A stretch of DNA of 64,000 nt from Cryomorphaceae bacterium. Lineage in GTDB: Bacteria; Bacteroidota; Bacteroidia; Flavobacteriales; Schleiferiaceae. Positions 1 to 64,000 of the stretch are shown here, in pieces. A program made the translations under genes and the position numbers. Below the pieces are notes generated by a model. The model saw only the letters and a list, made by a program, of their open reading frames with translations. It was not told the origin of the DNA and made no database searches. The DNA is taken from contig WTIZ01000021.1 in NCBI GenBank assembly GCA_011525035.1, forward strand, positions 1-64,000, given 5' to 3'. The stretch's first letter is position 1. The number at the start of each line of letters is the position of its first letter.

Positions 1-14
1 GAACTAGACTTTCT

Positions 15-2870
15 ATGAAAATCAAAGCGCTATTTACAGCACTTCTATTCAGCGTACTTTCTTACGCACAAAATGGGATCATCCGCGGAACTGTGTACGA
101 AGACGAAACCAGCGAAGCACTCTTTTACGCGAATGCTCAAATACCTTCTACAGGTGCAGTGGCATTCACAGATTTCGACGGAAACTTTGAATTAAGCTTG
201 GAACCAGGCACCTACGATCTAGAGATCAGCTTTTTGGGTCTAGCTACATTGACTATTTCAGATGTGAAGGTAGAAGCAGGTAAAGTCACTGCTTTTGAAA
301 ACCTGCGTTTGATGCCTTCTACTAATGAGTTGATGACAGTGACTGTAACTGCATCAGCTATGCGCAATACTGAAAGTGCACTTCTCGACGTAAAGAAGAA
401 GAGCGCCACAGTAATGGACGGTATCTCTGCACAGAACTTTAAGCGTGTAGGTGATGGTAATGCCGCAGCAGCGGTAACGCGTGTTCCTGGTGTGAGTATC
501 CAAGGCGGTAAATATGTATTTGTGCGTGGTCTAGGTGACCGTTACACAAAGACCCAGCTGATGAGCATGGATATCCCTGGATTGGATCCTGACCGCAACT
601 CGTTGCAGATGGACATCTTCCCAACAAACATCCTTCAAAACATTGTAGTCCTTAAAACACTTACCGCAGATTTACCTGCAGATTTCTCAGGCGGTTTGGT
701 GAATATTGAATTGGTCGATTTTCCAACGAAAAAGACATTGAACATCAGCTCTTCATTGGGATACACTCCTGGGATGCACCTTGTTCAAGGCTTGGGACAC
801 CAAGGATCCATGACCGATTTCTTAGGGTTTGACAGCGGTTTTAGAACCAACCCACTTCCTAATCAATACATCTACAGCGGTATTCCAAACCCAGCGTTGG
901 ACGACCCAACGACCACAGAACTTACCCAAAGCTTCGCGCCTGTACTTGCAGCGCAGTCTCGATTAATGCCCGTAAATGGTTCCCTAGGAATTAGCGGCGG
1001 TAACCAAATCAAAAAGGACAACGGCAAGACCATCGGTTACAACGGATCGTTCTCGTACAAGGCCAACACCAACTTCTTTGGCAGTATGGGCGGCGACTCG
1101 ACACGCATGTACGAGCAAAACTTCTACCGTAAAGGAAACCTTCCAAACCAATACAACTTGCTTGCCGACCGTACTCAAAAAGGGTCTTTGGCAGTAAACA
1201 ACGTATTTATGAGTGGTCTATTCGGCTACTCGATTAAAGACGATAATGATAAGTACCGATTCACCTTGATGCACTTGCAAAACGGTGAGACGCGTACAGG
1301 CCGATTCATCGAAACAGCATCTATCGAAAACTCTTTCGAAGGTTTGAGAGACAACCTCGAATACTCAGAGCGTTCAATCACTTCAGCACTTTTCAACGGC
1401 CAGCACAGCCGCAAAGACAACGATTTGAAAATCGATTGGAGAATTGCACCAACCTTTAGCCGTATTGCTGATAAAGACATCCGCTCTACTTCATTCCGTA
1501 CAGAAGACAACGCTTTTGTAATTGCACCGGGTGAAACAGGTTTCCCAAACAGAATCTGGCGTAACCTTAACGAATTCAACCTATCGAACCGTATCGATGT
1601 TACTCGTAATCACGAGGTTCGTGGACGCGATGCAAAATTCAAATACGGTGCGAGCTACACGTTCAAATACCGTGATTACGAAATCTTACGCTACCAGTTA
1701 CGTACAAAATCGATGGGTGACCTACCTGCCCTTTCAGGCAATGCTGATGACCTACTGTCAGATGCGTACATCTGGAATGTTGGTACAGATGCAGGAACGT
1801 ACTACAGTGGTAACTACGAGGCGAACAATGCCTACCAAGGTATCCAAAGCAATTTCGGTGCTTATGTAAACGAGGAGTTCAGCATGAACGCTTTGATGAA
1901 AGTAGTGGTAGGTCTTCGCTTGGAGCGCTACGACCAGTTCTACACAGGTGTTGACCAGCAAGAAGCTGCTGCGCCAGGTACCGGTTTGAATTACTACTGG
2001 GAGCCTGTTCTAAACAACTTCAACCTGTTCCCTACTGCAAACTTCATCTACAGCGTGAACGAGAACAGTAACCTACGTCTAGGTGCGTTCCGCACGGTAG
2101 CCCGTCCTTCGTTCAAGGAGAAATCTGCTGCGCAGATTGAGGATGTCTTAACAGGTATCACCTTCATCGGTAACCTTGATCTTCAAAACACAATCATTAG
2201 CAACTTGGATGCACGCTACGAGTACTTCTTCGAAGGCGGTCAGACTGTTGCCCTTTCTGGATTCTACAAGTACTTCCAGAATCCGATCGAGCTTGTGGCT
2301 TACTCTGCTGCTGCACCTTCGAACTTCCAGCCACGTAACGTAGGTAATGCAACCGTTGCCGGGGTAGAATTTGAAGTACGTAAGAATCTTGGATTCATCG
2401 GATTGAACAACTTTGAAGTCAATTCTAACTTCTCTTACATCTACTCTGCCGTAACGCGTGATTCTGCTGAATATGCAGCGCGTGTAGCTTCTGCAAGAAC
2501 AGGCGAGGTGATTTCTGAGCTACGTCCTATGCAAGGTCAGAGTCCTTACATGGTTAATGTTGGCTTGAATTACAATGACCCAAAGAAGGGATGGCAAGGT
2601 GGATTGTTCTATAACGTCCAAGGCGAGAAACTCTACATCGTAGGGGTAGCCGATAACCCTGACGTTTATGAGGTTCCTTTCCACAGCTTGAACTTCAACC
2701 TAATGAAAACATTCGGTGAAGACCGCCAGTACCAGATGGGCTTCGGTATCAACAATATCTTGGACGATACCAGAGACCGCATCTTCGTGAGCTACGAGAG
2801 CTTCTCTCCGTACTTCTCACGTTGGGCACCGGGAAGAACGTTTAAACTAACCTTCCGCTACTCGCTTTAA
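15..2870 (+). CDS. TonB-dependent outer membrane receptor with carboxypeptidase-regulatory-like N-terminus
   Basis: This 951-residue protein imports a bulky substrate (ligand unknown) across the outer membrane using TonB energy. Residues 1-19 form a signal peptide ending in SYAQ. Residues about 22-105 match a CarboxypepD_reg-like beta-sandwich (GIIRGTVYEDE), typical of Bacteroidota receptors. A plug domain follows at about 130-240, with the phrases AVTRVPGVSI and FVRGLGDRYTKTQL, and the rest is a beta-barrel rich in alternating aromatic residues that ends in FKLTFRYSL. The length is normal for the family. No SusD-like partner lies downstream, so a SusCD glycan system is not supported here. 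An intrinsic terminator follows within 25 bases, so it is probably the last gene of its unit; its upstream region is outside the window. Confidence 0.93.
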   Translation: MKIKALFTALLFSVLSYAQNGIIRGTVYEDETSEALFYANAQIPSTGAVAFTDFDGNFELSLEPGTYDLEISFLGLATLTISDVKVEAGKVTAFENLRLMPSTNELMTVTVTASAMRNTESALLDVKKKSATVMDGISAQNFKRVGDGNAAAAVTRVPGVSIQGGKYVFVRGLGDRYTKTQLMSMDIPGLDPDRNSLQMDIFPTNILQNIVVLKTLTADLPADFSGGLVNIELVDFPTKKTLNISSSLGYTPGMHLVQGLGHQGSMTDFLGFDSGFRTNPLPNQYIYSGIPNPALDDPTTTELTQSFAPVLAAQSRLMPVNGSLGISGGNQIKKDNGKTIGYNGSFSYKANTNFFGSMGGDSTRMYEQNFYRKGNLPNQYNLLADRTQKGSLAVNNVFMSGLFGYSIKDDNDKYRFTLMHLQNGETRTGRFIETASIENSFEGLRDNLEYSERSITSALFNGQHSRKDNDLKIDWRIAPTFSRIADKDIRSTSFRTEDNAFVIAPGETGFPNRIWRNLNEFNLSNRIDVTRNHEVRGRDAKFKYGASYTFKYRDYEILRYQLRTKSMGDLPALSGNADDLLSDAYIWNVGTDAGTYYSGNYEANNAYQGIQSNFGAYVNEEFSMNALMKVVVGLRLERYDQFYTGVDQQEAAAPGTGLNYYWEPVLNNFNLFPTANFIYSVNENSNLRLGAFRTVARPSFKEKSAAQIEDVLTGITFIGNLDLQNTIISNLDARYEYFFEGGQTVALSGFYKYFQNPIELVAYSAAAPSNFQPRNVGNATVAGVEFEVRKNLGFIGLNNFEVNSNFSYIYSAVTRDSAEYAARVASARTGEVISELRPMQGQSPYMVNVGLNYNDPKKGWQGGLFYNVQGEKLYIVGVADNPDVYEVPFHSLNFNLMKTFGEDRQYQMGFGINNILDDTRDRIFVSYESFSPYFSRWAPGRTFKLTFRYSL

Positions 2871-2885
2871 GCGAATTCAAAAACG

Positions 2886-2893
2886 TAATTTTG
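2886..2893 (+). promoter_or_regulatory. Putative -7 element (TAATTTTG) for the LuxE-like gene
   Basis: TAATTTTG is a perfect match to the Bacteroidota -7 consensus TAnnTTTG. It would place the transcript start near base 2900, inside the terminator hairpin that ends the preceding receptor gene, and about 24 nt before the ATG at 2924. No convincing -33 TTG was seen. The site also contains the TTG that would otherwise be read as an alternative start codon at 2891. Confidence 0.5.
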
Positions 2894-2923
2894 AACCGCG
2901 GCCCCGAGGGCCGCGGTTTTTTT
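2894..2923 (+). terminator. Intrinsic terminator after the TonB-dependent receptor
   Basis: A perfect 9-bp GC stem (CCGCGGCCC with GGGCCGCGG, bases 2896-2904 and 2908-2916), extended by two A-T pairs, encloses a three-base loop and is followed by seven T residues. The ATG of the next gene follows the last T directly. Confidence 0.9.
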
Positions 2924-3901
2924 ATGCGCAACTTCACAGAAATCACCGATCGAAACTTTGAGGAGGCGGCACTTGAAATGTACCGTCACCAGTACGCGAA
3001 TAACGAAGTGTACGGTCAGTTCTGTGATTTAATTAAGCGTACGCCAGAGACCGTCAATGCGCTCGAAAACATTCCCTTCCTGCCGGTAGAACTCTTTAAG
3101 AATCATAAGGTCGTTACGGGCGTTTTCAGCCCCGAAGCAACATTCACTTCTTCCACGACCACCGGAGGCACCCCCAGCAGACATATGGTGAAGGAATTGG
3201 CCCATTATGAAAAGGTGTATGTGGAAGGCTTTGAGCGGGAATTTGGTGCCTTGGAGAATTGGACCGTATTGGCCTTATTACCGAGCTACCTTGAGCGCAG
3301 CGGCTCCTCCTTAGTGGTGATGGCCGAGGGCATGATTAAACGTTCGGCGAAAAAAGAGAGCGGTTTCTACCTCTACAATCACGAGGAGTTGGCGCAAGTG
3401 CTTCATAGTCTTCAAAAACAGCAACGCCCCACCTTGCTTATGGGTGTGACTTTTGGACTTTTAGATTTTGCTGAAAGTATTTCCGCAATGGATTTCCCTC
3501 AGCTACGTGTGATGGAGACCGGCGGTATGAAAGGCCGTCGTAAAGAGCTTATTCGCACCCAAGTACACGCGCTGTTGAAAGAGAAATTTCCCTCCAGCCC
3601 TATTGATAGCGAATACGGCATGACGGAGCTGTTGTCGCAGGCGTATTTGAAAAACAGCGGACTGTTTGCTTGTCCCCCTTGGATGCGCGTGTATACAAGA
3701 GACATCGCAGATCCACTCGGAGAACCACAGCAAAACGGGTCACGAGGTGCCTTACAGATTATAGACTTGGCCAATAAGGACAGCTGTTGCTTTTTAGCTA
3801 TTAGCGACCAAGGCAGGGTTTTTGAAAATGGTACATTTGAAGTCTACGGCCGACTCGATAAAAGCGAGATACGCGGTTGTAACCTTATGGTAAGTTTATG
3901 A
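2924..3901 (+). CDS. LuxE-like acyl-protein synthetase / adenylate-forming enzyme
   Basis: A 325-residue member of the LuxE/PaaK-like adenylate-forming group, which activates a carboxylic acid as an acyl-AMP and passes it to a thiol. The Ser/Thr/Gly-rich nucleotide loop TSSTTTGGTPSRH is at residues 75-87, an ETGGMKGRRKE segment at 198-208, and the YGMTE motif at 231-235. The start was set at ATG 2924 rather than TTG 2891, because the longer form would translate the terminator hairpin and a likely promoter. No LuxC or LuxD partner is nearby, so a role in bioluminescence is not implied; the acid and the acceptor are unknown. Its stop overlaps the start of the next gene (ATGA), so the two are probably cotranslated. 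Confidence 0.75.
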   Translation: MRNFTEITDRNFEEAALEMYRHQYANNEVYGQFCDLIKRTPETVNALENIPFLPVELFKNHKVVTGVFSPEATFTSSTTTGGTPSRHMVKELAHYEKVYVEGFEREFGALENWTVLALLPSYLERSGSSLVVMAEGMIKRSAKKESGFYLYNHEELAQVLHSLQKQQRPTLLMGVTFGLLDFAESISAMDFPQLRVMETGGMKGRRKELIRTQVHALLKEKFPSSPIDSEYGMTELLSQAYLKNSGLFACPPWMRVYTRDIADPLGEPQQNGSRGALQIIDLANKDSCCFLAISDQGRVFENGTFEVYGRLDKSEIRGCNLMVSL

Positions 3902-4632
3902 GAAAATTAGCAGTTATTGCCCTACTAGCATGGGCATCCGTGGCACATTCACAGGTCGTTCGTCGCGAGGCAGAATTGACCTCAGGAGAAGACCGTCTAG
4001 AACTTAGAGATTCTGTGCGTGTAAGTGCTTCTAACTTTAACAGCGGCAGCTACGATGCTACCGTTCATCTTTGGGTACACGACGATTATGTTAACGTCCT
4101 TGATAAGAGATTGATGGCAGGTGCGGCATTGCTTTCAAGCAAAAAAGACACCCTTGGATACTGCGAGGAAGGTTTCCCCATTGATAGCCTTTGGGAGAGT
4201 ACTGCAAGACGTATGAGTAAATACCACGAGGTGGTGCTCAGCGGTTCCATCAACGGTCGTCAACTCGAGCGACGCAGCTTCCCAACCATTACCGTAGAGA
4301 ATTTCTTCGAAGGAAAACGCGGGGGTGCGGTTCGCGATGCCCTTGTTGAAGTACTTAAATCCAAAGATTGGGAAGGTAAAAACTTCGGCGAGTACGAGTG
4401 TTGGGCCTACTTGAACCGAAGCGCCAATCCCTCACAACCAGATTTCCAAGCATTGGTAATTTTCCGCAGCGGTATACCCTATTGCCTAGTGAACAAGGGT
4501 GAAGAATTTGAGTACGCTAAACTTAAAGGTGCCGAGATGCGCGACCACGGCATGTTCTACTTCTTCCAACGTCCGAACGAGCGCTTTTTAAAGGACATCG
4601 ACGATATTGTCTTTGACTACGTGGTCCTTTAA
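3898..4632 (+). CDS. Secreted protein of unknown function
   Basis: This 244-residue protein starts with a clear signal peptide (residues 1-19, ending AHSQ) and has no further membrane segment, so it is probably periplasmic or attached to the envelope. I do not recognise a family. The mature part mixes charged and aromatic residues, with a Glu/Phe-rich centre and only three cysteines. Its ATG overlaps the stop of the LuxE-like gene by four bases, which suggests the two products are made together and may act in one process. A bidirectional terminator closes the unit just downstream. Confidence 0.7.
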   Translation: MRKLAVIALLAWASVAHSQVVRREAELTSGEDRLELRDSVRVSASNFNSGSYDATVHLWVHDDYVNVLDKRLMAGAALLSSKKDTLGYCEEGFPIDSLWESTARRMSKYHEVVLSGSINGRQLERRSFPTITVENFFEGKRGGAVRDALVEVLKSKDWEGKNFGEYECWAYLNRSANPSQPDFQALVIFRSGIPYCLVNKGEEFEYAKLKGAEMRDHGMFYFFQRPNERFLKDIDDIVFDYVVL

Positions 4633-4648
4633 AGACCGTTTTGAGCAT

Positions 4649-4679
4649 AAAAAAAGGCGCCCCAAGGGGCGCCTTTTTT
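4649..4679. terminator. Bidirectional intrinsic terminator between convergent genes
   Basis: The stem GGCGCCCC/GGGGCGCC (4656-4663 and 4666-4673) is flanked by seven A on one side and six T on the other, so it can end both the rightward LuxE-like unit and the leftward tyrS unit. Confidence 0.9.
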
Positions 4680-4696
4680 ATTCATCTATCAGAGCC

Positions 4697-5977
4697 TTAG
4701 CTCACCTTCACTAGGAAGTAATTCTTCTTTCCTTTTTGGACGATGATCAATCCACCCGCGACAACATCGTCCTTGGTGAGGACTTTATCTACGCCCACTT
4801 TCGTTTTATTGATGGCAACACCATTGCCCTGCACCATCTTGCGCGCCTCTCCCTTTGACGGGAACACCGCTGTATGCTCAGCGAGCGCTTCGACGATATC
4901 AAGACCGCCTTCAAGATCTGAGGCAGCCAATTCAAACTGAGGTACACCCTCAAAAACACTTTCAAGCGTTGTTCTGTCTAAAGACCTCAACTGGTCTTCT
5001 GTAGCCTTACCAAACAAGATTTGAGATGCTGCTAGCGCATTATCTAAATCTGCCTGGCTGTGAACGCGTACGGTGATCTCTTCAGCCAAGGCCTTTTGCA
5101 AGGCACGCTTGAACGGCGCCTCTGCATGCTCAGCAATCAATGCTTCAATCTCTTCACGTGATTTAATAGAGAAAATCTTGATGTAGTTCTCTGCATCTGC
5201 GTCTGAAGCGTTCAGCCAAAACTGGTAGAATGCATAAGGGGAAGTACGTGCCGGATCCAACCAAACATTACCGCCCTCGCTTTTTCCAAACTTCGTTCCG
5301 TCCGCTTTCTTAATTAGCGGTGTAGTCAAAGCATGCGCAGAACCTCTACCTAGACGACGAATAAGCTCCGTACCAGTGGTGATGTTGCCCCATTGGTCCG
5401 AGCCGCCCATTTGCAGCTTCACACCATTGTTCTTCCATAGGTGGTAGAAATCGTACCCTTGGATCAATTGGTAAGAAAACTCCGTAAAGCTCATACCGGT
5501 ATCTAAGCGTTTTTTCACGCTGTCTTTGGCCATCATGTAGTTCACACTCATGTGTTTACCTACATCACGGATAAATCCTAAAAAGTCGAACTCTTTGAAC
5601 CAGTCGTAGTTGTTGACGATTTCAGCACTATTCGCGCCACAATCAAAGTCCAAGAACTTTTCTAGCTGCTTCTTTTGGCAATCTAGATTGTGTTGGAGGG
5701 TCTCTAAATCAAGTAGGTTACGCTCAGCGCTCTTACCTGATGGATCGCCCACCATTCCTGTAGCACCACCTACCAGAGCGATAGGCTTGTGACCAGCGCG
5801 CTGAAAGTGCACTAGAGTCATGATTTGTACCATGTTCCCTACACCTAGGGAATCCGCTGTTGGATCAAAACCGATATAGCCAGAGACCATTTCACTAGTC
5901 AATAGTTCTTCAGTTTCAGGCATGATGTCGTGCAACATGCCTCTCCAACGTAGCTCTTCTACAAAATTTGTGTCCAT
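4697..5977 (-). CDS. tyrS: Tyrosyl-tRNA synthetase with altered HIGH motif
   Basis: A 426-residue class I synthetase that charges tRNA-Tyr. The family hallmarks are clear: GFDPTADSL at residues 36-44, [19 protein letters not shown] near 70-88, the tyrosine-binding QLIQGYDF and [10 protein letters not shown] near 170-200, KFGKS at 229-233, and an S4-like RNA-binding tail from about 355. The odd point is the HIGH signature, which reads GVGN at residues 45-48: both histidines are gone, although the reading frame is intact on both sides. In bacterial TyrRS the first His (His45) helps stabilise the transition state of tyrosine activation. It is very probably still the only TyrRS, but this needs a check. 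It is transcribed leftward, 41 bases after the YopX-like gene, and ends at a bidirectional terminator. Confidence 0.95.
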
Positions 5978-6018
5978 GTGTTTCTCTAACTGGCTGTTCG
6001 AACCGCTAAAATAGGACC

Positions 6019-6444
6019 TTAATCGTCTCTAACACCCAACTCGCGCATTAAATCTGGCTGGGAGAACAAATAGGCTCGAAATCTTAAATCTTCAGCCGCA
6101 AAGAGCGTCATGTCATTGACGTTGAAAGGAATTTCAAGCGACGGGTCGTTGAGATCTTTGATGATAAATACATCTTCCTTCTGTCCCCAAAGAATACACC
6201 CCATCCGATCGCGGGCTCCTTCGAGTGCATACTCAACAATATCCAGCTCGTACAGCGGTCTATTGTCTAAATCCTTGATACCGATGCATTCGTCCACACG
6301 ATTGTGCTTAATGATTGCTCCGTTCCACCAAAACTGATCTTTGGAATAATAGCGGGTCCTACCTATTTCTCTAGCGTAGCCCACAATCTGCTCGTCCATG
6401 CGCAGACGGTAGCGGGTTTCGTATGGATTGAGTTTTGAAAACAT
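6019..6444 (-). CDS. YopX-like small protein
   Basis: A 141-residue soluble protein. The central stretch [20 protein letters not shown] (about residues 54-73) resembles the YopX-family core, where a phrase like TGLKDKNGKEIYEGDIV leads into an SH3-like barrel. YopX proteins are mostly known from phages and plasmids and have no firm function. Here there are no phage genes around it, and base composition looks like that of its neighbours. The ATG lies two bases beyond the T-run of the dsbD terminator, so it either has its own poorly visible promoter or depends on readthrough. tyrS follows 41 bases downstream. Confidence 0.5.
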
Positions 6445-6450
6445 GTATAA

Positions 6451-6488
6451 AAAACGAAGCCGGGATAAGAAAAGTTCTTGCCCCGGCT
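6451..6488 (-). terminator. Intrinsic terminator of the lpd-pabB-tilS-dsbD unit
   Basis: On the minus strand a 7-bp stem (AGCCGGG with CCCGGCT, bases 6458-6464 and 6482-6488) stacks on an inner AAGAA/TTCTT stem and is followed by six T residues (A-run 6449-6454 on the plus strand). It lies about 20 bases beyond the dsbD stop. Confidence 0.8.
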
Positions 6489-6507
6489 CAATTTAAATGT
6501 TGTCGTT

Positions 6508-8406
6508 TTATTTAAACGCAGCGACTCCGCGGTCCAACCAATCGATGTAGGCATCTACATCAAGGTTATAGGCATTTTTCTCTACGAGAGGCGTTAAATC
6601 GTCGTGTCCTAGAATTACATACAGTGGCTGACTTACTTCTTGGAAGTTCACCTCTTGGAATTCACTCCACTTGTTTCCAATGTTCTTGATTTTACGACCG
6701 GTTACCTCGCTAGTATACTGCTCATCTTTAGGAAGATTAGTGCGCTCATCAACATACAATGAAATCAGAACCACGTTATCGCGAATGCGCTGATGTACGC
6801 GCTCGTCTTTCCAAACGTTTTCTTCCATCTTACGGCAATTCACACAACCCCAACCTGTGAAGTCAAGCATGATCGGTTTCCCGACCTCTTTGGCGTAGGC
6901 CAAACCGGCCTCGTAATCGTTGAAACATGGCAGATCGTTCGGACAGTGCTCACCGGTAGCTGCTGAATGTGCTGCCGCCTCACTTCCTTCGCCTACCACC
7001 TGAATCATAGGCTGGGCATAGGCACCATTCTTACTCTCCGCGTAATGCTCAGGCGGCGGGAATCCAGCAATCAATTTTACCGGAGCGCCAAAGATTCCTG
7101 GAAGCATGTAGAAGGCCATAATCATAAATACCATGGCAAATCCCATACGAGAAACTGAAATGGTCTGTACCGGACTGTCAAGTGGCATTCGGAAAGCACC
7201 CAAGAGGTAGAAGGCTGTCATAAAGGCGATGGCTACCCAAATGGCGATGAATAGTTCGCGCTCGAGCATGTGTGCTTGCCAAACCAAATCGGCCGTAGAT
7301 AAGAACTTTAATGCAAAGGCCAACTCTAAGAAACCTAAGGTCACCTTGACGGTATTCAACCAACCACCTGAAGAAGGCAACGAATTTAGCCAGCTTGGGA
7401 AGGCGGCAAAAAGTGTAAATGGAATGGCGAGGGCCAGTGCGAAACCAAACATTCCGACTGCCGGTCCCAATAAGCTTCCTTTTGATGCTGCCTCTACCAG
7501 TAGTGAACCGATGATAGGTCCAGTACATGAAAAGCTCACCAAACTCAAGGTGAAGCCCATGAAGAAGATTCCAAGGAAGCCGCCCTTGTTCGAAGCATCG
7601 TCTGCTCTGTTCACCCAGCTTGATGGCAATGTGATTTCAAAGGCACCAAAGAAGCTCGCTGCAAAAACTACAAAGAGCGCAAAGAATGCCAAGTTAAACC
7701 AAGGGTTTGTGGCCATTTTATTCAAACTGTCTGCACCGAATATGAGACTCACTGCAAGGCCAAGACCTACATAGATCACGATGATGCTTAGACCGTAAAC
7801 GGCCGCTTTGAAGATCCCTTCGCTACGTGTTTTGCTTTGCTTGGTGAAGAAACTCACTGTAAGCGGAATCATCGGGAAGATACAAGGCATGATCAGGGCT
7901 GCGAAACCGCCCAAGAAACCGAGCCAAAAGGTGGTCCCCAAACCGTCCCAAGGGGAAGGAAGCGGAGCATCAACTATTTCGGTTTTAAAGTCTACATAGG
8001 TCGGTGGAAGACACATCTCGTCGTTACACACCATAAATTCTAACTCACCCTTCACCGTGAAGTCGCTCTCTTTCGGTTCTAGAAGAATGGTGAAATCTGC
8101 CGATTCTGAGAAGAAGGCCAGATCCATTTCAAAATTTGGATCGTACTCCACGTGAGGCTCCCCTTCACTCCAGCTACCCAAAGGTGCAAAAGCACTTGAC
8201 GTATCTAGATAAAAAGACGTTGGGATTGGTCCGCCGTCCTCGAGGTTTTGGCTGTACAAATGCCATCCTTCTTCAATATCTGCATGCACAATCACTTTAA
8301 TGTAAGGGTCTTGAACCTCGTACGAAGTTGACCATTTCACCGGCTGAGGCTGCGCAAACAGGACAGTTGCAAATACTACCGCAAAAAGGGTAAGAATGCG
8401 TTTCAT
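6508..8406 (-). CDS. dsbD: Thiol:disulfide interchange protein DsbD family
   Basis: This 632-residue inner-membrane protein carries reducing power from cytoplasmic thioredoxin to the periplasm. Three parts are visible. After a signal peptide (1-19) comes a DsbD-alpha-like immunoglobulin domain with the cysteine pair C127/C132 (CNDEMC). Next is a set of about eight membrane helices with the two shuttle cysteines C175 (MPCIFPMIPL) and C294 (SFSCTGPIIG). Last is a thioredoxin domain with C521-x2-C524 (GWGCVNCRKM). The whole electron relay is therefore intact. An extra cysteine pair lies in the linker at C488 and C494. Its start overlaps the tilS stop (ATGA). Likely clients in this window are the TlpA-like, SCO and Omp28-type proteins. 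Confidence 0.92.
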   Translation of the reverse strand: MKRILTLFAVVFATVLFAQPQPVKWSTSYEVQDPYIKVIVHADIEEGWHLYSQNLEDGGPIPTSFYLDTSSAFAPLGSWSEGEPHVEYDPNFEMDLAFFSESADFTILLEPKESDFTVKGELEFMVCNDEMCLPPTYVDFKTEIVDAPLPSPWDGLGTTFWLGFLGGFAALIMPCIFPMIPLTVSFFTKQSKTRSEGIFKAAVYGLSIIVIYVGLGLAVSLIFGADSLNKMATNPWFNLAFFALFVVFAASFFGAFEITLPSSWVNRADDASNKGGFLGIFFMGFTLSLVSFSCTGPIIGSLLVEAASKGSLLGPAVGMFGFALALAIPFTLFAAFPSWLNSLPSSGGWLNTVKVTLGFLELAFALKFLSTADLVWQAHMLERELFIAIWVAIAFMTAFYLLGAFRMPLDSPVQTISVSRMGFAMVFMIMAFYMLPGIFGAPVKLIAGFPPPEHYAESKNGAYAQPMIQVVGEGSEAAAHSAATGEHCPNDLPCFNDYEAGLAYAKEVGKPIMLDFTGWGCVNCRKMEENVWKDERVHQRIRDNVVLISLYVDERTNLPKDEQYTSEVTGRKIKNIGNKWSEFQEVNFQEVSQPLYVILGHDDLTPLVEKNAYNLDVDAYIDWLDRGVAAFK

Positions 8407-9677
8407 AGTTTCGGGTTTATCACTGCAAGATAGGCCATGTTGTCGCCTTCGGCAACTTTCATCGAATCATCAATTCGGTGCCCCAAAACCCATAAAATTT
8501 TGCCTTCATGGGTGGCCACATAGACGTGTTCCTTGTGGTGTCTTGGCAGTCTTAAATCATTTAAAAAGTCGGCTATTTTCTTGGTGCCACTCATGCCCAG
8601 AGGCACGAATTTATCGCCGGGCCTCCACGTTCGAATGACCAGTGGAAGTGGCACATTTGTCGTCATCCACTCTTTATCCGGACCAAATTCAACCTCCGCT
8701 TTAGGTGTGGCAATGAATTGTAATTCAAAAGGCAAATGACCGAGCTCTTCCAAATTGGTAATGGTGTATTCCTTGCGATCAATGGGGACATTGGGTCCAA
8801 CGATGAATTGGCCCCGGTCCTTAATTAATAGATGTGTTCGACCCGCAGTTCGCTGCCCGATCTCGCCTTTAAGCACATGCCCTACCTCCTCATAGGAAAG
8901 TCCAGCATCGATGCTCAAGCAGAAGCGCCACAATAAAACTTGGGCATAGGGCTCCTCGGTCCAAGGGCCCATGGTAATGTAATGCTCACCGTTTCGGAGC
9001 GTAACAAATTGGTCCGACCATCCCTTCAACAGCCCCTTAAGCAACATTCCGTCGCGGTAGAGGTTGTCTACGGTTTTCTTAAGACCACCTTTCCATCGTG
9101 GCTCGACCTGATCAAGTACCGGCGTGAGTAGGTGACGAATTTGATTTCGCTTGTATTTCAAGGTTGCATTCGAGGCATCTTCTACCCAGCTCAAGCCACG
9201 CTCCTGTGCGTAGGCCAACACCTCTGCCTTGTCCATGTTGGCCATAGGGCGGATGAATCGGGCATTGTTCATGCCGCTTACACTGGTTAGACCACTTCCG
9301 CGAAGTGCATTCATCAAGAAACTTTCGCGTCTGTCGTCGGCGTGGTGGGCGGTGAAAATATAGGCTGCTCCCAGCTCTTTCGCTTGCTTTTCAAAGAAGT
9401 CATAGCGGATGTTTCGGGCCCAATTTTGAACATTCTCCCCCTCGCGCTCCTGAGGATTGGCCTTCAGAACAATGATTTCGAAACGGTGCTCCTGGGCGTA
9501 CCAGCGGCACCACTGCTCGTCGCTATCGGCCTCTTCACGGAGTCCATAATTCACGTGCAGCAAATACGGACGAATGTTATAGCGCTCGACCAGCAACTGA
9601 CTGAGCACTACAGAGTCTACTCCCCCGCTAAAACCGAGGACAGCTTTTTTACCAGGAAGTAATTCTGGAAGATCCAT
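8403..9677 (-). CDS. tilS: tRNA(Ile)-lysidine synthetase
   Basis: This 424-residue ATP-dependent enzyme converts cytidine 34 of the AUA-reading tRNA-Ile to lysidine. The PP-loop SGGVDS is at residues 17-22, followed by the family phrases HVNYGLREEAD and FTAHHADDRRESFLMNALRGSG. The C-terminal domain carries WRPGDKFVPLGMSGTKKIAD, typical of the long (TilS-type) form. It sits 18 bases after pabB and overlaps dsbD by four bases, inside one leftward unit. Expected to be essential. Confidence 0.95.
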   Translation of the reverse strand: MDLPELLPGKKAVLGFSGGVDSVVLSQLLVERYNIRPYLLHVNYGLREEADSDEQWCRWYAQEHRFEIIVLKANPQEREGENVQNWARNIRYDFFEKQAKELGAAYIFTAHHADDRRESFLMNALRGSGLTSVSGMNNARFIRPMANMDKAEVLAYAQERGLSWVEDASNATLKYKRNQIRHLLTPVLDQVEPRWKGGLKKTVDNLYRDGMLLKGLLKGWSDQFVTLRNGEHYITMGPWTEEPYAQVLLWRFCLSIDAGLSYEEVGHVLKGEIGQRTAGRTHLLIKDRGQFIVGPNVPIDRKEYTITNLEELGHLPFELQFIATPKAEVEFGPDKEWMTTNVPLPLVIRTWRPGDKFVPLGMSGTKKIADFLNDLRLPRHHKEHVYVATHEGKILWVLGHRIDDSMKVAEGDNMAYLAVINPKL

Positions 9678-9695
9678 GAAGCGAAAATAGGCCTT

Positions 9696-10949
9696 TTATT
9701 TTGCGGCCATTAAAACACTTTCGGCCTTGAGCAAGCACTCCCCATATTCTTCATCGGCATCGCTAAGAATGGTAATGGCACCACCCACGTGCAATGTGGC
9801 CACACCGGTGGCTTTGTTCAAGGCAATGCTCCGAATGACGACGTTAAAGTCAAAATCACCTTCTGGAGTGATGTATCCCACAGCGCCTGAATAAATCTCT
9901 CGAGCCACTTTCTCATAGCGCTCGGCCAACTCCATGGCGCTAACTTTTGGGGCTCCAGTCATCGAACCCATAGGAAAACTTGCGGCGATAATGTCCCAAT
10001 TGCTCACTCCTTCTTTGACCTCAGCCTCAACGGTACTGATCATCTGATTGACATTTTTAAAAGCATAGGTGCCAAAGAGCTCACTCACTTTTACCGTGCC
10101 CTTCTTTGCCACTCTAGACAAGTCGTTTCGCACCAAATCGACAATCATCACATTTTCAGCGCGCTCCTTGTCACTTTCCACAAGTGCCGCTTGTGCCGCC
10201 TGGTTGTCCGTATCTGAATATCTATTTGTGCCCTTTATAGGTTGAGAACAAATTCGATTGCCTTCCCTTTTGATGTATCGTTCAGGGGATGTGCAGAGAA
10301 GTTCATGGTCTCTCATCTTGACATAGGCCGAGAAGGGGGCCTCTGTTCCTGCAACCATATTTTTATAAAGACCAATGCTATCCACTTCCTCAAAATCTGC
10401 TTTGAAGGCAGTACAATAGTTCACCTCATAAATATCCCCGCGTTGAATGTGGTTCTTCAAAGCATTGACATTGGCGACGTATTCGTCTTTGGTCTCAACA
10501 GGTTCAAAATTCAATGAAGTGTTTCCTGAGGGACGACGCTGTGGTGTATCCATTACTTCTCGCATCGCCTGTTCAGCGGCTACGGCATCCTCTGCCCAAA
10601 TCTCTAGGGTTCCATCGGTATGCAGGACACCTGCCACTTCTGGGGTAAAGAATTGGGTATGTGGCCATTGACCAAGGGCATCATTCTCTTGTGTGACCGA
10701 TTCAAATTGGGTCCTAAGCTCGTAGCCTAAAAAACCAAACTTCCAACCTGCACCAAGCGTGTCTGAAACCACCTGATGATCGGTGAATACCTCTCGAGCA
10801 CCCCAACCAAAAATGAGCTCATAGCGCTTCTCAGAATTTGGATAGCTGTTGCTCGTATAGAGTGCAAAAAAAGATCGACCACTGGAAAGTTCCAGCAGTC
10901 GATGCTCTATACCTTTCGGATCGACTTTGTATGTCGATGCCTTAGTCAT
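9696..10949 (-). CDS. pabB: Aminodeoxychorismate synthase component I
   Basis: A 417-residue chorismate-binding enzyme that, with a glutaminase, makes aminodeoxychorismate for folate. The C-terminal two thirds hold the family motifs GDIYEVNYCTAF, PIKGTNRY, DLVRNDLSRV, GSMTGAPK and YSGAVGYITPEG. The lysine in PIKGT is the PabB signature; anthranilate synthase TrpE has alanine there. The start was set at ATG 10949 (MTKASTYK), which overlaps the lpd stop as TAATG; the longer reading frame would run into lpd. No pabA glutaminase gene is adjacent, so it may be elsewhere or be shared with TrpG. Confidence 0.88.
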   Translation of the reverse strand: MTKASTYKVDPKGIEHRLLELSSGRSFFALYTSNSYPNSEKRYELIFGWGAREVFTDHQVVSDTLGAGWKFGFLGYELRTQFESVTQENDALGQWPHTQFFTPEVAGVLHTDGTLEIWAEDAVAAEQAMREVMDTPQRRPSGNTSLNFEPVETKDEYVANVNALKNHIQRGDIYEVNYCTAFKADFEEVDSIGLYKNMVAGTEAPFSAYVKMRDHELLCTSPERYIKREGNRICSQPIKGTNRYSDTDNQAAQAALVESDKERAENVMIVDLVRNDLSRVAKKGTVKVSELFGTYAFKNVNQMISTVEAEVKEGVSNWDIIAASFPMGSMTGAPKVSAMELAERYEKVAREIYSGAVGYITPEGDFDFNVVIRSIALNKATGVATLHVGGAITILSDADEEYGECLLKAESVLMAAK

Positions 10950-12346
10950 TAACTGTGTAATGCGCGATTTGCAGTAGCTGCTAATGCTGCTTCTTTCAAC
11001 GCTTCTGTATATGTAGGGTGACCGTGGCAAATGCGGGCAATGTCCTCAGCAGAGGCACGGAATTCCATCGCAGTAACGGCCTCCATAATGATATCGGCAG
11101 CGCGTGCAGCAACAATGTGTACGCCCAATACCTCATCGGTATTCTTGTCAGCCAGTACCTTCACTACACCATCGATATCGCCTGAAGCTCTAGAACGGCC
11201 CAAAGCACGCATTGGGAATGAACCCACTTTGTACGCAGCGCCTTCCTCTTTCAATTGCTCCTCTGTCTTACCAACAGCCGCAACCTCAGGCCACGTATAC
11301 ACGATACCCGGGATCAAATCATAGTTGATGTGCGGTTTTTCTCCAGCGATAGATTCTGCAACAAATACGCCTTCTTCTTCCGCCTTGTGCGCCAGCATAG
11401 CGCCGCGAACTACATCACCAATGGCATAGATGTTCGGAACCGCAGTCTGCAGGTGATCGTTCACCGCAATACGGCCACGCTCATCCGTTTCAATGCCTAC
11501 ATTTTCTAGACCAAGATTCGCTGTGTAAGCACCGCGACCTACGGCTACAAGACAGTAATCGCCTTCAAAAACGACCTCTTCGCCTTTCTTATTGGTAGCT
11601 GTTACTTTAACCACATCACCATCGCGACTCACATCGCTGACCTTGGTGCTAAGACTAAACTTCACACCGAGCTTTTTCATACTGCGCATGAGCTCTTTAC
11701 CCATGGCACCGTCCATAGTTGGGATAATGCTCTTGGCGTACTCCACCACAGTCACGTCAGCGCCTAGACGCGCATATACTGACCCTAATTCAAGACCAAT
11801 AACACCACCGCCAATCACGACCATGTGCTTTGGAATCTCTTTTAGGCTAAGTGCTTCCGTTGAAGAAATGATGCGCTCCTTGTCGAACTTCGCGAACGGA
11901 AGCTCGATAGGCTTCGATCCTGTAGCAAGGATAATGTGCTTGGCACTCACTGTAGTGGTCTGTTCACCAGCCACCTGTACCGTGTTTTTATCTACTAACG
12001 AGCCAAATCCGTGCAATACGTCGATCTCGTTTTTCTTCATCAAGTAGTCAATACCGTCACAGGTCGTGCTTACCACACCTGCCTTTCGCTCAATCATTTT
12101 AGCAAAATCAACGGTTGGCTTCTCCACGTTAATGCCGTGTGCCTCGAAAGAATGCACTGCTGCATGGTAGTGCTCTGAAGAATCTAGCAAAGCCTTCGAA
12201 GGGATACACCCAACATTCAAACAAGTACCACCTAAGGTGCTGTACTTTTCCACCAATGCTGTCTTCATACCCAACTGGGCACATCTGATCGCACTTACAT
12301 AGCCTCCAGGACCTGAACCGATTACTACTACGTCGTATGAACTCAT
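10949..12346 (-). CDS. lpdA: Dihydrolipoyl dehydrogenase
   Basis: This 465-residue flavoprotein reoxidises dihydrolipoamide in the 2-oxoacid dehydrogenase complexes and the glycine cleavage system (gcvH lies in this window). It shows the N-terminal FAD fold GSGPGGYVSAI at residues 10-20, the redox disulfide C42/C47 in GGTCLNVGCIPSK, the NAD fold GGGVIGLELGSVYARLG, the second FAD motif YAIGDVV, and the catalytic His segment HGHPTYTEALKEAA near the C-terminus. Its length is typical. It is the first gene of the lpd-pabB-tilS-dsbD unit, with a good -7 element 24 bases upstream. Confidence 0.96.
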   Translation of the reverse strand: MSSYDVVVIGSGPGGYVSAIRCAQLGMKTALVEKYSTLGGTCLNVGCIPSKALLDSSEHYHAAVHSFEAHGINVEKPTVDFAKMIERKAGVVSTTCDGIDYLMKKNEIDVLHGFGSLVDKNTVQVAGEQTTTVSAKHIILATGSKPIELPFAKFDKERIISSTEALSLKEIPKHMVVIGGGVIGLELGSVYARLGADVTVVEYAKSIIPTMDGAMGKELMRSMKKLGVKFSLSTKVSDVSRDGDVVKVTATNKKGEEVVFEGDYCLVAVGRGAYTANLGLENVGIETDERGRIAVNDHLQTAVPNIYAIGDVVRGAMLAHKAEEEGVFVAESIAGEKPHINYDLIPGIVYTWPEVAAVGKTEEQLKEEGAAYKVGSFPMRALGRSRASGDIDGVVKVLADKNTDEVLGVHIVAARAADIIMEAVTAMEFRASAEDIARICHGHPTYTEALKEAALAATANRALHS

Positions 12347-12369
12347 GTAAAATTGTTTTTAACGGTGTG

Positions 12370-12377
12370 CAAAGTTA
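12370..12377 (-). promoter_or_regulatory. Putative -7 element (TAACTTTG) for lpdA
   Basis: On the minus strand TAACTTTG matches TAnnTTTG exactly and would start the transcript near base 12363, about 17 nt before the lpdA ATG. No TTG is found at the usual -33 distance. Confidence 0.5.
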
Positions 12378-12394
12378 CATACCGCACCCAACTA

Positions 12395-13945
12395 CTAGGG
12401 TTTAATTCTGAAAAATCTGCTAATTAGAACTATAAGGAGTGTACACCCAAAGAGGATGCTCATTACAGGTCCAAGCCAATTGCCTGTCTTCACATACAAG
12501 GTCTCACCGTCCATCAATGGAACTTGACCTAAAATCACCCCTTCTTCTTCCCAATTTAGTCGATCCAACGGTCGTCCTTTAGTATCAAGAATTGTGCTGA
12601 TGCCCGTGTTGGCACTGCGCACCACATACTTGCGCTGCTCGATGGCTCTGAGACCCGAGAAACGCATGTGTTGTAGGTGTCCGTCGGTATCGCCCCACCA
12701 GCCGTCGTTGGTAATCACCGCCAATAGATTTGCACCTGCTCGCGAGTATTCGGTCGCGTACCCGGAAAACTCATTTTCCCAGCAAATAATAGGTGCCAAT
12801 TTTAATCCAAGAGCGGTATCCACAAAAACGGTTCGCTCTGAAGAGGTCCCCAAAGTTCCTGATGTACCGCCTAATTCGAGGGCCCAATCTCCTAGAATTG
12901 GCTGTAAATACTTGACAAAAGGCATGGATTCACCACCGACCACCAACTTTCCTTTGTGATAGATGTCCCAAGGCTTCGTGGTGCTGCTCTGGAAAAGCGC
13001 CGTATTGTACAAAGTGTAGTAGCGGTCTCCCATGGGTCGATTGAAGTACGTCTTCTCCTCTTGGAAATCGTACGTCGTTGCGCCAAAAATGGCCGACTTC
13101 CCGTAATTCTTCAAGACTTGCTTGAACATCGCATCGTTGACCGATTTTTCTAAAACCAATTCCTGTCGAGCCTTTGGAAGGAAGGTCTCAGGGAGTACGA
13201 GCAAGTCAACGTCCGAAGCACCGCTCTCTTTAAGTAACCGATCTACTTTCTGTATCTGTGTGCGTTCCGGCGTGCTCCATTTTTCCGTGTAGGAGTTGAT
13301 GTTCGGCTGAACTACTGCCACTGAAAGGGAGGTAGAAGAACTCGCCTCTGGCATAAAAAACATCACCAAGCTCAATACCACCGGTGCAAGCAAAACCGCC
13401 GCTTTTGTAAAATTCTTTGTGGTGCTAAACCAAATGATGGCCACAACCAAAACCCATAAAGTACCTCCGGCATTGCCAATCAATGAATACCACTGCACGA
13501 GCTCTGGCCATGCGTAAAAGGTATTTCCTAGATGCAACCACGGAAAGGCCAATCCCCAATATTCGTGGAGGTGTTCAAAAGCCATCCAAGAAGCAACAAC
13601 GGGCAACCAAGCTGTTAAAGAGTCCTGTCCAAGACGGATAAACATCGCTCGGGCCCGAATACCGAACCACAATGCAAATGCCATAAGCCAAGCGTTGATT
13701 CCAACTGTGGCAATGACTCCGAGGGGATGCGCATTGGCTATCCAATAGGTAGTACCTCCATTCCAGATGGCGAAAGCGAGGTACAAAAAGAGTAAGGGAC
13801 GCTTTTTTCTTCCTGCCAACTCGAGGAGCATGACCCAAGCAGGAAACAAAAGCACCACGAGGGGGCTCCAAGTCCAGGCGGCAATCAAACAAATCCCAGC
13901 CAGGAGACTCAGAGAAAATGAATTGAGTTTTTTCCAATCGGTCAT
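12395..13945 (-). CDS. lnt: Apolipoprotein N-acyltransferase
   Basis: A 516-residue inner-membrane enzyme that adds the third acyl chain to lipoproteins. The N-terminal half has about six hydrophobic helices; the C-terminal half is a nitrilase-type domain with the expected Glu (VLPETFLPK), Lys (YHKGKLVVGGESMPF) and Cys (PIICWENEFSG) catalytic residues. A final membrane helix ends the protein. The start was placed at ATG 13945 (MTDWKKLN); the upstream in-frame codons would overlap the divergent pssA. Only 29 bases separate the two divergent start codons. The 49-base gap to lpdA holds the lpdA promoter. Confidence 0.93.
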   Translation of the reverse strand: MTDWKKLNSFSLSLLAGICLIAAWTWSPLVVLLFPAWVMLLELAGRKKRPLLFLYLAFAIWNGGTTYWIANAHPLGVIATVGINAWLMAFALWFGIRARAMFIRLGQDSLTAWLPVVASWMAFEHLHEYWGLAFPWLHLGNTFYAWPELVQWYSLIGNAGGTLWVLVVAIIWFSTTKNFTKAAVLLAPVVLSLVMFFMPEASSSTSLSVAVVQPNINSYTEKWSTPERTQIQKVDRLLKESGASDVDLLVLPETFLPKARQELVLEKSVNDAMFKQVLKNYGKSAIFGATTYDFQEEKTYFNRPMGDRYYTLYNTALFQSSTTKPWDIYHKGKLVVGGESMPFVKYLQPILGDWALELGGTSGTLGTSSERTVFVDTALGLKLAPIICWENEFSGYATEYSRAGANLLAVITNDGWWGDTDGHLQHMRFSGLRAIEQRKYVVRSANTGISTILDTKGRPLDRLNWEEEGVILGQVPLMDGETLYVKTGNWLGPVMSILFGCTLLIVLISRFFRIKP

Positions 13946-13960
13946 AGCGCCAAAATAATG

Positions 13961-13968
13961 CATCTTTG
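13961..13968 (+). promoter_or_regulatory. Possible -7 element (CATCTTTG) for pssA
   Basis: CATCTTTG differs from TAnnTTTG at one base. If used, the transcript would start at about base 13975, which is the A of the pssA ATG, so the message would be nearly leaderless. This is a weak call resting on spacing and one imperfect match. Confidence 0.25.
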
Positions 13969-13974
13969 CACCCA

Positions 13975-14694
13975 ATGAAACACATTCCGAATCTTTTAAC
14001 GCTCATTAACGCCTCTTGCGGAGTTGTAGCCATCTATTTCATTATGGCGCAGAGCACAAATGGTGTTGCAGCCTGCTTATTGCTTGCTGCTCTCTGTGAT
14101 TTATTGGACGGAATGCTCGCACGCCGATTGGGTGTGCAAGGCCCTCTTGGTCAACAGCTAGATTCGCTGGCCGACGCCATTTCATTTGGAGCGGTTCCTG
14201 CCTTTTTATGGTCAAGCATCCTCAGTGATTACGGCACCCTAGACCAACCATGGGCCATCATTTTGGGGGCGACTGTAGCGGCCTCAAGCGTGTACCGTCT
14301 GGCAAAGTTCAATTTGAGCACCGACCAAAGTGTAGACTTCATAGGAATGCCAACACCTGCGAATGCCCTCTTTGCCCTAGGACTTTGGATCTGGCTAGGA
14401 CGATGGGAGCAATGGGATTGGATTGTTAACATGTCCGAGGACGAGCGTACTGCAATGACCCTCGTACTTATCAGCATTCTCAGTCTTAGCGTGTATTGGC
14501 TGAACTCTCGCATGCCTATTTTGAGTTTTAAATCCACTGATGATAAGATTCGCAGAAATGCACAAGTAATATTGGTCGTACTCTTCGGCCTATTGGTTAT
14601 TTTTGTCGGACCATTAGCATTTACCATAACCGTTGCGACGCTTCCAATATTGAGCTTTGCAACAGATTATTTATCAAAAAGAAAAATCAATTAA
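13975..14694 (+). CDS. pssA: CDP-diacylglycerol-serine O-phosphatidyltransferase
   Basis: This 239-residue integral membrane enzyme makes phosphatidylserine, the precursor of phosphatidylethanolamine. The CDP-alcohol phosphotransferase signature is complete: DLLDGMLARRLGVQG followed by QQLDSLADAISFG, giving DGx2ARx8Gx3Dx3D. About seven membrane helices fill the rest. The start is ATG 13975 (MKHIPNLLTLIN); a TTG nine bases upstream is less likely. purS follows after a single base. It is divergent from lnt, another lipid-related envelope gene. Confidence 0.92.
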   Translation: MKHIPNLLTLINASCGVVAIYFIMAQSTNGVAACLLLAALCDLLDGMLARRLGVQGPLGQQLDSLADAISFGAVPAFLWSSILSDYGTLDQPWAIILGATVAASSVYRLAKFNLSTDQSVDFIGMPTPANALFALGLWIWLGRWEQWDWIVNMSEDERTAMTLVLISILSLSVYWLNSRMPILSFKSTDDKIRRNAQVILVVLFGLLVIFVGPLAFTITVATLPILSFATDYLSKRKIN

Positions 14695-14695
14695 G

Positions 14696-14947
14696 ATGAA
14701 ATTCACTGCTCAAATCAACGTGATGCCACAAAAAGCACTACTCGATCCACAAGGAAAAGCGGTTGGTGCAAACTTGAAAAACATTGGCTTGGAAGCGTGT
14801 GGTAACGTACGTATTGGTAAGCACATCACAATGGAAGTAGATGCTGCCGATGCTGCGGCAGCTGAAGCAATGGTGAAGGAAGCGTGCGAAAAGCTTTTGA
14901 TTAATCCAGTAATGGAAGCTTTCGAATTTACCGTAAGCGCATCTTAA
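14696..14947 (+). CDS. purS: Phosphoribosylformylglycinamidine synthase subunit PurS
   Basis: A small 83-residue protein matching PurS, which bridges PurL and PurQ in the fourth step of purine synthesis. The family phrases MPQKALLDPQGKAV and VRIGKHITMEVDA are visible, with the expected alpha-beta length. The ATG lies one base after the pssA stop; the reading frame upstream would only repeat the end of pssA. No purL, purQ or other pur gene is in the window. Its pairing with pssA is therefore positional rather than functional as far as can be seen. Confidence 0.88.
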   Translation: MKFTAQINVMPQKALLDPQGKAVGANLKNIGLEACGNVRIGKHITMEVDAADAAAAEAMVKEACEKLLINPVMEAFEFTVSAS

Positions 14948-15008
14948 TCATCCCATTATTCACCCCATTCAGAGGAATTAGGTTCGACGATCAACTCAGA
15001 ACTACCTC

Positions 15009-15650
15009 ATGAATTTTCTCGCACATCTCCACTGCAGTCCGGACCACGAATTCATTAGGTTCTACAACTTCACTGGTGATGGATATAGAGGTAATGCGTG
15101 GAAAGAAAACGCAAATCCTGCAGTTGTCCTTGGGGTCGAACTGCATAGATTCATCGACCATTTCACCGATGAACATCAAGCATCTAAGGAGGTAAAAAGC
15201 CATTTAAGACTCGCCGCAGGTAAAACAGCACCTATTGCCTTGGATCTGCTGGGCGATTACTTTTTACACAAACATTGGGATAAAATGGCATCGCTTCAAC
15301 CGCATACGGCACAGCTCACCGCGGTTGAATTCATCGATATTTGTACGCTCGAGATTGAGCGCAACAAGAAATTACTCGTGGGTAAAGCCGCGGGAATGTG
15401 GCCGTGGATGAAGTTAGAACGATGGCTTTTGGATTATCAAAACCTAAAAGGAATTCGACGTGCTGCTCGCGGAATGAGCCGACGACACCCCGCCATTGCA
15501 CCTTTGGGTCACTTTTTCAAAGATTTCGAAGCAGATTCCGCAAATTATCACAAGGCAGAGCAATGGTTTTTATCTTTTTATCCTGAGCTGATCCTCGCTT
15601 GCCAAAAATTCGTCAAAGAACACCCGCTAAGCAAAGCCACTGGGCTATAA
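15009..15650 (+). CDS. Acyl carrier protein phosphodiesterase-like (AcpH/DUF479)
   Basis: A 213-residue protein of the AcpH group, which removes the phosphopantetheine arm from acyl carrier protein in Escherichia coli. The N-terminal MNFLAHLHCS, the ELHRFIDHFTDEHQ segment (about residues 43-56) and the DLLGDYFLHKHWD segment carry the metal-binding His and Asp residues of this HD-like family. Its position before fabD and near lipid genes suits a role in acyl carrier metabolism, though activity in Bacteroidota is not established. The 61-base gap upstream shows no hairpin or clear promoter. Confidence 0.8.
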   Translation: MNFLAHLHCSPDHEFIRFYNFTGDGYRGNAWKENANPAVVLGVELHRFIDHFTDEHQASKEVKSHLRLAAGKTAPIALDLLGDYFLHKHWDKMASLQPHTAQLTAVEFIDICTLEIERNKKLLVGKAAGMWPWMKLERWLLDYQNLKGIRRAARGMSRRHPAIAPLGHFFKDFEADSANYHKAEQWFLSFYPELILACQKFVKEHPLSKATGL

Positions 15651-15671
15651 CAAAACCACAGTTTTGGGTTG

Positions 15672-15679
15672 TATCTTTG
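15672..15679 (+). promoter_or_regulatory. Putative -7 element (TATCTTTG) for the queD-mevalonate unit
   Basis: TATCTTTG is a perfect TAnnTTTG match and predicts a start near base 15686, 15 nt before the queD ATG. A -33 TTG at normal spacing was not found. This would be the promoter for queD-fabD-mvaD-mvk-ubiA. Confidence 0.5.
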
Positions 15680-15700
15680 CATCAAACTTAACGTCTTTCA

Positions 15701-16114
15701 ATGATTTACATCAAACGAAAAGAACAGTTCTGCGCAGCACACAAACTGTGGAACGACAAGTGGGACGCCGCTACCAATAAGCGGATATTCGGGAAATGCT
15801 CGAACGAAAACTACCACGGTCATAACTTCGACCTAGAGGTTACTGTAAAGGGAGAGATTGACCCTGAAACAGGATTCGTAATGAACCTCTTCGATCTGAA
15901 GACCATCATCCGAACACATATTATCGATGTGGTAGACCATAAAAACTTCAATCTTGACATTGATTTTATGCAAGGCAAAATGCCTACTGCAGAGGTAATC
16001 GCTATGGAATTCTGGAAAATCCTAGCACCAAAAATTGCCGAGTATAATGCAACCTTACACCGCATTGTACTCGCAGAAACGAACAACAACATCATCGAAT
16101 ATTACGGAGAGTAA
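15701..16114 (+). CDS. queD: 6-carboxytetrahydropterin synthase / 6-pyruvoyl-tetrahydropterin synthase family
   Basis: A 137-residue T-fold enzyme. Zinc ligands are visible as H14, H39 and H41 (NYHGHNF), with a catalytic cysteine at C33 (GKCSNENYHGH), the arrangement of the QueD/PTPS family. In bacteria this usually makes 6-carboxy-tetrahydropterin on the way to queuosine, and the last queuosine enzyme, queG, is also in this window. The fabD start lies two bases downstream, so it heads the tightly spaced unit. A pterin-cofactor role (PTPS-like) cannot be ruled out from sequence alone. Confidence 0.88.
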   Translation: MIYIKRKEQFCAAHKLWNDKWDAATNKRIFGKCSNENYHGHNFDLEVTVKGEIDPETGFVMNLFDLKTIIRTHIIDVVDHKNFNLDIDFMQGKMPTAEVIAMEFWKILAPKIAEYNATLHRIVLAETNNNIIEYYGE

Positions 16115-16116
16115 TT

Positions 16117-17004
16117 ATGAGTACAGCTTACGTTTTCCCTGGACAAGGGGCTCAATTCCCAGGAATGGGTAAAGATTTATACGAAAACAACGCCGAAGCA
16201 AAAGCCCTGTTTGATAAAGCAGATGAAGTACTAGGGTTTTCTCTTAGTACCATCATGTTTGAAGGGACTGCCGAGGAATTGAAAGAAACTAAAGTGACGC
16301 AGCCAGCCATTTTCACACTAAGTGTAATCATGGCAAAACTGCTGGGCGAAGATTTTAAGCCGACGATGGTTGCCGGTCATAGTCTCGGTGAGTTCTCAGC
16401 CCTTACGGCAGTGGGTGCCTTAGATTTTGAAAGCGCATTAAAACTTGTGAGTGCTCGCGCTATGGCCATGCAAAAAGCTTGTGAGATGAAACCTTCCACC
16501 ATGGCAGCTATCCTTGGCTTGACAGACGAACAAGTAGAAAACATCTGTGAATCAACAGCCGGTGTTGTCGTTGCAGCGAACTACAACTGCCCTGGACAGC
16601 TTGTGATTTCAGGGGAAATTGAGGCCATTGAAGCAGCTTGTGAATCGGCCAAAGAAGCCGGTGCACGTCGCGCTCTTGTACTGCCTGTAGGTGGTGCTTT
16701 CCACAGTCCAATGATGGAACCTGCGCGCGCAGAACTTGCAGCAGCAATTGAAGCAACTGAGTTTCACACCCCGTTGTGCCCAGTCGTTCAAAACAGTGTT
16801 GCTAAAGCAGTAAGTGACCCTGCTGAAATCAAGCAAAATCTCATCGATCAGCTTACCGCTCCAGTGAAATGGACCCAAAGTGTACAACAAATGATCGCCT
16901 CCGGTGTTACAGACTATGTAGAATGTGGCCCAGGTAAAACATTGCAGGGCCTCGTTAAGAAAATTGACCGCTCCACTACTGTAAGCGGCGTGAGCTTCGA
17001 ATAA
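16117..17004 (+). CDS. fabD: Malonyl-CoA:ACP transacylase
   Basis: This 295-residue enzyme loads malonyl groups onto acyl carrier protein for fatty acid synthesis. It starts with FPGQGAQFPGMGKDLYE (residues 7-23), has the nucleophile serine S89 in GHSLGEFSAL, and the catalytic histidine in GGAFHSPMMEPA. The length is typical. Its TAA overlaps the mvaD ATG by one base. Pairing fabD with mevalonate genes puts two acetyl-CoA-consuming pathways under one transcript. Confidence 0.95.
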   Translation: MSTAYVFPGQGAQFPGMGKDLYENNAEAKALFDKADEVLGFSLSTIMFEGTAEELKETKVTQPAIFTLSVIMAKLLGEDFKPTMVAGHSLGEFSALTAVGALDFESALKLVSARAMAMQKACEMKPSTMAAILGLTDEQVENICESTAGVVVAANYNCPGQLVISGEIEAIEAACESAKEAGARRALVLPVGGAFHSPMMEPARAELAAAIEATEFHTPLCPVVQNSVAKAVSDPAEIKQNLIDQLTAPVKWTQSVQQMIASGVTDYVECGPGKTLQGLVKKIDRSTTVSGVSFE

Positions 17005-18014
17005 TGAAAGAAACCGCCTGGAAAAGCCCGTCGAACATTGCCCTCATTAAATATTGGGGGAAGTATGATGTTCAAATCCCTGCCAACCCCTCAATCTCCT
17101 TCACTTTGCGTGAGGCTGCAACAACAACGCGATTGCGATATGCAGAGGGAACGGGTAAGATTTCGGTTTTTTTAGACGGTCAAAACACACCTTCTTTTCT
17201 TCCTAAAATTGAATCGTTCCTAGAAAGAACAAAGGACTTTTTTCCTTTTGCTGGTGAAATGGATTTTGAAATTCATACTAGCAATAGTTTCCCGCACAGT
17301 TCGGGAATTGCATCCTCAGCCTCGGGCATGAGCGCATTGGCACTTTGTATGATGAGTGTAAAAAAGGACCTAGGATTACCGATTGACAATTTCTTCGAAG
17401 AGGCTTCGAACGCAGCGCGTCTTGGGTCAGGATCGGGCTCACGCTCGTTATTTGGGCCACTAGCAGCTTGGGGAGAACATGCAGAGATTGAAGGAAGCAG
17501 TAATGAATATGCGGTTGCATTCTCCGATGTAGACCCCATTTTCAAATCGTTCCAAGACACAATCCTGCTAGTGGATAAGGGCGAGAAAACCGTAAGTAGT
17601 ACGGTTGGACACGGGCTGATGAACGGTCATCCGTACGCCGCCACTCGTTTTGAGCAAGCACATGAAAATCAAAGTGCACTTCTCACGGCTATGCTGGAAG
17701 GCGATCTAGAGACTTTTGGAGCCATAGTGGAAAGTGAAGCACTTACCTTGCACGGTATGATGATGACTTCTATGCCTTACTTCATACTAATGAAGCCAAA
17801 TACGCTAGAGGTCTTAAACAAAATATGGGCGTATCGAGAAGAAACAGGCCATCCCGTTTACTTCACGCTTGATGCCGGTGCAAACGTGCATGTTTTATAC
17901 CCAGAATCGCATAAAGATGTCATAATGAGCTTTATAGAAAGTGAATTAAGAACATTCTGTAAGGATGGTAGTTATCTTTGTGATGAAGTTGGTAATGGAC
18001 CAACGCAATTGTAA
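17004..18014 (+). CDS. mvaD: Diphosphomevalonate decarboxylase
   Basis: A 336-residue GHMP-superfamily enzyme that makes isopentenyl diphosphate from mevalonate diphosphate. The opening WKSPSNIALIKYWGKYD (residues 5-21) is diagnostic, followed by the nucleotide-binding FPHSSGIASSASGMSAL loop and SGSGSRSLFG. TFTLDAGANVHVLY-like sequence (YFTLDAGANVHVLYP) near the end completes the active site. It overlaps fabD by one base and is eight bases from mevalonate kinase. Together they show that this organism makes isoprenoids by the mevalonate route. Confidence 0.94.
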   Translation: MKETAWKSPSNIALIKYWGKYDVQIPANPSISFTLREAATTTRLRYAEGTGKISVFLDGQNTPSFLPKIESFLERTKDFFPFAGEMDFEIHTSNSFPHSSGIASSASGMSALALCMMSVKKDLGLPIDNFFEEASNAARLGSGSGSRSLFGPLAAWGEHAEIEGSSNEYAVAFSDVDPIFKSFQDTILLVDKGEKTVSSTVGHGLMNGHPYAATRFEQAHENQSALLTAMLEGDLETFGAIVESEALTLHGMMMTSMPYFILMKPNTLEVLNKIWAYREETGHPVYFTLDAGANVHVLYPESHKDVIMSFIESELRTFCKDGSYLCDEVGNGPTQL

Positions 18015-18022
18015 TTAGAAGT

Positions 18023-18949
18023 ATGAGTCGTTCAAATCCTTTGTTTTACGGTAAAATCCTACTCTTTGGTGAGTATGGAATTATCAAGGACAGCATGGGC
18101 CTTAGTATTCCTCATACCTATTACAAAGGGGCCTTTCAATTTGAGCCTACCTTCAACGAAGAGCAGTCTAAGAGTAACGAGAACCTTTTCAAATACCTAA
18201 CCTACTTGAAAAGTGATGATGCGCCTTGTCGCTTCAATACAACTGCATTCGAGAACGATCTAAACAATGGATTATACTTTGATTCTTCTATACCTCAGGG
18301 CTTTGGTGTAGGTAGCTCAGGTGCCTTGGTGGCTGCTATCTACGATAGATATTGTGAGGAGAAAATCTCAAAGAACCCACAGCAATCATCCGATATTAAG
18401 GCACTGAAGAAAATCTTTAGCTGGATGGAAAGCTATTTCCATGGCAAGAGCAGTGGTATCGATCCAACGATCTGCTACATGGGACTTCCCCTATTGATCA
18501 AAAGCAAGGACGAGCTAGGCTCTGTGCGCCTTCCATCTGCTTCTAGTGGTGATGGTGCCGTATTTTTATTAAACTCTGGAGCCCCGGGCGAAACGCAACC
18601 CATGGTAGAGATATTCATGGAAAAGCTCAAGGAAGAGGGTTTTAGAAACATGCTTAAGAACCAATTCGTCAAATACAACGATGCGTGCATCAAGGCTTTT
18701 GTCGAAGGAGATACTACCCCACTATTCAGCAACCTTAAGAAGTTAAGTAAGCTGGTCTTAGAGAATTTCGAGCCTATGATCCCTAAAGGTTTCCACGATT
18801 TGTGGAAGCAAGGATTAGAGTCTGAAGAGTACTTTCTTAAACTGTGCGGATCTGGTGGCGGTGGATTCGTAATGGGTTTCACTCGAGACTATGATAAAAC
18901 GAGCGAACTGCTCAAAAAATACCAGCCCGAAGTCGTCTATAGATTTTGA
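18023..18949 (+). CDS. mvk: Mevalonate kinase (GHMP kinase)
   Basis: A 308-residue GHMP kinase. It opens with FYGKILLFGEYGIIKDSMGL, the substrate-binding strand of mevalonate kinases, and has the phosphate loop PQGFGVGSSGALVAAI (about residues 92-107) and a C-terminal LCGSGGGGFVMGF motif. Position directly after mvaD supports phosphorylation of mevalonate, although the Bacteroidota proteins are diverged and a phosphomevalonate role cannot be excluded. Its stop overlaps the TTG start of the next gene. Confidence 0.85.
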   Translation: MSRSNPLFYGKILLFGEYGIIKDSMGLSIPHTYYKGAFQFEPTFNEEQSKSNENLFKYLTYLKSDDAPCRFNTTAFENDLNNGLYFDSSIPQGFGVGSSGALVAAIYDRYCEEKISKNPQQSSDIKALKKIFSWMESYFHGKSSGIDPTICYMGLPLLIKSKDELGSVRLPSASSGDGAVFLLNSGAPGETQPMVEIFMEKLKEEGFRNMLKNQFVKYNDACIKAFVEGDTTPLFSNLKKLSKLVLENFEPMIPKGFHDLWKQGLESEEYFLKLCGSGGGGFVMGFTRDYDKTSELLKKYQPEVVYRF

Positions 18950-19821
18950 AAAAACTAAGCCGAAACCGCCTTCAATTTGTCAAAGTACTGGCACTTCTTA
19001 GTCAGATTCGCTGGTACAACATTGCACTCTTACTTCTTGGTCAATACCTCATTGCCATCTTCGTCTTTGCCCCTGAGGATGGGCGTATTGATACGTTTTA
19101 CGACAGCAACACCCACTGTATTGCCTGGGCCGGTGCTTTCATTATGGCTTTTGGTTTTTTGATCAACTCCTTTTACGATCAACAAGCGGACAGTATTAAT
19201 CGTCCAATGCAAAGTGCCTTCGAGCGACTTGTAAGTAAACGCACGAGCCTAAATACCGCGATTCTCACCTTGGTGATAGGTCTTCTTCTTTCTTGGAGTG
19301 TAAGCACTACAGCAGCCATCTTTTTTGGTTCATTCGCTGTGGGGCTTTGGTACCACAGTCACCGGTTGAGAAACATACCCATCGTATCGCATACCAGCGC
19401 GGCTATCTTGGCACTAACGCCTTTCTTTGGAATGTCTGTTTACCACAACTACAGTTCATTACACACCTTCGCCTACGGGGCACTTCTTGGCCTTACTCTT
19501 TTCTCTAGAGAACTGCTCAAAGACCTATTAATGCTCAAAGGCGATATACTTTCTGGCCGCAGAACCGTTGCTAGCGAATACGGCGAGGAAAGTACCAGAA
19601 ACACTCTTATGGTCAGCGCAATGATCGCATGGATACCCGCATTCTTCACCAGAGATCTTTTTAACGAGTACGCGGCAACAGGAATATTTGTGATTCTCGT
19701 GCTCCTAAGCACCGCAAACTTCATTGCACTGAAGGCGAAAAATCTTCGTGGGTTGCGCTGGGCGCATTTGATCTATAAAGTGATTTTGATTTTAGGGATT
19801 CTCACCCTCCCGTTCTTGTAG
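18946..19821 (+). CDS. UbiA-family prenyltransferase
   Basis: A 291-residue membrane protein with about eight helices. The two Asp-rich motifs of UbiA prenyltransferases are present in modified form: NSFYDQQADSINRPMQ and KDLLMLKGDILSGRRT. The latter resembles the group named after geranylgeranylglycerol-phosphate geranylgeranyltransferase, common in Flavobacteriia next to mevalonate genes; the acceptor is not known. The start codon is TTG at 18946, overlapping the preceding TGA. No in-frame ATG occurs until the middle of the first Asp motif region, and the residues between are needed for helix one. It meets the next gene tail to tail, one base apart, with no terminator seen. Confidence 0.8.
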   Translation: MKKLSRNRLQFVKVLALLSQIRWYNIALLLLGQYLIAIFVFAPEDGRIDTFYDSNTHCIAWAGAFIMAFGFLINSFYDQQADSINRPMQSAFERLVSKRTSLNTAILTLVIGLLLSWSVSTTAAIFFGSFAVGLWYHSHRLRNIPIVSHTSAAILALTPFFGMSVYHNYSSLHTFAYGALLGLTLFSRELLKDLLMLKGDILSGRRTVASEYGEESTRNTLMVSAMIAWIPAFFTRDLFNEYAATGIFVILVLLSTANFIALKAKNLRGLRWAHLIYKVILILGILTLPFL

Positions 19822-19822
19822 C

Positions 19823-22042
19823 TTAACGAAGTATGTTCAGCGTGCCGGTGAAGATTTCAATCTCATCAAACGGCAAATCTGCAATAAGTCGGTAACTGTA
19901 TGCACCTACTGGTAATGGTTGACCTTTAAATGTTCCGTCCCAACATTCGTTAATATCCTCCGTATGGAACACTTCATTGCCCCAACGGTCGAATACTGAG
20001 AATTCATAGCCCTCAAAACCAACACCCTTAATTTCAAAACACTCATTTAGTCCGTCACCGTCTGGAGTAAAAGCATCTGGGACATAGAGGTAGAAATCTG
20101 TTTCCACAGAAACGGTAATGGTGATTGAATCAATACAGCCAAAGTCGCTTGTGACTACCTGTAGTACTTCAAATTCCCCTGGGCGCGCAAAATCGTATTC
20201 AAACGTCTGTCCAGTGAGCACAACACTATCGATGTACCAAGTCCAACTCACCTCATTTTGAGCTTTCTCGTTGAATAAAACCCTTAGAGGAACGTACGGA
20301 TCGTTCAAGTACTGGAAACCTGCGCTAGGCTGCGGCATATTAATCGCTAGTGCACTATCAATAAGCAGTTCGCCACAACCATCCGCCAAAGAGAATGTGT
20401 AGTAGGACGAGTCAGTAAATGGCAATACAGTTCGAGGAATGTTGTTCGTCAGATTGTCCAGCCATGTAAATACCACTGGCTCTTCACCTCCGAGATAATA
20501 GGGCACCAACATCGCAGAATCTCCTGGACATACCCGTACCGTATCTTTTTCATAAACCATAGGATCATACGGCTTCACGTAGAGATCCTGCTGGAACAGC
20601 AGGGTGTCCCCACATTCGTCATAGAGAGTGAAGAATACGGTAGTATCTGTATTGACTTCCACATATCTCGTGAATGCGATGGACGAATCGCCGTGCCAAA
20701 ATCCATGATAGTCGCCTTCGTATGAACTCAAGAGCACAGAAAGTTCGATACTATCACCAGGACAACTTACACTATCTGTTGCCGCAGGAAGTATCAACTC
20801 GCCAATCAAGGAGTCTTTGTCTCGTATGTAGTAAGGAAAGCGACGAACCGGATAATTGTAACAATCCGTGTACACGTAGTCTTGAATAATGACCAAAGTA
20901 TCAACCCCTTCGACGAGGTTATCGTCGTACGCCCAGAACGTCAAAGTATCCGCAGTTTCCCCAGGAGACAAAGTGATAGTATCCGGCAACGTTGAGAAAT
21001 CAACCCCTTCAATCGCTGTACTCAATAGCGTATCTACTGCAATAGGAATCTTCATCTCTACGCTCAGGTTCGCCGACCTTGAGAAGATGATATGGTTCTC
21101 ATTACACCCCTCAACAATGTAATTATCGTTGAAAGAGTTACCGACGTTAGTGGTATCAATAACGGTAATCTCAGGACCCTTCAAAGAACTCTCTTCCAAG
21201 AATACCGCTGAGCTCAATGCATTATCACTAACATTGGCCAACTTCAGTCGAATGGTGTACCAGCCCCCGCACTCTACCTCAGCTGTGGCTGTAAACTTAT
21301 CGGTATAACCGTCGAGTGTCGTAATAGAGCCGTTTGAGGCATTGTAATACGCACTGTGGGCGACAAAATTTGGATTAGCAGAAGTACAGTTAGACGCAGG
21401 ATATGATCCGGAAGGACTCCCTGAATTAATGGTATTTACCGCAATAGGTATAGTTGTACCAGGGATGGTAGCAATGTTTCGAACGATGGTCTGTCCCGTA
21501 GGTGCAGTTGTCCCATTGATATAGCTCCCCTCTAAAAAGAAGCCAAATACATCGTTAAAGTTTGAGCACGTATATCCATCGTACTCGTGGGAGCCGAAGC
21601 AATAGTTAAAGGAAATACTATCAGATTGGGCAATAAAACTAAACTCTATCTCAACCATGTCCTTAATGGCGTACCCAGAACTGCCCAATTGTGTAAGCAC
21701 ACCGGCCAATTCCGAATCTGTGAAAGTCACGTTGTTCCCTGCGCCATTAGTCGAAGCAATTACGTCGCTCGCATTCTGGGCTGCAACCATAACAATCCCA
21801 CTAGGTATAGGAAACGCAGTATCGTTCGCTTGGAAATAACCGATCTGATTTGTGGCCGCTTGCGTCAGTGGCAATCCGTTCTGCCCAGAGTTATAAATGG
21901 ACAATGTAGAGTCTACCAAGATGTTGGCTGCCATCCAATACGGTTTATTGTAATTCCCCGTAGAGCTTACTGTCATACTCGGGGTTTGAGCACTCAAAAA
22001 GTGCCCTATGAACAATAAAAAGATGACCAAAGCCTTGCGCAT
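19823..22042 (-). CDS. T9SS type B cargo with choice-of-anchor L domain
   Basis: A 739-residue exported protein. Residues 1-19 are a signal peptide ending SAQ. A choice-of-anchor L domain spans roughly 25-260, with typical phrases SGIVMVAAQNASDV and FNYCFGSHEYDGYTCSNFND. Middle segments look like Ig or PKD-type repeats (DSVSCPGDSIELSVLLSS, RVCPGDSAMLVPY, FDFAR-type turn near 630). The C-terminus (about 650-739) is a gliding-motility-associated type B sorting domain: VPDAFTPDGDGLNECFEI, VFDRWGNEVFHT and WDGTFKGQPLPVGAYSY. It should be exported by the Por/Gld/SprA system and held at the surface, likely in adhesion. It is monocistronic and divergent from the M20 peptidase. Confidence 0.9.
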   Translation of the reverse strand: MRKALVIFLLFIGHFLSAQTPSMTVSSTGNYNKPYWMAANILVDSTLSIYNSGQNGLPLTQAATNQIGYFQANDTAFPIPSGIVMVAAQNASDVIASTNGAGNNVTFTDSELAGVLTQLGSSGYAIKDMVEIEFSFIAQSDSISFNYCFGSHEYDGYTCSNFNDVFGFFLEGSYINGTTAPTGQTIVRNIATIPGTTIPIAVNTINSGSPSGSYPASNCTSANPNFVAHSAYYNASNGSITTLDGYTDKFTATAEVECGGWYTIRLKLANVSDNALSSAVFLEESSLKGPEITVIDTTNVGNSFNDNYIVEGCNENHIIFSRSANLSVEMKIPIAVDTLLSTAIEGVDFSTLPDTITLSPGETADTLTFWAYDDNLVEGVDTLVIIQDYVYTDCYNYPVRRFPYYIRDKDSLIGELILPAATDSVSCPGDSIELSVLLSSYEGDYHGFWHGDSSIAFTRYVEVNTDTTVFFTLYDECGDTLLFQQDLYVKPYDPMVYEKDTVRVCPGDSAMLVPYYLGGEEPVVFTWLDNLTNNIPRTVLPFTDSSYYTFSLADGCGELLIDSALAINMPQPSAGFQYLNDPYVPLRVLFNEKAQNEVSWTWYIDSVVLTGQTFEYDFARPGEFEVLQVVTSDFGCIDSITITVSVETDFYLYVPDAFTPDGDGLNECFEIKGVGFEGYEFSVFDRWGNEVFHTEDINECWDGTFKGQPLPVGAYSYRLIADLPFDEIEIFTGTLNILR

Positions 22043-22094
22043 GCCCGAATATAGAAAAATCCGCTGTTATAAGCTGAAGTTTGAATGGCACGTT

Positions 22095-22102
22095 TAACTT
22101 TG
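22095..22102 (+). promoter_or_regulatory. Putative -7 element (TAACTTTG) for the M20 peptidase
   Basis: TAACTTTG matches TAnnTTTG perfectly and predicts a transcript start near 22109, 21 nt before ATG 22130. It lies downstream of the alternative ATG at 22085, so it argues for the shorter protein. Confidence 0.5.
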
Positions 22103-22129
22103 GAGAACAATCAAAACAGCAACGAATAC

Positions 22130-23515
22130 ATGGACCCTAAATCCTTTATCGAAAACCATAAAGACCGCCTTCTCAACGAACTGTTTGAGCTCTTAAGAAT
22201 TCCTTCAATTTCTGCAGATCCTGCCTACAACGACGATGTTGCAAAATGTGCCGCAGCCATTGAAGGTCACATGTCTGCGCTTGGTCTAGAGAATGTAGAA
22301 GTCTTCCCAACGGCAGGACACCCGATTGTATACGGGGAATGCTTGGTGGACCCATCCCTACCAACAGTGCTAGTGTACGGCCATTATGATGTTCAACCTG
22401 CTGACCCGATTGAGCTTTGGGATGCAGACCCTTTCGAACCGGTAATCAAGAAGACCGATATCCACCCGGAAGGAGCCATCTTCGCTCGAGGTGCTTGTGA
22501 CGATAAAGGTCAAATGTTTATGCACCTGAAAGCCTTTGAAATATTAAAAGCAGAAGGCGATGTTCCTTGTAACATCAAATTCATGATTGAAGGTGAGGAA
22601 GAAGTGGGTTCTATGAATCTTGAGCCATTCATCAAAGAGCATAAAGAAAAATTAGCCTGTGATGTAATTCTCATCTCCGATACAGGAATGATTGCCAACG
22701 ATGTTCCGTCGATCACAACAGGACTAAGAGGCTTGAGCTATGTTGAAGTTGAAGTTACTGGACCTAACCGCGACCTTCACTCGGGTCTTTACGGTGGCGC
22801 AGTAGCAAACCCGCTTAACATTCTTGCCCAAATGATCGGTTCCCTGCACGACGAGAAGGGCGCCATCACTGTGGAAGGATTTTACGATGGTGTTGAAGTA
22901 GTTAGTGATGAGGAACGTGCACTCATGGCAAAAGCTCCATTCTCGCAAGAGGCATTCAATGCTTCTATCGCCATTCCTTCTGGAATGGGCGAGCAGGGAT
23001 ACACAACTCCTGAGCGCACCTCAATCCGTCCAACGTTAGACGTAAACGGAATGTGGGGCGGCTATATTGGAGAAGGCGCAAAAACGGTTATCCCATCTAA
23101 AGCTTATGCTAAGATTAGCATGCGATTAGTCCCTGGGCAAGATCCTGATGATATCACTGAAAAATTCACGAAGCACTTTACCGCCATCGCACCGGATAGT
23201 GTAAGTGTCAAAATCACGCCGCACCACGGTGGGTTACCGTATGTTACCCATACGTCTGACCCAGCCTACCAAAGCGCATCAAAAGCCTATGAAACGACCT
23301 TCGGGGTACCGGCTTTACCGGTCCGCTCAGGCGGCTCGATTCCGATCGTAGCGCTGTTCGAACAAGTATTGGGTGCGAAAAGTATTCTTATGGGCTTTGG
23401 TCTTGATTCAGACGCTATTCACAGTCCAAACGAACACTACGGGGTCTTCAACTATTTTAAAGGAATTGAGACCATTCCTTATTTCTACAAATACTACGCT
23501 GAGGGCGTAGATTAA
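22130..23515 (+). CDS. M20-family dipeptidase / metallopeptidase
   Basis: A 461-residue cytosolic zinc peptidase of the M20 group (carnosinase-like dipeptidases). Metal ligands are visible in order: VYGHYDVQP (His), ARGACDDKGQ (Asp), EGEEEVGS (Glu pair), ISDTGM (Asp) and AIHSPNEHYG (His). The dimerisation domain lies between about residues 190 and 350. The start was set at ATG 22130 (MDPKSFIENHK) because a perfect promoter element sits between this codon and the upstream ATG at 22085, and because other family members begin near this point. It has its own promoter and terminator, so it is probably a single-gene unit. Confidence 0.9.
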   Translation: MDPKSFIENHKDRLLNELFELLRIPSISADPAYNDDVAKCAAAIEGHMSALGLENVEVFPTAGHPIVYGECLVDPSLPTVLVYGHYDVQPADPIELWDADPFEPVIKKTDIHPEGAIFARGACDDKGQMFMHLKAFEILKAEGDVPCNIKFMIEGEEEVGSMNLEPFIKEHKEKLACDVILISDTGMIANDVPSITTGLRGLSYVEVEVTGPNRDLHSGLYGGAVANPLNILAQMIGSLHDEKGAITVEGFYDGVEVVSDEERALMAKAPFSQEAFNASIAIPSGMGEQGYTTPERTSIRPTLDVNGMWGGYIGEGAKTVIPSKAYAKISMRLVPGQDPDDITEKFTKHFTAIAPDSVSVKITPHHGGLPYVTHTSDPAYQSASKAYETTFGVPALPVRSGGSIPIVALFEQVLGAKSILMGFGLDSDAIHSPNEHYGVFNYFKGIETIPYFYKYYAEGVD

Positions 23516-23530
23516 GGAAAATTGTAAAAG

Positions 23531-23560
23531 AAAAAACCACCCGGAATGGGTGGTTTTTTT
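23531..23560. terminator. Bidirectional intrinsic terminator (M20 peptidase / phosphate transporter)
   Basis: The stem AAAAAACCACCC pairs with GGGTGGTTTTTT around a five-base GGAAT loop. A and T runs on both flanks allow it to end transcription from either side of this convergent pair. Confidence 0.9.
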
Positions 23561-23581
23561 ATGTCCGTATTTCAAAGAGTA

Positions 23582-25810
23582 TTATCCTTGAAGGGTATCC
23601 TTGTTGAAAGAGTTGTGAATGTGGTAGATGCTCTCTGCATGTTTTACCAACTCGATGAGGTCGAGGATAATGTTCACCTGCAATTTCACCAATCGATTAC
23701 TCACCTTATTCATGGAGTAATAAGACAATTCGTTATTGAGGTCTTTATTCAATTTCGCCACAACCTTCTTCGCCTTCTCCCCTAGCTGTCCACTGTATTC
23801 ATCACGACCGCTAAGAATTTGTCGACGCACATCGTCAATGTAACGCTTGATTTCATCCTCGGCGTCAATGATCAAATCAAGGTATTCGCTGCGAGGCACA
23901 CCGCCAAAGTTGGTGATGTGATTCAAACAATTCACACTAAGCTTCGAGGCAACCCGGTAGAGTTCCACCATATTGTGGTGTGCGTTTACGTGAAGTTCTG
24001 CGTAGAGCAACTGATCTTCACGACTGAAGGAATCATTAGAGGCAAAGGCCTTTTTGAAATTCTTAGACAACTTTTTTGAGTCCGATTCCAAACGCTTGGT
24101 ACACTCGAGTAATATATCCTTGTTAGAGCCGACTAGAGAGCGCAATGACAATGTTACCATCTTGTCTAGGTTACGAAGATCATCTGCAACACCTTTCTTA
24201 TGCAACTCGAACTGCTCGCTGAGTTCTGGCTTAACCTCAACCGCTTCAACATCTAATTCAATGGCATCGGCATTTTTGAATTTTAAATGCGATCGAATCA
24301 GTGCTATGGCCGCAACAAGCACAATACTTATTACCCCTGCTTTCCCGCCGTAGAACATAATCAAGCCAAACGTAGCCGAAGCAATGAATGCTATGACAGC
24401 CGTCATGATCCAACCACCTACTACTTGCAAGACACCCGCTACACGATAAACGGCACTGTCCATACCCCAAGCACGATCAGCAAGTGACGTTCCCATGGCT
24501 ACCATGAAACTCACATAGGTTGTTGAAAGAGGTAGTTTTAAAGAGGTCGCGTAAGAAATTAAGATGGAGGCCGTCATCAAATTGACCGATGCACGCAAGA
24601 GATCAAAGCTTGCAGTACTGTCTTCCATCTTGGAGCGGTCGTGGGCAAATCGGCCATTAATTGTATTCACGGCATTCTGTCCAATTATGGCACCGAGCAC
24701 CTTGCCTAGAGATACAAAGACCCCTACTATTCCTCTTGAGAGGGCGTTAGAATTGAAACGCTCGTCGCCATCACCTTGACGAGCCAATTTTACCTCTGTT
24801 TGGCTCACATTTCTTGCCTTTTTAGACGTCCATAGGGTGATAACCATGATTACCCCAGCGCCAAGAAGCATAAACAGTGGCGCTTTAGCTTTATCGCCTA
24901 GGATATCCATGAAAAATAGGTCAGGTGCCATTCCAGAAGCCGACCAAGCTTCTAATGATTGCCACCCAGCGACAGTGACACCGATGAAATTGACCAAGTC
25001 GTTTCCAGCAAAGGCCATTGCAAGAGAGAATGTCCCGGCCAGGACGATGAATTTCAGCGGGTTCAGCGCCAATACACGCTGCATGATGAAGGTAAGTATG
25101 GTCCAAACTACTGCGCTAATCCCTAGAATGGTCAAGGTGTTTTCGCCAATAAATGTTCGAATATCTGCACTAATAAAGCTCGCACCTTTCAACCCTTTAA
25201 TTACCAGGAAGTACGTAATCGCAGTAATTGCAATACCTCCAAAGACTGCCCCATAGCGACGCAAGCCTTCCTTTAGGTTAAAGGTGAACAATAGACGCGT
25301 GATGAATTGGACCAAGGCTCCTGAAGAGAACGCCACCAAGACGCTCAAGAAAATTCCGGAAATGATTTTGGTTGCGGTAGAAAAGTTGATGAACTCCGCA
25401 AATTCCACTTCCATGCCTTGCTGATAGCTGTACAATAGCCCAATGATAAAGCCTGCTCCAAGAAGTTCAAATACGATACTTACTGTAGTTGACGTCGGCA
25501 GCCCAATGCTGTTGTAAAAGTCCAAAAGGATAATATCCGTGAGCATGACGGCCACGAAGACCAACATGATGTTATCGAAGGTGAAGAAACTCGGCACGAA
25601 TATTCCTTTTCGCGCCACTTCCATCATACCTTCTGAGGACACGGCCCCAGCGAGAACCCCTATAGAAGCGATAATAAGGATGGTTTTGAACGAAGCTACC
25701 TTTGATCCGATCGCCGAGTTCAAAAAGTTGGCTGCATCATTACTCACCCCTACGGTAAGATCAATGATTGCCAAACAAAAAAGTACAAATACTAATATCT
25801 GATACCACAT
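23582..25810 (-). CDS. PiT-family phosphate transporter fused to a PhoU-like domain
   Basis: A 742-residue inner-membrane permease for inorganic phosphate. The PiT signatures are present twice: GVSNDAANFLNSAIGS at residues 21-36 and FAGNDLVNFIGV near 270. About eleven or more helices are seen up to residue 515. After that comes a soluble, helical region of roughly 220 residues that looks like a PhoU-type four-helix regulator (for example LDKMVTLSLRSLVGSNKDIL). Fusion of PiT and PhoU is usual in Bacteroidota. The ATG at 25810 was chosen over a TTG 12 bases upstream. It is divergent from the DUF255 gene. Confidence 0.9.
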   Translation of the reverse strand: MWYQILVFVLFCLAIIDLTVGVSNDAANFLNSAIGSKVASFKTILIIASIGVLAGAVSSEGMMEVARKGIFVPSFFTFDNIMLVFVAVMLTDIILLDFYNSIGLPTSTTVSIVFELLGAGFIIGLLYSYQQGMEVEFAEFINFSTATKIISGIFLSVLVAFSSGALVQFITRLLFTFNLKEGLRRYGAVFGGIAITAITYFLVIKGLKGASFISADIRTFIGENTLTILGISAVVWTILTFIMQRVLALNPLKFIVLAGTFSLAMAFAGNDLVNFIGVTVAGWQSLEAWSASGMAPDLFFMDILGDKAKAPLFMLLGAGVIMVITLWTSKKARNVSQTEVKLARQGDGDERFNSNALSRGIVGVFVSLGKVLGAIIGQNAVNTINGRFAHDRSKMEDSTASFDLLRASVNLMTASILISYATSLKLPLSTTYVSFMVAMGTSLADRAWGMDSAVYRVAGVLQVVGGWIMTAVIAFIASATFGLIMFYGGKAGVISIVLVAAIALIRSHLKFKNADAIELDVEAVEVKPELSEQFELHKKGVADDLRNLDKMVTLSLRSLVGSNKDILLECTKRLESDSKKLSKNFKKAFASNDSFSREDQLLYAELHVNAHHNMVELYRVASKLSVNCLNHITNFGGVPRSEYLDLIIDAEDEIKRYIDDVRRQILSGRDEYSGQLGEKAKKVVAKLNKDLNNELSYYSMNKVSNRLVKLQVNIILDLIELVKHAESIYHIHNSFNKDTLQG

Positions 25811-25873
25811 ACAGGAGGCCAATTTAGTGCGCTAAAATAGCGCAATCGTCTGCGACGTAAGGAAAGTTAAGGT

Positions 25874-25881
25874 TAAATTTG
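25874..25881 (+). promoter_or_regulatory. Putative -7 element (TAAATTTG) for the DUF255 gene
   Basis: TAAATTTG is a perfect TAnnTTTG match, predicting a start near base 25888, about 26 nt before the ATG. It lies in the 103-base divergent gap between the phosphate transporter and the DUF255 gene. Confidence 0.45.
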
Positions 25882-25913
25882 ATGCACTCCATCGTCCATA
25901 AAAACTACGTCCA

Positions 25914-27932
25914 ATGGCCTCAAACAGGCTCTCAGAATCTAAAAGTCTCTACCTGCTTCAGCATGCCGGCAACCCTGTTCATTGGCAAATGTGGTCAAAG
26001 GACCTGTTCCGCGACAATGCTCCTGAACATAAGTTGATGATTATCTCTATAGGTTACTCGTCCTGCCACTGGTGTCATGTGATGGAGGAAGAAAGCTTTG
26101 AAGATGCTGAAGTGGCTGAACTTATGAATACCCGCTATTGCGCTGTAAAAGTCGATCGAGAGGAACGCCCAGATATCGACGCTCGCTATATGAACGCATT
26201 GCAGCTCATGACAGGAACAGGAGGTTGGCCACTAAACATCATTGCATTGCCCGATGGAACACCTGTTTACGGAGGCACCTATTTTTCACGAAAAGATTGG
26301 ATGGCTGCCTTGACCCAGGTAGCTGATCTGTGGCAAAAAGAGCCTGAGCAGGTACTCTCTTATGGTGAACAGATGCGAGAAGGGTTGCAACAAATGATTC
26401 AAGTAACGCTTAAGACCAAACCGAATTCATTTAGTGCACAAGATTTTGAGGATGTTGTAGGGTTTTGGATGCGCACTGTAGATCCTGTGAATGGCGGACC
26501 AAATGGCGCGCCTAAGTTTCCCCTTCCCTCTAATTATGCTTTCCTCTTAGATTACGCTTGCCATACCGGTGATTCTAATGTGCTTGATTATTGTTTGCTC
26601 AGCCTAGAAAAAATGGCACTGGGCGGCATTTTTGACTGGGTACATGGAGGTATAACTAGGTATAGTACAGACCGATTCTGGAAAGTGCCACATTTTGAAA
26701 AAATGCTCTATGACAATGGTCAAATTATGGGCGTATTTGCAAAAGCATTTCGTGCCTCTGCAAAAGGTACTTTTCTCACTGCCGCAGAGGCTGTCGCTGA
26801 CTTTCTAGAAGCTGAAATGAAACTTTCGAATGGGTTATTTGCGAGCGCATTAGATGCAGATTCCGCTACCCTCGAAGCGGCTAGAGAAGAAGGCGGCTAT
26901 TACACTTGGACCTCGGCAGAGCTGGACAGCCTCGAACTGGAGCAAAGGACGCGGTTTAACGACTATTTCGACATAACGCCCTATTCCGCTTGGGAAGGCA
27001 AGTATATTTTACACCGTACGAACAGCTTGGACTTTAATTGCAAAGAATGGGGCATATCAATTGCCGAAGGTCTGCGATTAGAAAATGTTTGGCACGAGGC
27101 CTTGAAGAATGCCTCGAAGGAGCGTCTTAAAACGCATACGAAGCCCGTTCGAGACAATAAAGCATTGTGCACCTGGAATGCACTCGTAGTCCTAGGCTTC
27201 TTTGAACTGCACCTTGCTGCACCGCATAAAGGCTACATGGAGAAAGCCATTGAACTACTTCGTGCTATGAGAGCGCATCTCTTTGAGGAAGACGCGGTCT
27301 TGCATGAATTTGGGGGTGGTCAAGGATTTCTTGACGACCATGCGACCTTCGGTCTTGCACTTCTAAAAGGCTATGCATTAACGGGCAACGAAGAGTATGT
27401 GGTTGATGCAAAAAACATCGCCGCTATGATTGGCGAAAAGTTTTCTAAAGAAGCGAGTAGCTTCTACTTGTATGCTGCTGGAGGAGATAACGCGTGGGAA
27501 GAAGTCATTGAAATCGAAGACAATGTCATACCTAGTGCAAATTCTTATACCGCTCAGTTCTTTTACGAGCTTGGTTGCTATACAGGGGACCGTACCTGGA
27601 TAGATCGCAGTACACAGATGATGGAATCTATTCATGGGAAGGTTTTTAAGCACGGACAAAACTTTTCGAATTGGCTCAATCTTGCCTTAATGCAATCCTA
27701 CGGCTCCAAAGAGCTTGTCGTAGTTGGACCTGAGGCAAGAGCGATCTTAGGAAGTATGACCGAGAACAACTACCGACCGAATACCCTCTATCTGCAGAGT
27801 GAACACCAAGGGACACTCCCCCTCACTTTGCACAGAGGGAGTGACGCCTCAAAAATCTATGTTTGTGAAAATGGCGCTTGCAACCTGCCTACTTCATCTA
27901 CCAAAGAAGCCGAACAACTATGGAAAACATAG
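25914..27932 (+). CDS. DUF255 thioredoxin-fold protein (YyaL / SPATA20-like)
   Basis: A 672-residue cytosolic protein with no signal peptide. The N-terminal 160 residues form a thioredoxin-like domain with the redox motif C51-H-W-C54-H and the phrases VKVDREERPDID and GTGGWPLNI. The remainder is an (alpha/alpha)6-barrel like those of N-acylglucosamine epimerases, with PHFEKMLYDNG and LDADSATLEAAREEGGYYTW. The family is found from bacteria to mammals, and its reaction is not settled. The length is normal. The last 13 bases overlap the start of tag. Confidence 0.88.
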   Translation: MASNRLSESKSLYLLQHAGNPVHWQMWSKDLFRDNAPEHKLMIISIGYSSCHWCHVMEEESFEDAEVAELMNTRYCAVKVDREERPDIDARYMNALQLMTGTGGWPLNIIALPDGTPVYGGTYFSRKDWMAALTQVADLWQKEPEQVLSYGEQMREGLQQMIQVTLKTKPNSFSAQDFEDVVGFWMRTVDPVNGGPNGAPKFPLPSNYAFLLDYACHTGDSNVLDYCLLSLEKMALGGIFDWVHGGITRYSTDRFWKVPHFEKMLYDNGQIMGVFAKAFRASAKGTFLTAAEAVADFLEAEMKLSNGLFASALDADSATLEAAREEGGYYTWTSAELDSLELEQRTRFNDYFDITPYSAWEGKYILHRTNSLDFNCKEWGISIAEGLRLENVWHEALKNASKERLKTHTKPVRDNKALCTWNALVVLGFFELHLAAPHKGYMEKAIELLRAMRAHLFEEDAVLHEFGGGQGFLDDHATFGLALLKGYALTGNEEYVVDAKNIAAMIGEKFSKEASSFYLYAAGGDNAWEEVIEIEDNVIPSANSYTAQFFYELGCYTGDRTWIDRSTQMMESIHGKVFKHGQNFSNWLNLALMQSYGSKELVVVGPEARAILGSMTENNYRPNTLYLQSEHQGTLPLTLHRGSDASKIYVCENGACNLPTSSTKEAEQLWKT

Positions 27933-28495
27933 ATACACGCTGCCCTTGGTGCCTTGGTTCCGATCGCTACAAGGCATACCACGATTTAGAGTGGGGACGT
28001 CCAGTTCGAGACGAACAAAAGATGTTTGAATACTTAATTCTTGAAACTTTCCAAGCTGGACTCAGTTGGATTACCATTCTTAATAAACGGGATAATTTTC
28101 GTGAGGCCTTTTTCGATTTTAATGCTGACAAAATCGCTAGAATGGATGACAAAGATGTGGACCGTCTGATGCAAAATGCGGGAATCATCAGAAATAAACA
28201 GAAGATCCAAGCTGCCATCCACAATGCCAAAGTGCTCAAAGCGATGCACCACCGCGATGAGCGACTTGTAGATGTTCTTTGGAGTTATCTCGACGGAAAA
28301 CCCTTGAATATGAAGCGAACTTCCATGGAAGAGTTACCGGCAGTAACCGACCTAGCAGTTACGATTTCTAAAGACCTTAAGAAGCTCGGCTTTAAATTTA
28401 TTGGCCCCACAACGATGTATGCACATATGCAGGCCAGCGGCATGGTCAACGATCATTTGGTAAGCTGTCCTGCTTACGAAGAATGTCTAGAGTAA
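27920..28495 (+). CDS. tag: DNA-3-methyladenine glycosylase I
   Basis: A 191-residue base-excision repair enzyme that removes 3-methyladenine from DNA. Zinc ligands are seen as C8 (RCPWC), H21 (YHDLEWG), and H179/C183 (HLVSCPAY). The core EYLILETFQAGLSWITILNK and FKFIGPTTMYAHMQASGMV are typical of Tag. The start was set at ATG 27920, inside the end of the DUF255 gene, because the conserved part begins there. It ends 9 bases into the convergent tsaB gene. Confidence 0.94.
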   Translation: MENIDTRCPWCLGSDRYKAYHDLEWGRPVRDEQKMFEYLILETFQAGLSWITILNKRDNFREAFFDFNADKIARMDDKDVDRLMQNAGIIRNKQKIQAAIHNAKVLKAMHHRDERLVDVLWSYLDGKPLNMKRTSMEELPAVTDLAVTISKDLKKLGFKFIGPTTMYAHMQASGMVNDHLVSCPAYEECLE

Positions 28496-29158
28496 TTTCT
28501 TGGTAGACTTTAGGGCCACAAAATCCTTTAGGTAATAGGGCTCGAAATAAGCTACATCTTCTTTTACCATAGCTGGTGTATCGAGGAGATTGGCCATATC
28601 CTTGGCGCTCGGAAAAGCATTCTCCGCATAGATCCAGTTCGAATTACCGTGCAAGTGACTCACCTTTTCAGCGGCGTCACCGATGACCTGAACTTGCTTA
28701 TTGGCCAAATGTTCCCAAGAATTTTCAGTTACGATTACCGCTTCAACAGCTGATGCTGGATGAAAAACACCTTCTTTTCGAACCCAATGTTGTGCGTACA
28801 CCTCATCCCTACGCGCATCAATAACGGCTATGACTTCATCCCCTTTGACCTGGGTCATATCAAAGCAACCGAGTGTGGGTAAACTGTATAAGGGCAACTT
28901 CGCTGCATAGCAGATGCCTTTAGCAGCACTCACACCTATCCGTAAACCTGTGTATGAACCGGGACCTTTACCAACGCACACCCCCTGAATATCGGAGAAA
29001 TCGAGACCGGCTGTCTGCATGCATTCTTGCACAATTAAATGCAGACGCTCACCGTGAACAAACTTATCTGCGCGCTCGGCACTATGGGCAATTACCCGAC
29101 TGTCAGAAACAATGGCAACGCTGCAATTCTTGGTTGCTGTTTCTATACAAAGGATCAT
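28487..29158 (-). CDS. tsaB: tRNA threonylcarbamoyladenosine synthesis protein TsaB
   Basis: A 223-residue ASKHA-fold protein that binds TsaD and supports t6A37 formation in ANN-decoding tRNAs. The opening ILCIETATKNCSVAIV and the family phrase GKGPGSYTGLRIGVSAAKG (about residues 63-81) are diagnostic. It lacks the TsaD metal-binding histidines, as expected. Its start overlaps the end of the HlyD-like gene by four bases, so it is the last gene of the tolC-hlyD-tsaB unit. It overlaps tag tail to tail by nine bases, and no terminator was seen. Confidence 0.93.
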   Translation of the reverse strand: MILCIETATKNCSVAIVSDSRVIAHSAERADKFVHGERLHLIVQECMQTAGLDFSDIQGVCVGKGPGSYTGLRIGVSAAKGICYAAKLPLYSLPTLGCFDMTQVKGDEVIAVIDARRDEVYAQHWVRKEGVFHPASAVEAVIVTENSWEHLANKQVQVIGDAAEKVSHLHGNSNWIYAENAFPSAKDMANLLDTPAMVKEDVAYFEPYYLKDFVALKSTKKLL

Positions 29159-30402
29159 TTTTCTTCTTTGAGTTTGATGGATGCGCCGTTTTTAAGCTCT
29201 CTCGAAACAGCACTGTAAGGACCAACGACTATTTCTGTACTATCCTCTACTCCTTCAAGAATGATGTATTCATCGTCTTGGATACCGCTCTTGACTACCT
29301 GAACGTTCACCTTACCTCTTTGGGGAACGAAAACCACCTCGAAACTTTCGTCCGAGTCGTCAGAAGCACCGTATCGCTTGGCAGTAGTGCTCGTGTCTTT
29401 ACGCACCGAAACGGCCTGGATCGGCGCAACTAGGGCACCTTTGACCTTGTTTGTAATAATCTCAACGGTTGCCGTCATTCCCGGACGGAACGGATTGGCA
29501 CCATAGGTAGAACGCAAATGCTGGTAGCTGCTATTGAGAATGCGAATCTTTACTTCAAAGTTTGTCACCTGATCCGCAGAAGCACCAAGAGCAAGGTTAG
29601 CACTATTGGCGATCTCACTAACTACACCCTCGAATTTTTCGCCTAGGAAGGCATCTAACTCAATGTAGGCCGTATCACCAAGCATCAATTTGACAATGTC
29701 ATTCTCGTTAACCTCAACCAAAACCTCCATGGTATCCAGCTCTGCAATCCGGAGCATTTCTGTTCCTGTCATCGTCGCGGTTCCAACCACACGCTCACCG
29801 AGCTCAACATTTAACTGAGTAACGGTACCCGAAATTGGTGCGACAATGGACGTACGCTTTAAATTCTTATACGCTTCGTCCAGATTTGCCTCCGCACTCT
29901 GTAAGTTGTATTGTGCACTTTCCTGTTGCAATTCAGCCACGGTAATTGCGCGTTGTGCGGCATCAAATTCTTGCTGAGAAATAGCGCCTTTTTCAAACAA
30001 AACCTTGTTTCTATCCCACAGTTTATTGGCCTCGATCAAGCTAGCCTTGCTTTGCGCCAGGCCTGCTTTTGCACTATTTACTGCCGCCCGTGATCTTGTT
30101 ATGGCACTTTCATAAAGATCTGGATTGATCTTAACAAGCAGGGTCCCTTCATCGACGTATTGACCATCGACAACATTTACCTCAATGATCTCACCACTTA
30201 CTTCAGGACTCATTTTCACCTCAACCTCTGGTTGAATCTTTCCACTCGCAGTTACCGATTCAACAACGGTTCTCTTGTGTACGTAACCCAACTCTACCTC
30301 AATGGCATCGGCGTTTGAATCTATCCAACCCTTCTTTTTCGCTACAATGGCCACGATGATCAGTAGAACAACGGGAACAATAATTTTATAATTCATTTTC
30401 AT
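29155..30402 (-). CDS. HlyD/RND-type periplasmic adaptor (membrane fusion protein)
   Basis: A 415-residue adaptor linking an inner-membrane pump to a TolC-like channel. One N-terminal helix (about residues 6-22) anchors it. Then come a barrel-sandwich half (GKIQPEVEVKMSPEVSGEII), a long coiled-coil hairpin (about 90-180, KGAISQQEFDAAQRA), the second lipoyl half (SIVAPISGTVTQLNVELGE) and beta-barrel and membrane-proximal domains. Coiled-coil length and the GERVVGT phrase resemble MacA-type adaptors that pair with ABC transporters. No pump gene is adjacent in this window: upstream is tolC-like and downstream is tsaB. Confidence 0.9.
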   Translation of the reverse strand: MKMNYKIIVPVVLLIIVAIVAKKKGWIDSNADAIEVELGYVHKRTVVESVTASGKIQPEVEVKMSPEVSGEIIEVNVVDGQYVDEGTLLVKINPDLYESAITRSRAAVNSAKAGLAQSKASLIEANKLWDRNKVLFEKGAISQQEFDAAQRAITVAELQQESAQYNLQSAEANLDEAYKNLKRTSIVAPISGTVTQLNVELGERVVGTATMTGTEMLRIAELDTMEVLVEVNENDIVKLMLGDTAYIELDAFLGEKFEGVVSEIANSANLALGASADQVTNFEVKIRILNSSYQHLRSTYGANPFRPGMTATVEIITNKVKGALVAPIQAVSVRKDTSTTAKRYGASDDSDESFEVVFVPQRGKVNVQVVKSGIQDDEYIILEGVEDSTEIVVGPYSAVSRELKNGASIKLKEEK

Positions 30403-30414
30403 CGGTAGTGGTGG

Positions 30415-31851
30415 TTAAAGGGTGATCTGATTGAATAAATAAAACTCAAGGACTTTGACCTTGAACAGGTAATCAAATTTGGTTTGAATCTCTTGGCTTT
30501 TCGCAGCTAGAAATTGGTTCTTCGAAAGCCCTAGATCAAAAGCGCTAATAACACCTTGATCAAAATTTAATTGTGCATTGTTGAGCGCAAGTTCTGCTGC
30601 TGCAGCTGAAGCATTGGCTGCATTGTACAATGCCAACGAGTTCCTCGCGTCAACAAGCGCTCTTTCTATGGTTTGTCGCACTGCTAACTCACTAGCTTGC
30701 TTGTCCAAGGCAGCATTGTTTTCTTGAATCTTAGCGCGTTGTACAGCGGCATGTGTCTGTCCGCCATTAAATAAAGGCACTTGAAAACCAAAGCCAATGA
30801 ATTGGTTCCAATTATCTGCCAGCTGATTGCTAATGGTGTATTTAATCTGTGAGTTCGGATCAGGGACATTAACCGTCTGCGGCAATTGAAGAATAGTACC
30901 CGTTGTCGGATCCTCTACCAAGGTATAGGTTGTGAGTTCAACGTAGTCCGTGAAATACGGCAAGCCTTGAACGTAGTTAGAGTTCAGCTGGGCCAAGAAA
31001 AACAGACTAGGATACCTCGCTGCATTCGCTAGTTGAATGCCGTATTCGGCACTTTGAAGATTCGCCTCTGCAGCTCGTACTGAAGGTTGTTTGCGGATCG
31101 CTTCTTCCTTCAAATCGGTCCTGCCGTAATCCTGTAAACTCAACTGGCTAAGGTTGACTTCTGGCATTTCTATGGCGAAATCCTCAAAATCATCTTCAAG
31201 CTGTAAGAGTTGGTACAGCTGCAGTTTGCTTAAGAGCACCGCATTTCTTGCACTGGTAAGGTTTCCTTCATCATTCTTCGTTTGGGCAACACTCTGCAGG
31301 TAATTGTCTTTAGAAATGGCTCCGTTATCAAAGAGCAATTGCGTTCTTTCCAAGCTTTGGATGGAGGTGTTCAACTGGCCCTGGGCAACCTCTTCAAGCT
31401 GCATGTTCACAATGATCTGCAAATAGGCCGACGCAATGTTTAGAAAAGTATTGTTCTTGACATCTTCAAGTTGGTAGAGCGCTGCAACACTGCTCATTCT
31501 CGCTTGTTGAAGCTGGTACAGGTTTCTACCTCCAGATAACAGTGTCCAGTTCCCAGAAGCGGTGGTACTAAGGGTTTGTCTTGAACCCGGCTGACGCGTG
31601 TTGGTGATTGGATCAATGGTCAAACCAAAGTTCCAATAATAGCCACCATTAATATTTGCCGTAGGAAGGAATGCAAGTTTGCTTTGCATTTCTGTCAATT
31701 TCGCATTGGCCAAAGCATTCTGACCGCGCTGAATATCGATACTATGCGTTCGTGCATGCTCGATACAACGGTTAAGCGACCAGCTTTCCTGCGCCCAAGA
31801 AGCAGAGGTGGTAAACGCTAGAAGGATTAAAAAGAATAAGGATTTCTTCAT
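30415..31851 (-). CDS. TolC-family outer membrane efflux channel
   Basis: A 478-residue outer-membrane factor with a signal peptide (residues 1-20, ending SWAQ) and the duplicated helical pattern of the family. Recognisable parts are the opening LNRCIEHARTHSIDIQRGQNAL and the two TolC repeats with FDNGAISKDNYLQSVAQ and FDQGVISAFDLGLSKNQF, which mark equivalent turns in each half. It is the first gene in a unit with the adaptor (12-base gap) and tsaB. Upstream on the minus strand, TATCTTCG near 31882 is one mismatch from a -7 element. Substrate unknown. Confidence 0.92.
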   Translation of the reverse strand: MKKSLFFLILLAFTTSASWAQESWSLNRCIEHARTHSIDIQRGQNALANAKLTEMQSKLAFLPTANINGGYYWNFGLTIDPITNTRQPGSRQTLSTTASGNWTLLSGGRNLYQLQQARMSSVAALYQLEDVKNNTFLNIASAYLQIIVNMQLEEVAQGQLNTSIQSLERTQLLFDNGAISKDNYLQSVAQTKNDEGNLTSARNAVLLSKLQLYQLLQLEDDFEDFAIEMPEVNLSQLSLQDYGRTDLKEEAIRKQPSVRAAEANLQSAEYGIQLANAARYPSLFFLAQLNSNYVQGLPYFTDYVELTTYTLVEDPTTGTILQLPQTVNVPDPNSQIKYTISNQLADNWNQFIGFGFQVPLFNGGQTHAAVQRAKIQENNAALDKQASELAVRQTIERALVDARNSLALYNAANASAAAAELALNNAQLNFDQGVISAFDLGLSKNQFLAAKSQEIQTKFDYLFKVKVLEFYLFNQITL

Positions 31852-31893
31852 CAGTACTACGGTAAGGTTAGTGGTACCTCGAAGATAGTGGAT

Positions 31894-32106
31894 TTAGTTG
31901 GCTTTTTTCGCTCTGTACAAACGGTAAGCAATACCCCCAATGATGAGGTAGGGAAAAATCATCAAATACAGGATACCGTAGTTCAATCCAGCACCAAATC
32001 CACCACCATCAGCACTCTCAGCAACAGCTTTACACATACTGCACTGCGCCATACTGATCAATGGCAATGAGAAAAAGAATATTGCTAGAACGGCCCGTCT
32101 CATCAA
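31894..32106 (-). CDS. Small CxxC membrane protein at the end of the oxidase assembly unit
   Basis: A 70-residue protein with a signal-like N-terminus (residues 1-20, ending SMAQ), a CSMC motif at residues 22-25, a glycine-rich turn, one membrane helix (about 43-62) and a basic tail (YRLYRAKKAN). I recognise no named family. It overlaps the DUF420 gene by four bases (ATGA) and is the last gene after cyoE, two coxIII genes, coxIV, SCO and DUF420. Position and the CxxC suggest a role in copper or thiol handling during oxidase assembly; that is inference. Confidence 0.75.
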   Translation of the reverse strand: MMRRAVLAIFFFSLPLISMAQCSMCKAVAESADGGGFGAGLNYGILYLMIFPYLIIGGIAYRLYRAKKAN

Positions 32107-32651
32107 TAATAGGGTTGCATGAATAGGTACACCAAAACACCCGTCAGGCTTACGTACAGCCAGATTGGAAATGAAAATTTGGTGATTCTTTTATGCTTTT
32201 CAATGTCGTTAGTCCAACCACGCCAGATACTCAAAAGAGCCAATGGAATCACTGGAATACTCAAAATGATGTGAGAGATAAGAATAAAGAAATAGACGTA
32301 TCGCACTGTGCCTTCACCGAGAAACTTAGCACTTGGGTGAGTTGTATGGTAAATCACATATGAAATCAAGAACACTGAGCTCAATACCAAGGCAGATATC
32401 ATGAAGGTTCTGTGAATGATTATGCGTTTGTTCTTAATCGCCACGAGTGCCATGAGCAAAAACAAAAAAGTCAAACCATTCAGTACAGCATGTACCAGCG
32501 GCAGACTGCTTACTGGTGTATTCTCAGTCATACCTAGGCTCATTTTCCACTCTGTAGGCATGATCATCAATAACCCTACAGCAACTGGGATAACTGCACT
32601 AACGATGTAAATAAAATTGAGGACTTTCTTGTCCTGAGCTACATTAGTCAT
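32103..32651 (-). CDS. DUF420 membrane protein (CtaM-like oxidase assembly factor)
   Basis: A 182-residue protein with about five membrane helices and several conserved histidines (LPLVHAVLNG, IIHRTFMISAL, ISYVIYHTTHPSAKFLG, YFFILISHIILS). This matches the DUF420 family, whose member CtaM is needed for maturation of heme-copper oxidases in Gram-positive bacteria. It overlaps the SCO gene by eight bases and the small CxxC gene by four. The position within an oxidase gene unit supports the same role here. Confidence 0.88.
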   Translation of the reverse strand: MTNVAQDKKVLNFIYIVSAVIPVAVGLLMIMPTEWKMSLGMTENTPVSSLPLVHAVLNGLTFLFLLMALVAIKNKRIIIHRTFMISALVLSSVFLISYVIYHTTHPSAKFLGEGTVRYVYFFILISHIILSIPVIPLALLSIWRGWTNDIEKHKRITKFSFPIWLYVSLTGVLVYLFMQPYY

Positions 32652-33357
32652 CTAACAAATTGTGTTTGTCCCGCTCGTATTCAGCGATTAATACCTTGAT
32701 GTCCGATTCTAAATCGTTCAACTGTGTTACGTCTAAAACATCATAAGAGCCTACAATGTTTCCTAGATCATCTTTTCTACTGCGAATGTTCCCATTCCAA
32801 TCCACAATGATGGCATTGGTACTGTGTAAGAATCCACCTTCGGCAGTTTGGTCTTCAAAGGCATTTAGGAACAAGCTTTTTGCCAAATCATAAATCGGCT
32901 CCTTCTCACCTGTAGCAAAAAGCCACTTACCTTCTCTGTAATTGCGTTCTTTCTGATAGGTCGCCAATGCTTGTACAGAATCCTTTTCGGGATCCACAGT
33001 AATGCTTAGCAGCTTAAAGTCTGGATATCCCTTAAAACGACTCTCAATGTCATTGAGATGAAAGTTCATAGCTGGACAAATCGTGGGACACGTTGCAAAA
33101 AAGAAACTCACTACATAGATGGTGGAGTCCATGGTAGTTTTATTCACGGGTGTTCCCTGCGCACTAAGAAGTTCAAAGTCTGGTATTTCGTAGTAAATAG
33201 TATCTCCACTTTCCTCATCATACACCTTCTCTCCTACATAATCTAGGGTCTGAAAGAATACTTCGTTCTGTCCGTAAACAAAGATGATGTAAACTAAAGC
33301 GGGTAGCACTAATACTGCGATTAGTGCTACCCGTTGAAATACTGTTATCGCTTTCAT
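32644..33357 (-). CDS. SCO1/SenC-family copper chaperone
   Basis: A 237-residue, membrane-anchored thioredoxin-fold protein that delivers copper to, or reduces, the CuA site of oxidase subunit II. After one helix (residues 9-28), the copper ligands are C90 and C94 (FATCPTICPAMN) with H178 (GFLHSTNAIIVDW). The phrase LLSITVDPEKDS is typical. Its start overlaps the coxIV stop (TAATG). Substrate in this window would be the CoxII at 57368. Confidence 0.94.
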   Translation of the reverse strand: MKAITVFQRVALIAVLVLPALVYIIFVYGQNEVFFQTLDYVGEKVYDEESGDTIYYEIPDFELLSAQGTPVNKTTMDSTIYVVSFFFATCPTICPAMNFHLNDIESRFKGYPDFKLLSITVDPEKDSVQALATYQKERNYREGKWLFATGEKEPIYDLAKSLFLNAFEDQTAEGGFLHSTNAIIVDWNGNIRSRKDDLGNIVGSYDVLDVTQLNDLESDIKVLIAEYERDKHNLLDD

Positions 33358-33665
33358 TAACTAAAAAGGTATGAACCTTCGGTCAATAAGATAAATGTCA
33401 AATACGGGATAAGAATCAAGCTAGGAAGGTACAATGCGTACTTCATCGCTTTCTTTTCATACTTCACGTGCATGAATACTTGTACGATGTATCCTGCTTT
33501 TACCAACGTCAATAGGATGAATACAATATTCAAAATAGACGTTCCAATAACTTGAGTCAACAAAAACTCAGGCTTGATAATACCTAGTACCACCTCGACT
33601 CCGGTGATTACTAAAAGGATCCAGAAAACTTTCCAAATCCACCATGTTCCATTGTGTTCTGCCAT
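33357..33665 (-). CDS. Cytochrome c oxidase subunit IV (bacterial type)
   Basis: A 102-residue protein with three membrane helices, matching the small prokaryotic oxidase subunit IV. The phrases WWIWKVFWILLVITGVEV, VKAGYIVQVFMHVKYEKKAMKYA and the final hydrophobic helix fit the family. The start was set at ATG 33665 (MAEHNGTW), since the longer frame would overlap the end of coxIII. It is flanked by coxIII and SCO with overlapping or near-overlapping ends. Confidence 0.88.
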   Translation of the reverse strand: MAEHNGTWWIWKVFWILLVITGVEVVLGIIKPEFLLTQVIGTSILNIVFILLTLVKAGYIVQVFMHVKYEKKAMKYALYLPSLILIPYLTFILLTEGSYLFS

Positions 33666-33676
33666 GATTTCTTTTT

Positions 33677-34597
33677 TTAAACGAGGTAGAAGAATGTAAA
33701 TACGAATACCCAAACAAGGTCTACGAAGTGCCAGTACAAACCAACCTTCTCAACCATGCGGTAATGACCTCTTCTCTCGTACGTTCCTAGTAGAACGTTG
33801 TAGAAAATTACGAAGTTGATGACTACCCCAGAGAATACGTGGAATCCGTGGAATCCTGTGATGAAGAAGAAGAAGTTTGCGAACTGCTTTCTTCCGTATT
33901 CGTTGTGAATCATATTTGCTCCCTGAACAACATCACCAGCCTCTAGGAAAGCAACACTTTCCGCGTGGGTAAAAGCACGACCTGCTTTTCCTGGTTCCTT
34001 CAAATAAAGAGAGGCATCTCCTTTCATCGAAGAAAGAACCTCTGTTTTAGTAAATGTCTCGCCATGGTTGCTTGCGTGACCTTCTTCCATGCCATGTACA
34101 ACCTGGCTGAAGCTCAAACGCTCACCTTCCGCGTTGTACACATGCAGAATTTCTTGACGTGCTGTTTCAACTGCACCGCTATCTCCCATGATGAAGTGGT
34201 ACCACTCCCATGCCTGCGAGCCAACAAAGATGAAACCACCTACGATGGTCCATAACATCCAGTTCGTAACGGCACCTCTGTTCATTTTTTCACCGGCATT
34301 TACTGCCAATACCATAGTCACAGAAGACATGATCAGAATGAACGTCATCAAGGCCACATAGAGCAATGGCTGGTCGCCCTCTAGACCTGGAAAGTGAGTA
34401 AATACGTTTTCAGCAATAGGCCAAGTGTTTTCATACTTGAAGCGCATTAAACCGTAGGCGGTTAGGAAGCCCGAGAAGGTCAATGCATCTGATAACAAGA
34501 AGAACCACATCATGAGCTTACCGTATCGAGCGCCCATAGGTCTCGATCCTCCGCCCCAATGGTTGGTATCTTGGATTAAATCAGCATTAGAAGACAT
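33677..34597 (-). CDS. Cytochrome c oxidase subunit III with hydrophilic insert
   Basis: A 306-residue oxidase subunit III with seven predicted helices. It opens with GGGSRPMGARYGKLMMWFFL, and the C-terminal FFFITGFHGFHVFSGVV and VEKVGLYWHFVDLVWVFVF are family hallmarks. Between helices, residues about 125-215 form a hydrophilic insert (for example VVHGMEEGHASNHGETF) that is common in Bacteroidota versions. It is the third gene of the cyoE-led unit and is followed by coxIV. A second, shorter subunit III gene precedes it. Confidence 0.93.
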   Translation of the reverse strand: MSSNADLIQDTNHWGGGSRPMGARYGKLMMWFFLLSDALTFSGFLTAYGLMRFKYENTWPIAENVFTHFPGLEGDQPLLYVALMTFILIMSSVTMVLAVNAGEKMNRGAVTNWMLWTIVGGFIFVGSQAWEWYHFIMGDSGAVETARQEILHVYNAEGERLSFSQVVHGMEEGHASNHGETFTKTEVLSSMKGDASLYLKEPGKAGRAFTHAESVAFLEAGDVVQGANMIHNEYGRKQFANFFFFITGFHGFHVFSGVVINFVIFYNVLLGTYERRGHYRMVEKVGLYWHFVDLVWVFVFTFFYLV

Positions 34598-34629
34598 AAC
34601 GAGTGTTTTGAATTATGATTCGTGCAAAT

Positions 34630-35208
34630 CTAACGAATAAGAGTCAAAAAGATGAATAAATATATCCACAAAAGGTCCACAAAATGCCAGTAGATAGACG
34701 CCAACTGAACACCGTGATAATCCTCCTGCGAATACTTACCTCCGTAAGCTCTTACAGTCGTGTAGAGTAATGAGATGATACCGCCACCTAAGTGAGCGAG
34801 ATGGAACAGGGAAATGGCATAGACCCACGAGCCTGCAGGGTTGGAGCCAGGTCCTGTGAAAAATACTTGTTCATTGATCAATTCTCCCCAGCCTCGAACC
34901 TGCAAAACAGCGAAGACTACGCCAAAAACAATAGTCAGCCACAAGAAGAGTCGCAAACGTCCTTCCTCACCATTAGAAATTGCTTTTTTCCCGAGCCAAA
35001 GTGTCAAGGATGAAGCTATAATTGCTACAGTGCTATAGTTAAAGGCAGTAGGCAATTCAAAAACAAGCCAATTTCCAGATTCTACCAACGTCGTTCTACT
35101 CACCACATACCCTGAGGTCAAACCCGCAAAGGCCATGATGATTGAACCGATTCCGATCCATAAAAGCGGCTTAGATGCTTTTCTTCGTTGTTGTGCTAAT
35201 GTTTCCAT
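34630..35208 (-). CDS. Cytochrome c oxidase subunit III (short form)
   Basis: A 192-residue heme-copper oxidase subunit III with five helices. SLFHLAHLGGGIISLL and ASIYWHFVDLLWIYLFIFL match the last helices of the family. It lacks the hydrophilic insert of its neighbour and may either take the place of it or form a split arrangement; paired long and short coxIII genes are frequent in Bacteroidota. It lies two bases downstream of cyoE and 32 bases before the long coxIII. Confidence 0.9.
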   Translation of the reverse strand: METLAQQRRKASKPLLWIGIGSIIMAFAGLTSGYVVSRTTLVESGNWLVFELPTAFNYSTVAIIASSLTLWLGKKAISNGEEGRLRLFLWLTIVFGVVFAVLQVRGWGELINEQVFFTGPGSNPAGSWVYAISLFHLAHLGGGIISLLYTTVRAYGGKYSQEDYHGVQLASIYWHFVDLLWIYLFIFLTLIR

Positions 35209-35210
35209 TC

Positions 35211-36089
35211 TTAGATAAATCTATCAATAACATAAATGAGCTGCATACCCGTTAGGTAACCGATACTGCTCAGCATTAGTTTTCTTGCGACCTTATCGTC
35301 TCCGCTCTTCAAGAGTTTCATCCCATTGCTAAGTACCCATAGGCCGAGAAGCAATACCAGCGCAGCGCCCGTGTAACTCAAAGTGAGTTCGCCTGTAATT
35401 CCAAAGACAGGGAGAATACCAACAACGATCATCCAAATCGTATAAATAATCACATACAGCTGGCTCGGACGGTCCTTTGCACCTGAGGGCAGCAAGTTGT
35501 ATCCCGCTCTTTTGTAATCTTCAAAGGAGAACCAAGCAATAGCCCAGAAGTGCGGAAACTGCCAGAAAAATTGTTGTGCGAACAAAGTGCCCGTTTCAAT
35601 ATCAAAATCGTTTCGTGCCGCTACCCAACCGAGCATATAAGGTATGGCTCCTGGGAACGCTCCGACAAACACTGCTAAAGAAGTTCTTGCTTTTAACGGT
35701 GTGTAAATCACGGCATATAGGAAGGCGCTTAACCCACCGAAGAACGCAGAAAGGACATTGATACTGTAAAGCATAAACAATCCGACCAAGAGCGCAAGAA
35801 CCGCTGCCGTGTAGGCTTGAGCAACTGTCATCGTGCCTGCTGGAAGTGGTCGATTTTTTGTCCGGTTCATCAAGGCGTCCTGCTCCACCTCGTAAATCTG
35901 ATTGAATGCGTTTGAAGCCGCAACTACAAGCAATCCACCAAGAGTGAGAAGAAGAAGTTCAACCCATGAAAAAACCTCATATCCTAAAAGGTAACCCGCT
36001 ATCGAGCTGAATACTACAGATACTCCCAATCGAAGTTTCCCTAATCGGATGACTTCTTTAAAAAGTGATGGTTTCTTTTCGTTTGACAC
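35211..36089 (-). CDS. cyoE: Heme O synthase (protoheme IX farnesyltransferase)
   Basis: This 292-residue UbiA-type enzyme with eight or nine helices attaches a farnesyl group to heme B for the oxidase. The allylic diphosphate site is AFNQIYEVEQDALMNRTKNR (residues about 61-80), followed by RPLPAG. The start codon is GTG at 36089 (MSNEKKPSLF), as no in-frame ATG occurs before the essential motif. A perfect -7 element lies 21 bases upstream, so it heads the oxidase assembly unit running to 31894. Farnesyl diphosphate would come from the mevalonate genes at 17-19 kb. Confidence 0.94.
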   Translation of the reverse strand: MSNEKKPSLFKEVIRLGKLRLGVSVVFSSIAGYLLGYEVFSWVELLLLTLGGLLVVAASNAFNQIYEVEQDALMNRTKNRPLPAGTMTVAQAYTAAVLALLVGLFMLYSINVLSAFFGGLSAFLYAVIYTPLKARTSLAVFVGAFPGAIPYMLGWVAARNDFDIETGTLFAQQFFWQFPHFWAIAWFSFEDYKRAGYNLLPSGAKDRPSQLYVIIYTIWMIVVGILPVFGITGELTLSYTGAALVLLLGLWVLSNGMKLLKSGDDKVARKLMLSSIGYLTGMQLIYVIDRFI

Positions 36090-36109
36090 CTAATAGAAAT
36101 TTGACGGTG

Positions 36110-36117
36110 CAAAGATA
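36110..36117 (-). promoter_or_regulatory. Putative -7 element (TATCTTTG) for cyoE and the oxidase assembly unit
   Basis: On the minus strand TATCTTTG matches TAnnTTTG exactly and predicts a transcript start near 36103, 14 nt before the GTG start of cyoE. It sits in the 55-base gap after cysQ. Confidence 0.5.
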
Positions 36118-36144
36118 AGATACACCGCTGTGAAAATGTGAGAC

Positions 36145-36942
36145 TTATAGCACAATAAAGTGCGGATTCAATAAGTCTTCCTTATTGTATCTCAACGGAG
36201 TTCTACCCTCCTTTTCTACCATGCTAAATCCTGCCGCCTCAACTACTGCTTGACCCGCAGCGGTATCCCACTCCATGGTTGGCGCAAAACGTGGATAGAC
36301 ATCAGCCAATCCCTCTGCCACCATGCACATTTTAAGCGAAGAGCCCTTGGAAAGAATGGCAACCTCTCCATGTTTTTCACGGTATTGTTTCAAGAAGTTT
36401 TCCGTTTCTTCATTCATGTGACTTCGGGAACCTACTGCAGTAAACGGTCGATCTAGCGAAACCGGCAGATCAACACCTGTTTCTAATGTCTCATTACTCA
36501 CTACAGAAGTTGGAGGCAAAGTGAGTTTCTTAGCGCCTTTTGAACCTGCACCAACATAGAGCTCGCCGGTAACAGGCACGTAAACTACACCCATAATTGG
36601 TCGACCTTGTTCAACCAAAGCGATATTCACGGTAAACTCACCATTGCGCTTGATGAATTCTTTGGTACCGTCCAGAGGATCTACTATCCATAGCCTTGAC
36701 CACGAAGAACGCTCGTTGAACGGAAGGTGTTTACCTTCTTCACTCAGTACAGGAATCCCAGTGGGCTCGAGCAGGGACATAATGGCTTTGTGGGCTCGAG
36801 TATCAGCTTGTGTCAGTGGACTGTCGTCGCCTTTGACCTCAACTTGAGTCTCTTCATTATTGTAGACCTCAAGAATTTCGATTCCACCATGCAAAGCTGC
36901 CTGTGCAGCGATAACCGTAAGTTGATCCAATGTCTGGCTCAT
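36145..36942 (-). CDS. cysQ: 3'(2'),5'-bisphosphate nucleotidase CysQ
   Basis: A 265-residue Mg-dependent phosphatase of the inositol monophosphatase fold, which hydrolyses 3'-phosphoadenosine 5'-phosphate made during sulfate assimilation. The metal site is seen as SEEGKHLPFNERS, LWIVDPLDGTKEFIKRNGEF and the C-terminal PTMEWDTAAGQAVVEAAG. The length is typical. It seems to be a single gene with its own -7 element 20 bases upstream, lying between tonB and the oxidase unit. No cys genes are nearby. Confidence 0.93.
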   Translation of the reverse strand: MSQTLDQLTVIAAQAALHGGIEILEVYNNEETQVEVKGDDSPLTQADTRAHKAIMSLLEPTGIPVLSEEGKHLPFNERSSWSRLWIVDPLDGTKEFIKRNGEFTVNIALVEQGRPIMGVVYVPVTGELYVGAGSKGAKKLTLPPTSVVSNETLETGVDLPVSLDRPFTAVGSRSHMNEETENFLKQYREKHGEVAILSKGSSLKMCMVAEGLADVYPRFAPTMEWDTAAGQAVVEAAGFSMVEKEGRTPLRYNKEDLLNPHFIVL

Positions 36943-36961
36943 AAATGTTTTTTTGATGGTT

Positions 36962-36969
36962 CAAAAATA
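36962..36969 (-). promoter_or_regulatory. Putative -7 element (TATTTTTG) for cysQ
   Basis: TATTTTTG on the minus strand is a perfect TAnnTTTG match and predicts a start near 36955, 13 nt before the cysQ ATG. It abuts the tonB terminator hairpin at 36971. Confidence 0.45.
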
Positions 36970-36970
36970 G

Positions 36971-37000
36971 AAAAGCCCGAGCCAAAGGCCCGGGCTTTTT
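36971..37000 (-). terminator. Intrinsic terminator after tonB
   Basis: The stem GCCCG (36975-36979) pairs with CGGGC (36991-36995) and continues inward with one mismatch to GCC/GGC around an AAA loop; four A and five T flank it. On the minus strand it follows the tonB stop by 18 bases and runs into the cysQ promoter. Confidence 0.85.
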
Positions 37001-37017
37001 ATACGTTGATTTACCGA

Positions 37018-37722
37018 TTACTGCAATCTAGCATTGATCGGCACAGTGTATTGCATACGTACAGGCTTACCGCGCTGCTTCGCAGGGGTAAATGTTGGAA
37101 GCTTTTTGATTACGCGCATTGCTTCGTCATCAATCAGCTTATCTACACCACGTGCAATAGTTACTGAGCTTACTTTTCCGTTTTTCTCAATTACGAAGTT
37201 GACGTACACCTTACCCTGGATACCCATTTGGCGAGCCAATTCTGGGAATTCAAAGTTTTTACCGATGTGCTTCATGATTTCCTGGTTGAAACACATGAAT
37301 TTGTCATCTTCTGTAGCTTTCTTTTCACAACCTGGGAAGATTGGCTTGTTCTCTACAACGGCGAAGTTGAAGATTTCATCGTCTTCTTCTTCTTCCTCAA
37401 CGATTTCGATTTCCTCGCTCTCGTCAGTTTCAGTCGATTCAAATTCCACTTCCTCGATTTCCAAATCGTTTTCTACAATCTGAATAACCTCTGGCGGTGC
37501 CGGTGGAGGTGGTGGAGGTGGTGGAGGTGGCGTTCTGTTTGTGATAATCGCAATCTCGTCTTCATCGTCATAGCTCATCTTACCCAGCTCACCAGGACCT
37601 GATTCGTAAGATCTGTATTCCAATACGAAGAGCGTGAGCGCCAAAGACAACGTAAGACCGATCAGCAAGAAGAGATTCTTCTTGTTTTCTGCGTCTGCAT
37701 TGTAGGTTTTTCTATTCTTCAT
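37018..37722 (-). CDS. TonB energy transducer
   Basis: A 234-residue TonB protein that couples the proton motive force to outer-membrane receptors. A single N-terminal helix (residues 17-35) follows a short charged segment, then a run of prolines at 65-77, an acidic stretch (85-118) and a C-terminal TonB domain (about 145-234) with GIQGKVYVNFVIEKNGKV and LPTFTPAKQRGKPVRMQYTV. Just before the domain is a C132-x11-C144-F pair that also occurs in its two neighbours. It has its own promoter element and terminator, so it is separately transcribed. ExbB and ExbD are not in the window. Confidence 0.93.
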   Translation of the reverse strand: MKNRKTYNADAENKKNLFLLIGLTLSLALTLFVLEYRSYESGPGELGKMSYDDEDEIAIITNRTPPPPPPPPPPAPPEVIQIVENDLEIEEVEFESTETDESEEIEIVEEEEEDDEIFNFAVVENKPIFPGCEKKATEDDKFMCFNQEIMKHIGKNFEFPELARQMGIQGKVYVNFVIEKNGKVSSVTIARGVDKLIDDEAMRVIKKLPTFTPAKQRGKPVRMQYTVPINARLQ

Positions 37723-37753
37723 GCGTTAGAAATAATTGAAGTGCTAAAATAGC

Positions 37754-37761
37754 CAAAACTA
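37754..37761 (-). promoter_or_regulatory. Putative -7 element (TAGTTTTG) for tonB
   Basis: TAGTTTTG on the minus strand is a perfect TAnnTTTG match. It predicts a start near 37747, 25 nt before the tonB ATG, in the 66-base gap after the anchorless TonB-domain gene. Confidence 0.45.
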
Positions 37762-37788
37762 CCATTAGCACAAATGTGTTTTTAAGAG

Positions 37789-38178
37789 TTATTTCTTGAA
37801 TTGTACAGGTATGGTATAAGTGATACTCACGGGAACGCCATTTTCTGTGGCAGGACGCACTATCTGTGGTAAAGAGCGCATCACCTTGACCGCTTCATCT
37901 GAGGCCAATTCAGAAAAACTTTTCAGCACTTCAGGCTCCTGGAGTTGGCCTTCTTCGTCAAAGGTGATTTTGATAAACACCTTCCCTTCTTCTTCCAATC
38001 CTTCCGGGTATTTCAATGTGGTCATCACGTGCTCCATGAGTGTCCTGTTAAAACAAACCTGCATCTCTTCACCCACCTCAATGTGTTGGCACCGTTCAAA
38101 GGTCGGCGCGACCATTTCTTGGGCCAAAGCAGGGATAGTGGTTAAAAGGAAAAATAGAAGTACTGCTTTAAATTTCAT
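37789..38178 (-). CDS. Anchorless periplasmic TonB C-terminal domain protein
   Basis: A 129-residue protein made of a cleavable signal peptide (residues 1-20, ending ALAQ) followed almost at once by a TonB-type C-terminal domain (EGKVFIKITFDEEGQL, ASDEAVKVMRSLPQI, PVSITYTIPVQF). There is no membrane anchor or proline-rich spacer, so it cannot reach ExbB/ExbD and is expected to be free in the periplasm. It keeps the C30-x11-C42-F pair found in the TonB proteins on either side. It lies two bases after the upstream TonB-like gene. Possible roles are a decoy or regulator of TonB-receptor contact, or a remnant; these are guesses. Confidence 0.85.
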   Translation of the reverse strand: MKFKAVLLFFLLTTIPALAQEMVAPTFERCQHIEVGEEMQVCFNRTLMEHVMTTLKYPEGLEEEGKVFIKITFDEEGQLQEPEVLKSFSELASDEAVKVMRSLPQIVRPATENGVPVSITYTIPVQFKK

Positions 38179-38180
38179 GA

Positions 38181-38909
38181 TTACTGTAGCTTGACATTTA
38201 CGGGCAAAATGTACGACATTCTAACGGGCTTACCATTGATTTTAGCAGGGGTAAATTTTGGCAAGCTCTTCACCATTCGAATCGCTTCCTCAGAAATCAG
38301 CTCGTCTTCACCTCGAACAACTTTGGCCTGAAGTACTCGACCGTCTTTTTCAATGATAAATTCTACGAACACCTTCTCAGCGTTGGAAAACATCATCATG
38401 GCATCGCTAACCTCGAAGTTTTTGCCAACAAACTTCAACAACTGCTGCTGAAAACACACGAAGCGCTCATCGTCGGTTACCAATGATTCACAGCCTTGGA
38501 ACACGGGCCTAGACTCTACTGCAGTGAACTTGTAAATATCATTGTCAATGGGATCAGGATCAATAATCTCGACAATTCCATCATCGATAATACCTGAAAA
38601 CAAACTAAGGTCTATGGCAGGAAGCGACGCTGTGTTTGGAACTATGGTTATGATGTTAGGATTCACCTTTGCGCTTTGTTGTGCAATAGGCTTGGCAGGC
38701 ATCGCTCGTTGGGTAATAGGCACAACCCAATCCTCCTCTTCGATGTAATAGCCGCCATCATCTTCTACAACCATTAATGGACGCTCACTCACGGTCCACT
38801 CTAAAGCAGTGTAGGCCGCACTAAGAGATAAAACCAATCCTAGGATTAAGAACAAGGGACGCTTGTTCTCTAAATCGGCTTTTGCTGTTTTTCTGATTTT
38901 TAGGCTCAT
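38181..38909 (-). CDS. TonB-like protein without a proline-rich spacer
   Basis: A 242-residue protein with an N-terminal helix (residues 19-35), a 90-residue linker lacking the usual Pro-Glu/Pro-Lys repeats, and a TonB C-terminal domain from about 155 (EKVFVEFIIEKDGRVLQAKV, SLPKFTPAKINGKPVRMSYI). C140-x11-C152-F precedes the domain. Strong similarity of the last 100 residues to the TonB at 37018 points to tandem duplication. It is cotranscribed with the anchorless protein. It may energise a particular subset of receptors. Confidence 0.87.
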   Translation of the reverse strand: MSLKIRKTAKADLENKRPLFLILGLVLSLSAAYTALEWTVSERPLMVVEDDGGYYIEEEDWVVPITQRAMPAKPIAQQSAKVNPNIITIVPNTASLPAIDLSLFSGIIDDGIVEIIDPDPIDNDIYKFTAVESRPVFQGCESLVTDDERFVCFQQQLLKFVGKNFEVSDAMMMFSNAEKVFVEFIIEKDGRVLQAKVVRGEDELISEEAIRMVKSLPKFTPAKINGKPVRMSYILPVNVKLQ

Positions 38910-38951
38910 AGGTTCTCATTTTAAGGGGTTATGAGAGGTAGAGCCAAAAAA

Positions 38952-39329
38952 CTATGCCAAAACCCGATGCAGTACTCGAGAGGCGACCATGCCTGATATG
39001 GCGCCAGCCGAATTGGCCAAGGCATCTAAAAGATCTGCAGATCGCCCTAGCCCCATCCAATCCTGTAGCAATTCTATGAGACCTCCTACAGCAATTGCAA
39101 TGAGCCAATACAGGGCGGCTTTTCTCTTTTTAATGGGCCGCTTGTACCCTCTGGATGAAGCGAAATAGAGCAAAATAGTCCAAGAGAAGTACAGGATAAA
39201 GTGCACCAGCTTATCGCTGATATTGATTTCCCAACCTGGATCTAGGTTGCTGACAGGAGCCAGGCAAGCATAGAAAATTAAAAAGCCCCAACCAATGGCA
39301 GGGGCTCTATATATCCATGGATTACGCAT
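38952..39329 (-). CDS. VanZ-like family membrane protein
   Basis: A 125-residue protein with three or four hydrophobic helices, resembling the VanZ-like family: LVHFILYFSWTILLYFA, then a basic loop (RGYKRPIKKRKAALY), then IAVGGLIELLQDWMGLGRSADLLDALANSAGAISG, whose D and N residues are typical of the family. Function is unknown outside VanZ of glycopeptide resistance. It lies two bases after gcvH, a pairing that is common beside sprA in Flavobacteriia. Confidence 0.85.
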   Translation of the reverse strand: MRNPWIYRAPAIGWGFLIFYACLAPVSNLDPGWEINISDKLVHFILYFSWTILLYFASSRGYKRPIKKRKAALYWLIAIAVGGLIELLQDWMGLGRSADLLDALANSAGAISGMVASRVLHRVLA

Positions 39330-39331
39330 GA

Positions 39332-39709
39332 TTATCCAAGCATTGCTTGGTACGCTTCAGCATCCATTAAACCGTCCAATTGAGACGCGTCGTTAATCTT
39401 GATTTTCACCATCCAACCTTCGCCGTATGGATCTTCGTTCACAGCCTCAGGCGCATCTTCAAGTCCCTCATTGAACTCGAGCACTTCTCCCGCTACTGGT
39501 AAAAACAAGTCACTCACTGTTTTCACAGCCTCAACACTTCCGAAGACCTCGTCCTGATCTAAAGATTCACCTTCCGTATCGACATCAACAAATACGATAT
39601 CACCTAATTCGCTTGCTGCAAATGCTGTAATTCCTACAAAGGCTTCATCACCTTCAACGCGGATCCATTCGTGATCCTTCGAGTACTTTAAGTTATCTGG
39701 GTAGTTCAT
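39332..39709 (-). CDS. gcvH: Glycine cleavage system H protein
   Basis: A 125-residue lipoyl carrier protein. The lipoylated lysine is K63 in [20 protein letters not shown], and the sequence around [21 protein letters not shown] and GDIVFVDV is typical. It shuttles the aminomethyl group between the P, T and L proteins; the L protein could be the lpdA product at 10949. A perfect -7 element lies 17 bases upstream. The order ruvA-sprA-gcvH is familiar from flavobacterial genomes, but no functional link to SprA is known. Confidence 0.96.
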
Positions 39710-39725
39710 TCGGGTATGTTTTTGA

Positions 39726-39733
39726 CAAATGTA
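39726..39733 (-). promoter_or_regulatory. Putative -7 element (TACATTTG) for gcvH-vanZ
   Basis: TACATTTG on the minus strand matches TAnnTTTG exactly and predicts a start near 39719, only 10 nt before the gcvH ATG, in the 48-base gap after sprA. Confidence 0.5.
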
Positions 39734-39757
39734 AACTGATTTTTATTTCCGTAGGGT

Positions 39758-42700
39758 CTATTGTGCAAGATTAAATCTAAACGCGATTCCGGCGTTCGTG
39801 TTCAAGGTTGGGAACGCGTTGGACGTCTTAAACTTGCTCACCGTTTGATCGTAGTACAAGCGAGCGGTCAATTTTGACGATAGCATGTAATCTGCACTTG
39901 CCTTCACAGACCAAATACGCTGTCCTGCGGTAACCTGGTCAACACCTTCTTGAATACGACGAATCACGGTTTGATTGTCGCGCAAACTGAAGTCCAATTT
40001 CAAATCAAGGTTAGACGTGATCTTTTGCGGACGGCCATCACTGACGATGTTAAAGCTCACGTCCTTGATAATATATCCGGTTCCAACGACAACCTCCATA
40101 CCGCGGGTATCGCTCAATTGATTATTGACCAGCGATAGGTTGAGTTGTCTGTTACGCTTAATGTCTAAGCGCAGACTCGCTTGATTTTTCAAACGCATAT
40201 TTAGTCCGACGAACGGACCGAAATTTTCAGCGATACTCACCTGAGAAATTTGCTCCAATGGCAAGAAGTCTCCGTTCGTGTTTCGAATGTTATTTGGCGG
40301 CTCCCCATTCTGAATGCGCTGCTGTAAAAGCATGTTACTCTGGTACGAATTCATCGTGTACATGCTCTTGTAGGTATGGGTCAGTGTAAAGGTTTGGAAG
40401 TTCTTTTTGAACCATGGAATCTTCATGAGTCCATTAAAGTTTACGTTCCAATTTGGCATAGGCAGATCAGGACGTCCGTTCATTACTACCTCGCTAGGAT
40501 CCATACCACCATAGGCCGCCAAGAAAGCAGGCACAAGAACCTCAGCACTGTTGTAACTGTAGCCGTCGTACCCTTCTCGAGTCCCTGTACTATCATCAGC
40601 GGCAGTGATGAAGTTTCCAACATATGTAGGATCGTTGGCAGCCTTATTGTCTCTTAGACGCTGAGAAATGGTGTTTCTGTTCGCCAAGAAGAGGTCATAC
40701 ACTGGAGAATTCGATGAATCAATCGGTTCAAAAGCACTACCAATAGAAAGGAAACTGATAGAGTAATTCCCATTGTCCATCGGGTTGAAATTGTAGAATC
40801 CAGCCGGCAAGCCTAAAGTGGTATCAATTAGGGGATCGTGGTACCTGAAAATGGACGAGCTGTTCAAACCAGCCACCTTAGATGCTGTAATCTGTATTCT
40901 GAAATCCTGCCAAGGTTCAACAGTAGCACGGAAGTTCAAGTTTTCAGTAAAGGTCTTCTGGAACTGGTTCGGTTGCTTCGTGTTTTCGGTGAGCCATCCA
41001 TTGGCAGCAGCGAGCGCTTTAATATCACTCTGACGGCCGAATACAAAATCTAAACCGGGAGACATCAATGCACTTGGATCCATACCGAAGTACGTAGGAT
41101 TGGTAATGAGGCCTGGCAATAATGTACCGTTTGTCTGGGCATAGGTCAGCGAGGCTGAGCGGACCATCATAGCTATACGCGCTGCGCCGAGGAGAATCTT
41201 GCTGTCTTTCTTCTCCTTCTCTTTTTCTTCTTCCTTACCCTCTTTTTTGGGCGCACCTCGTCGCTGTGGTGCTCCTCGTCGTGCCACAGGCTGCGGTCTT
41301 CCACCTTGATTCGCTTTTCGCAAGAATGGAACCTGGTTGTAGAAGTTGATGAAGTTGGCATTCGCAGAGAACTGGATGTTGTTTGAGTTCTGTGCACGAT
41401 TACCAAAGTATAATTCAGGTTTTGCCTTTGGATTCAATGCTGCTGTAGAATTCGTCTGCCAATCGTAGTTGCCTGAATAACGAACACTTGCAGATGTCCA
41501 ATCCATAAACGGCAACTTACTCACCGGAATCTGCCAGTTGACATTAAGCGTTTGGTGGAATTGGGTTGGTCTTCCCAAACTTGACAGACCGGCGATGATT
41601 GTATCCCTGTTTGCCTGTGTTTTAGGATCACCCGGCATTTCATCCACCCTACTCTGCGCAGTTGCATTATAGTCTAGCTTCAATCCTTTAGACAGATCGT
41701 AAGCAACGTCGTACATGCGTTTCGAGGTCAAGGCCTTGTTATACGTTACAGGCAATGCGATGGAAGGATCAAACGTATTGCGCATCTGCATGGTCGCCAA
41801 TTGTCTCCTTAATTCGGTTCTCATGCTCACCTTTGAAGGCAAGTAGTAGAAGTTGAAATCCCGAATCAAAGCCAATTGCTTGCTTTGGATCTTGTTTTTA
41901 AATGGCGCAATATTTTTTGGACGTGTCTGGTAGTTGTAATTCACCGATGCGGTATGCATGATGCGGTGATCTTGCACAATATTGATGTTTCTGCGGTCAC
42001 TCTCCGTAAAGGCGTATGAGGTGTTGAAATTGCTAATGGCAAATGGAGAGTTGGCCCAATTTATTCCTTTCGCTTTAGTAGGCCCGCCTTGTTCTTTATC
42101 ACCGCCTTTTGGAGGTGATTTTGGTGCAGCCGGTCGTGGACCCCCAGCGCTCTTTTCTTTTCGAACATTCGTAAAGTTGATACTCTTGCGCATCTGGTAC
42201 TCCTGACCTGCGAACCTTAGGCTATCGCGTTCCTCTTGAGTATCCACTGCTGCTAAGGACTCCTTAAAATTAATATCCGGATCTAGTGGGTTGAACTGTG
42301 GGTTTTTGAAGCTTTCATTGAAACTGAAGAACATCGGAAACTTGATGCCCGCCTCTTGAGGCAAGAACTTATCTAGATTTACATTGGTCTGAACTCCGTA
42401 CGAGCGCTCTGCGAATTTGTTTCGTTCATTGACCGTCTGGTCAATAGACCCAAAGCCTATGGTGCTCATCGTACCCGTAAGATTCACATTGGCAACATCT
42501 GCAAGTTTGGCACTGGCTGTGGCTGTTGCGGCCCATCCGCCGCGGTTGTCAAAGTCGCTCAAACGCAACTCATTGACCCAGATTTCGGCACATTTAGCCA
42601 AGCCGTCGTCTCCATCGCTCGCTGTACGCTTTTTCGGATTTCGAACACCTACGAGTAAGGTCCGAATGTTGCCCAAGTTTGGTGCACCGACGACAGAAAG

Positions 42701-45700
42701 TTTATGACCTTCAGGTGTAGTGACCGTGTATTTATTGACCAGACTCAAGGTTGGATCGCTTTCCATCGCGGCGTTTCGCGTGAGCTTCAGCGTTTTCAAA
42801 TCCTCAAATACCACGTCTATATTGTTGTCGTTCGGCCAGATATCTTCGGGCAATAACGCACCCCAAGGAGTAACCTTTAGCGGTACTTCGTATTCGTAAT
42901 AGTTGCCATTGTAATCGGAACCGAGGCGGACAAAAATGCTGAGATCGCCGTCATTCAAATCCTCAATCTCGCCAGCGGCTTCGGCGTGAACGAACATGCG
43001 CAATCGCTTGTACATCCGCATGTCAAAATTGAAGTTGCGGAATACCGCGCGCGCATCACCGTCTTGGATATCACAGATTTCGAGCGACATACTTTGCTCG
43101 TTCTGTTGGATGATTTGTGTACCGCCGTACACCAATTGACGCTCGATATCAGGAGGCAATACATATGGAATAGGCGTACGCCCGCCGTTCTCTTCGAGGT
43201 TCACGGCATTTACATTGAACGAGGTTTCATCGTCCTCGTCAATAGGCACATTGTCGCGAATGTCGTCCAAAGAGAATGGGAATCGACGCCATTCGCCTCG
43301 AACCAGTTCAAAGCGTGCAAATCGCATAACGATAGGATCCTCGAAATCTCGAACAAACATTCTTAGGAATCGAATGGAACGGAAGTCGGTGATTCCGCCT
43401 ACTTTCTTTTCTGGCTCGAAGACTGGAATCTTGAATTGGACCCAACGGGTAGGACGTGATAGACCGTTTGGCAAATCGTGACTGTTCGTCTCGTAAATAT
43501 CGGTGATGTAATTCTGGCCTACCACCAAATCCTCGGGACGCATCGATACGCGGTATTGGAAATAGCTTTCTGTTTTACTCAACGTCTGATCGCGGTTGGC
43601 GTCCTCCTTATCCGGTACGTTGGTTGCCGAAGCTGGCGCACCGTTGACCGTTAAAGTTGCACTGTTTCCTTGTGTCCCATTAAAGGCCTTGTAGCGCTCC
43701 ATGATATCAGCACTTTCAGCATCTAAGCTATCGCTGCGGTAAAAATGGAAATTATCGCGTGACGGGTCAGGATACGCACTTTGGTAGGCTACTGAACCCG
43801 TACCGTAGGCATTGGAAATTCTATTCAAATAGCTCGATGAACCGCTTGGCGCCCAAGTGCGCTCTTCACTGTCGAGCAATGCATCGAAACCAACATCCTG
43901 AGCATCACGGGCACCTGCCGCGTTGTCGAAGAATTCTGTGATGGGTTGGATTTCACTCAAGTATCCCCAGCGCGTACTGTCCATTTGGCTTTTATCGCCG
44001 TTGGCCGGAATACCGTTTTCAAAGCTTTGTCGACCGTCCTTCAAAATGTCCTCGCTTACACTACCGAGGTTGAAGTACAAATCACCACCGTCTGGGGCAT
44101 TGTCGTTCTCGTAGAACGGATCCATCACCCAGAACTGGATGAATTCTATGTTTTGCTCCTCAAAGTTGTTGATCTGCAGTGGACGCATGATACCCGCCCA
44201 GCGTGAAGATGGATCAGCAAGTGTACCATCGGCACTTAGTCCAGCGCTTATGCCCGGTTCTCCTTCCACATCGAAGTTATAGGGCCCTGGCTCGCTCGGG
44301 TAGTAGGCCAAATCAAACATGGCCAAGTTTCGCGCTTCGTTTTGTGCCAAAGAATAGTTCGGGAAGACCTCTTTCACCAAAACTTCACGCATGCGTTGGT
44401 CAGAGGTAATCTCGGGATCGTTGCGAATGTTATCAGGTACTGCACTACCTCCGGTGTACAAGGATGGGTCAATGATGTACCAGGCCAATTTTGCACGGTT
44501 GTACCCGTACGCCAAATCATTGTTGAGGGCACTCTCCGGGAACAAGTCTTCTTGATTCCCAGGGGTGGACGCCAAATTCCAAGCGTTTAAGCTGCGCAGA
44601 TCAATGGTCGTCTGTGAACTTTCAAAATCATCGAGATAAGTAGTTTCCGAACCTGTAATTCGAATACCTCGAGGAGAGCCTGGAATGAGGTGGGCGAATT
44701 CACCACGGAATTGGAGCTGACTTTTTTCCTTGGTTTCGATAAATGGCAGTGCATCCATCAAACGCGTGAGGTAGGGTGCTTCATTGCTGTAGTTGGTGTT
44801 CATCCCCCAAATCGTATTCGAAATAGGTTCGTCACCGATGTTCACTTTTTGGGTCAATGGACGTTCGGTCAAATGCAGCCACGTCCCGCCCACATTCAAG
44901 TGGTCGTTGACTTTGTGATCTATATTCGTTCCATAGAACGTCTTGGTCTGAACGTTAAATAGGGTGTTGTTTTCAAAGTTCACCTTGATTGGAGAACCGG
45001 AATTCATCACCCCTTCGTTGATGATGCGTACCCGACCTAAGGCGTAGTCTACCGTGTAGTCCTGATTTTCGGTCAAGGTTCGCCCGCCCGCTGTTACGGT
45101 AACGGAGCCTCGGGGGATGTTGAAGGCACCGAGGGAAATTTCAGACCCCGAGGCGCTCTTGTACTGGCCGCGGAGGATGAATTTATTCTTTTGGGTCTGC
45201 TCTTGAGCACGGAAGCGTGTACTGTCGTAAAGCGCGTTGTAGACGTACTTATTTCTTGCCTGTTCCGTGTCCAATTTTTCTTCGAGGTTCGAACCAAATG
45301 GCTCAATGACCGGGAAAATAATTCGACCGCGCTGCTGGTCGATGGTCACCCCAGGAACAAAGTCAAATATCCCATCTGGGAACGGGTCATTGTTGTTGTT
45401 CAATCGGTCCAACTCCATCACCCCGACGAGCAATGTGTCGCTCAAATTTCCATCAGGAAGGAACGGAATAGGAACCCCGGTCTCGTCGTTCATGTACAGC
45501 ACGTCCATGTAGAAATCTTCGCGGTCCAACTGGAAGGCATTCAGTGCATAGATGTTTTTCATCATCAAATCCCAAGTTGGCATGCGCACATCAAGTACCG
45601 TACTCTTCAGGAGTTTGAGGATCAAGGTCTTTGGTGGAGTGACACCATCGTTTGAAAATTCCCCAACCTGGTAAGTGCGGCCTCCAGCGGTATATTGGAA

Positions 45701-47062
45701 AGCTACTGCGAGCACCTCATCTTGGTTCAACGCTTGATTCAAGGTGATGTAACCGAGCTGTGGGTGGAATTTGTATTGATTCTGTTCGAGCTTTCGAGCA
45801 TTGGCCAACTCCACATACTCTCGAGCCTCCAAAAATCCCGATGTACTCAAATCTTGATTCGCTGTGGCAATGTCTCTAACCCCGGGGATGTTTGCCTCTA
45901 AGGCCAGAGGATCCAGCTGGTTGTTTGCATTGTTCGGGTAGCCTTCGATATTGACGTTCGAACCTGGGAAGATGCTCACACCAGGTAAAGTGGAATTTGG
46001 GTCGCGGTACGCATACTTCGCATCTGAACCAAGGTCCATGAAAGCGACAATATTGCGAAGGTTTTGCGTAGAGCTTCGTTCGTTGGTCACCCATACCTCC
46101 ACCTTGGTTATTTGAACCGGCGACGTTACCAACGGCATGTTCTCGAGGTATTCTTCGTAATGCTCGCGGAAGAATTGCGCCAAGAAGTAGTGGCGGTTCG
46201 CTTCGTATTGGTCGCCTTGGATGTAGAACTCGGTGGTGGTTCCCCCACCCTGTACATTGATGCTCTGGCTTTGTGAGCGTTGCTCTGAGAAGACGGTAGT
46301 AACGGTGGTGTTTCCAAATTGGAATTGGCCCTTTAAACCAAAAAGACTTTGGGCGCCCGTAATCAAGGAGCTGTTGAGCGGCATGTTGATGTTACCCATC
46401 TCGAGACGCTTGATGATGTCGTCTTCTTCGCCCTCAAAGTCCAATTTCATTTGATTGTCAAACGCAAAAGATGCCTCGGTGTCGTAATTCACACCTAGTT
46501 CCAAACGATCCCCAATCTTACCCTTGACATTCATCTGAATGCGCTGGCCGAAATCAAAGGCAAAGGTCTTTTGGTTACGTACCGGAATCCCAGGATTTTC
46601 AACATACTGGTAACGTCCGCCGAAACGAATTTCAGCCATACCCTGTGGACGAATTTCTACGAGATCGCTCCCGAATACCTTGCCAAGGGCTTCGTTGCCC
46701 GTTTGAATCTGGGGTACCAAACCTTCGCCGTCGCGCGGATTATCGCCTGTAGGATTGTACAACGCAGCTTTATCTGCCATGTAATCCTGTTCGGCCATGT
46801 CGTACATGTATTGGCGGTACTGATCAACCGTCCATACCTCAGGAATAGGAAGGCGGATGTCGCCAATCTTTTTGTACACCAAGTAGTTGCCCGTAGTAGG
46901 GTCGTAAATGATTTCCTTGGCGTAGTTCGAAGGTTCTGGCAAAGAAACGGTAACACCACCTGTTCCGGTAGTGTCCGAGCTTTCTTGTCCGTAGCTCATC
47001 ACTGGAATAAACAGCAGAGCGAGAACCGTTCTACTTATATATTTCTTCCAATTTCTTGGCAT
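39758..47062 (-). CDS. sprA: SprA, type IX secretion outer-membrane translocon
   Basis: At 2434 residues this is the very large SprA (Sov) protein, the 36-stranded barrel through which T9SS cargo crosses the outer membrane; it is needed for gliding in Flavobacterium. A signal peptide ends near SYGQ (residue 26). The N-terminal half holds the repeated SprA motifs (VDQYRQYMYDMAEQDYM; VEIRPQGMAEIRFGGRYQ; RVEYALGRV-like segments), and the C-terminal barrel ends in NAGIAFRFNLAQ. Two low-complexity inserts occur, one Pro/Gly/Lys-rich (about bases 42065-42160) and one Lys/Glu-rich (about 41195-41290). Its start abuts the ruvA stop. Cargo proteins with matching sorting domains lie at 19823, 47752 and 48535. 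Confidence 0.97.
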   Translation of the reverse strand: MPRNWKKYISRTVLALLFIPVMSYGQESSDTTGTGGVTVSLPEPSNYAKEIIYDPTTGNYLVYKKIGDIRLPIPEVWTVDQYRQYMYDMAEQDYMADKAALYNPTGDNPRDGEGLVPQIQTGNEALGKVFGSDLVEIRPQGMAEIRFGGRYQYVENPGIPVRNQKTFAFDFGQRIQMNVKGKIGDRLELGVNYDTEASFAFDNQMKLDFEGEEDDIIKRLEMGNINMPLNSSLITGAQSLFGLKGQFQFGNTTVTTVFSEQRSQSQSINVQGGGTTTEFYIQGDQYEANRHYFLAQFFREHYEEYLENMPLVTSPVQITKVEVWVTNERSSTQNLRNIVAFMDLGSDAKYAYRDPNSTLPGVSIFPGSNVNIEGYPNNANNQLDPLALEANIPGVRDIATANQDLSTSGFLEAREYVELANARKLEQNQYKFHPQLGYITLNQALNQDEVLAVAFQYTAGGRTYQVGEFSNDGVTPPKTLILKLLKSTVLDVRMPTWDLMMKNIYALNAFQLDREDFYMDVLYMNDETGVPIPFLPDGNLSDTLLVGVMELDRLNNNNDPFPDGIFDFVPGVTIDQQRGRIIFPVIEPFGSNLEEKLDTEQARNKYVYNALYDSTRFRAQEQTQKNKFILRGQYKSASGSEISLGAFNIPRGSVTVTAGGRTLTENQDYTVDYALGRVRIINEGVMNSGSPIKVNFENNTLFNVQTKTFYGTNIDHKVNDHLNVGGTWLHLTERPLTQKVNIGDEPISNTIWGMNTNYSNEAPYLTRLMDALPFIETKEKSQLQFRGEFAHLIPGSPRGIRITGSETTYLDDFESSQTTIDLRSLNAWNLASTPGNQEDLFPESALNNDLAYGYNRAKLAWYIIDPSLYTGGSAVPDNIRNDPEITSDQRMREVLVKEVFPNYSLAQNEARNLAMFDLAYYPSEPGPYNFDVEGEPGISAGLSADGTLADPSSRWAGIMRPLQINNFEEQNIEFIQFWVMDPFYENDNAPDGGDLYFNLGSVSEDILKDGRQSFENGIPANGDKSQMDSTRWGYLSEIQPITEFFDNAAGARDAQDVGFDALLDSEERTWAPSGSSSYLNRISNAYGTGSVAYQSAYPDPSRDNFHFYRSDSLDAESADIMERYKAFNGTQGNSATLTVNGAPASATNVPDKEDANRDQTLSKTESYFQYRVSMRPEDLVVGQNYITDIYETNSHDLPNGLSRPTRWVQFKIPVFEPEKKVGGITDFRSIRFLRMFVRDFEDPIVMRFARFELVRGEWRRFPFSLDDIRDNVPIDEDDETSFNVNAVNLEENGGRTPIPYVLPPDIERQLVYGGTQIIQQNEQSMSLEICDIQDGDARAVFRNFNFDMRMYKRLRMFVHAEAAGEIEDLNDGDLSIFVRLGSDYNGNYYEYEVPLKVTPWGALLPEDIWPNDNNIDVVFEDLKTLKLTRNAAMESDPTLSLVNKYTVTTPEGHKLSVVGAPNLGNIRTLLVGVRNPKKRTASDGDDGLAKCAEIWVNELRLSDFDNRGGWAATATASAKLADVANVNLTGTMSTIGFGSIDQTVNERNKFAERSYGVQTNVNLDKFLPQEAGIKFPMFFSFNESFKNPQFNPLDPDINFKESLAAVDTQEERDSLRFAGQEYQMRKSINFTNVRKEKSAGGPRPAAPKSPPKGGDKEQGGPTKAKGINWANSPFAISNFNTSYAFTESDRRNINIVQDHRIMHTASVNYNYQTRPKNIAPFKNKIQSKQLALIRDFNFYYLPSKVSMRTELRRQLATMQMRNTFDPSIALPVTYNKALTSKRMYDVAYDLSKGLKLDYNATAQSRVDEMPGDPKTQANRDTIIAGLSSLGRPTQFHQTLNVNWQIPVSKLPFMDWTSASVRYSGNYDWQTNSTAALNPKAKPELYFGNRAQNSNNIQFSANANFINFYNQVPFLRKANQGGRPQPVARRGAPQRRGAPKKEGKEEEKEKEKKDSKILLGAARIAMMVRSASLTYAQTNGTLLPGLITNPTYFGMDPSALMSPGLDFVFGRQSDIKALAAANGWLTENTKQPNQFQKTFTENLNFRATVEPWQDFRIQITASKVAGLNSSSIFRYHDPLIDTTLGLPAGFYNFNPMDNGNYSISFLSIGSAFEPIDSSNSPVYDLFLANRNTISQRLRDNKAANDPTYVGNFITAADDSTGTREGYDGYSYNSAEVLVPAFLAAYGGMDPSEVVMNGRPDLPMPNWNVNFNGLMKIPWFKKNFQTFTLTHTYKSMYTMNSYQSNMLLQQRIQNGEPPNNIRNTNGDFLPLEQISQVSIAENFGPFVGLNMRLKNQASLRLDIKRNRQLNLSLVNNQLSDTRGMEVVVGTGYIIKDVSFNIVSDGRPQKITSNLDLKLDFSLRDNQTVIRRIQEGVDQVTAGQRIWSVKASADYMLSSKLTARLYYDQTVSKFKTSNAFPTLNTNAGIAFRFNLAQ

Positions 47063-47647
47063 TTACAGCAGTTGCAAAGCTTTTCTTACTAATTCTTCCG
47101 TACTCATGGCAGGATCCTGCTTGAGTAGTTTGTTCAACGCACCTTCAGCTTGTTTAGCAGAAATACCGAGCGTTGTCAAGGCAGCATGTGCCTCTGCACG
47201 TGCACCCCCTGCCCTTGCGAGCATTGGTGAGTCGCCAGCAGCAGCCACCTTAGCCACTTTGTCTCGAAGATCAATAACTATACGCTGGGCCGTTTTCGCG
47301 CCAATGCCTTTGACCCCTTGTAAGGTCGCAGCATCTTCGGACATTATAGCTTGTTCTACCTCAGCAGGGGCAAGTGAACTTAAAATAACTCTGGCCGTAT
47401 TTGCACCGACACCACTCACTGAAATGAGTAGTTCAAAAAGTGCCTTTTCTCGTTTTGTAGAAAATCCGAAGAGCATTTCCGCATCCTCACGCACCAAATG
47501 GTAGGTGAAAAGCAAGCCTTCAGCCAACGGCTCAATATCCGCGTAAGTATTCAAAGAGATCTGAACATCGTAACCAATTCCGGCGCAGTCCACAATCACA
47601 TTAGTTGCGGTCTTCTCAACAAAATTGCCTTTTACGTAGTAAATCAT
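47063..47647 (-). CDS. ruvA: Holliday junction DNA helicase subunit RuvA
   Basis: A 194-residue protein that binds four-way DNA junctions and docks RuvB. It begins MIYYVKGNFVEKTATNVIVD with the OB fold, contains two helix-hairpin-helix motifs (LLISVSGVGANTARVIL and LQGVKGIGAKTAQRIVIDL) and ends in the small RuvB-binding domain (ALTTLGISAKQAEGALNKLL). It is followed directly by sprA, an arrangement conserved in Bacteroidota; ruvB is separate, at 54439. Confidence 0.96.
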   Translation of the reverse strand: MIYYVKGNFVEKTATNVIVDCAGIGYDVQISLNTYADIEPLAEGLLFTYHLVREDAEMLFGFSTKREKALFELLISVSGVGANTARVILSSLAPAEVEQAIMSEDAATLQGVKGIGAKTAQRIVIDLRDKVAKVAAAGDSPMLARAGGARAEAHAALTTLGISAKQAEGALNKLLKQDPAMSTEELVRKALQLL

Positions 47648-47705
47648 AATCGGTATTTCAATCTAAGGATAACGTCTTAAAATGGTCTTTCGTACGCCTA
47701 AAATG

Positions 47706-47729
47706 AAAAAGCCGCGCTGGCAGCGCGGC
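47706..47729 (-). terminator. Intrinsic terminator after the small T9SS cargo gene
   Basis: A 9-bp perfect stem GCCGCGCTG/CAGCGCGGC with a one-base nominal loop (so effectively a shorter stem with a small loop) is followed on the minus strand by five T residues. It lies 22 bases beyond the stop at 47752 and upstream of ruvA. Confidence 0.85.
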
Positions 47730-47751
47730 AGTGTTTAAAATTCAAAAAAAT

Positions 47752-48429
47752 CTAGTGATTAATGACCACCCTTTTGAAGGTAGAGCCGTCAATACTGTAG
47801 AGATAAATGCCGTTGGAGCAATCCGCCACAGAAACTGCATTTTGACCGGGCACCAAATAGGTACGTTTCACCTCCTCACCCAAGGTATTGAACAAGGTAA
47901 AGGTGCCTGCTTTTTGCGTTTCGATGTGAAGCACGTTCACTGCTGGATTCGGATATACCTTACTCTCAGCAACACTTAGCTCGATAGTTCCTACGGTTGG
48001 ACCCGCAGAAATAGTCACCCATACGCTTAGAGAATCGCTATTGTCTTTGCCGTTGTAGAACACGTAGCGCGTGCTGTCCGAACAAGAGCTTCCCGTTGTT
48101 GGTGAGTATACGTGACCTGAAAAGTCTCCCTTTACAACGCCCGGCTGGATATTAATGTAACCGATCGAGCTGTCGATGTCACTGCCGTAGCAGTAGTCCC
48201 AACAGAAATAACCGCTGTCGAATGCACAATCCATCTCGTGGTAGGCGCGACGAACATAAACGTCTACATCAGTAGAACTTACGTTCTTGATGTCAATAGA
48301 AAATCCATAATCTGCCATGGCCGTAGAATTTACCTCAAGTACTGTATCCATCTCATGGACGGCGAGCGATTGAGCGTTTAGACCAGCAGCAGTCAAGACG
48401 AACGATAGGAGTAATAGGGTTCTTTTCAT
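47752..48429 (-). CDS. Small Cys-containing protein with T9SS type A sorting domain
   Basis: A 225-residue exported protein. Residues 1-19 are a signal peptide (ending LNAQ). The middle part (about 25-140) is a compact domain with clustered cysteines (MDCAFDSGYFCWDYCYGSD and SSCSDSTRYVFYNGKDNSDS), probably disulfide-linked. The C-terminal 75 residues are a type A sorting domain: SKVYPNPAVNVLHIE, FTLFNTLGEEV and SNGIYLYSIDG. The family of the central domain is not named with confidence. The start was placed at ATG 48429. It has a promoter with both -33 and -7 parts and its own terminator, and is divergent from the Omp28-type cargo. Confidence 0.85.
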   Translation of the reverse strand: MKRTLLLLSFVLTAAGLNAQSLAVHEMDTVLEVNSTAMADYGFSIDIKNVSSTDVDVYVRRAYHEMDCAFDSGYFCWDYCYGSDIDSSIGYINIQPGVVKGDFSGHVYSPTTGSSCSDSTRYVFYNGKDNSDSLSVWVTISAGPTVGTIELSVAESKVYPNPAVNVLHIETQKAGTFTLFNTLGEEVKRTYLVPGQNAVSVADCSNGIYLYSIDGSTFKRVVINH

Positions 48430-48450
48430 TTCTAATACAATTTCTATGCT

Positions 48451-48478
48451 CAAAGATAACCAATGTTATCCAACCCAA
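48451..48478 (-). promoter_or_regulatory. Putative promoter (TTG, 17-bp spacer, TATCTTTG) for the small T9SS cargo
   Basis: On the minus strand TTG (48476-48478) lies 17 bases before TATCTTTG (48451-48458), matching both parts of the Bacteroidota promoter. The predicted start near 48444 is 15 nt before the ATG. This is the best two-part promoter I found in the window. Confidence 0.6.
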
Positions 48479-48534
48479 GCATGGTGTTTCGTGCCTCTTT
48501 TTTTGCTAAATTCCCGCATTCAAATTTCAATTAC

Positions 48535-50415
48535 ATGAAAAAACTTTTACTATCCCTATTTGCAGTTTGTACTGCAACAGTAGCGATGGCGCAAGGACAA
48601 AGCGTTATCTATTCTACTGATTTCAACAGCGGTATCCCAACGGGATGGACGCAGTCGACGCAAGCCACAGACGGTGGTTTCCTTTCTGGTTCGGCTTCTA
48701 CCTTGAGCTCGAGCTACTTTACTATCACAGATCCAGGTTCAAACTTCGTTGCAACAAACGACGACGGTTGTAACTGTAACAAAGCAGACGAGTACCTTAT
48801 TACGGATACTATTGATTTGAGCAACTATTCAGTAATGCACGCTACATTTAAGTCGTTCTTCTATGGAGCAACTTACAGCGGTGCCACTGAATCTGCTGAG
48901 TTCTTGTACACTACTGATGGTGGTTCTAACTGGACTACTCTTGCTACTCTTGATCCTGCAGGTGATTGGGTAAGCCAGTGGATCGACGTAAGTGCTGCTT
49001 GTGGTAGTGCAAACGTTCAGTTCGCATTCAACTACCAAGACGGTGGTGGCTGGTTGTACGGTTTGGGTATCGACGACTTCGCAGTATTCGCACCTTACAA
49101 CTTTGACGTAGCAGTTGAGTCTTTGGACATGCCTTCTACAATTGGTTTGAACAACGCGCCTTTCACTTTGGAAGGAACTTTGAAGAACTACGGTGGTACA
49201 ACCATCACTTCAGCAACCATCAACTACTCTGTTAACGGTGGTACTGCAGTAACTACGAACTTGACAGGTTTGAGCATTGCTCCTTACGATTCGTACACTT
49301 GGACACACTCAACAAACTGGACGCCGAGCTCTACAGGTAACTACACTGTAGATATTTACGCTTCTCCAGTAAACGGTACATTCGACCAAAACACGTCGAA
49401 CGATACACTAAGCGCAGCTATTGAAGTACTAACTGCAACAGCTGACCGCGTGGTATTGGCAGAAGAGTTCACTTCTTCTACTTGTGGACCTTGTGCTTCA
49501 TTCAACCCAGGTTACAAAGACCTTTTGGACGACAACGACGCGAACACATCTACTGGTCGTGTAACTTCTGTGAAGTACCAAATGAACTGGCCTTCACCAG
49601 GTAACGACCCTGCATACAACCAAGAAGCTGCTGACCGTCGTGTTGCATACGGTATCAACGGTGTGCCAGATGTTGTTTACGCAGGTTCTAACATCCCAAC
49701 TTCTCAAGCGAACATTGACCTAGTGAAGAACATTCCAGCACTAGCAGAACTAGATGCAGAGTGGAGTGCTACTGGTAACTACATTCAGTGTGATGCTACT
49801 GTAGACGCTTTGGCGAACCTTGGTTCGAATGTTGTGTTGCACATGGCAATGATCGAGAAAGAGATTTCTCACAACGTTCAAACGAATGGCGAGACTACGT
49901 TCTACCACGTATTCCGCAAGTTCATGGACGGATCAAACGGCCACAGCATGGCGAACATGACTGCTGGTAACACTTACACGCACTACGCAAACTCTACTAT
50001 TTCTGTGAACTCTGCGCCAGCGCAAGGTTCTTACGATTTCTGGGTAGGTACATCAAACATGGACGTTATCGTTTGGTTGCAAGACAACTCAACGGGTGAA
50101 GTATTGCAGAGCGCTTACGCTATGTACACAACTTCAGGGGTAAACGAAATGGACGACATGGCGCGTTACATCGCAGTATACCCTAACCCAGCAAACGAAT
50201 TTGCAGGTGTTGAGATTGATTTGATCGACCGTTCAGATGTAACGTTGAACGTAGTAAATGCTATGGGTCAAACGGTATACACTGATGCTATGACTATGGA
50301 CGCAGGTACTCAGAAAGTTGAGCTACCAACAAGTGCTTTGAGCGCTGGTCTATACTTTGTGAATGTTAACGTAAACGGCGTAAGCAAGACCTTGCGTTTG
50401 AACGTTGCTCACTAA
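48535..50415 (+). CDS. T9SS type A cargo with Omp28-type thioredoxin-like domain
   Basis: A 626-residue exported protein. After a signal peptide (1-20, ending AMAQ) comes a choice-of-anchor-J/adhesin-like beta-sandwich (about 24-185, TDFNSGIPTGWTQST, GGWLYGLGIDDFAVF), an Ig-like segment (about 190-305), an Omp28-related thioredoxin-like domain with C317-G-P-C320 in LAEEFTSSTCGPCASFNPGY, and a type A sorting domain (about 545-626, VYPNPANEFAGVEIDLIDR). Codon use is strongly biased to aac and tac, unlike its neighbours, which suggests high expression. It therefore carries a possible redox centre to the cell surface. A strong terminator follows; the tlpA-DUF6029-Omp28 genes are next. Confidence 0.88.
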   Translation: MKKLLLSLFAVCTATVAMAQGQSVIYSTDFNSGIPTGWTQSTQATDGGFLSGSASTLSSSYFTITDPGSNFVATNDDGCNCNKADEYLITDTIDLSNYSVMHATFKSFFYGATYSGATESAEFLYTTDGGSNWTTLATLDPAGDWVSQWIDVSAACGSANVQFAFNYQDGGGWLYGLGIDDFAVFAPYNFDVAVESLDMPSTIGLNNAPFTLEGTLKNYGGTTITSATINYSVNGGTAVTTNLTGLSIAPYDSYTWTHSTNWTPSSTGNYTVDIYASPVNGTFDQNTSNDTLSAAIEVLTATADRVVLAEEFTSSTCGPCASFNPGYKDLLDDNDANTSTGRVTSVKYQMNWPSPGNDPAYNQEAADRRVAYGINGVPDVVYAGSNIPTSQANIDLVKNIPALAELDAEWSATGNYIQCDATVDALANLGSNVVLHMAMIEKEISHNVQTNGETTFYHVFRKFMDGSNGHSMANMTAGNTYTHYANSTISVNSAPAQGSYDFWVGTSNMDVIVWLQDNSTGEVLQSAYAMYTTSGVNEMDDMARYIAVYPNPANEFAGVEIDLIDRSDVTLNVVNAMGQTVYTDAMTMDAGTQKVELPTSALSAGLYFVNVNVNGVSKTLRLNVAH

Positions 50416-50435
50416 GCATTAAATATGTTATTTTT

Positions 50436-50468
50436 ACGGGGGGCCGAAAGGCTCCCCGTTTTTTTTTG
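50436..50468 (+). terminator. Strong intrinsic terminator after the Omp28-type cargo
   Basis: A 10-bp stem (ACGGGGGGCC with GGCTCCCCGT, one G-T pair) is capped by a GAAA tetraloop and followed by nine T residues, 20 bases after the stop codon and 17 bases before the next ATG. Confidence 0.93.
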
Positions 50469-50484
50469 ATACACCCTAGAGAAC

Positions 50485-50985
50485 ATGAAACAACTTCTTA
50501 CCGCAATCGCCTTTATTGGTCTATTTCAGCTTGGCGCTCAAGAATTGCCAAGTACTACGCTCAAGACCCTCGACGGTCAAAGCATCAACATCCAAGATGC
50601 CATCAGTGATGAAGGACCAACAGTCATTAGCTTCTGGGCAACATGGTGTAAACCGTGTATCAAAGAATTGACAGCATTCATGGATTACGCCATTGACCTT
50701 GAAGAAGAGGTAGGTGCTAAAGTCCTCGCAGTAAGCATTGATGATTCTCGCAATTCCGCACGTGTCGCACCTATGGTCCAAGGACAGGGATGGGAATACA
50801 CGGTATTGTTGGATGAAAATCAAGATTTAAAAAGAAACTTGGGTATTGTAAATGTACCCTTCACTCTTGTACTCAATAAGGAAGGTGAGGTCGTGTGGAA
50901 GCACAGCGGATATTCACCTGGAGACGAAGAAGAACTTGCTGAAGTTGTCGAAGAGGTAGCAGCAGGTCACGATCCAAGTCACTAA
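50485..50985 (+). CDS. TlpA-like periplasmic thioredoxin-fold protein
   Basis: A 166-residue protein with a signal peptide (1-19, ending GAQ) and a thioredoxin fold of the TlpA/ResA (AhpC/TSA-redoxin) type. The active site is W54-C55-K-P-C58 in ISFWATWCKPCIKEL, and VPFTLVLNKEGEVVWKHSGY is the cis-proline region. It should act as a thiol reductant in the periplasm, probably fed by DsbD. It starts 70 bases after the Omp28-type cargo and is followed after three bases by the DUF6029 gene, so its partners are likely to be the envelope proteins next to it. Confidence 0.92.
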   Translation: MKQLLTAIAFIGLFQLGAQELPSTTLKTLDGQSINIQDAISDEGPTVISFWATWCKPCIKELTAFMDYAIDLEEEVGAKVLAVSIDDSRNSARVAPMVQGQGWEYTVLLDENQDLKRNLGIVNVPFTLVLNKEGEVVWKHSGYSPGDEEELAEVVEEVAAGHDPSH

Positions 50986-50988
50986 TTC

Positions 50989-52677
50989 ATGAAAAGACTT
51001 CTCTTATTTGCTTGGGCTATTTGCAGTGCCACCGCATCTTTTGCGCAAGAGCAAAATACTTTTGGCGGCCAGCTGCACGGTAACTTCCAACTGGACGGTC
51101 AGTTGTATCTCCGCGACGAAAGCATTGACCCAACCGGTGAGTTTTATCCTGATGAACGCTTCTTAGGACAAGGCTACGCGAATTTCGTGTACACTGACGG
51201 CAACTTTTCTTCGGGCCTACGTTATGAGAACTATCAAAATGTAATGCTCGGTTTTCCTGAGGGGTACCGTGGCGAAGGCATCACCTACCGCTACTTACAA
51301 TTCAAACAAGACGGATTGGACATTACCGTTGGGAATTTCTACGAGCAGTTCGGAACAGGTATGGTCTTCCGTTCCTACGAAGAGCGTGGCCTAGGGTATG
51401 ATAACGCCATGGACGGTGTACGCATTAAGGTAAATCCAGTAAGTGGCTTAAGCTTGAAGGCAGTGATGGGTCGTCAGCGTTTTTACTTTGAGAAAAGTCC
51501 GGGACTCCTTAGAGGAATTGATGCAGAATACAACCTGAGTAAAGAACTATTCCCTAAACTAGATTCAGCAGGTCTACGATGGACTGTCGGCGGTAGCTAC
51601 ATGAGCAAATACCAGCGCGCCAATGATCCGTTTTTAGTACTGCCCGAAAACGTTGCCGCAGGCGGTGTAAGAACTCAAGTTTCAAAAGGCCCTTGGGCGA
51701 TGCAAGTAGAATATGCCTACAAGGCTAATGACCCTTCTGCCGATAACGGCTACATCTATAAAGACGGGAACGGCATTCTGGCAAATGTGAGTTACAGCAA
51801 GAACGGTCTTGGCATTATTGCGGGCGTTAAGCGCATCGACAACATGTCGTTTAGAACGGACCGAAACGGTTCTACCATAGATATGCTGGTAAACTATTTA
51901 AGCCCAACCGCTCAAGTACACACCTATGCCCTACCTGCGCTGTATCAATATGCGACACAGATTAATGGGGAAGAAGGCATTCAACTAGAGGCGAACTACA
52001 AATTCAAACGCAACACCACCTTAGGCGGTAAATACGGTACACTACTCAGTGTAAACTACAGTGTTGTACAAAGCATCGATAAGGATTATGTAGATCCTGC
52101 TTTGGATACCTTGAGAACACTTCAAGGCTACTACAGCGATCCTATGATGCGCGGAGACATTCCCTATTTCCACGACTTTAATGTGACCCTGAGCAAGAAG
52201 ATCAATAAGAAGCTCAAAGTGAATGCTATGTACCTCAATCTGTTTTACAACCGCAGCGTGTTGGAAGACGGTTTGGGCGATGAAAGCATCTTGCTAAACC
52301 CAGACGGTCAGAAACTGATGAGCGGGGATATTTTCATTTTGGAAAGCCTCTACAAGGTGAAGCGTAAGCATTACCTACGCACGGAATTTCAACACCTGAG
52401 TACCAAAGACGATCGTGGCTCTATGGCTATGGCATTGGCGGAGTACAGCATTGCCCCGCACTGGTTCTTCAGTGTACAAGACATTTACAACTACGGCAAC
52501 CCGGACGAGGCACAGAGACTGCACTATCCATTGGCTTCTGTAGTCTATACCGCAGGCACTAGTCGCTTCCAACTCTCCTACGGGCGCCAACAGCGCGGTA
52601 TCTTCTGTGTAGGTGGTGTATGTCGTGTTGTGCCTCCATCAAACGGTGTGAGCTTCTCCCTAACTACAAGCTTTTAA
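50989..52677 (+). CDS. DUF6029-type outer-membrane beta-barrel protein
   Basis: A 562-residue protein with a signal peptide (1-19, ending SFAQ) and throughout the alternating pattern of transmembrane beta-strands, with many Tyr and Gly (YGNPDEAQRLHYPLASVVY, FQLSYGRQQRGIFCVGGVC). It resembles the Bacteroidota family DUF6029, of unknown function. It ends in SFSLTTSF, a typical barrel-ending aromatic. It has two cysteines close together near the C-terminus (FCVGGVCRVV). The Omp28 gene start overlaps its stop (TAATG), so the two are probably made together. Confidence 0.85.
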   Translation: MKRLLLFAWAICSATASFAQEQNTFGGQLHGNFQLDGQLYLRDESIDPTGEFYPDERFLGQGYANFVYTDGNFSSGLRYENYQNVMLGFPEGYRGEGITYRYLQFKQDGLDITVGNFYEQFGTGMVFRSYEERGLGYDNAMDGVRIKVNPVSGLSLKAVMGRQRFYFEKSPGLLRGIDAEYNLSKELFPKLDSAGLRWTVGGSYMSKYQRANDPFLVLPENVAAGGVRTQVSKGPWAMQVEYAYKANDPSADNGYIYKDGNGILANVSYSKNGLGIIAGVKRIDNMSFRTDRNGSTIDMLVNYLSPTAQVHTYALPALYQYATQINGEEGIQLEANYKFKRNTTLGGKYGTLLSVNYSVVQSIDKDYVDPALDTLRTLQGYYSDPMMRGDIPYFHDFNVTLSKKINKKLKVNAMYLNLFYNRSVLEDGLGDESILLNPDGQKLMSGDIFILESLYKVKRKHYLRTEFQHLSTKDDRGSMAMALAEYSIAPHWFFSVQDIYNYGNPDEAQRLHYPLASVVYTAGTSRFQLSYGRQQRGIFCVGGVCRVVPPSNGVSFSLTTSF

Positions 52678-53519
52678 TGATGAGAAAGACGGTCCAATTC
52701 CTTTTTGCTTCGCTTCTTTTAAGCCTCATGACCACACAGTGTGATGTGATCGACCAGCCGTTTAAAAACGGTGGTCCACAGGACACCACATCTACAGCCC
52801 AGCTCAGAAATGTGCTCATTGAAGATTTCACCGGGCACCGTTGCAAGAATTGTCCAAAAGCTTCGAAAGAAATAGAAGCTTTGGTGGACGCCTTTGGGGC
52901 GGACAGAATTATTGGTCTTGCCATCCATGCAGGTCCCGGAAACTTCACAAACACCAACGCTGATTACCCTACAGATTTCACCACACAAGAAGGAAAGGAC
53001 ATTCAAAGTTTCTTTGGAACGAACTTCCTACCTGTGGGCATGGTGAATCGTGAGAATTGGACTTCTTCAGGCAACTCACACTGGTCGAGTTACTCCAACT
53101 GGCCTACACTAAGTGCTGAGGCTATGGACAGCACCTTACGCGTCGAACTTCAAGTAGAAGCGGCAGTGAGCAGCGGCACATTAAGTGTTGATGTTAGTGC
53201 ACTACCTCAAGTAGGCATTTTACACGACCTTGACGTCGTAGTAATGGTGAAAGAGAGCGGTATTGTAAGCCCACAGCTAATGCCTGATGACACTCGCGAT
53301 GCTGAATATGTCCACAACAATGTTCTTCGCGACTTCGTGACCCCAACGTGGGGCGAAGAAATTGGAGTAAGTCCTATGGTACCGGGAGATGAGTTGACTT
53401 CGTCTTTTACCCTTGCCTGGAATACAGATTGGGTACAAGCCAATAGTGCCGTGGTGGTTTACGTATTCAACCCAGAGAATTACCGCATACTGCAGGTGGT
53501 GGAAGCTCCAATCAACTAA
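52677..53519 (+). CDS. Omp28-related envelope protein with CxxC motif
   Basis: A 280-residue protein of the Omp28 family (first named in Porphyromonas). A hydrophobic N-terminus (residues 5-18) ends in TTQC at C22; this looks like a lipoprotein site, but glutamine before the cysteine is unusual. A thioredoxin-like domain follows with LIEDFTGHRCKNCPKASKEI, giving C56-x2-C59. The C-terminal third is beta-rich with VVYVFNPENYRILQVVEAPI. The ATG at 52677 overlaps the DUF6029 stop. It shares the CxxC module with the T9SS cargo at 48535, although it lacks a sorting domain. It meets queG tail to tail. Confidence 0.85.
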   Translation: MMRKTVQFLFASLLLSLMTTQCDVIDQPFKNGGPQDTTSTAQLRNVLIEDFTGHRCKNCPKASKEIEALVDAFGADRIIGLAIHAGPGNFTNTNADYPTDFTTQEGKDIQSFFGTNFLPVGMVNRENWTSSGNSHWSSYSNWPTLSAEAMDSTLRVELQVEAAVSSGTLSVDVSALPQVGILHDLDVVVMVKESGIVSPQLMPDDTRDAEYVHNNVLRDFVTPTWGEEIGVSPMVPGDELTSSFTLAWNTDWVQANSAVVVYVFNPENYRILQVVEAPIN

Positions 53520-54439
53520 GACTTCTTCGCGAAACTTAGATTTCTCTTGAATCCTTCGAAGCCCGTTCTCCGGATGGCTGAGCCCTTCATGATCTCGTCC
53601 CAGAGCTCATGAGTGATTTCCTCCCACGCTTCCCAATCGTTCTCTTTAATGGGCGTTCGTAGGTCAAAATCCTTTTCTTGGTGGGGCGTAGAGAATCGAT
53701 TCCAAGGACAAACATCCTGGCAGATATCACAACCGTATACCCAATCCTCCATTTTACCTTGATACTCATTTGGTAGCGCCTCCTTGTATTCTATCGTCAG
53801 GTAGCTGATGCACTTGTTGCTATCGACAACTGTCGGTGCGATAATAGCCTCGGTTGGACAAGCATCGATACATGCAGTACACGTACCACAATGATCTGTT
53901 GTTGGACCATCCGGTTCCAATTCTAAATCCACAATCAATGCACCAATAAAGAAAAAGCTTCCTGCTCCCTTACTGAGCAACAAACTGTGTTTCCCTATCC
54001 AGCCTAAGCCACTTTTGCGCGCCCATGCCCGGTCCATCACTGGAGCACTATCGACAAATCCTCTGCCTTCTACCTCACCTATCTCAGCCTGTATGCCTTG
54101 CAACATACGCTTGAGCTTACCGCGAACCACCTTGTGATAATCGCGACCGTACGCATATTTAGAAATCTTGGGTGTACCCTCCTCTTGTGTTTCTTCTGGG
54201 AAATAGTTCAGCGTTACACTGATGACAGATTTCGCACCGGGTACAAGCTTCCGTGGATCCAAACGAGCATCGAAATGATTCTCCATCCAACTCATCGTAC
54301 CGTGGTATCCCGCCTTGAGCCAATTCTCCAATCCTGTCGCTTCTTCTTCTAAAAATCCTGCAGCAGAAATGCCACAGGCGTCAAAGCCCTGCTCCTTGGC
54401 AAGGCGTTTTACAATCTGAGATGCCTCAGTCCGCGTCAT
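53516..54439 (-). CDS. queG: Epoxyqueuosine reductase
   Basis: A 307-residue cobalamin-dependent iron-sulfur enzyme that performs the last step of queuosine formation. The two [4Fe-4S] clusters are seen in CGTCTACIDACPTEAI and GCDICQDVCPWN. RAWARKSGLGWIGKHSLLLS and NYFPEETQEEGTPKISKYAYGRDYHK are further family phrases. Its ATG overlaps the ruvB stop. It shares the pathway with queD at 15701. No terminator is visible between it and the convergent Omp28 gene; the ends overlap by four bases. Confidence 0.94.
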   Translation of the reverse strand: MTRTEASQIVKRLAKEQGFDACGISAAGFLEEEATGLENWLKAGYHGTMSWMENHFDARLDPRKLVPGAKSVISVTLNYFPEETQEEGTPKISKYAYGRDYHKVVRGKLKRMLQGIQAEIGEVEGRGFVDSAPVMDRAWARKSGLGWIGKHSLLLSKGAGSFFFIGALIVDLELEPDGPTTDHCGTCTACIDACPTEAIIAPTVVDSNKCISYLTIEYKEALPNEYQGKMEDWVYGCDICQDVCPWNRFSTPHQEKDFDLRTPIKENDWEAWEEITHELWDEIMKGSAIRRTGFEGFKRNLSFAKKS

Positions 54440-55467
54440 TAGAATAGGGAGCCCGTACTGCCCTTTTGTGGACGATTCAAACCCAAATGACTGTAGGCCT
54501 TTTCCGTAACCATTCTACCTCGCGGCGTTCTGAGTAAGAAGCCTTCCTTGATCAAGTACGGTTCGTATACCTCTTCAATCGTCTCTGCCTGCTCCCCTAT
54601 GGCCGTGCTCAATGTATTGAGTCCAACGGGTCCTCCAGCAAAATTATCGACCAATACAGTGAGGATTTTATTATCCATCTCATCCAGTCCTTTGCTGTCC
54701 ACGTTCAAAGCATTCAAACCAAATTCAGCTATTTCCACATCAATGGTTCCGTTCCCTTTGACCATAGCAAAATCCCGAACCCTTCTTAGAAGCGCATTTG
54801 CTATACGAGGTGTTCCGCGTGACCTGGAAGCTACGCGAATACAGGCTTCATATTCAGCAGGAACTTCCAGAATTTCCGCACTTCGCTCAACGATGGTACT
54901 CAAAAGTTCTACATCGTAATATTCCAACCTTGAATTAATACCAAAACGTGCACGCAGCGGAGCGGTTAAAAGTCCTGAACGCGTGGTTGCTCCGATTAGG
55001 GTAAATGGATTCAAACTGATCTGTACACTTCTCGCGCTCGGACCAGAGTCAATCATGATATCAATCTTGAAGTCCTCCATCGCACTGTACAGGTACTCCT
55101 CTATCACTGGGGATAGTCGATGAATCTCATCTATAAACAGCACATCATTCGGCTCAAGATTCGTGAGTAGACCCGCAAGATCAGAGGGTTTATCCAATAC
55201 AGGGCCTGAAGTGACTTTAATTCCAACACCGAGCTCGTTAGCTAGAATATGACTTAGGGTAGTCTTACCCAATCCCGGTGGACCGTGCAACAAGACATGA
55301 TCCATCGCTTCGTCGCGCATCTTAGCAGCCTCAACAAAGATCTTAAGGTTCTCCAATACCGCCGCTTGACCCGTAAAGTCGTCAAAGCTCAATGGCCTCA
55401 ACTTCTTTTCGATCTCACGTTCCGTATTCGTGAAGTTTCCTCCTGTAGGATCTAAGTGCTCGTTCAT
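54439..55467 (-). CDS. ruvB: Holliday junction DNA helicase subunit RuvB
   Basis: A 342-residue AAA+ motor that drives branch migration with RuvA. Walker A is GPPGLGKTT (residues 62-70), Walker B is LFIDEIHRL, sensor 1 is LIGATTRSG, and the C-terminal winged helix includes [18 protein letters not shown]. The start was taken at ATG 55467 (MNEHLDPTG); a GTG 18 bases upstream is less likely. A terminator ends the oxidase operon just upstream. It forms a two-gene unit with queG. Confidence 0.96.
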
Positions 55468-55485
55468 AGTGTTACAAATTACCAC

Positions 55486-55514
55486 AAAAAATCCCCTTAC
55501 CGCGAGGTAAGGGG
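55486..55514 (-). terminator. Intrinsic terminator of the act-cox operon
   Basis: A perfect 9-bp stem CCCCTTACC/GGTAAGGGG (55493-55501 and 55506-55514) with a GCGA loop, followed on the minus strand by a run of T (A-run 55486-55491). It lies 27 bases beyond the coxI stop and about 20 bases before ruvB. Confidence 0.92.
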
Positions 55515-55541
55515 ACCTAATATTTTAAAGTGAGACGGGTT

Positions 55542-57344
55542 CTAGTGACCGCTCTCCTCTCCTTCTGCCAATGGCACGTTTTGAGGAACGAAATCTTCCT
55601 CAGCACCAGGCTTAGAGTAGTCGTATGCCCAACGGTACACTACTGGTATATCACCTGGCCAGTTACCGTGGATGTGCTCTACAGGAGTTGTCCACTCTAG
55701 AGAGTTACCTCTCCAAGGATTTTGCTTCGCCTTAGGACCTCTCCAAATGCTGTAGAAGAAGTTAAAGATGAAGATCAACTGTGCAGCACCACCGATGATG
55801 GCAAAGTAGGTAATCAATACATTGATATCCGCCAAATTATCGAACATTGGGAATGCCGTGTTGCTGTAGTAACGACGTGGCAAACCTGCCATACCCAAGA
55901 AGTGCATTGGGAAGAATACACCGTAAGCGGTAATAAAGGTCAACCAGAAGTGCGCATAACCCATTGATTTATTCATCATACGGCCGTACATCTTAGGGAA
56001 CCAGTGGTATACCCCTGCGAACATTCCGTAAATCGCACTCAGACCCATTACAATATGGAAGTGAGCGACTACGAAGTAGGTATCGTGAACGTTGATATCC
56101 AAAGCACTGTCACCAAGAATAACACCTGTCAAACCACCAGTAACGAACGTACTAACCAATGCAATTGAGAAGAGCATTGCTGGCGTGAACTGGATGTTCC
56201 CTTTCCAAAGTGTAGTTATGTAGTTAAAGGCTTTAACTGCTGATGGAATCGCAATCAATAGGGTTGTGAAGGTAAATACAGAACCTAGGAACGGGTTCAT
56301 ACCTGTTACGAACATGTGGTGACCCCATACGATAAAGCTCAAGAAAGCAATTGCCAAAATTGAACCTACCATCGCGCGGTAACCAAAGATTGGCTTACGT
56401 GAGTTTGTCGCAATTACCTCAGATGAAATACCCAAAGCAGGTAGAAGAATAATGTATACCTCAGGGTGACCCAAGAACCAGAACAAGTGCTGGTACAATA
56501 CAGGAGAACCACCGCTGTAGCTCAATACCTCACCACCCATGAAAATATCACTGAGGTAGAATGAAGTACCCAACATACGGTCAAACATCAAAAGCAATGC
56601 TGCACTAAGAAGTACAGGGAAAGAAAGTACCCCTAGAACTGCTGTTACAAAGAATGCCCAAATCGTCAATGGCAGACGCGTCATGCTCATCCCTTTTGTA
56701 CGCATGTTTAATACGGTTACGATGTAGTTCAATGAACCCAATAGTGACGATACAATGAACAATGTCATCGAGATCAACCAAAGCGTCATACCCGCGCCTG
56801 AACCCGGCATTGCTTGTGGAAGTGCAGAAAGAGGTGGGTATACAGTCCAACCGGCTGCTGCAGGTCCTGATTCAACGAACAATGACACTACCATTATTAC
56901 AGAACTGGTAAAGAAGAACCAGTATGAAAGTGCATTCATAAAGCCAGAGGCCATATCACGTGCACCAATCTGCAATGGAATAAGTAGGTTCGAGAAAGTA
57001 CCTGATAGACCCGCAGTCAATACGAAGAATACCATAATGGTACCGTGAATAGTTACAAGAGCCAAATAGATGTTTGGATCCATCACACCGTCAGGTGCCC
57101 ATTTACCCAAGAAGAACTCAAGGATTGGGAAACTTTGCTCAGGGTATGCAATCTCCAAACGGAAAAGCATTGACATCATCACACCGATGATACCCATGAT
57201 CATACCGGTAATCAAAAACTGCTTACCAATCATCTTATGGTCCATCGTAAAGAGGTACTTCGTGAAGAAGTTCTCCTCGTGGTGGTGCTCCATCAAGTGA
57301 TCTTGGAAGTGATTGTTTTTTTCTGTTGTCGTTGTAGTTGACAT
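55542..57344 (-). CDS. Cytochrome c oxidase subunit I
   Basis: A 600-residue oxidase catalytic subunit with at least twelve helices holding heme a and the heme a3-CuB centre. CuB and heme ligands are visible in WFLGHPEVYILLLPALG (with the His-Tyr crosslink pair), WGHHMFVTGMNPFLG and VHDTYFVVAHFHIVMG. The N-terminal MEHHHEENFFTKYLFTMDHK is common in Bacteroidota. It is the last gene of the act-cox unit, 24 bases after coxII. It receives electrons from CuA of CoxII and reduces oxygen to water. Confidence 0.97.
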   Translation of the reverse strand: MSTTTTTEKNNHFQDHLMEHHHEENFFTKYLFTMDHKMIGKQFLITGMIMGIIGVMMSMLFRLEIAYPEQSFPILEFFLGKWAPDGVMDPNIYLALVTIHGTIMVFFVLTAGLSGTFSNLLIPLQIGARDMASGFMNALSYWFFFTSSVIMVVSLFVESGPAAAGWTVYPPLSALPQAMPGSGAGMTLWLISMTLFIVSSLLGSLNYIVTVLNMRTKGMSMTRLPLTIWAFFVTAVLGVLSFPVLLSAALLLMFDRMLGTSFYLSDIFMGGEVLSYSGGSPVLYQHLFWFLGHPEVYIILLPALGISSEVIATNSRKPIFGYRAMVGSILAIAFLSFIVWGHHMFVTGMNPFLGSVFTFTTLLIAIPSAVKAFNYITTLWKGNIQFTPAMLFSIALVSTFVTGGLTGVILGDSALDINVHDTYFVVAHFHIVMGLSAIYGMFAGVYHWFPKMYGRMMNKSMGYAHFWLTFITAYGVFFPMHFLGMAGLPRRYYSNTAFPMFDNLADINVLITYFAIIGGAAQLIFIFNFFYSIWRGPKAKQNPWRGNSLEWTTPVEHIHGNWPGDIPVVYRWAYDYSKPGAEEDFVPQNVPLAEGEESGH

Positions 57345-57367
57345 AGCTAAATGTTTATTACTTCTAT

Positions 57368-58393
57368 TTACAGTGTCTCAGCGACGGTTTTTTGTTCTTT
57401 TAACCAAGCGTCGAATTCATCTTGAGTTTCAACGACGATGTCCATTTGCATGTTGTAGTGTGCAGCACCACAAATCTTGTTACAAAGGAGTACATAATTG
57501 AAATCCCAAACGTCTTCGCCTTTGGCTTTTCTAATCTCGTTTACTTCCTCAACGTGCGCTTTTACGTCTTTGTTCTGACGAATTTCCGCTGTCGTAATGG
57601 TCGGTGTAAACTGGAAGTTCGTTACCGATCCAGGAACACAGTTCATTTGTGCACGGAAGTGCGGGAAGTAAGCAGAGTGAATAACGTCCTGCGAGCGGAA
57701 AGCAAACTGGATTGGCTTGCCCACTGGTAGGTGTAATTCTTTGGCGATAATATCATCTGCAGAAGCTGGATCTTGAGTATCAACACCCACGATGTTCGCA
57801 CCTGCAATTTCATGCACTGTTGCATAACCCAACTCGTTGTCGCCACCACTGTAACGAACGGTCCAGTTGAACTGCTGCGCATATACTTCTACGAGAATTG
57901 GCTCTTCTTCATTCTCAGGCATCATCAATGTGCTCCACACGTTCAGACCCCAGATGATCAATACTGCCAATGCAAGCGCAGGAACCATAGTCCAGAATAG
58001 CTCAAGACGGTTGTTGTGCTCGTAGTAGGTAGCTTTAGTTCCTTTCTTGCCTCTGTACTTGTACGCGAAGTAGAAAAGGATTGGCTGTACAATAAAGAAA
58101 ACGATGTTGATGATCAACATACTTAGGTTCCATAGGCTATCAATCTCTGCACCGTGTGCTGAAGATGGTTCTGGAAGACTGTGTCTTCCCCATGCGATGT
58201 ACATCACTACAACGCTGATGATAAAACCGAAACCTACCAATAACATTAGACGCCCTTGGGTGTCATTGTCCTTTGGACTTACCTCGTTGTCTTTGCCTTT
58301 CTGAATTTCAGAAGAAATCTCAGAGATTCTCATCACCTGTACCAAGGTGAGGATGACTAAAACAACTAATACTATGATTGAAACTGCACTCAT
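57368..58393 (-). CDS. Cytochrome c oxidase subunit II
   Basis: A 341-residue subunit with two helices (plus an extra N-terminal hydrophobic segment) and a periplasmic cupredoxin domain. The CuA ligands are seen in VIHSAYFPHFRAQMN and LLCNKICGAAHYNMQM (Cys, Cys, His, Met). The electron-entry region VEVYAQQFNWTVRY is typical. There is no C-terminal heme-binding CxxCH, so it is an aa3 type rather than a caa3 type. SCO (32644) would supply copper. It lies between actF and coxI. Confidence 0.96.
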   Translation of the reverse strand: MSAVSIIVLVVLVILTLVQVMRISEISSEIQKGKDNEVSPKDNDTQGRLMLLVGFGFIISVVVMYIAWGRHSLPEPSSAHGAEIDSLWNLSMLIINIVFFIVQPILFYFAYKYRGKKGTKATYYEHNNRLELFWTMVPALALAVLIIWGLNVWSTLMMPENEEEPILVEVYAQQFNWTVRYSGGDNELGYATVHEIAGANIVGVDTQDPASADDIIAKELHLPVGKPIQFAFRSQDVIHSAYFPHFRAQMNCVPGSVTNFQFTPTITTAEIRQNKDVKAHVEEVNEIRKAKGEDVWDFNYVLLCNKICGAAHYNMQMDIVVETQDEFDAWLKEQKTVAETL

Positions 58394-58412
58394 TATTTAG
58401 TGTCTTTTCTAA

Positions 58413-59846
58413 TTATTGATGGAAGTTTTTAGACTCCGTTAGCATTGGGTGGTTCTTGTGCAACAATGGCGCCTTAGCCACTGATGATAGAACTACGTAG
58501 ATGTACAATCCGGCGAAGAATAGAATTGGACCCAATTCTACCAAACCAAAGCCGTAGTGATCACCTACCGTACCCGGCATAATCATAACGTAGTGGTCCA
58601 TGTAGTGACCCACTAGAACAAATACAGCAGCCATAACTACAGTACCTGGAACACGCTTCGCTGGACGGCTTAAAACAGCCAAAACAGGAAGGATGAAGTT
58701 CAATACCAACATAGTGAAGAACGGTACTTTGTACTGCTCGAAACGTTGCATGTAATAGGTTACCTCTTCTGGAATGTTTGCGTACCAAATAAGTACGAAC
58801 TGAGAGAACCACAGGTAGGTCCAGAATACAGAGAATGCGAACATGAACTTACCCAAATCGTGCAAGTGGTTTTCGTTTACCCACTCCAAATGACCTTGAC
58901 CTTTCAAGTAAAGCGTCAAAAGGATTAATGCAGCGAAAGAGCTCACGAACATACCTGCAAAGGTGTACCAACCGAATAGCGTAGAGAACCAGTGCGTATC
59001 AATAGACATCACTAAATCCCATGCACTTGTCGATGATGTTACTGCGTAGAATACTGTAAATGCAGCTGCAACACTGCGGTTCTTTTTCCACATTGCAACC
59101 CCGTCGCCAGTATCTGAAAGCAAAGAATTCTTACGAAGAACCTTAGCAGCCCAAATCCAACCACCGATGTAGATAAGGATACGAATGGTAAAGAACAATG
59201 GGTTCAAGAATCCACGCTTACCAGCAATGATTGCATCGTAGTTCTCGTGGCCTGGAACATTGATTCCCTCAACCATCCAGTGGAACATGTGGTGTACATG
59301 CCCAAATCCAAGGAAAGTGATTAGTGCGATTACAATTAATGGTGCGACAATAGCAAAAGATTGCGCCTCCATTAATCTCAGAAGACCAGCAGACCATCCT
59401 GCTTGTGCTACATATTGAATACCTAGGAAGAACAATTGTCCCAAACCTAGACCCAAAAAGAAGAAAGCCGCTACATACAATGCAGACCATGGACGGTTTG
59501 CAATTTGATGTGCTGCATGCTCCGCATGTGCATCGTGATCGCCATGTGCTTCTTCAGCATGTGCATCATGACCGTGGTCAGCATGCGCCTCCTCAGCGTG
59601 TGCTTCGTGACCGTGATCGTCGTGCGCTTCTTCAGCGTGTGCGTCGTGACCGTGGTCGTCGTGCGCTGCTTCAGCGTGTGCATCATGACCAGCATCGGCA
59701 TGCATTTCAGTAGCATGCGCGTCGTGACCGTGTCCCGCATCGTGAGATGACGAACCATTTAGGGCAAATCCAACGACCCAAAGGATAGCACCTACTACCG
59801 TAAGTGCGATTGCCAATTGTTTTGTCTTTGTTTTAAACTCAAACAT
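58413..59846 (-). CDS. actF: Alternative complex III subunit ActF with expanded His-rich repeat
   Basis: A 477-residue membrane subunit of alternative complex III, the quinol:cytochrome c or quinol:oxidase oxidoreductase that replaces bc1 in many Bacteroidota. Residues 11-30 form a first helix, and nine or so further helices lie from 118 on (RPWSALYVAAFFFLGLGLGQ; SSTSAWDLVMSIDTHWFSTL). Between them, residues 35-113 are a His/Asp/Ala/Glu-rich stretch with 24 histidines, built from a 13-residue repeat. Short His-rich segments occur in other ActF proteins, but this one appears enlarged. It is placed between actE and coxII. Confidence 0.93.
   Translation of the reverse strand: MFEFKTKTKQLAIALTVVGAILWVVGFALNGSSSHDAGHGHDAHATEMHADAGHDAHAEAAHDDHGHDAHAEEAHDDHGHEAHAEEAHADHGHDAHAEEAHGDHDAHAEHAAHQIANRPWSALYVAAFFFLGLGLGQLFFLGIQYVAQAGWSAGLLRLMEAQSFAIVAPLIVIALITFLGFGHVHHMFHWMVEGINVPGHENYDAIIAGKRGFLNPLFFTIRILIYIGGWIWAAKVLRKNSLLSDTGDGVAMWKKNRSVAAAFTVFYAVTSSTSAWDLVMSIDTHWFSTLFGWYTFAGMFVSSFAALILLTLYLKGQGHLEWVNENHLHDLGKFMFAFSVFWTYLWFSQFVLIWYANIPEEVTYYMQRFEQYKVPFFTMLVLNFILPVLAVLSRPAKRVPGTVVMAAVFVLVGHYMDHYVMIMPGTVGDHYGFGLVELGPILFFAGLYIYVVLSSVAKAPLLHKNHPMLTESKNFHQ
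59508..59744 (-). repeat. In-frame 39-bp tandem repeat coding the ActF His-rich segment
   Basis: About five and a half copies of a 39-bp unit code for HGHDAHAEEAHDD-like blocks (13 residues), with single-residue variation between copies. The GC-rich repeat also opens false reading frames on the plus strand. Confidence 0.85.
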
Positions 59847-59861
59847 TTCTACTCTGCGGTT

Positions 59862-60422
59862 TTATTCTTGATCAGCTCTAAGTTTCACAACGTAACGAAC
59901 GATTTTCCAACGCTCGTCGTAAGTAAGTTGTGAAGCATGTGAACCCATGATTCCTTTACCGTGCATAATTACATGGTACATAGAACCAGGAGTAATATCT
60001 GGTAGTCTTGAAGATGCATACGAAGGAACACCCAAGATTTTCTCTTGCATTACCAAAGGACCGTTACCGTCTCCTTTCTCACCGTGGCAGTGGTCACAGA
60101 AGATGTTGTACAATTCTTTTCCTTCAGCTAGCGCTTCTTCAGAATCGAATTCTGTTGGAAGTGCCAAGGTGGTGCGCGCAGCTTCATATCCTTCATTGCT
60201 GTTTGCAAATTCGTAAGGGTGGTACCCGCGCGGTACAGTACCTTCAACAGGTAGCTGAGCGCTTAGACCATTTGCAAATTGAGCAGAAGGCTCATACGTT
60301 TCAAGAGATGGGCTCTGGTACATGTCGTCCATGTACGTGTAACCCGGTGTTGATTTATCGAAGTTACAGCTAGCGAGTGCGGCTGAAGCTGTAAGCACTA
60401 TGATGGTAGTAATTCTTTTCAT
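59862..60422 (-). CDS. actE: Alternative complex III subunit ActE, monoheme cytochrome c lipoprotein
   Basis: A 186-residue cytochrome c. The N-terminus is a lipoprotein signal with LASC at residue 19. The heme site is C109-D-H-C112-H113 (NIFCDHCHGEKGDGNG), with methionines in GSMYHVIMHGKGIMGSHA as candidate axial ligands. The N-terminal YMDDMYQSPSLETYEPS segment is typical of ActE. It is 15 bases from actF and one base from actD. It should pass electrons from the Act complex to the oxidase. Confidence 0.95.
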   Translation of the reverse strand: MKRITTIIVLTASAALASCNFDKSTPGYTYMDDMYQSPSLETYEPSAQFANGLSAQLPVEGTVPRGYHPYEFANSNEGYEAARTTLALPTEFDSEEALAEGKELYNIFCDHCHGEKGDGNGPLVMQEKILGVPSYASSRLPDITPGSMYHVIMHGKGIMGSHASQLTYDERWKIVRYVVKLRADQE

Positions 60423-60423
60423 C

Positions 60424-60957
60424 TTATGCTTCGACTTTTGAAATTTCTAGAGCACCCAATTCTTGGAGCTTCTTAGTTAAATCTGCCTCTTCTCCCTCAA
60501 GTTCAACTTCCATTAGGAAATGATCGTCTGTGGTACGAGGATCAGGGTTCTGTGCTTTAGCACCTGGATATAGCTTGTTTACTGCGAAGTAAGACCAGCA
60601 CATCAAGTGCGCAGCGAAGAATACAGTCAACTCAAACATTACAGGAATGAATGACGGCATATTTAAGAACCAATATGCATTTGGCTTACCACCGATGTTT
60701 TGTGGCCAATCCAAGGTCATCGTGTAGTACGTCAACCATGAGGCGAAAAACAAACCGGTCAAACCGTAGAAGAATGCAGCTGTACTCAAGCGAGTTCTTT
60801 TAAGACCCATTGCTTCGTCCAATCCGTGGATTGGGAACGGAGAATAAACCTCACTCACGTGGTAACCGTTAGAACGGAGATCTTTTACAGCGCCCAATAC
60901 GACATCGTCGTCATTGAATAGCGCGCGTACAATAGGATTGTGTTTAGTGTGCCCCAT
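60424..60957 (-). CDS. actD: Alternative complex III subunit ActD (DUF3341)
   Basis: A 177-residue membrane subunit with two helices. DVVLGAVKDLRSNGYHVSEV followed by YSPFPIHGLDEAMGLKRTRL is the DUF3341 signature of ActD. The C-terminus is a hydrophilic tail (DPRTTDDHFLMEVELEGEEA). The start was set at ATG 60957 (MGHTKHNPIV), which overlaps the end of actC by 14 bases; upstream codons in the same frame would run further into actC. Confidence 0.93.
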   Translation of the reverse strand: MGHTKHNPIVRALFNDDDVVLGAVKDLRSNGYHVSEVYSPFPIHGLDEAMGLKRTRLSTAAFFYGLTGLFFASWLTYYTMTLDWPQNIGGKPNAYWFLNMPSFIPVMFELTVFFAAHLMCWSYFAVNKLYPGAKAQNPDPRTTDDHFLMEVELEGEEADLTKKLQELGALEISKVEA

Positions 60958-62332
60958 GCTCGTCGTGGTGTTTTTTGAAGTTTTCACCTGAAGACTTCAA
61001 GATGGTTTTCAATTCAGCTTGTGCAATTACTGGGAACGTTCTAGCGTAAAGCAGGAACAATACAAAGAAGAACCCGATAGTACCGATATAAATACCGATG
61101 TCAACAAAGGTTGGAGAGAACATAGACCATGAAGATGGCAAGTAATCTCTGTGGATAGAGGTTACGATAATCACGAAACGCTCGAACCACATACCGATGT
61201 TTACAACGATTGAAATCACGAAAGTGAAAATCAAGTTTGTACGAAGTTTCTTCGACCACATGAACTGTGGAGAGAACACGTTACAAGTCATCATCGACCA
61301 GTATGCCCACCAGTAAGGACCGGTTGCTCTATTCAAGAACGCATATTGTTCGTATTCAACACCAGAGTACCAAGCGATGAAAAGCTCAGTGATGTAAGCA
61401 ACACCTACGATAGAACCTGTAACCATAATTACAATGTTCATCATCTCAATGTGCTCGATGTTGATGTAATCTTCCATTTTGAAGATCTTACGTACAATCA
61501 AGAGAAGCGTCTGTACCATCGCGAATCCTGAGAAGATCGCACCGGCAACGAAGTACGGTGGGAAGATGGTGGTGTGCCATCCTGGAATCACAGAAGTTGC
61601 GAAGTCAAACGATACAATCGTGTGTACAGAAAGTACAAGTGGCGTTGCTAGACCTGCAAGTACCAATGATACTTCTTCGAAACGCTGCCAGTGCTTAGCC
61701 TGACCGCCCCATCCGAAAGAAAGAATCTTATAAATGTGCTTTTGTACTGGGTTGATTGCACGGTCGCGAATCATTGCGAAATCTGGAATCAAACCAACGT
61801 ACCAGAACACAGTACTTACAGTTAGATAGGTCGAGATCGCAAATACATCCCAAAGAAGTGGTGAATTAAAGTTCACCCAAAGTGAACCGAATTGGTTCGG
61901 AATAGGCATTACCCAATAAGCCATCCAGATACGACCCATGTGGATCAACGGGAATAGACCCGCTTGAATAACTGAGAAGATAGTCATTGCCTCTGCCGAG
62001 CGGTTAATAGCCATTCTCCACTTCTGACGGAAGAGAAGAAGTACCGCAGAAATCAATGTTCCCGCGTGACCAATACCTACCCACCAAACGAAGTTGGTGA
62101 TATCCCAGGCCCAATCAACAGTTTTATTAAGTCCCCAAACACCGATACCGGTACCAATAGTGTATAGGATACATCCTACACCCCATAGGAACATGACAAA
62201 TGCGATAGAGAAGGCAATCCACCACGCACGTGGTGCTTTTGACTCTACCGGTTTCGCTATATCATTGGTGATGTCTGAGTAAGACTTATCTCCAAGAATG
62301 AGCGGATTTCTAACAGGCGATTCGTAATGCAT
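60944..62332 (-). CDS. actC: Alternative complex III subunit ActC (NrfD/PsrC-like)
   Basis: A 462-residue quinol-binding membrane subunit with ten helices, of the NrfD/PsrC family. Typical stretches are WWVGIGHAGTLISAVLLLFR, GLFPLIHMGRIWMAYW, and SVHTIVSFDFATSVIPGWH. The C-terminus is His-rich (KKHHDEHGAH). It starts 16 bases after actB and overlaps actD. It takes electrons from menaquinol and passes them to the iron-sulfur clusters of ActB. Confidence 0.96.
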   Translation of the reverse strand: MHYESPVRNPLILGDKSYSDITNDIAKPVESKAPRAWWIAFSIAFVMFLWGVGCILYTIGTGIGVWGLNKTVDWAWDITNFVWWVGIGHAGTLISAVLLLFRQKWRMAINRSAEAMTIFSVIQAGLFPLIHMGRIWMAYWVMPIPNQFGSLWVNFNSPLLWDVFAISTYLTVSTVFWYVGLIPDFAMIRDRAINPVQKHIYKILSFGWGGQAKHWQRFEEVSLVLAGLATPLVLSVHTIVSFDFATSVIPGWHTTIFPPYFVAGAIFSGFAMVQTLLLIVRKIFKMEDYINIEHIEMMNIVIMVTGSIVGVAYITELFIAWYSGVEYEQYAFLNRATGPYWWAYWSMMTCNVFSPQFMWSKKLRTNLIFTFVISIVVNIGMWFERFVIIVTSIHRDYLPSSWSMFSPTFVDIGIYIGTIGFFFVLFLLYARTFPVIAQAELKTILKSSGENFKKHHDEHGAH

Positions 62333-62348
62333 GTCGCTTTCTTATTTA

Positions 62349-64000
62349 TTAGGCTCTGTTTCTAACTTTAGTCTGGTAGAACACGCTAGGCTGTGTACCT
62401 ACTTCCTCCAATAGGTGGTATGCACGTCCTTGTTGCTTCAAGTGGCTTACCTCGCTATCCGGGTTGTTCACGTCTCCGAAAACGATGGCATTCGATCCAC
62501 ATGCTTGTGCACAAGCAGTGGTGAATTCACCGTCAGTCAACATTCTACCGTCTTTCTTCGCTTCTAGTTTACCCAATTGGATACGCTGGATACACAAAGA
62601 ACACTTCTCGATCACACCACGTGCTCTTACCGTTACGTCTGGGTTCAATACCATACGTCCGTAATCGTCTTGTGATGGGTTTACATCGGCAAATTTCTCA
62701 TTGCCCTTGTAGTTGAACCAGTTGAATCGACGCACTTTGTACGGACAGTTGTTCGCACAGTAACGCGTACCGATACATCTGTTGTAAGCCATGTGATTCA
62801 AACCTTCTCTCGAGTGAACAGTAGCACCTACAGGACATACAGTTTCACACGGAGCATGGTTACAGTGCTGACACATTACCGGCTGGAATACTACCGATGG
62901 GCTCTCAGAAGGAACTTCCATCTTCGCGTATTTCTCAATAGCACCGATACCTTCTTCTTCAGCTCTTTCAGCTGTCATTTCTGAAGAGTAGTAACGGTCA
63001 ATTCTCAACCAGTGCATATCGCGGTGGCGACGAACCTCGTCTTTACCTACCACAGGCACGTTGTTTTCCAACGAACATGCAACAACACAAGCACCACAAC
63101 CTGTACACGAGTTCAAGTCAATAGACATGTTCCACATGTGTGAGGTTTCGTGATCGTGATCGTCCCATAGATTCGCTTCAAAGGCACTCAAAGGACCTCT
63201 GTGCGTCTCGAACGTTGGCTTTTCATTCCACTCCTCGTGACTAACATTCATGAAAGTTGGAAGTGAAATTTCATTTACGATTTTACGTCCCATCATCGTA
63301 TGTGCCAACTGCACTGATGCAAAGCCGTGCTCAACTTCAGAAGCTGAAGCGCTTACCTCAGTACTTACTGCTGCTGAGGCTGGAAGTAATGTATTGGCAT
63401 TAACACCAATACCGTTACCGACCTTACCCACTGCAGTACGACCAAAACCAACTGCAAGACCTAAGGTCCCCATCGTTTGTCCTGGCTGGATCCATACTGG
63501 AACGTTTTCTAGTGTGTTACCGTCAACCGTAATGTTTAGTGTATTACCCGTCATCGCACCGTTTGACTCTGGAGCTACTTCGATACCAAGTTCTACAGCA
63601 TCAGCAGCAGACATAGTAATGTAGTTGTCCCAAGACAAGCGTGTGATTGGATCTGGCAATTCGTACGTCCATGGGTTATTGGCGTTTTCGCCAGCACCCA
63701 TACCCGTTTTAGTATATGTATAGAATTCAAGTCCTGATTGAGGCTTCATCACATTGATTCCGCTCACGTCAATCATACTCGCATCCATAGAACCGTTCAT
63801 GCTTACTTCAGCAGCTGCCGTAGATGCAAAGCCGTCGTGAAGAAGTGCGTTCCAAGAAGTAGAACCAGCATTTGCAGCGGCACTTGCTTCTACCAAAGCT
63901 TTCGCGCTTTCTGAACCTCCGGCCAATGCATTCACAATCTCAACAGCGCTTTTACTGTCGAAAAGAGGACTAATGGTCGGTTGACCTACTGCATAGTGAC
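62349..64000 (-). CDS. actB: Alternative complex III subunit ActB, iron-sulfur part (5' end beyond window)
   Basis: The C-terminal roughly 550 residues of ActB are visible; the frame stays open to the right edge (residues reading YAVGQPTISPLFDSKSAV at the border), so the gene is cut by the window. The left part of this fragment is the end of the molybdopterin-oxidoreductase-like domain, which in ActB holds no cofactor. The remainder is a ferredoxin-like domain with four cysteine groups: CTGCGACVVACSLENN, CQHCNHAPCETVCPVGA, GTRYCANNCPYKVRRF and KCSLCIQRIQLG, with a final ACAQAC. These bind three [4Fe-4S] and one [3Fe-4S] clusters in known complexes. actA, the multiheme cytochrome, would lie further right. 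Confidence 0.95.
   Translation of the reverse strand, partial: HYAVGQPTISPLFDSKSAVEIVNALAGGSESAKALVEASAAANAGSTSWNALLHDGFASTAAAEVSMNGSMDASMIDVSGINVMKPQSGLEFYTYTKTGMGAGENANNPWTYELPDPITRLSWDNYITMSAADAVELGIEVAPESNGAMTGNTLNITVDGNTLENVPVWIQPGQTMGTLGLAVGFGRTAVGKVGNGIGVNANTLLPASAAVSTEVSASASEVEHGFASVQLAHTMMGRKIVNEISLPTFMNVSHEEWNEKPTFETHRGPLSAFEANLWDDHDHETSHMWNMSIDLNSCTGCGACVVACSLENNVPVVGKDEVRRHRDMHWLRIDRYYSSEMTAERAEEEGIGAIEKYAKMEVPSESPSVVFQPVMCQHCNHAPCETVCPVGATVHSREGLNHMAYNRCIGTRYCANNCPYKVRRFNWFNYKGNEKFADVNPSQDDYGRMVLNPDVTVRARGVIEKCSLCIQRIQLGKLEAKKDGRMLTDGEFTTACAQACGSNAIVFGDVNNPDSEVSHLKQQGRAYHLLEEVGTQPSVFYQTKVRNRA

Follow-up and report, generated by a model that had tools for sequence, protein, structure and literature searches.

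Many bacteria use alternative complex III (ACIII) in place of cytochrome bc1, and according to a 2021 review the role of two of its subunits, ActD and ActF, has still to be revealed (PMC8308186). The question addressed here was raised by a stretch of 64,000 nucleotides from a Cryomorphaceae bacterium (contig WTIZ01000021.1; this whole stretch is called the window), in which the gene for ActF carries a run of histidine-rich tandem repeats: is this run a product of slippage, or a feature maintained by selection, and what might the histidines do? The initial annotation of this DNA proposed that the segment may buffer copper or zinc near the Act-oxidase supercomplex.

The gene does encode the ActF subunit of ACIII. 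The top PDB match of its product is ActF of F. johnsoniae (6btm_F; E 2.2e-131 over residues 3-476, phmmer), and the predicted model of the protein matches the same chain with E 3.4e-24 and TMt 0.93, the five best chains all being ActF (Foldseek). A search with ActF returned no Pfam family at E 0.001, including the NrfD model which ActC does match, and a Pfam NrfD match was not counted as a defining feature of ActF. ORFs, Pfam and homology place the genes on the minus strand of the window in the order ActB (partial)-C-D-E-F-CoxB-CoxA (Table 1), and CoxB has the motif CNKICGAAHYNM, which we take to be of the CuA type. The association with an oxidase recurs in all 80 named loci (the best 80 of 587 matches), where actF is followed directly on the same strand by coxB and coxA, no gap exceeding 190 bases. 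Just past the window, in the same genome, lies a gene for a protein with six CxxCH motifs (L234:1371-2639), taken as ActA by its place upstream of actB; F. johnsoniae likewise has six, against the five hemes reported for R. marinus.

Table 1. Features of the actF locus, in window positions.
Feature	Positions	Strand	Basis
coxA, oxidase subunit I	55542..57344	-	PF00115, E 1e-137
coxB, oxidase subunit II, presumed CuA-type motif CNKICGAAHYNM	57368..58393	-	ORF, Pfam
actF, alternative complex III subunit F, 477 aa	58413..59846	-	ORF; phmmer; Foldseek
TM2, predicted helix, residues 118-147	59406..59495	-	AlphaFold2
Predicted short helix, residues 101-116, HGDHDAHAEHAAHQIA, directly before NRPW of TM2	59499..59546	-	AlphaFold2
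His-rich segment, residues 35-113, 24 His of 79	59508..59744	-	Translation
Wider 39-nt tandem array	59534-59690	-	Tandem Repeats Finder
Three clean 39-bp tandem units, HGH[DE]AHAEEAH[DAG]D, residues 65-103	59538..59654	-	Sequence comparison
TM1, predicted helix, residues 6-32	59751..59831	-	AlphaFold2
actE, mono-heme cytochrome c	59862..60422	-	PF13442, E 3.4e-12; name from gene order and homology
actD	60424..60987	-	PF11821, E 5.8e-59
actC, NrfD-like quinol subunit	60944..62332	-	PF03916, E 7e-19; name from gene order
actB, 3' part, iron-sulfur cluster domains, runs off the window	62349..63998	-	Fer4 families; name from gene order

The residues named in the initial annotation map exactly to window 59744-59508, and its count of 24 histidines is right; the segment holds a further 23 Ala, 13 Asp and 10 Glu and is devoid of Lys, Arg and Cys. 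That the segment is repetitive also stands, but the figure of about 5.5 copies was loose: Tandem Repeats Finder gives 4.0 copies of a 39-nt period with 83% match, and three 13-residue units are clean. Pairwise, these three agree at 30-33 of 39 bases (77-85% at the DNA level), and the near-identity between copies that slippage had been thought to exploit is absent.

A genome-wide bias towards histidine was considered and rejected. Our survey covered 216 ORFs with a length of 100 aa or more, taken longest first with overlaps below 60 bases, from 274 kb (the window and 20 stretches, about 14% of the assembly); histidine amounts to 2.0% of residues overall, and ActF is the sole outlier, with 13 histidines in its richest 40-residue stretch against six in the next-best protein. 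An assembly artefact is unlikely, given equivalent loops in independent assemblies and in named isolates. The N-terminal 120 residues of ActF contain no known domain above the curated cut-off. Proteins whose histidine repeats bind heme are known elsewhere, and the repeats could bind free heme or serve as a docking site for a periplasmic factor that assembles the six-heme ActA, a reading for which the cytochrome c domain of ActE and the CxxCH motifs of ActA would offer a setting. Heme is not singled out by the data, however, and a comparison of the segment with PDB sequences gave no match at E 1 or below; we consider this very improbable.

According to an AlphaFold2 model (13-row alignment, mean pLDDT 75.8), ActF residues 33-103, between the first two helices, are predicted to be disordered (pLDDT below 50). 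The form HxxHxxxN[RK]P[WY] marks the end of the loop and the start of TM2 in 60 of the 80 named loci (best 80 of 587 matches). Lysine residues precede and open TM1, so that by the positive-inside rule the N terminus would lie inside. Both termini of R. marinus ActF are described as cytoplasmic in a passage of PMC5928083, and with one transmembrane helix ahead of it the TM1-TM2 loop should therefore face the periplasm, a placement that draws on knowledge of the family.

Given a locus with such an unusual composition, its distribution among relatives could be examined at several taxonomic depths. Within the genus, 21 of 25 genomes gave an ActF match, and 19 of these 21 loci could be scored (the other two start inside the gene); their loops span 64-133 residues with 15-32 histidines. 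Repeat number and length thus vary among relatives, as had been predicted, and the relatives share neither one length nor one sequence. The rest of the family contributed 57 loci from 56 of the 63 genomes searched (L099 repeats L038), and at least eight histidines were found in 49 of the 56 scorable loci, the repeated locus included. In other families of the order at least eight histidines are present in nine of 19 loci, and six of the 19 have none. Named loci, taken as the best 80 of 587 matches and hence biased to near relatives, with about 12 duplicating genomes already counted above, have at least eight histidines in 78 of 80 cases; their loops have a median length of 71 residues (14-137) and no Cys. 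The top named relatives among these 80 are Flavobacteriales bacterium UBA5939, at 98% identity, and two Schleiferiaceae genomes, at 83% and 78%.

Beyond the order the loop dwindles. Forty loci from other parts of the class have a median loop length of 6.5 residues, even though 13 of the 40 were chosen for long reading frames so that long loops are over-represented; four have at least eight histidines, six have 4-7, 20 have 1-3 and ten have none. In other classes of the phylum, all 20 loci sampled from 38 matching genomes have loops of 0-2 residues without histidine. The loop is a trait of a whole lineage rather than a local expansion, and is not peculiar to the strain of the window.

A strict tie between the loop and the adjoining oxidase was rejected, as three Flavobacteriales loci (L180, L181 and L184) keep the order actF-coxB-coxA without the loop; with the same oxidase genes present in these loci, the loop is not essential for the oxidase. 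A very reduced genome of the same order (G051; L098 and L185, on a contig of 0.34 Mb) retains actC-actD-actE-actF with no histidine in the ActF loop, and shows no coxB-coxA within the 11 kb examined. Four loci from three other families of the order (L082, L088, L094 and L095) have ActF loops of 78-101 residues with only 6-13 histidines; these share parts such as HAKxQRPW-like ends, and perhaps represent a folded insert at the same place.

The nearest structurally characterized counterpart is F. johnsoniae ActF (6btm_F), which is the same protein with a His-rich TM1-TM2 loop of its own at the same position, ending in HxxHQLQNKPW. In strain CI04 (L120) that loop has 13 histidines in 75 residues and no clean tandem units, as against the 24 histidines and 39-bp units of the window. 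F. johnsoniae is a laboratory strain in which a functional act gene system is available (PMC8552683). Chain F of 6btm has 402 residues modelled out of a 464-residue sequence, and the 62 unmodelled residues, which may include the His-rich loop, would fit a loop that escaped modelling. ActF of R. marinus (6f0k_F) and of the Chloroflexota ACIII (8k9e_F, 6lod_F) is homologous to the window protein in core and fold, but the alignments begin at window residue 124 and there is no counterpart of the His-rich loop. We could not find a description of the loop in the open-access literature on ACIII or on His-rich periplasmic respiratory loops, although the F. johnsoniae structure paper may contain one; it goes unmentioned in passages of PMC5928083, PMC8076601, PMC8552683, PMC8308186, PMC8286838, PMC9406181 and PMC8361435. 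Taken across these genomes, the His-rich loop is a real feature of many Flavobacteriales ACIII, and its composition is conserved.

The repeats themselves are not. Repeat-unit size differs freely by lineage (5, 8, 11 or 13 residues), and every unit has histidine: at the position of the ActF loop, L041 has 12.6 copies of a 15-nt unit (protein unit ATEAH), L043 has units of 15/30 nt, L047 has 4.3 copies of 33 nt, L010 has 5.0 copies of 24 nt and L017 has units of 24/48 nt. The expansions in different lineages look independent. Each began from a loop that already contained histidine, so that the presence of histidine in every unit is not by itself evidence of selection. The suggestion that slippage would alter repeat length between strains finds weak support: length variation is seen between species, the genomes being one per species, whereas L002 and L003, at 99% and 98% protein identity, have a loop of the same length as the window. 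Elsewhere in the window clade, the loops of L004 and L005 are 7 residues shorter than those of L001-L003.

Whether the histidines are retained beyond what such turnover would leave was addressed through sister pairs. As aligners favour the matching of histidines, the residue under test was replaced by X before alignment and scored afterwards. A tree of 154 distinct ActF cores supplied every sister pair whose cores are 80% identical or more, 39 disjoint pairs in total. Histidine is the best retained of the seven residues tested in the loop (460 of 635), compared with Asp (142 of 314), Glu (270 of 528), Ala (346 of 713), Gly (155 of 332), Ser (106 of 243) and Thr (49 of 171). Set against Asp, which has codons of the same degeneracy, retention of histidine is higher in 33 pairs, tied in three and lower in three (sign test, p 2e-7), and this contrast, which is new here, holds both among pairs of unnamed relatives (273/376 vs 98/202) and among those that include a named locus (187/259 vs 44/112). 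In proteins at large histidine mutates less readily than Asp, and some of the difference may stem from that; the protein core, where the two are retained equally (400/437 vs 395/431), shows no such contrast. When residues are pooled into classes the gap to histidine is narrower than for single residues: over 38 pairs, 455 of 630 histidines were retained (72%), 843 of 1259 Ala/Gly/Ser/Thr (67%) and 467 of 786 acids (59%).

Codon changes were counted in six near-ungapped pairs, two further overlapping pairs being excluded from the sum. At His codons 28 changes are silent and 2 are replacements, against 59 and 60 at the remaining loop codons (Fisher, p 6e-6). Under neutrality, each silent change at a His codon should be accompanied by 3-8 replacements, a figure that varies with transition bias. 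In L001, L002 and L003 all 24 histidines are invariant across 7 silent changes. Eleven equal-length Flavobacterium loops gave no significant effect (9:6 for His vs 60:64, p 0.43). Without L149, a sequence of equal length and different internal arrangement that was dropped after the result had been seen, all 13 histidines are invariant (7:0 vs 53:39, p 0.04).

These counts bear on the simplest alternative, that the loop is neutral low-complexity sequence generated by replication slippage and is His-rich merely because its ancestor was. The lineage-specific tandem units and the freely varying length are what such a process would yield, and the Flavobacterium set agrees with it until L149 is removed. 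Against it stand the depletion of His-codon replacements as silent changes accumulate, and the retention of histidine above Asp in most sister pairs. Since histidine is kept above the rest of the loop while the repeats are rebuilt, neutral slippage probably does not explain everything, and as a full account we rate it as quite improbable. From these comparisons it is the histidines, and not the exact sequence, that look to be selected, which would make the ActF loop a clear case of conserved composition without conserved sequence, and the best-kept histidines point to a testable extra function for ActF.

The fate of the acidic residues helps to weigh two functional alternatives. In one, a long polyanionic loop would act as an electrostatic tether, steering either ActE or the mobile cytochrome c domain of ActA from one complex to another, for which the acidic hinge proteins of bc1 complexes provide an analogy. 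The 23 Asp/Glu of the window loop, with no Lys or Arg, would suit this role, and the putative ActA of this genome resembles that of F. johnsoniae in its six CxxCH motifs; for the latter, PMC8552683 describes a sixth-heme domain that is mobile. A tether, however, would be expected to keep its charge above its histidines, the opposite of what was found, and in R. marinus, according to PMC5928083, ActF sits at the periphery and makes minor contacts with ActB and ActD. This role we regard as rather improbable.

In the other, clustered histidines and carboxylates by the outer mouths of the proposed ActF/ActC proton paths would serve as a proton buffer or antenna, spreading released protons along the membrane. 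A periplasmic half-channel has been proposed in ActF (in a passage of PMC5928083). The pairing of histidine with acids in a loop free of Lys and Arg, and the preferential retention of histidine, are consistent with such a role, but the acids are retained less than histidine as a class, and loop-less lineages still have the homologous core. The pKa of histidine lies near 6.5, and at neutral to slightly alkaline pH most histidines are unprotonated, which also counts against a proton buffer; we consider it unlikely.

Spaced histidines with Asp/Glu, an absence of Cys, and disorder resemble divalent-metal-binding loops, and for this reason reversible binding of Cu2+ or Zn2+ by the ActF loop, on the outer side of the ACIII-aa3 supercomplex, was ranked first, as the best, though tentative, explanation, and one that may well prove wrong. 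The disordered, strongly acidic and His-rich TM1-TM2 loop would lie in the periplasm, and tandem duplication would have lengthened it on several occasions within Flavobacteriales; selection would maintain the histidines above their exact spacing or neighbours; the many His/Asp sites would bind Cu2+ or Zn2+ reversibly and weakly; and the supercomplex would in this way keep or buffer divalent metal on its outer side. If so, the loop would offer a built-in means, needing no tag, of studying how a respiratory supercomplex handles metals.

Loops of this kind have precedents. ZnuA, a periplasmic zinc protein, has a His-rich disordered loop. In PA4063, also periplasmic, loops that are disordered in the apoprotein contribute to zinc coordination (as described in part of PMC8561739). 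Both are soluble metal-trafficking proteins, whereas the ActF loop sits on a subunit of a respiratory complex and is a candidate metal-binder. Histatin 5, in which Zn2+ binds distinct His-rich motifs (a passage of PMC6571702), is like the ActF loop in its disorder and spaced histidines, and unlike it in being a salivary peptide from an unrelated setting.

The case for copper in particular is thin. The copper context consists of the CuA motif of CoxB and two Sco-type proteins in the window genome, one with a SCO1/SenC-type domain (75 bits; window 32788-33180, minus strand) and a second on contig C14. Any link between the ActF loop and the loading of the oxidase copper sites would likewise be conjectural. 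A search of 60 genomes found PCuAC, the periplasmic copper donor, in only one, and the 41 most complete genomes all lack it. Its absence extends to relatives of both kinds, those that have the loop and those that do not, so that the loop as a substitute for PCuAC finds no support. The sole match (G022:C73:1492-1818) comes from a genome that is 72% complete, and is perhaps foreign or contaminating. A bolder version of the metal-binding explanation has Flavobacteriales ACIII doubling as a periplasmic metal store, in which the repeat-rebuilt, His-rich ActF loop would hold copper beside the oxidase and feed or protect CuA/CuB where PCuAC is mostly absent; this we regard as doubtful.

Some short segments recur within the otherwise drifting loops. 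A segment close to DYPGEAHAAMIES is present in L006-L011, L013, L015-L018 and L021 of the genus and in L057 from another genus of the family (G092), with two copies in L006 and L015 and a second copy in altered form in L007; neither the window clade (L001-L005) nor L012 and L014 have it. L137 and L166 contain EAHAAMIHS, a shorter sequence that resembles it. Another group within the family (L028-L030, L054-L055, L058-L064 and L066) has a conserved loop segment of its own, approximately YHKxASRAxPENNHFY with variants, which sits between the His-rich part and TM2.
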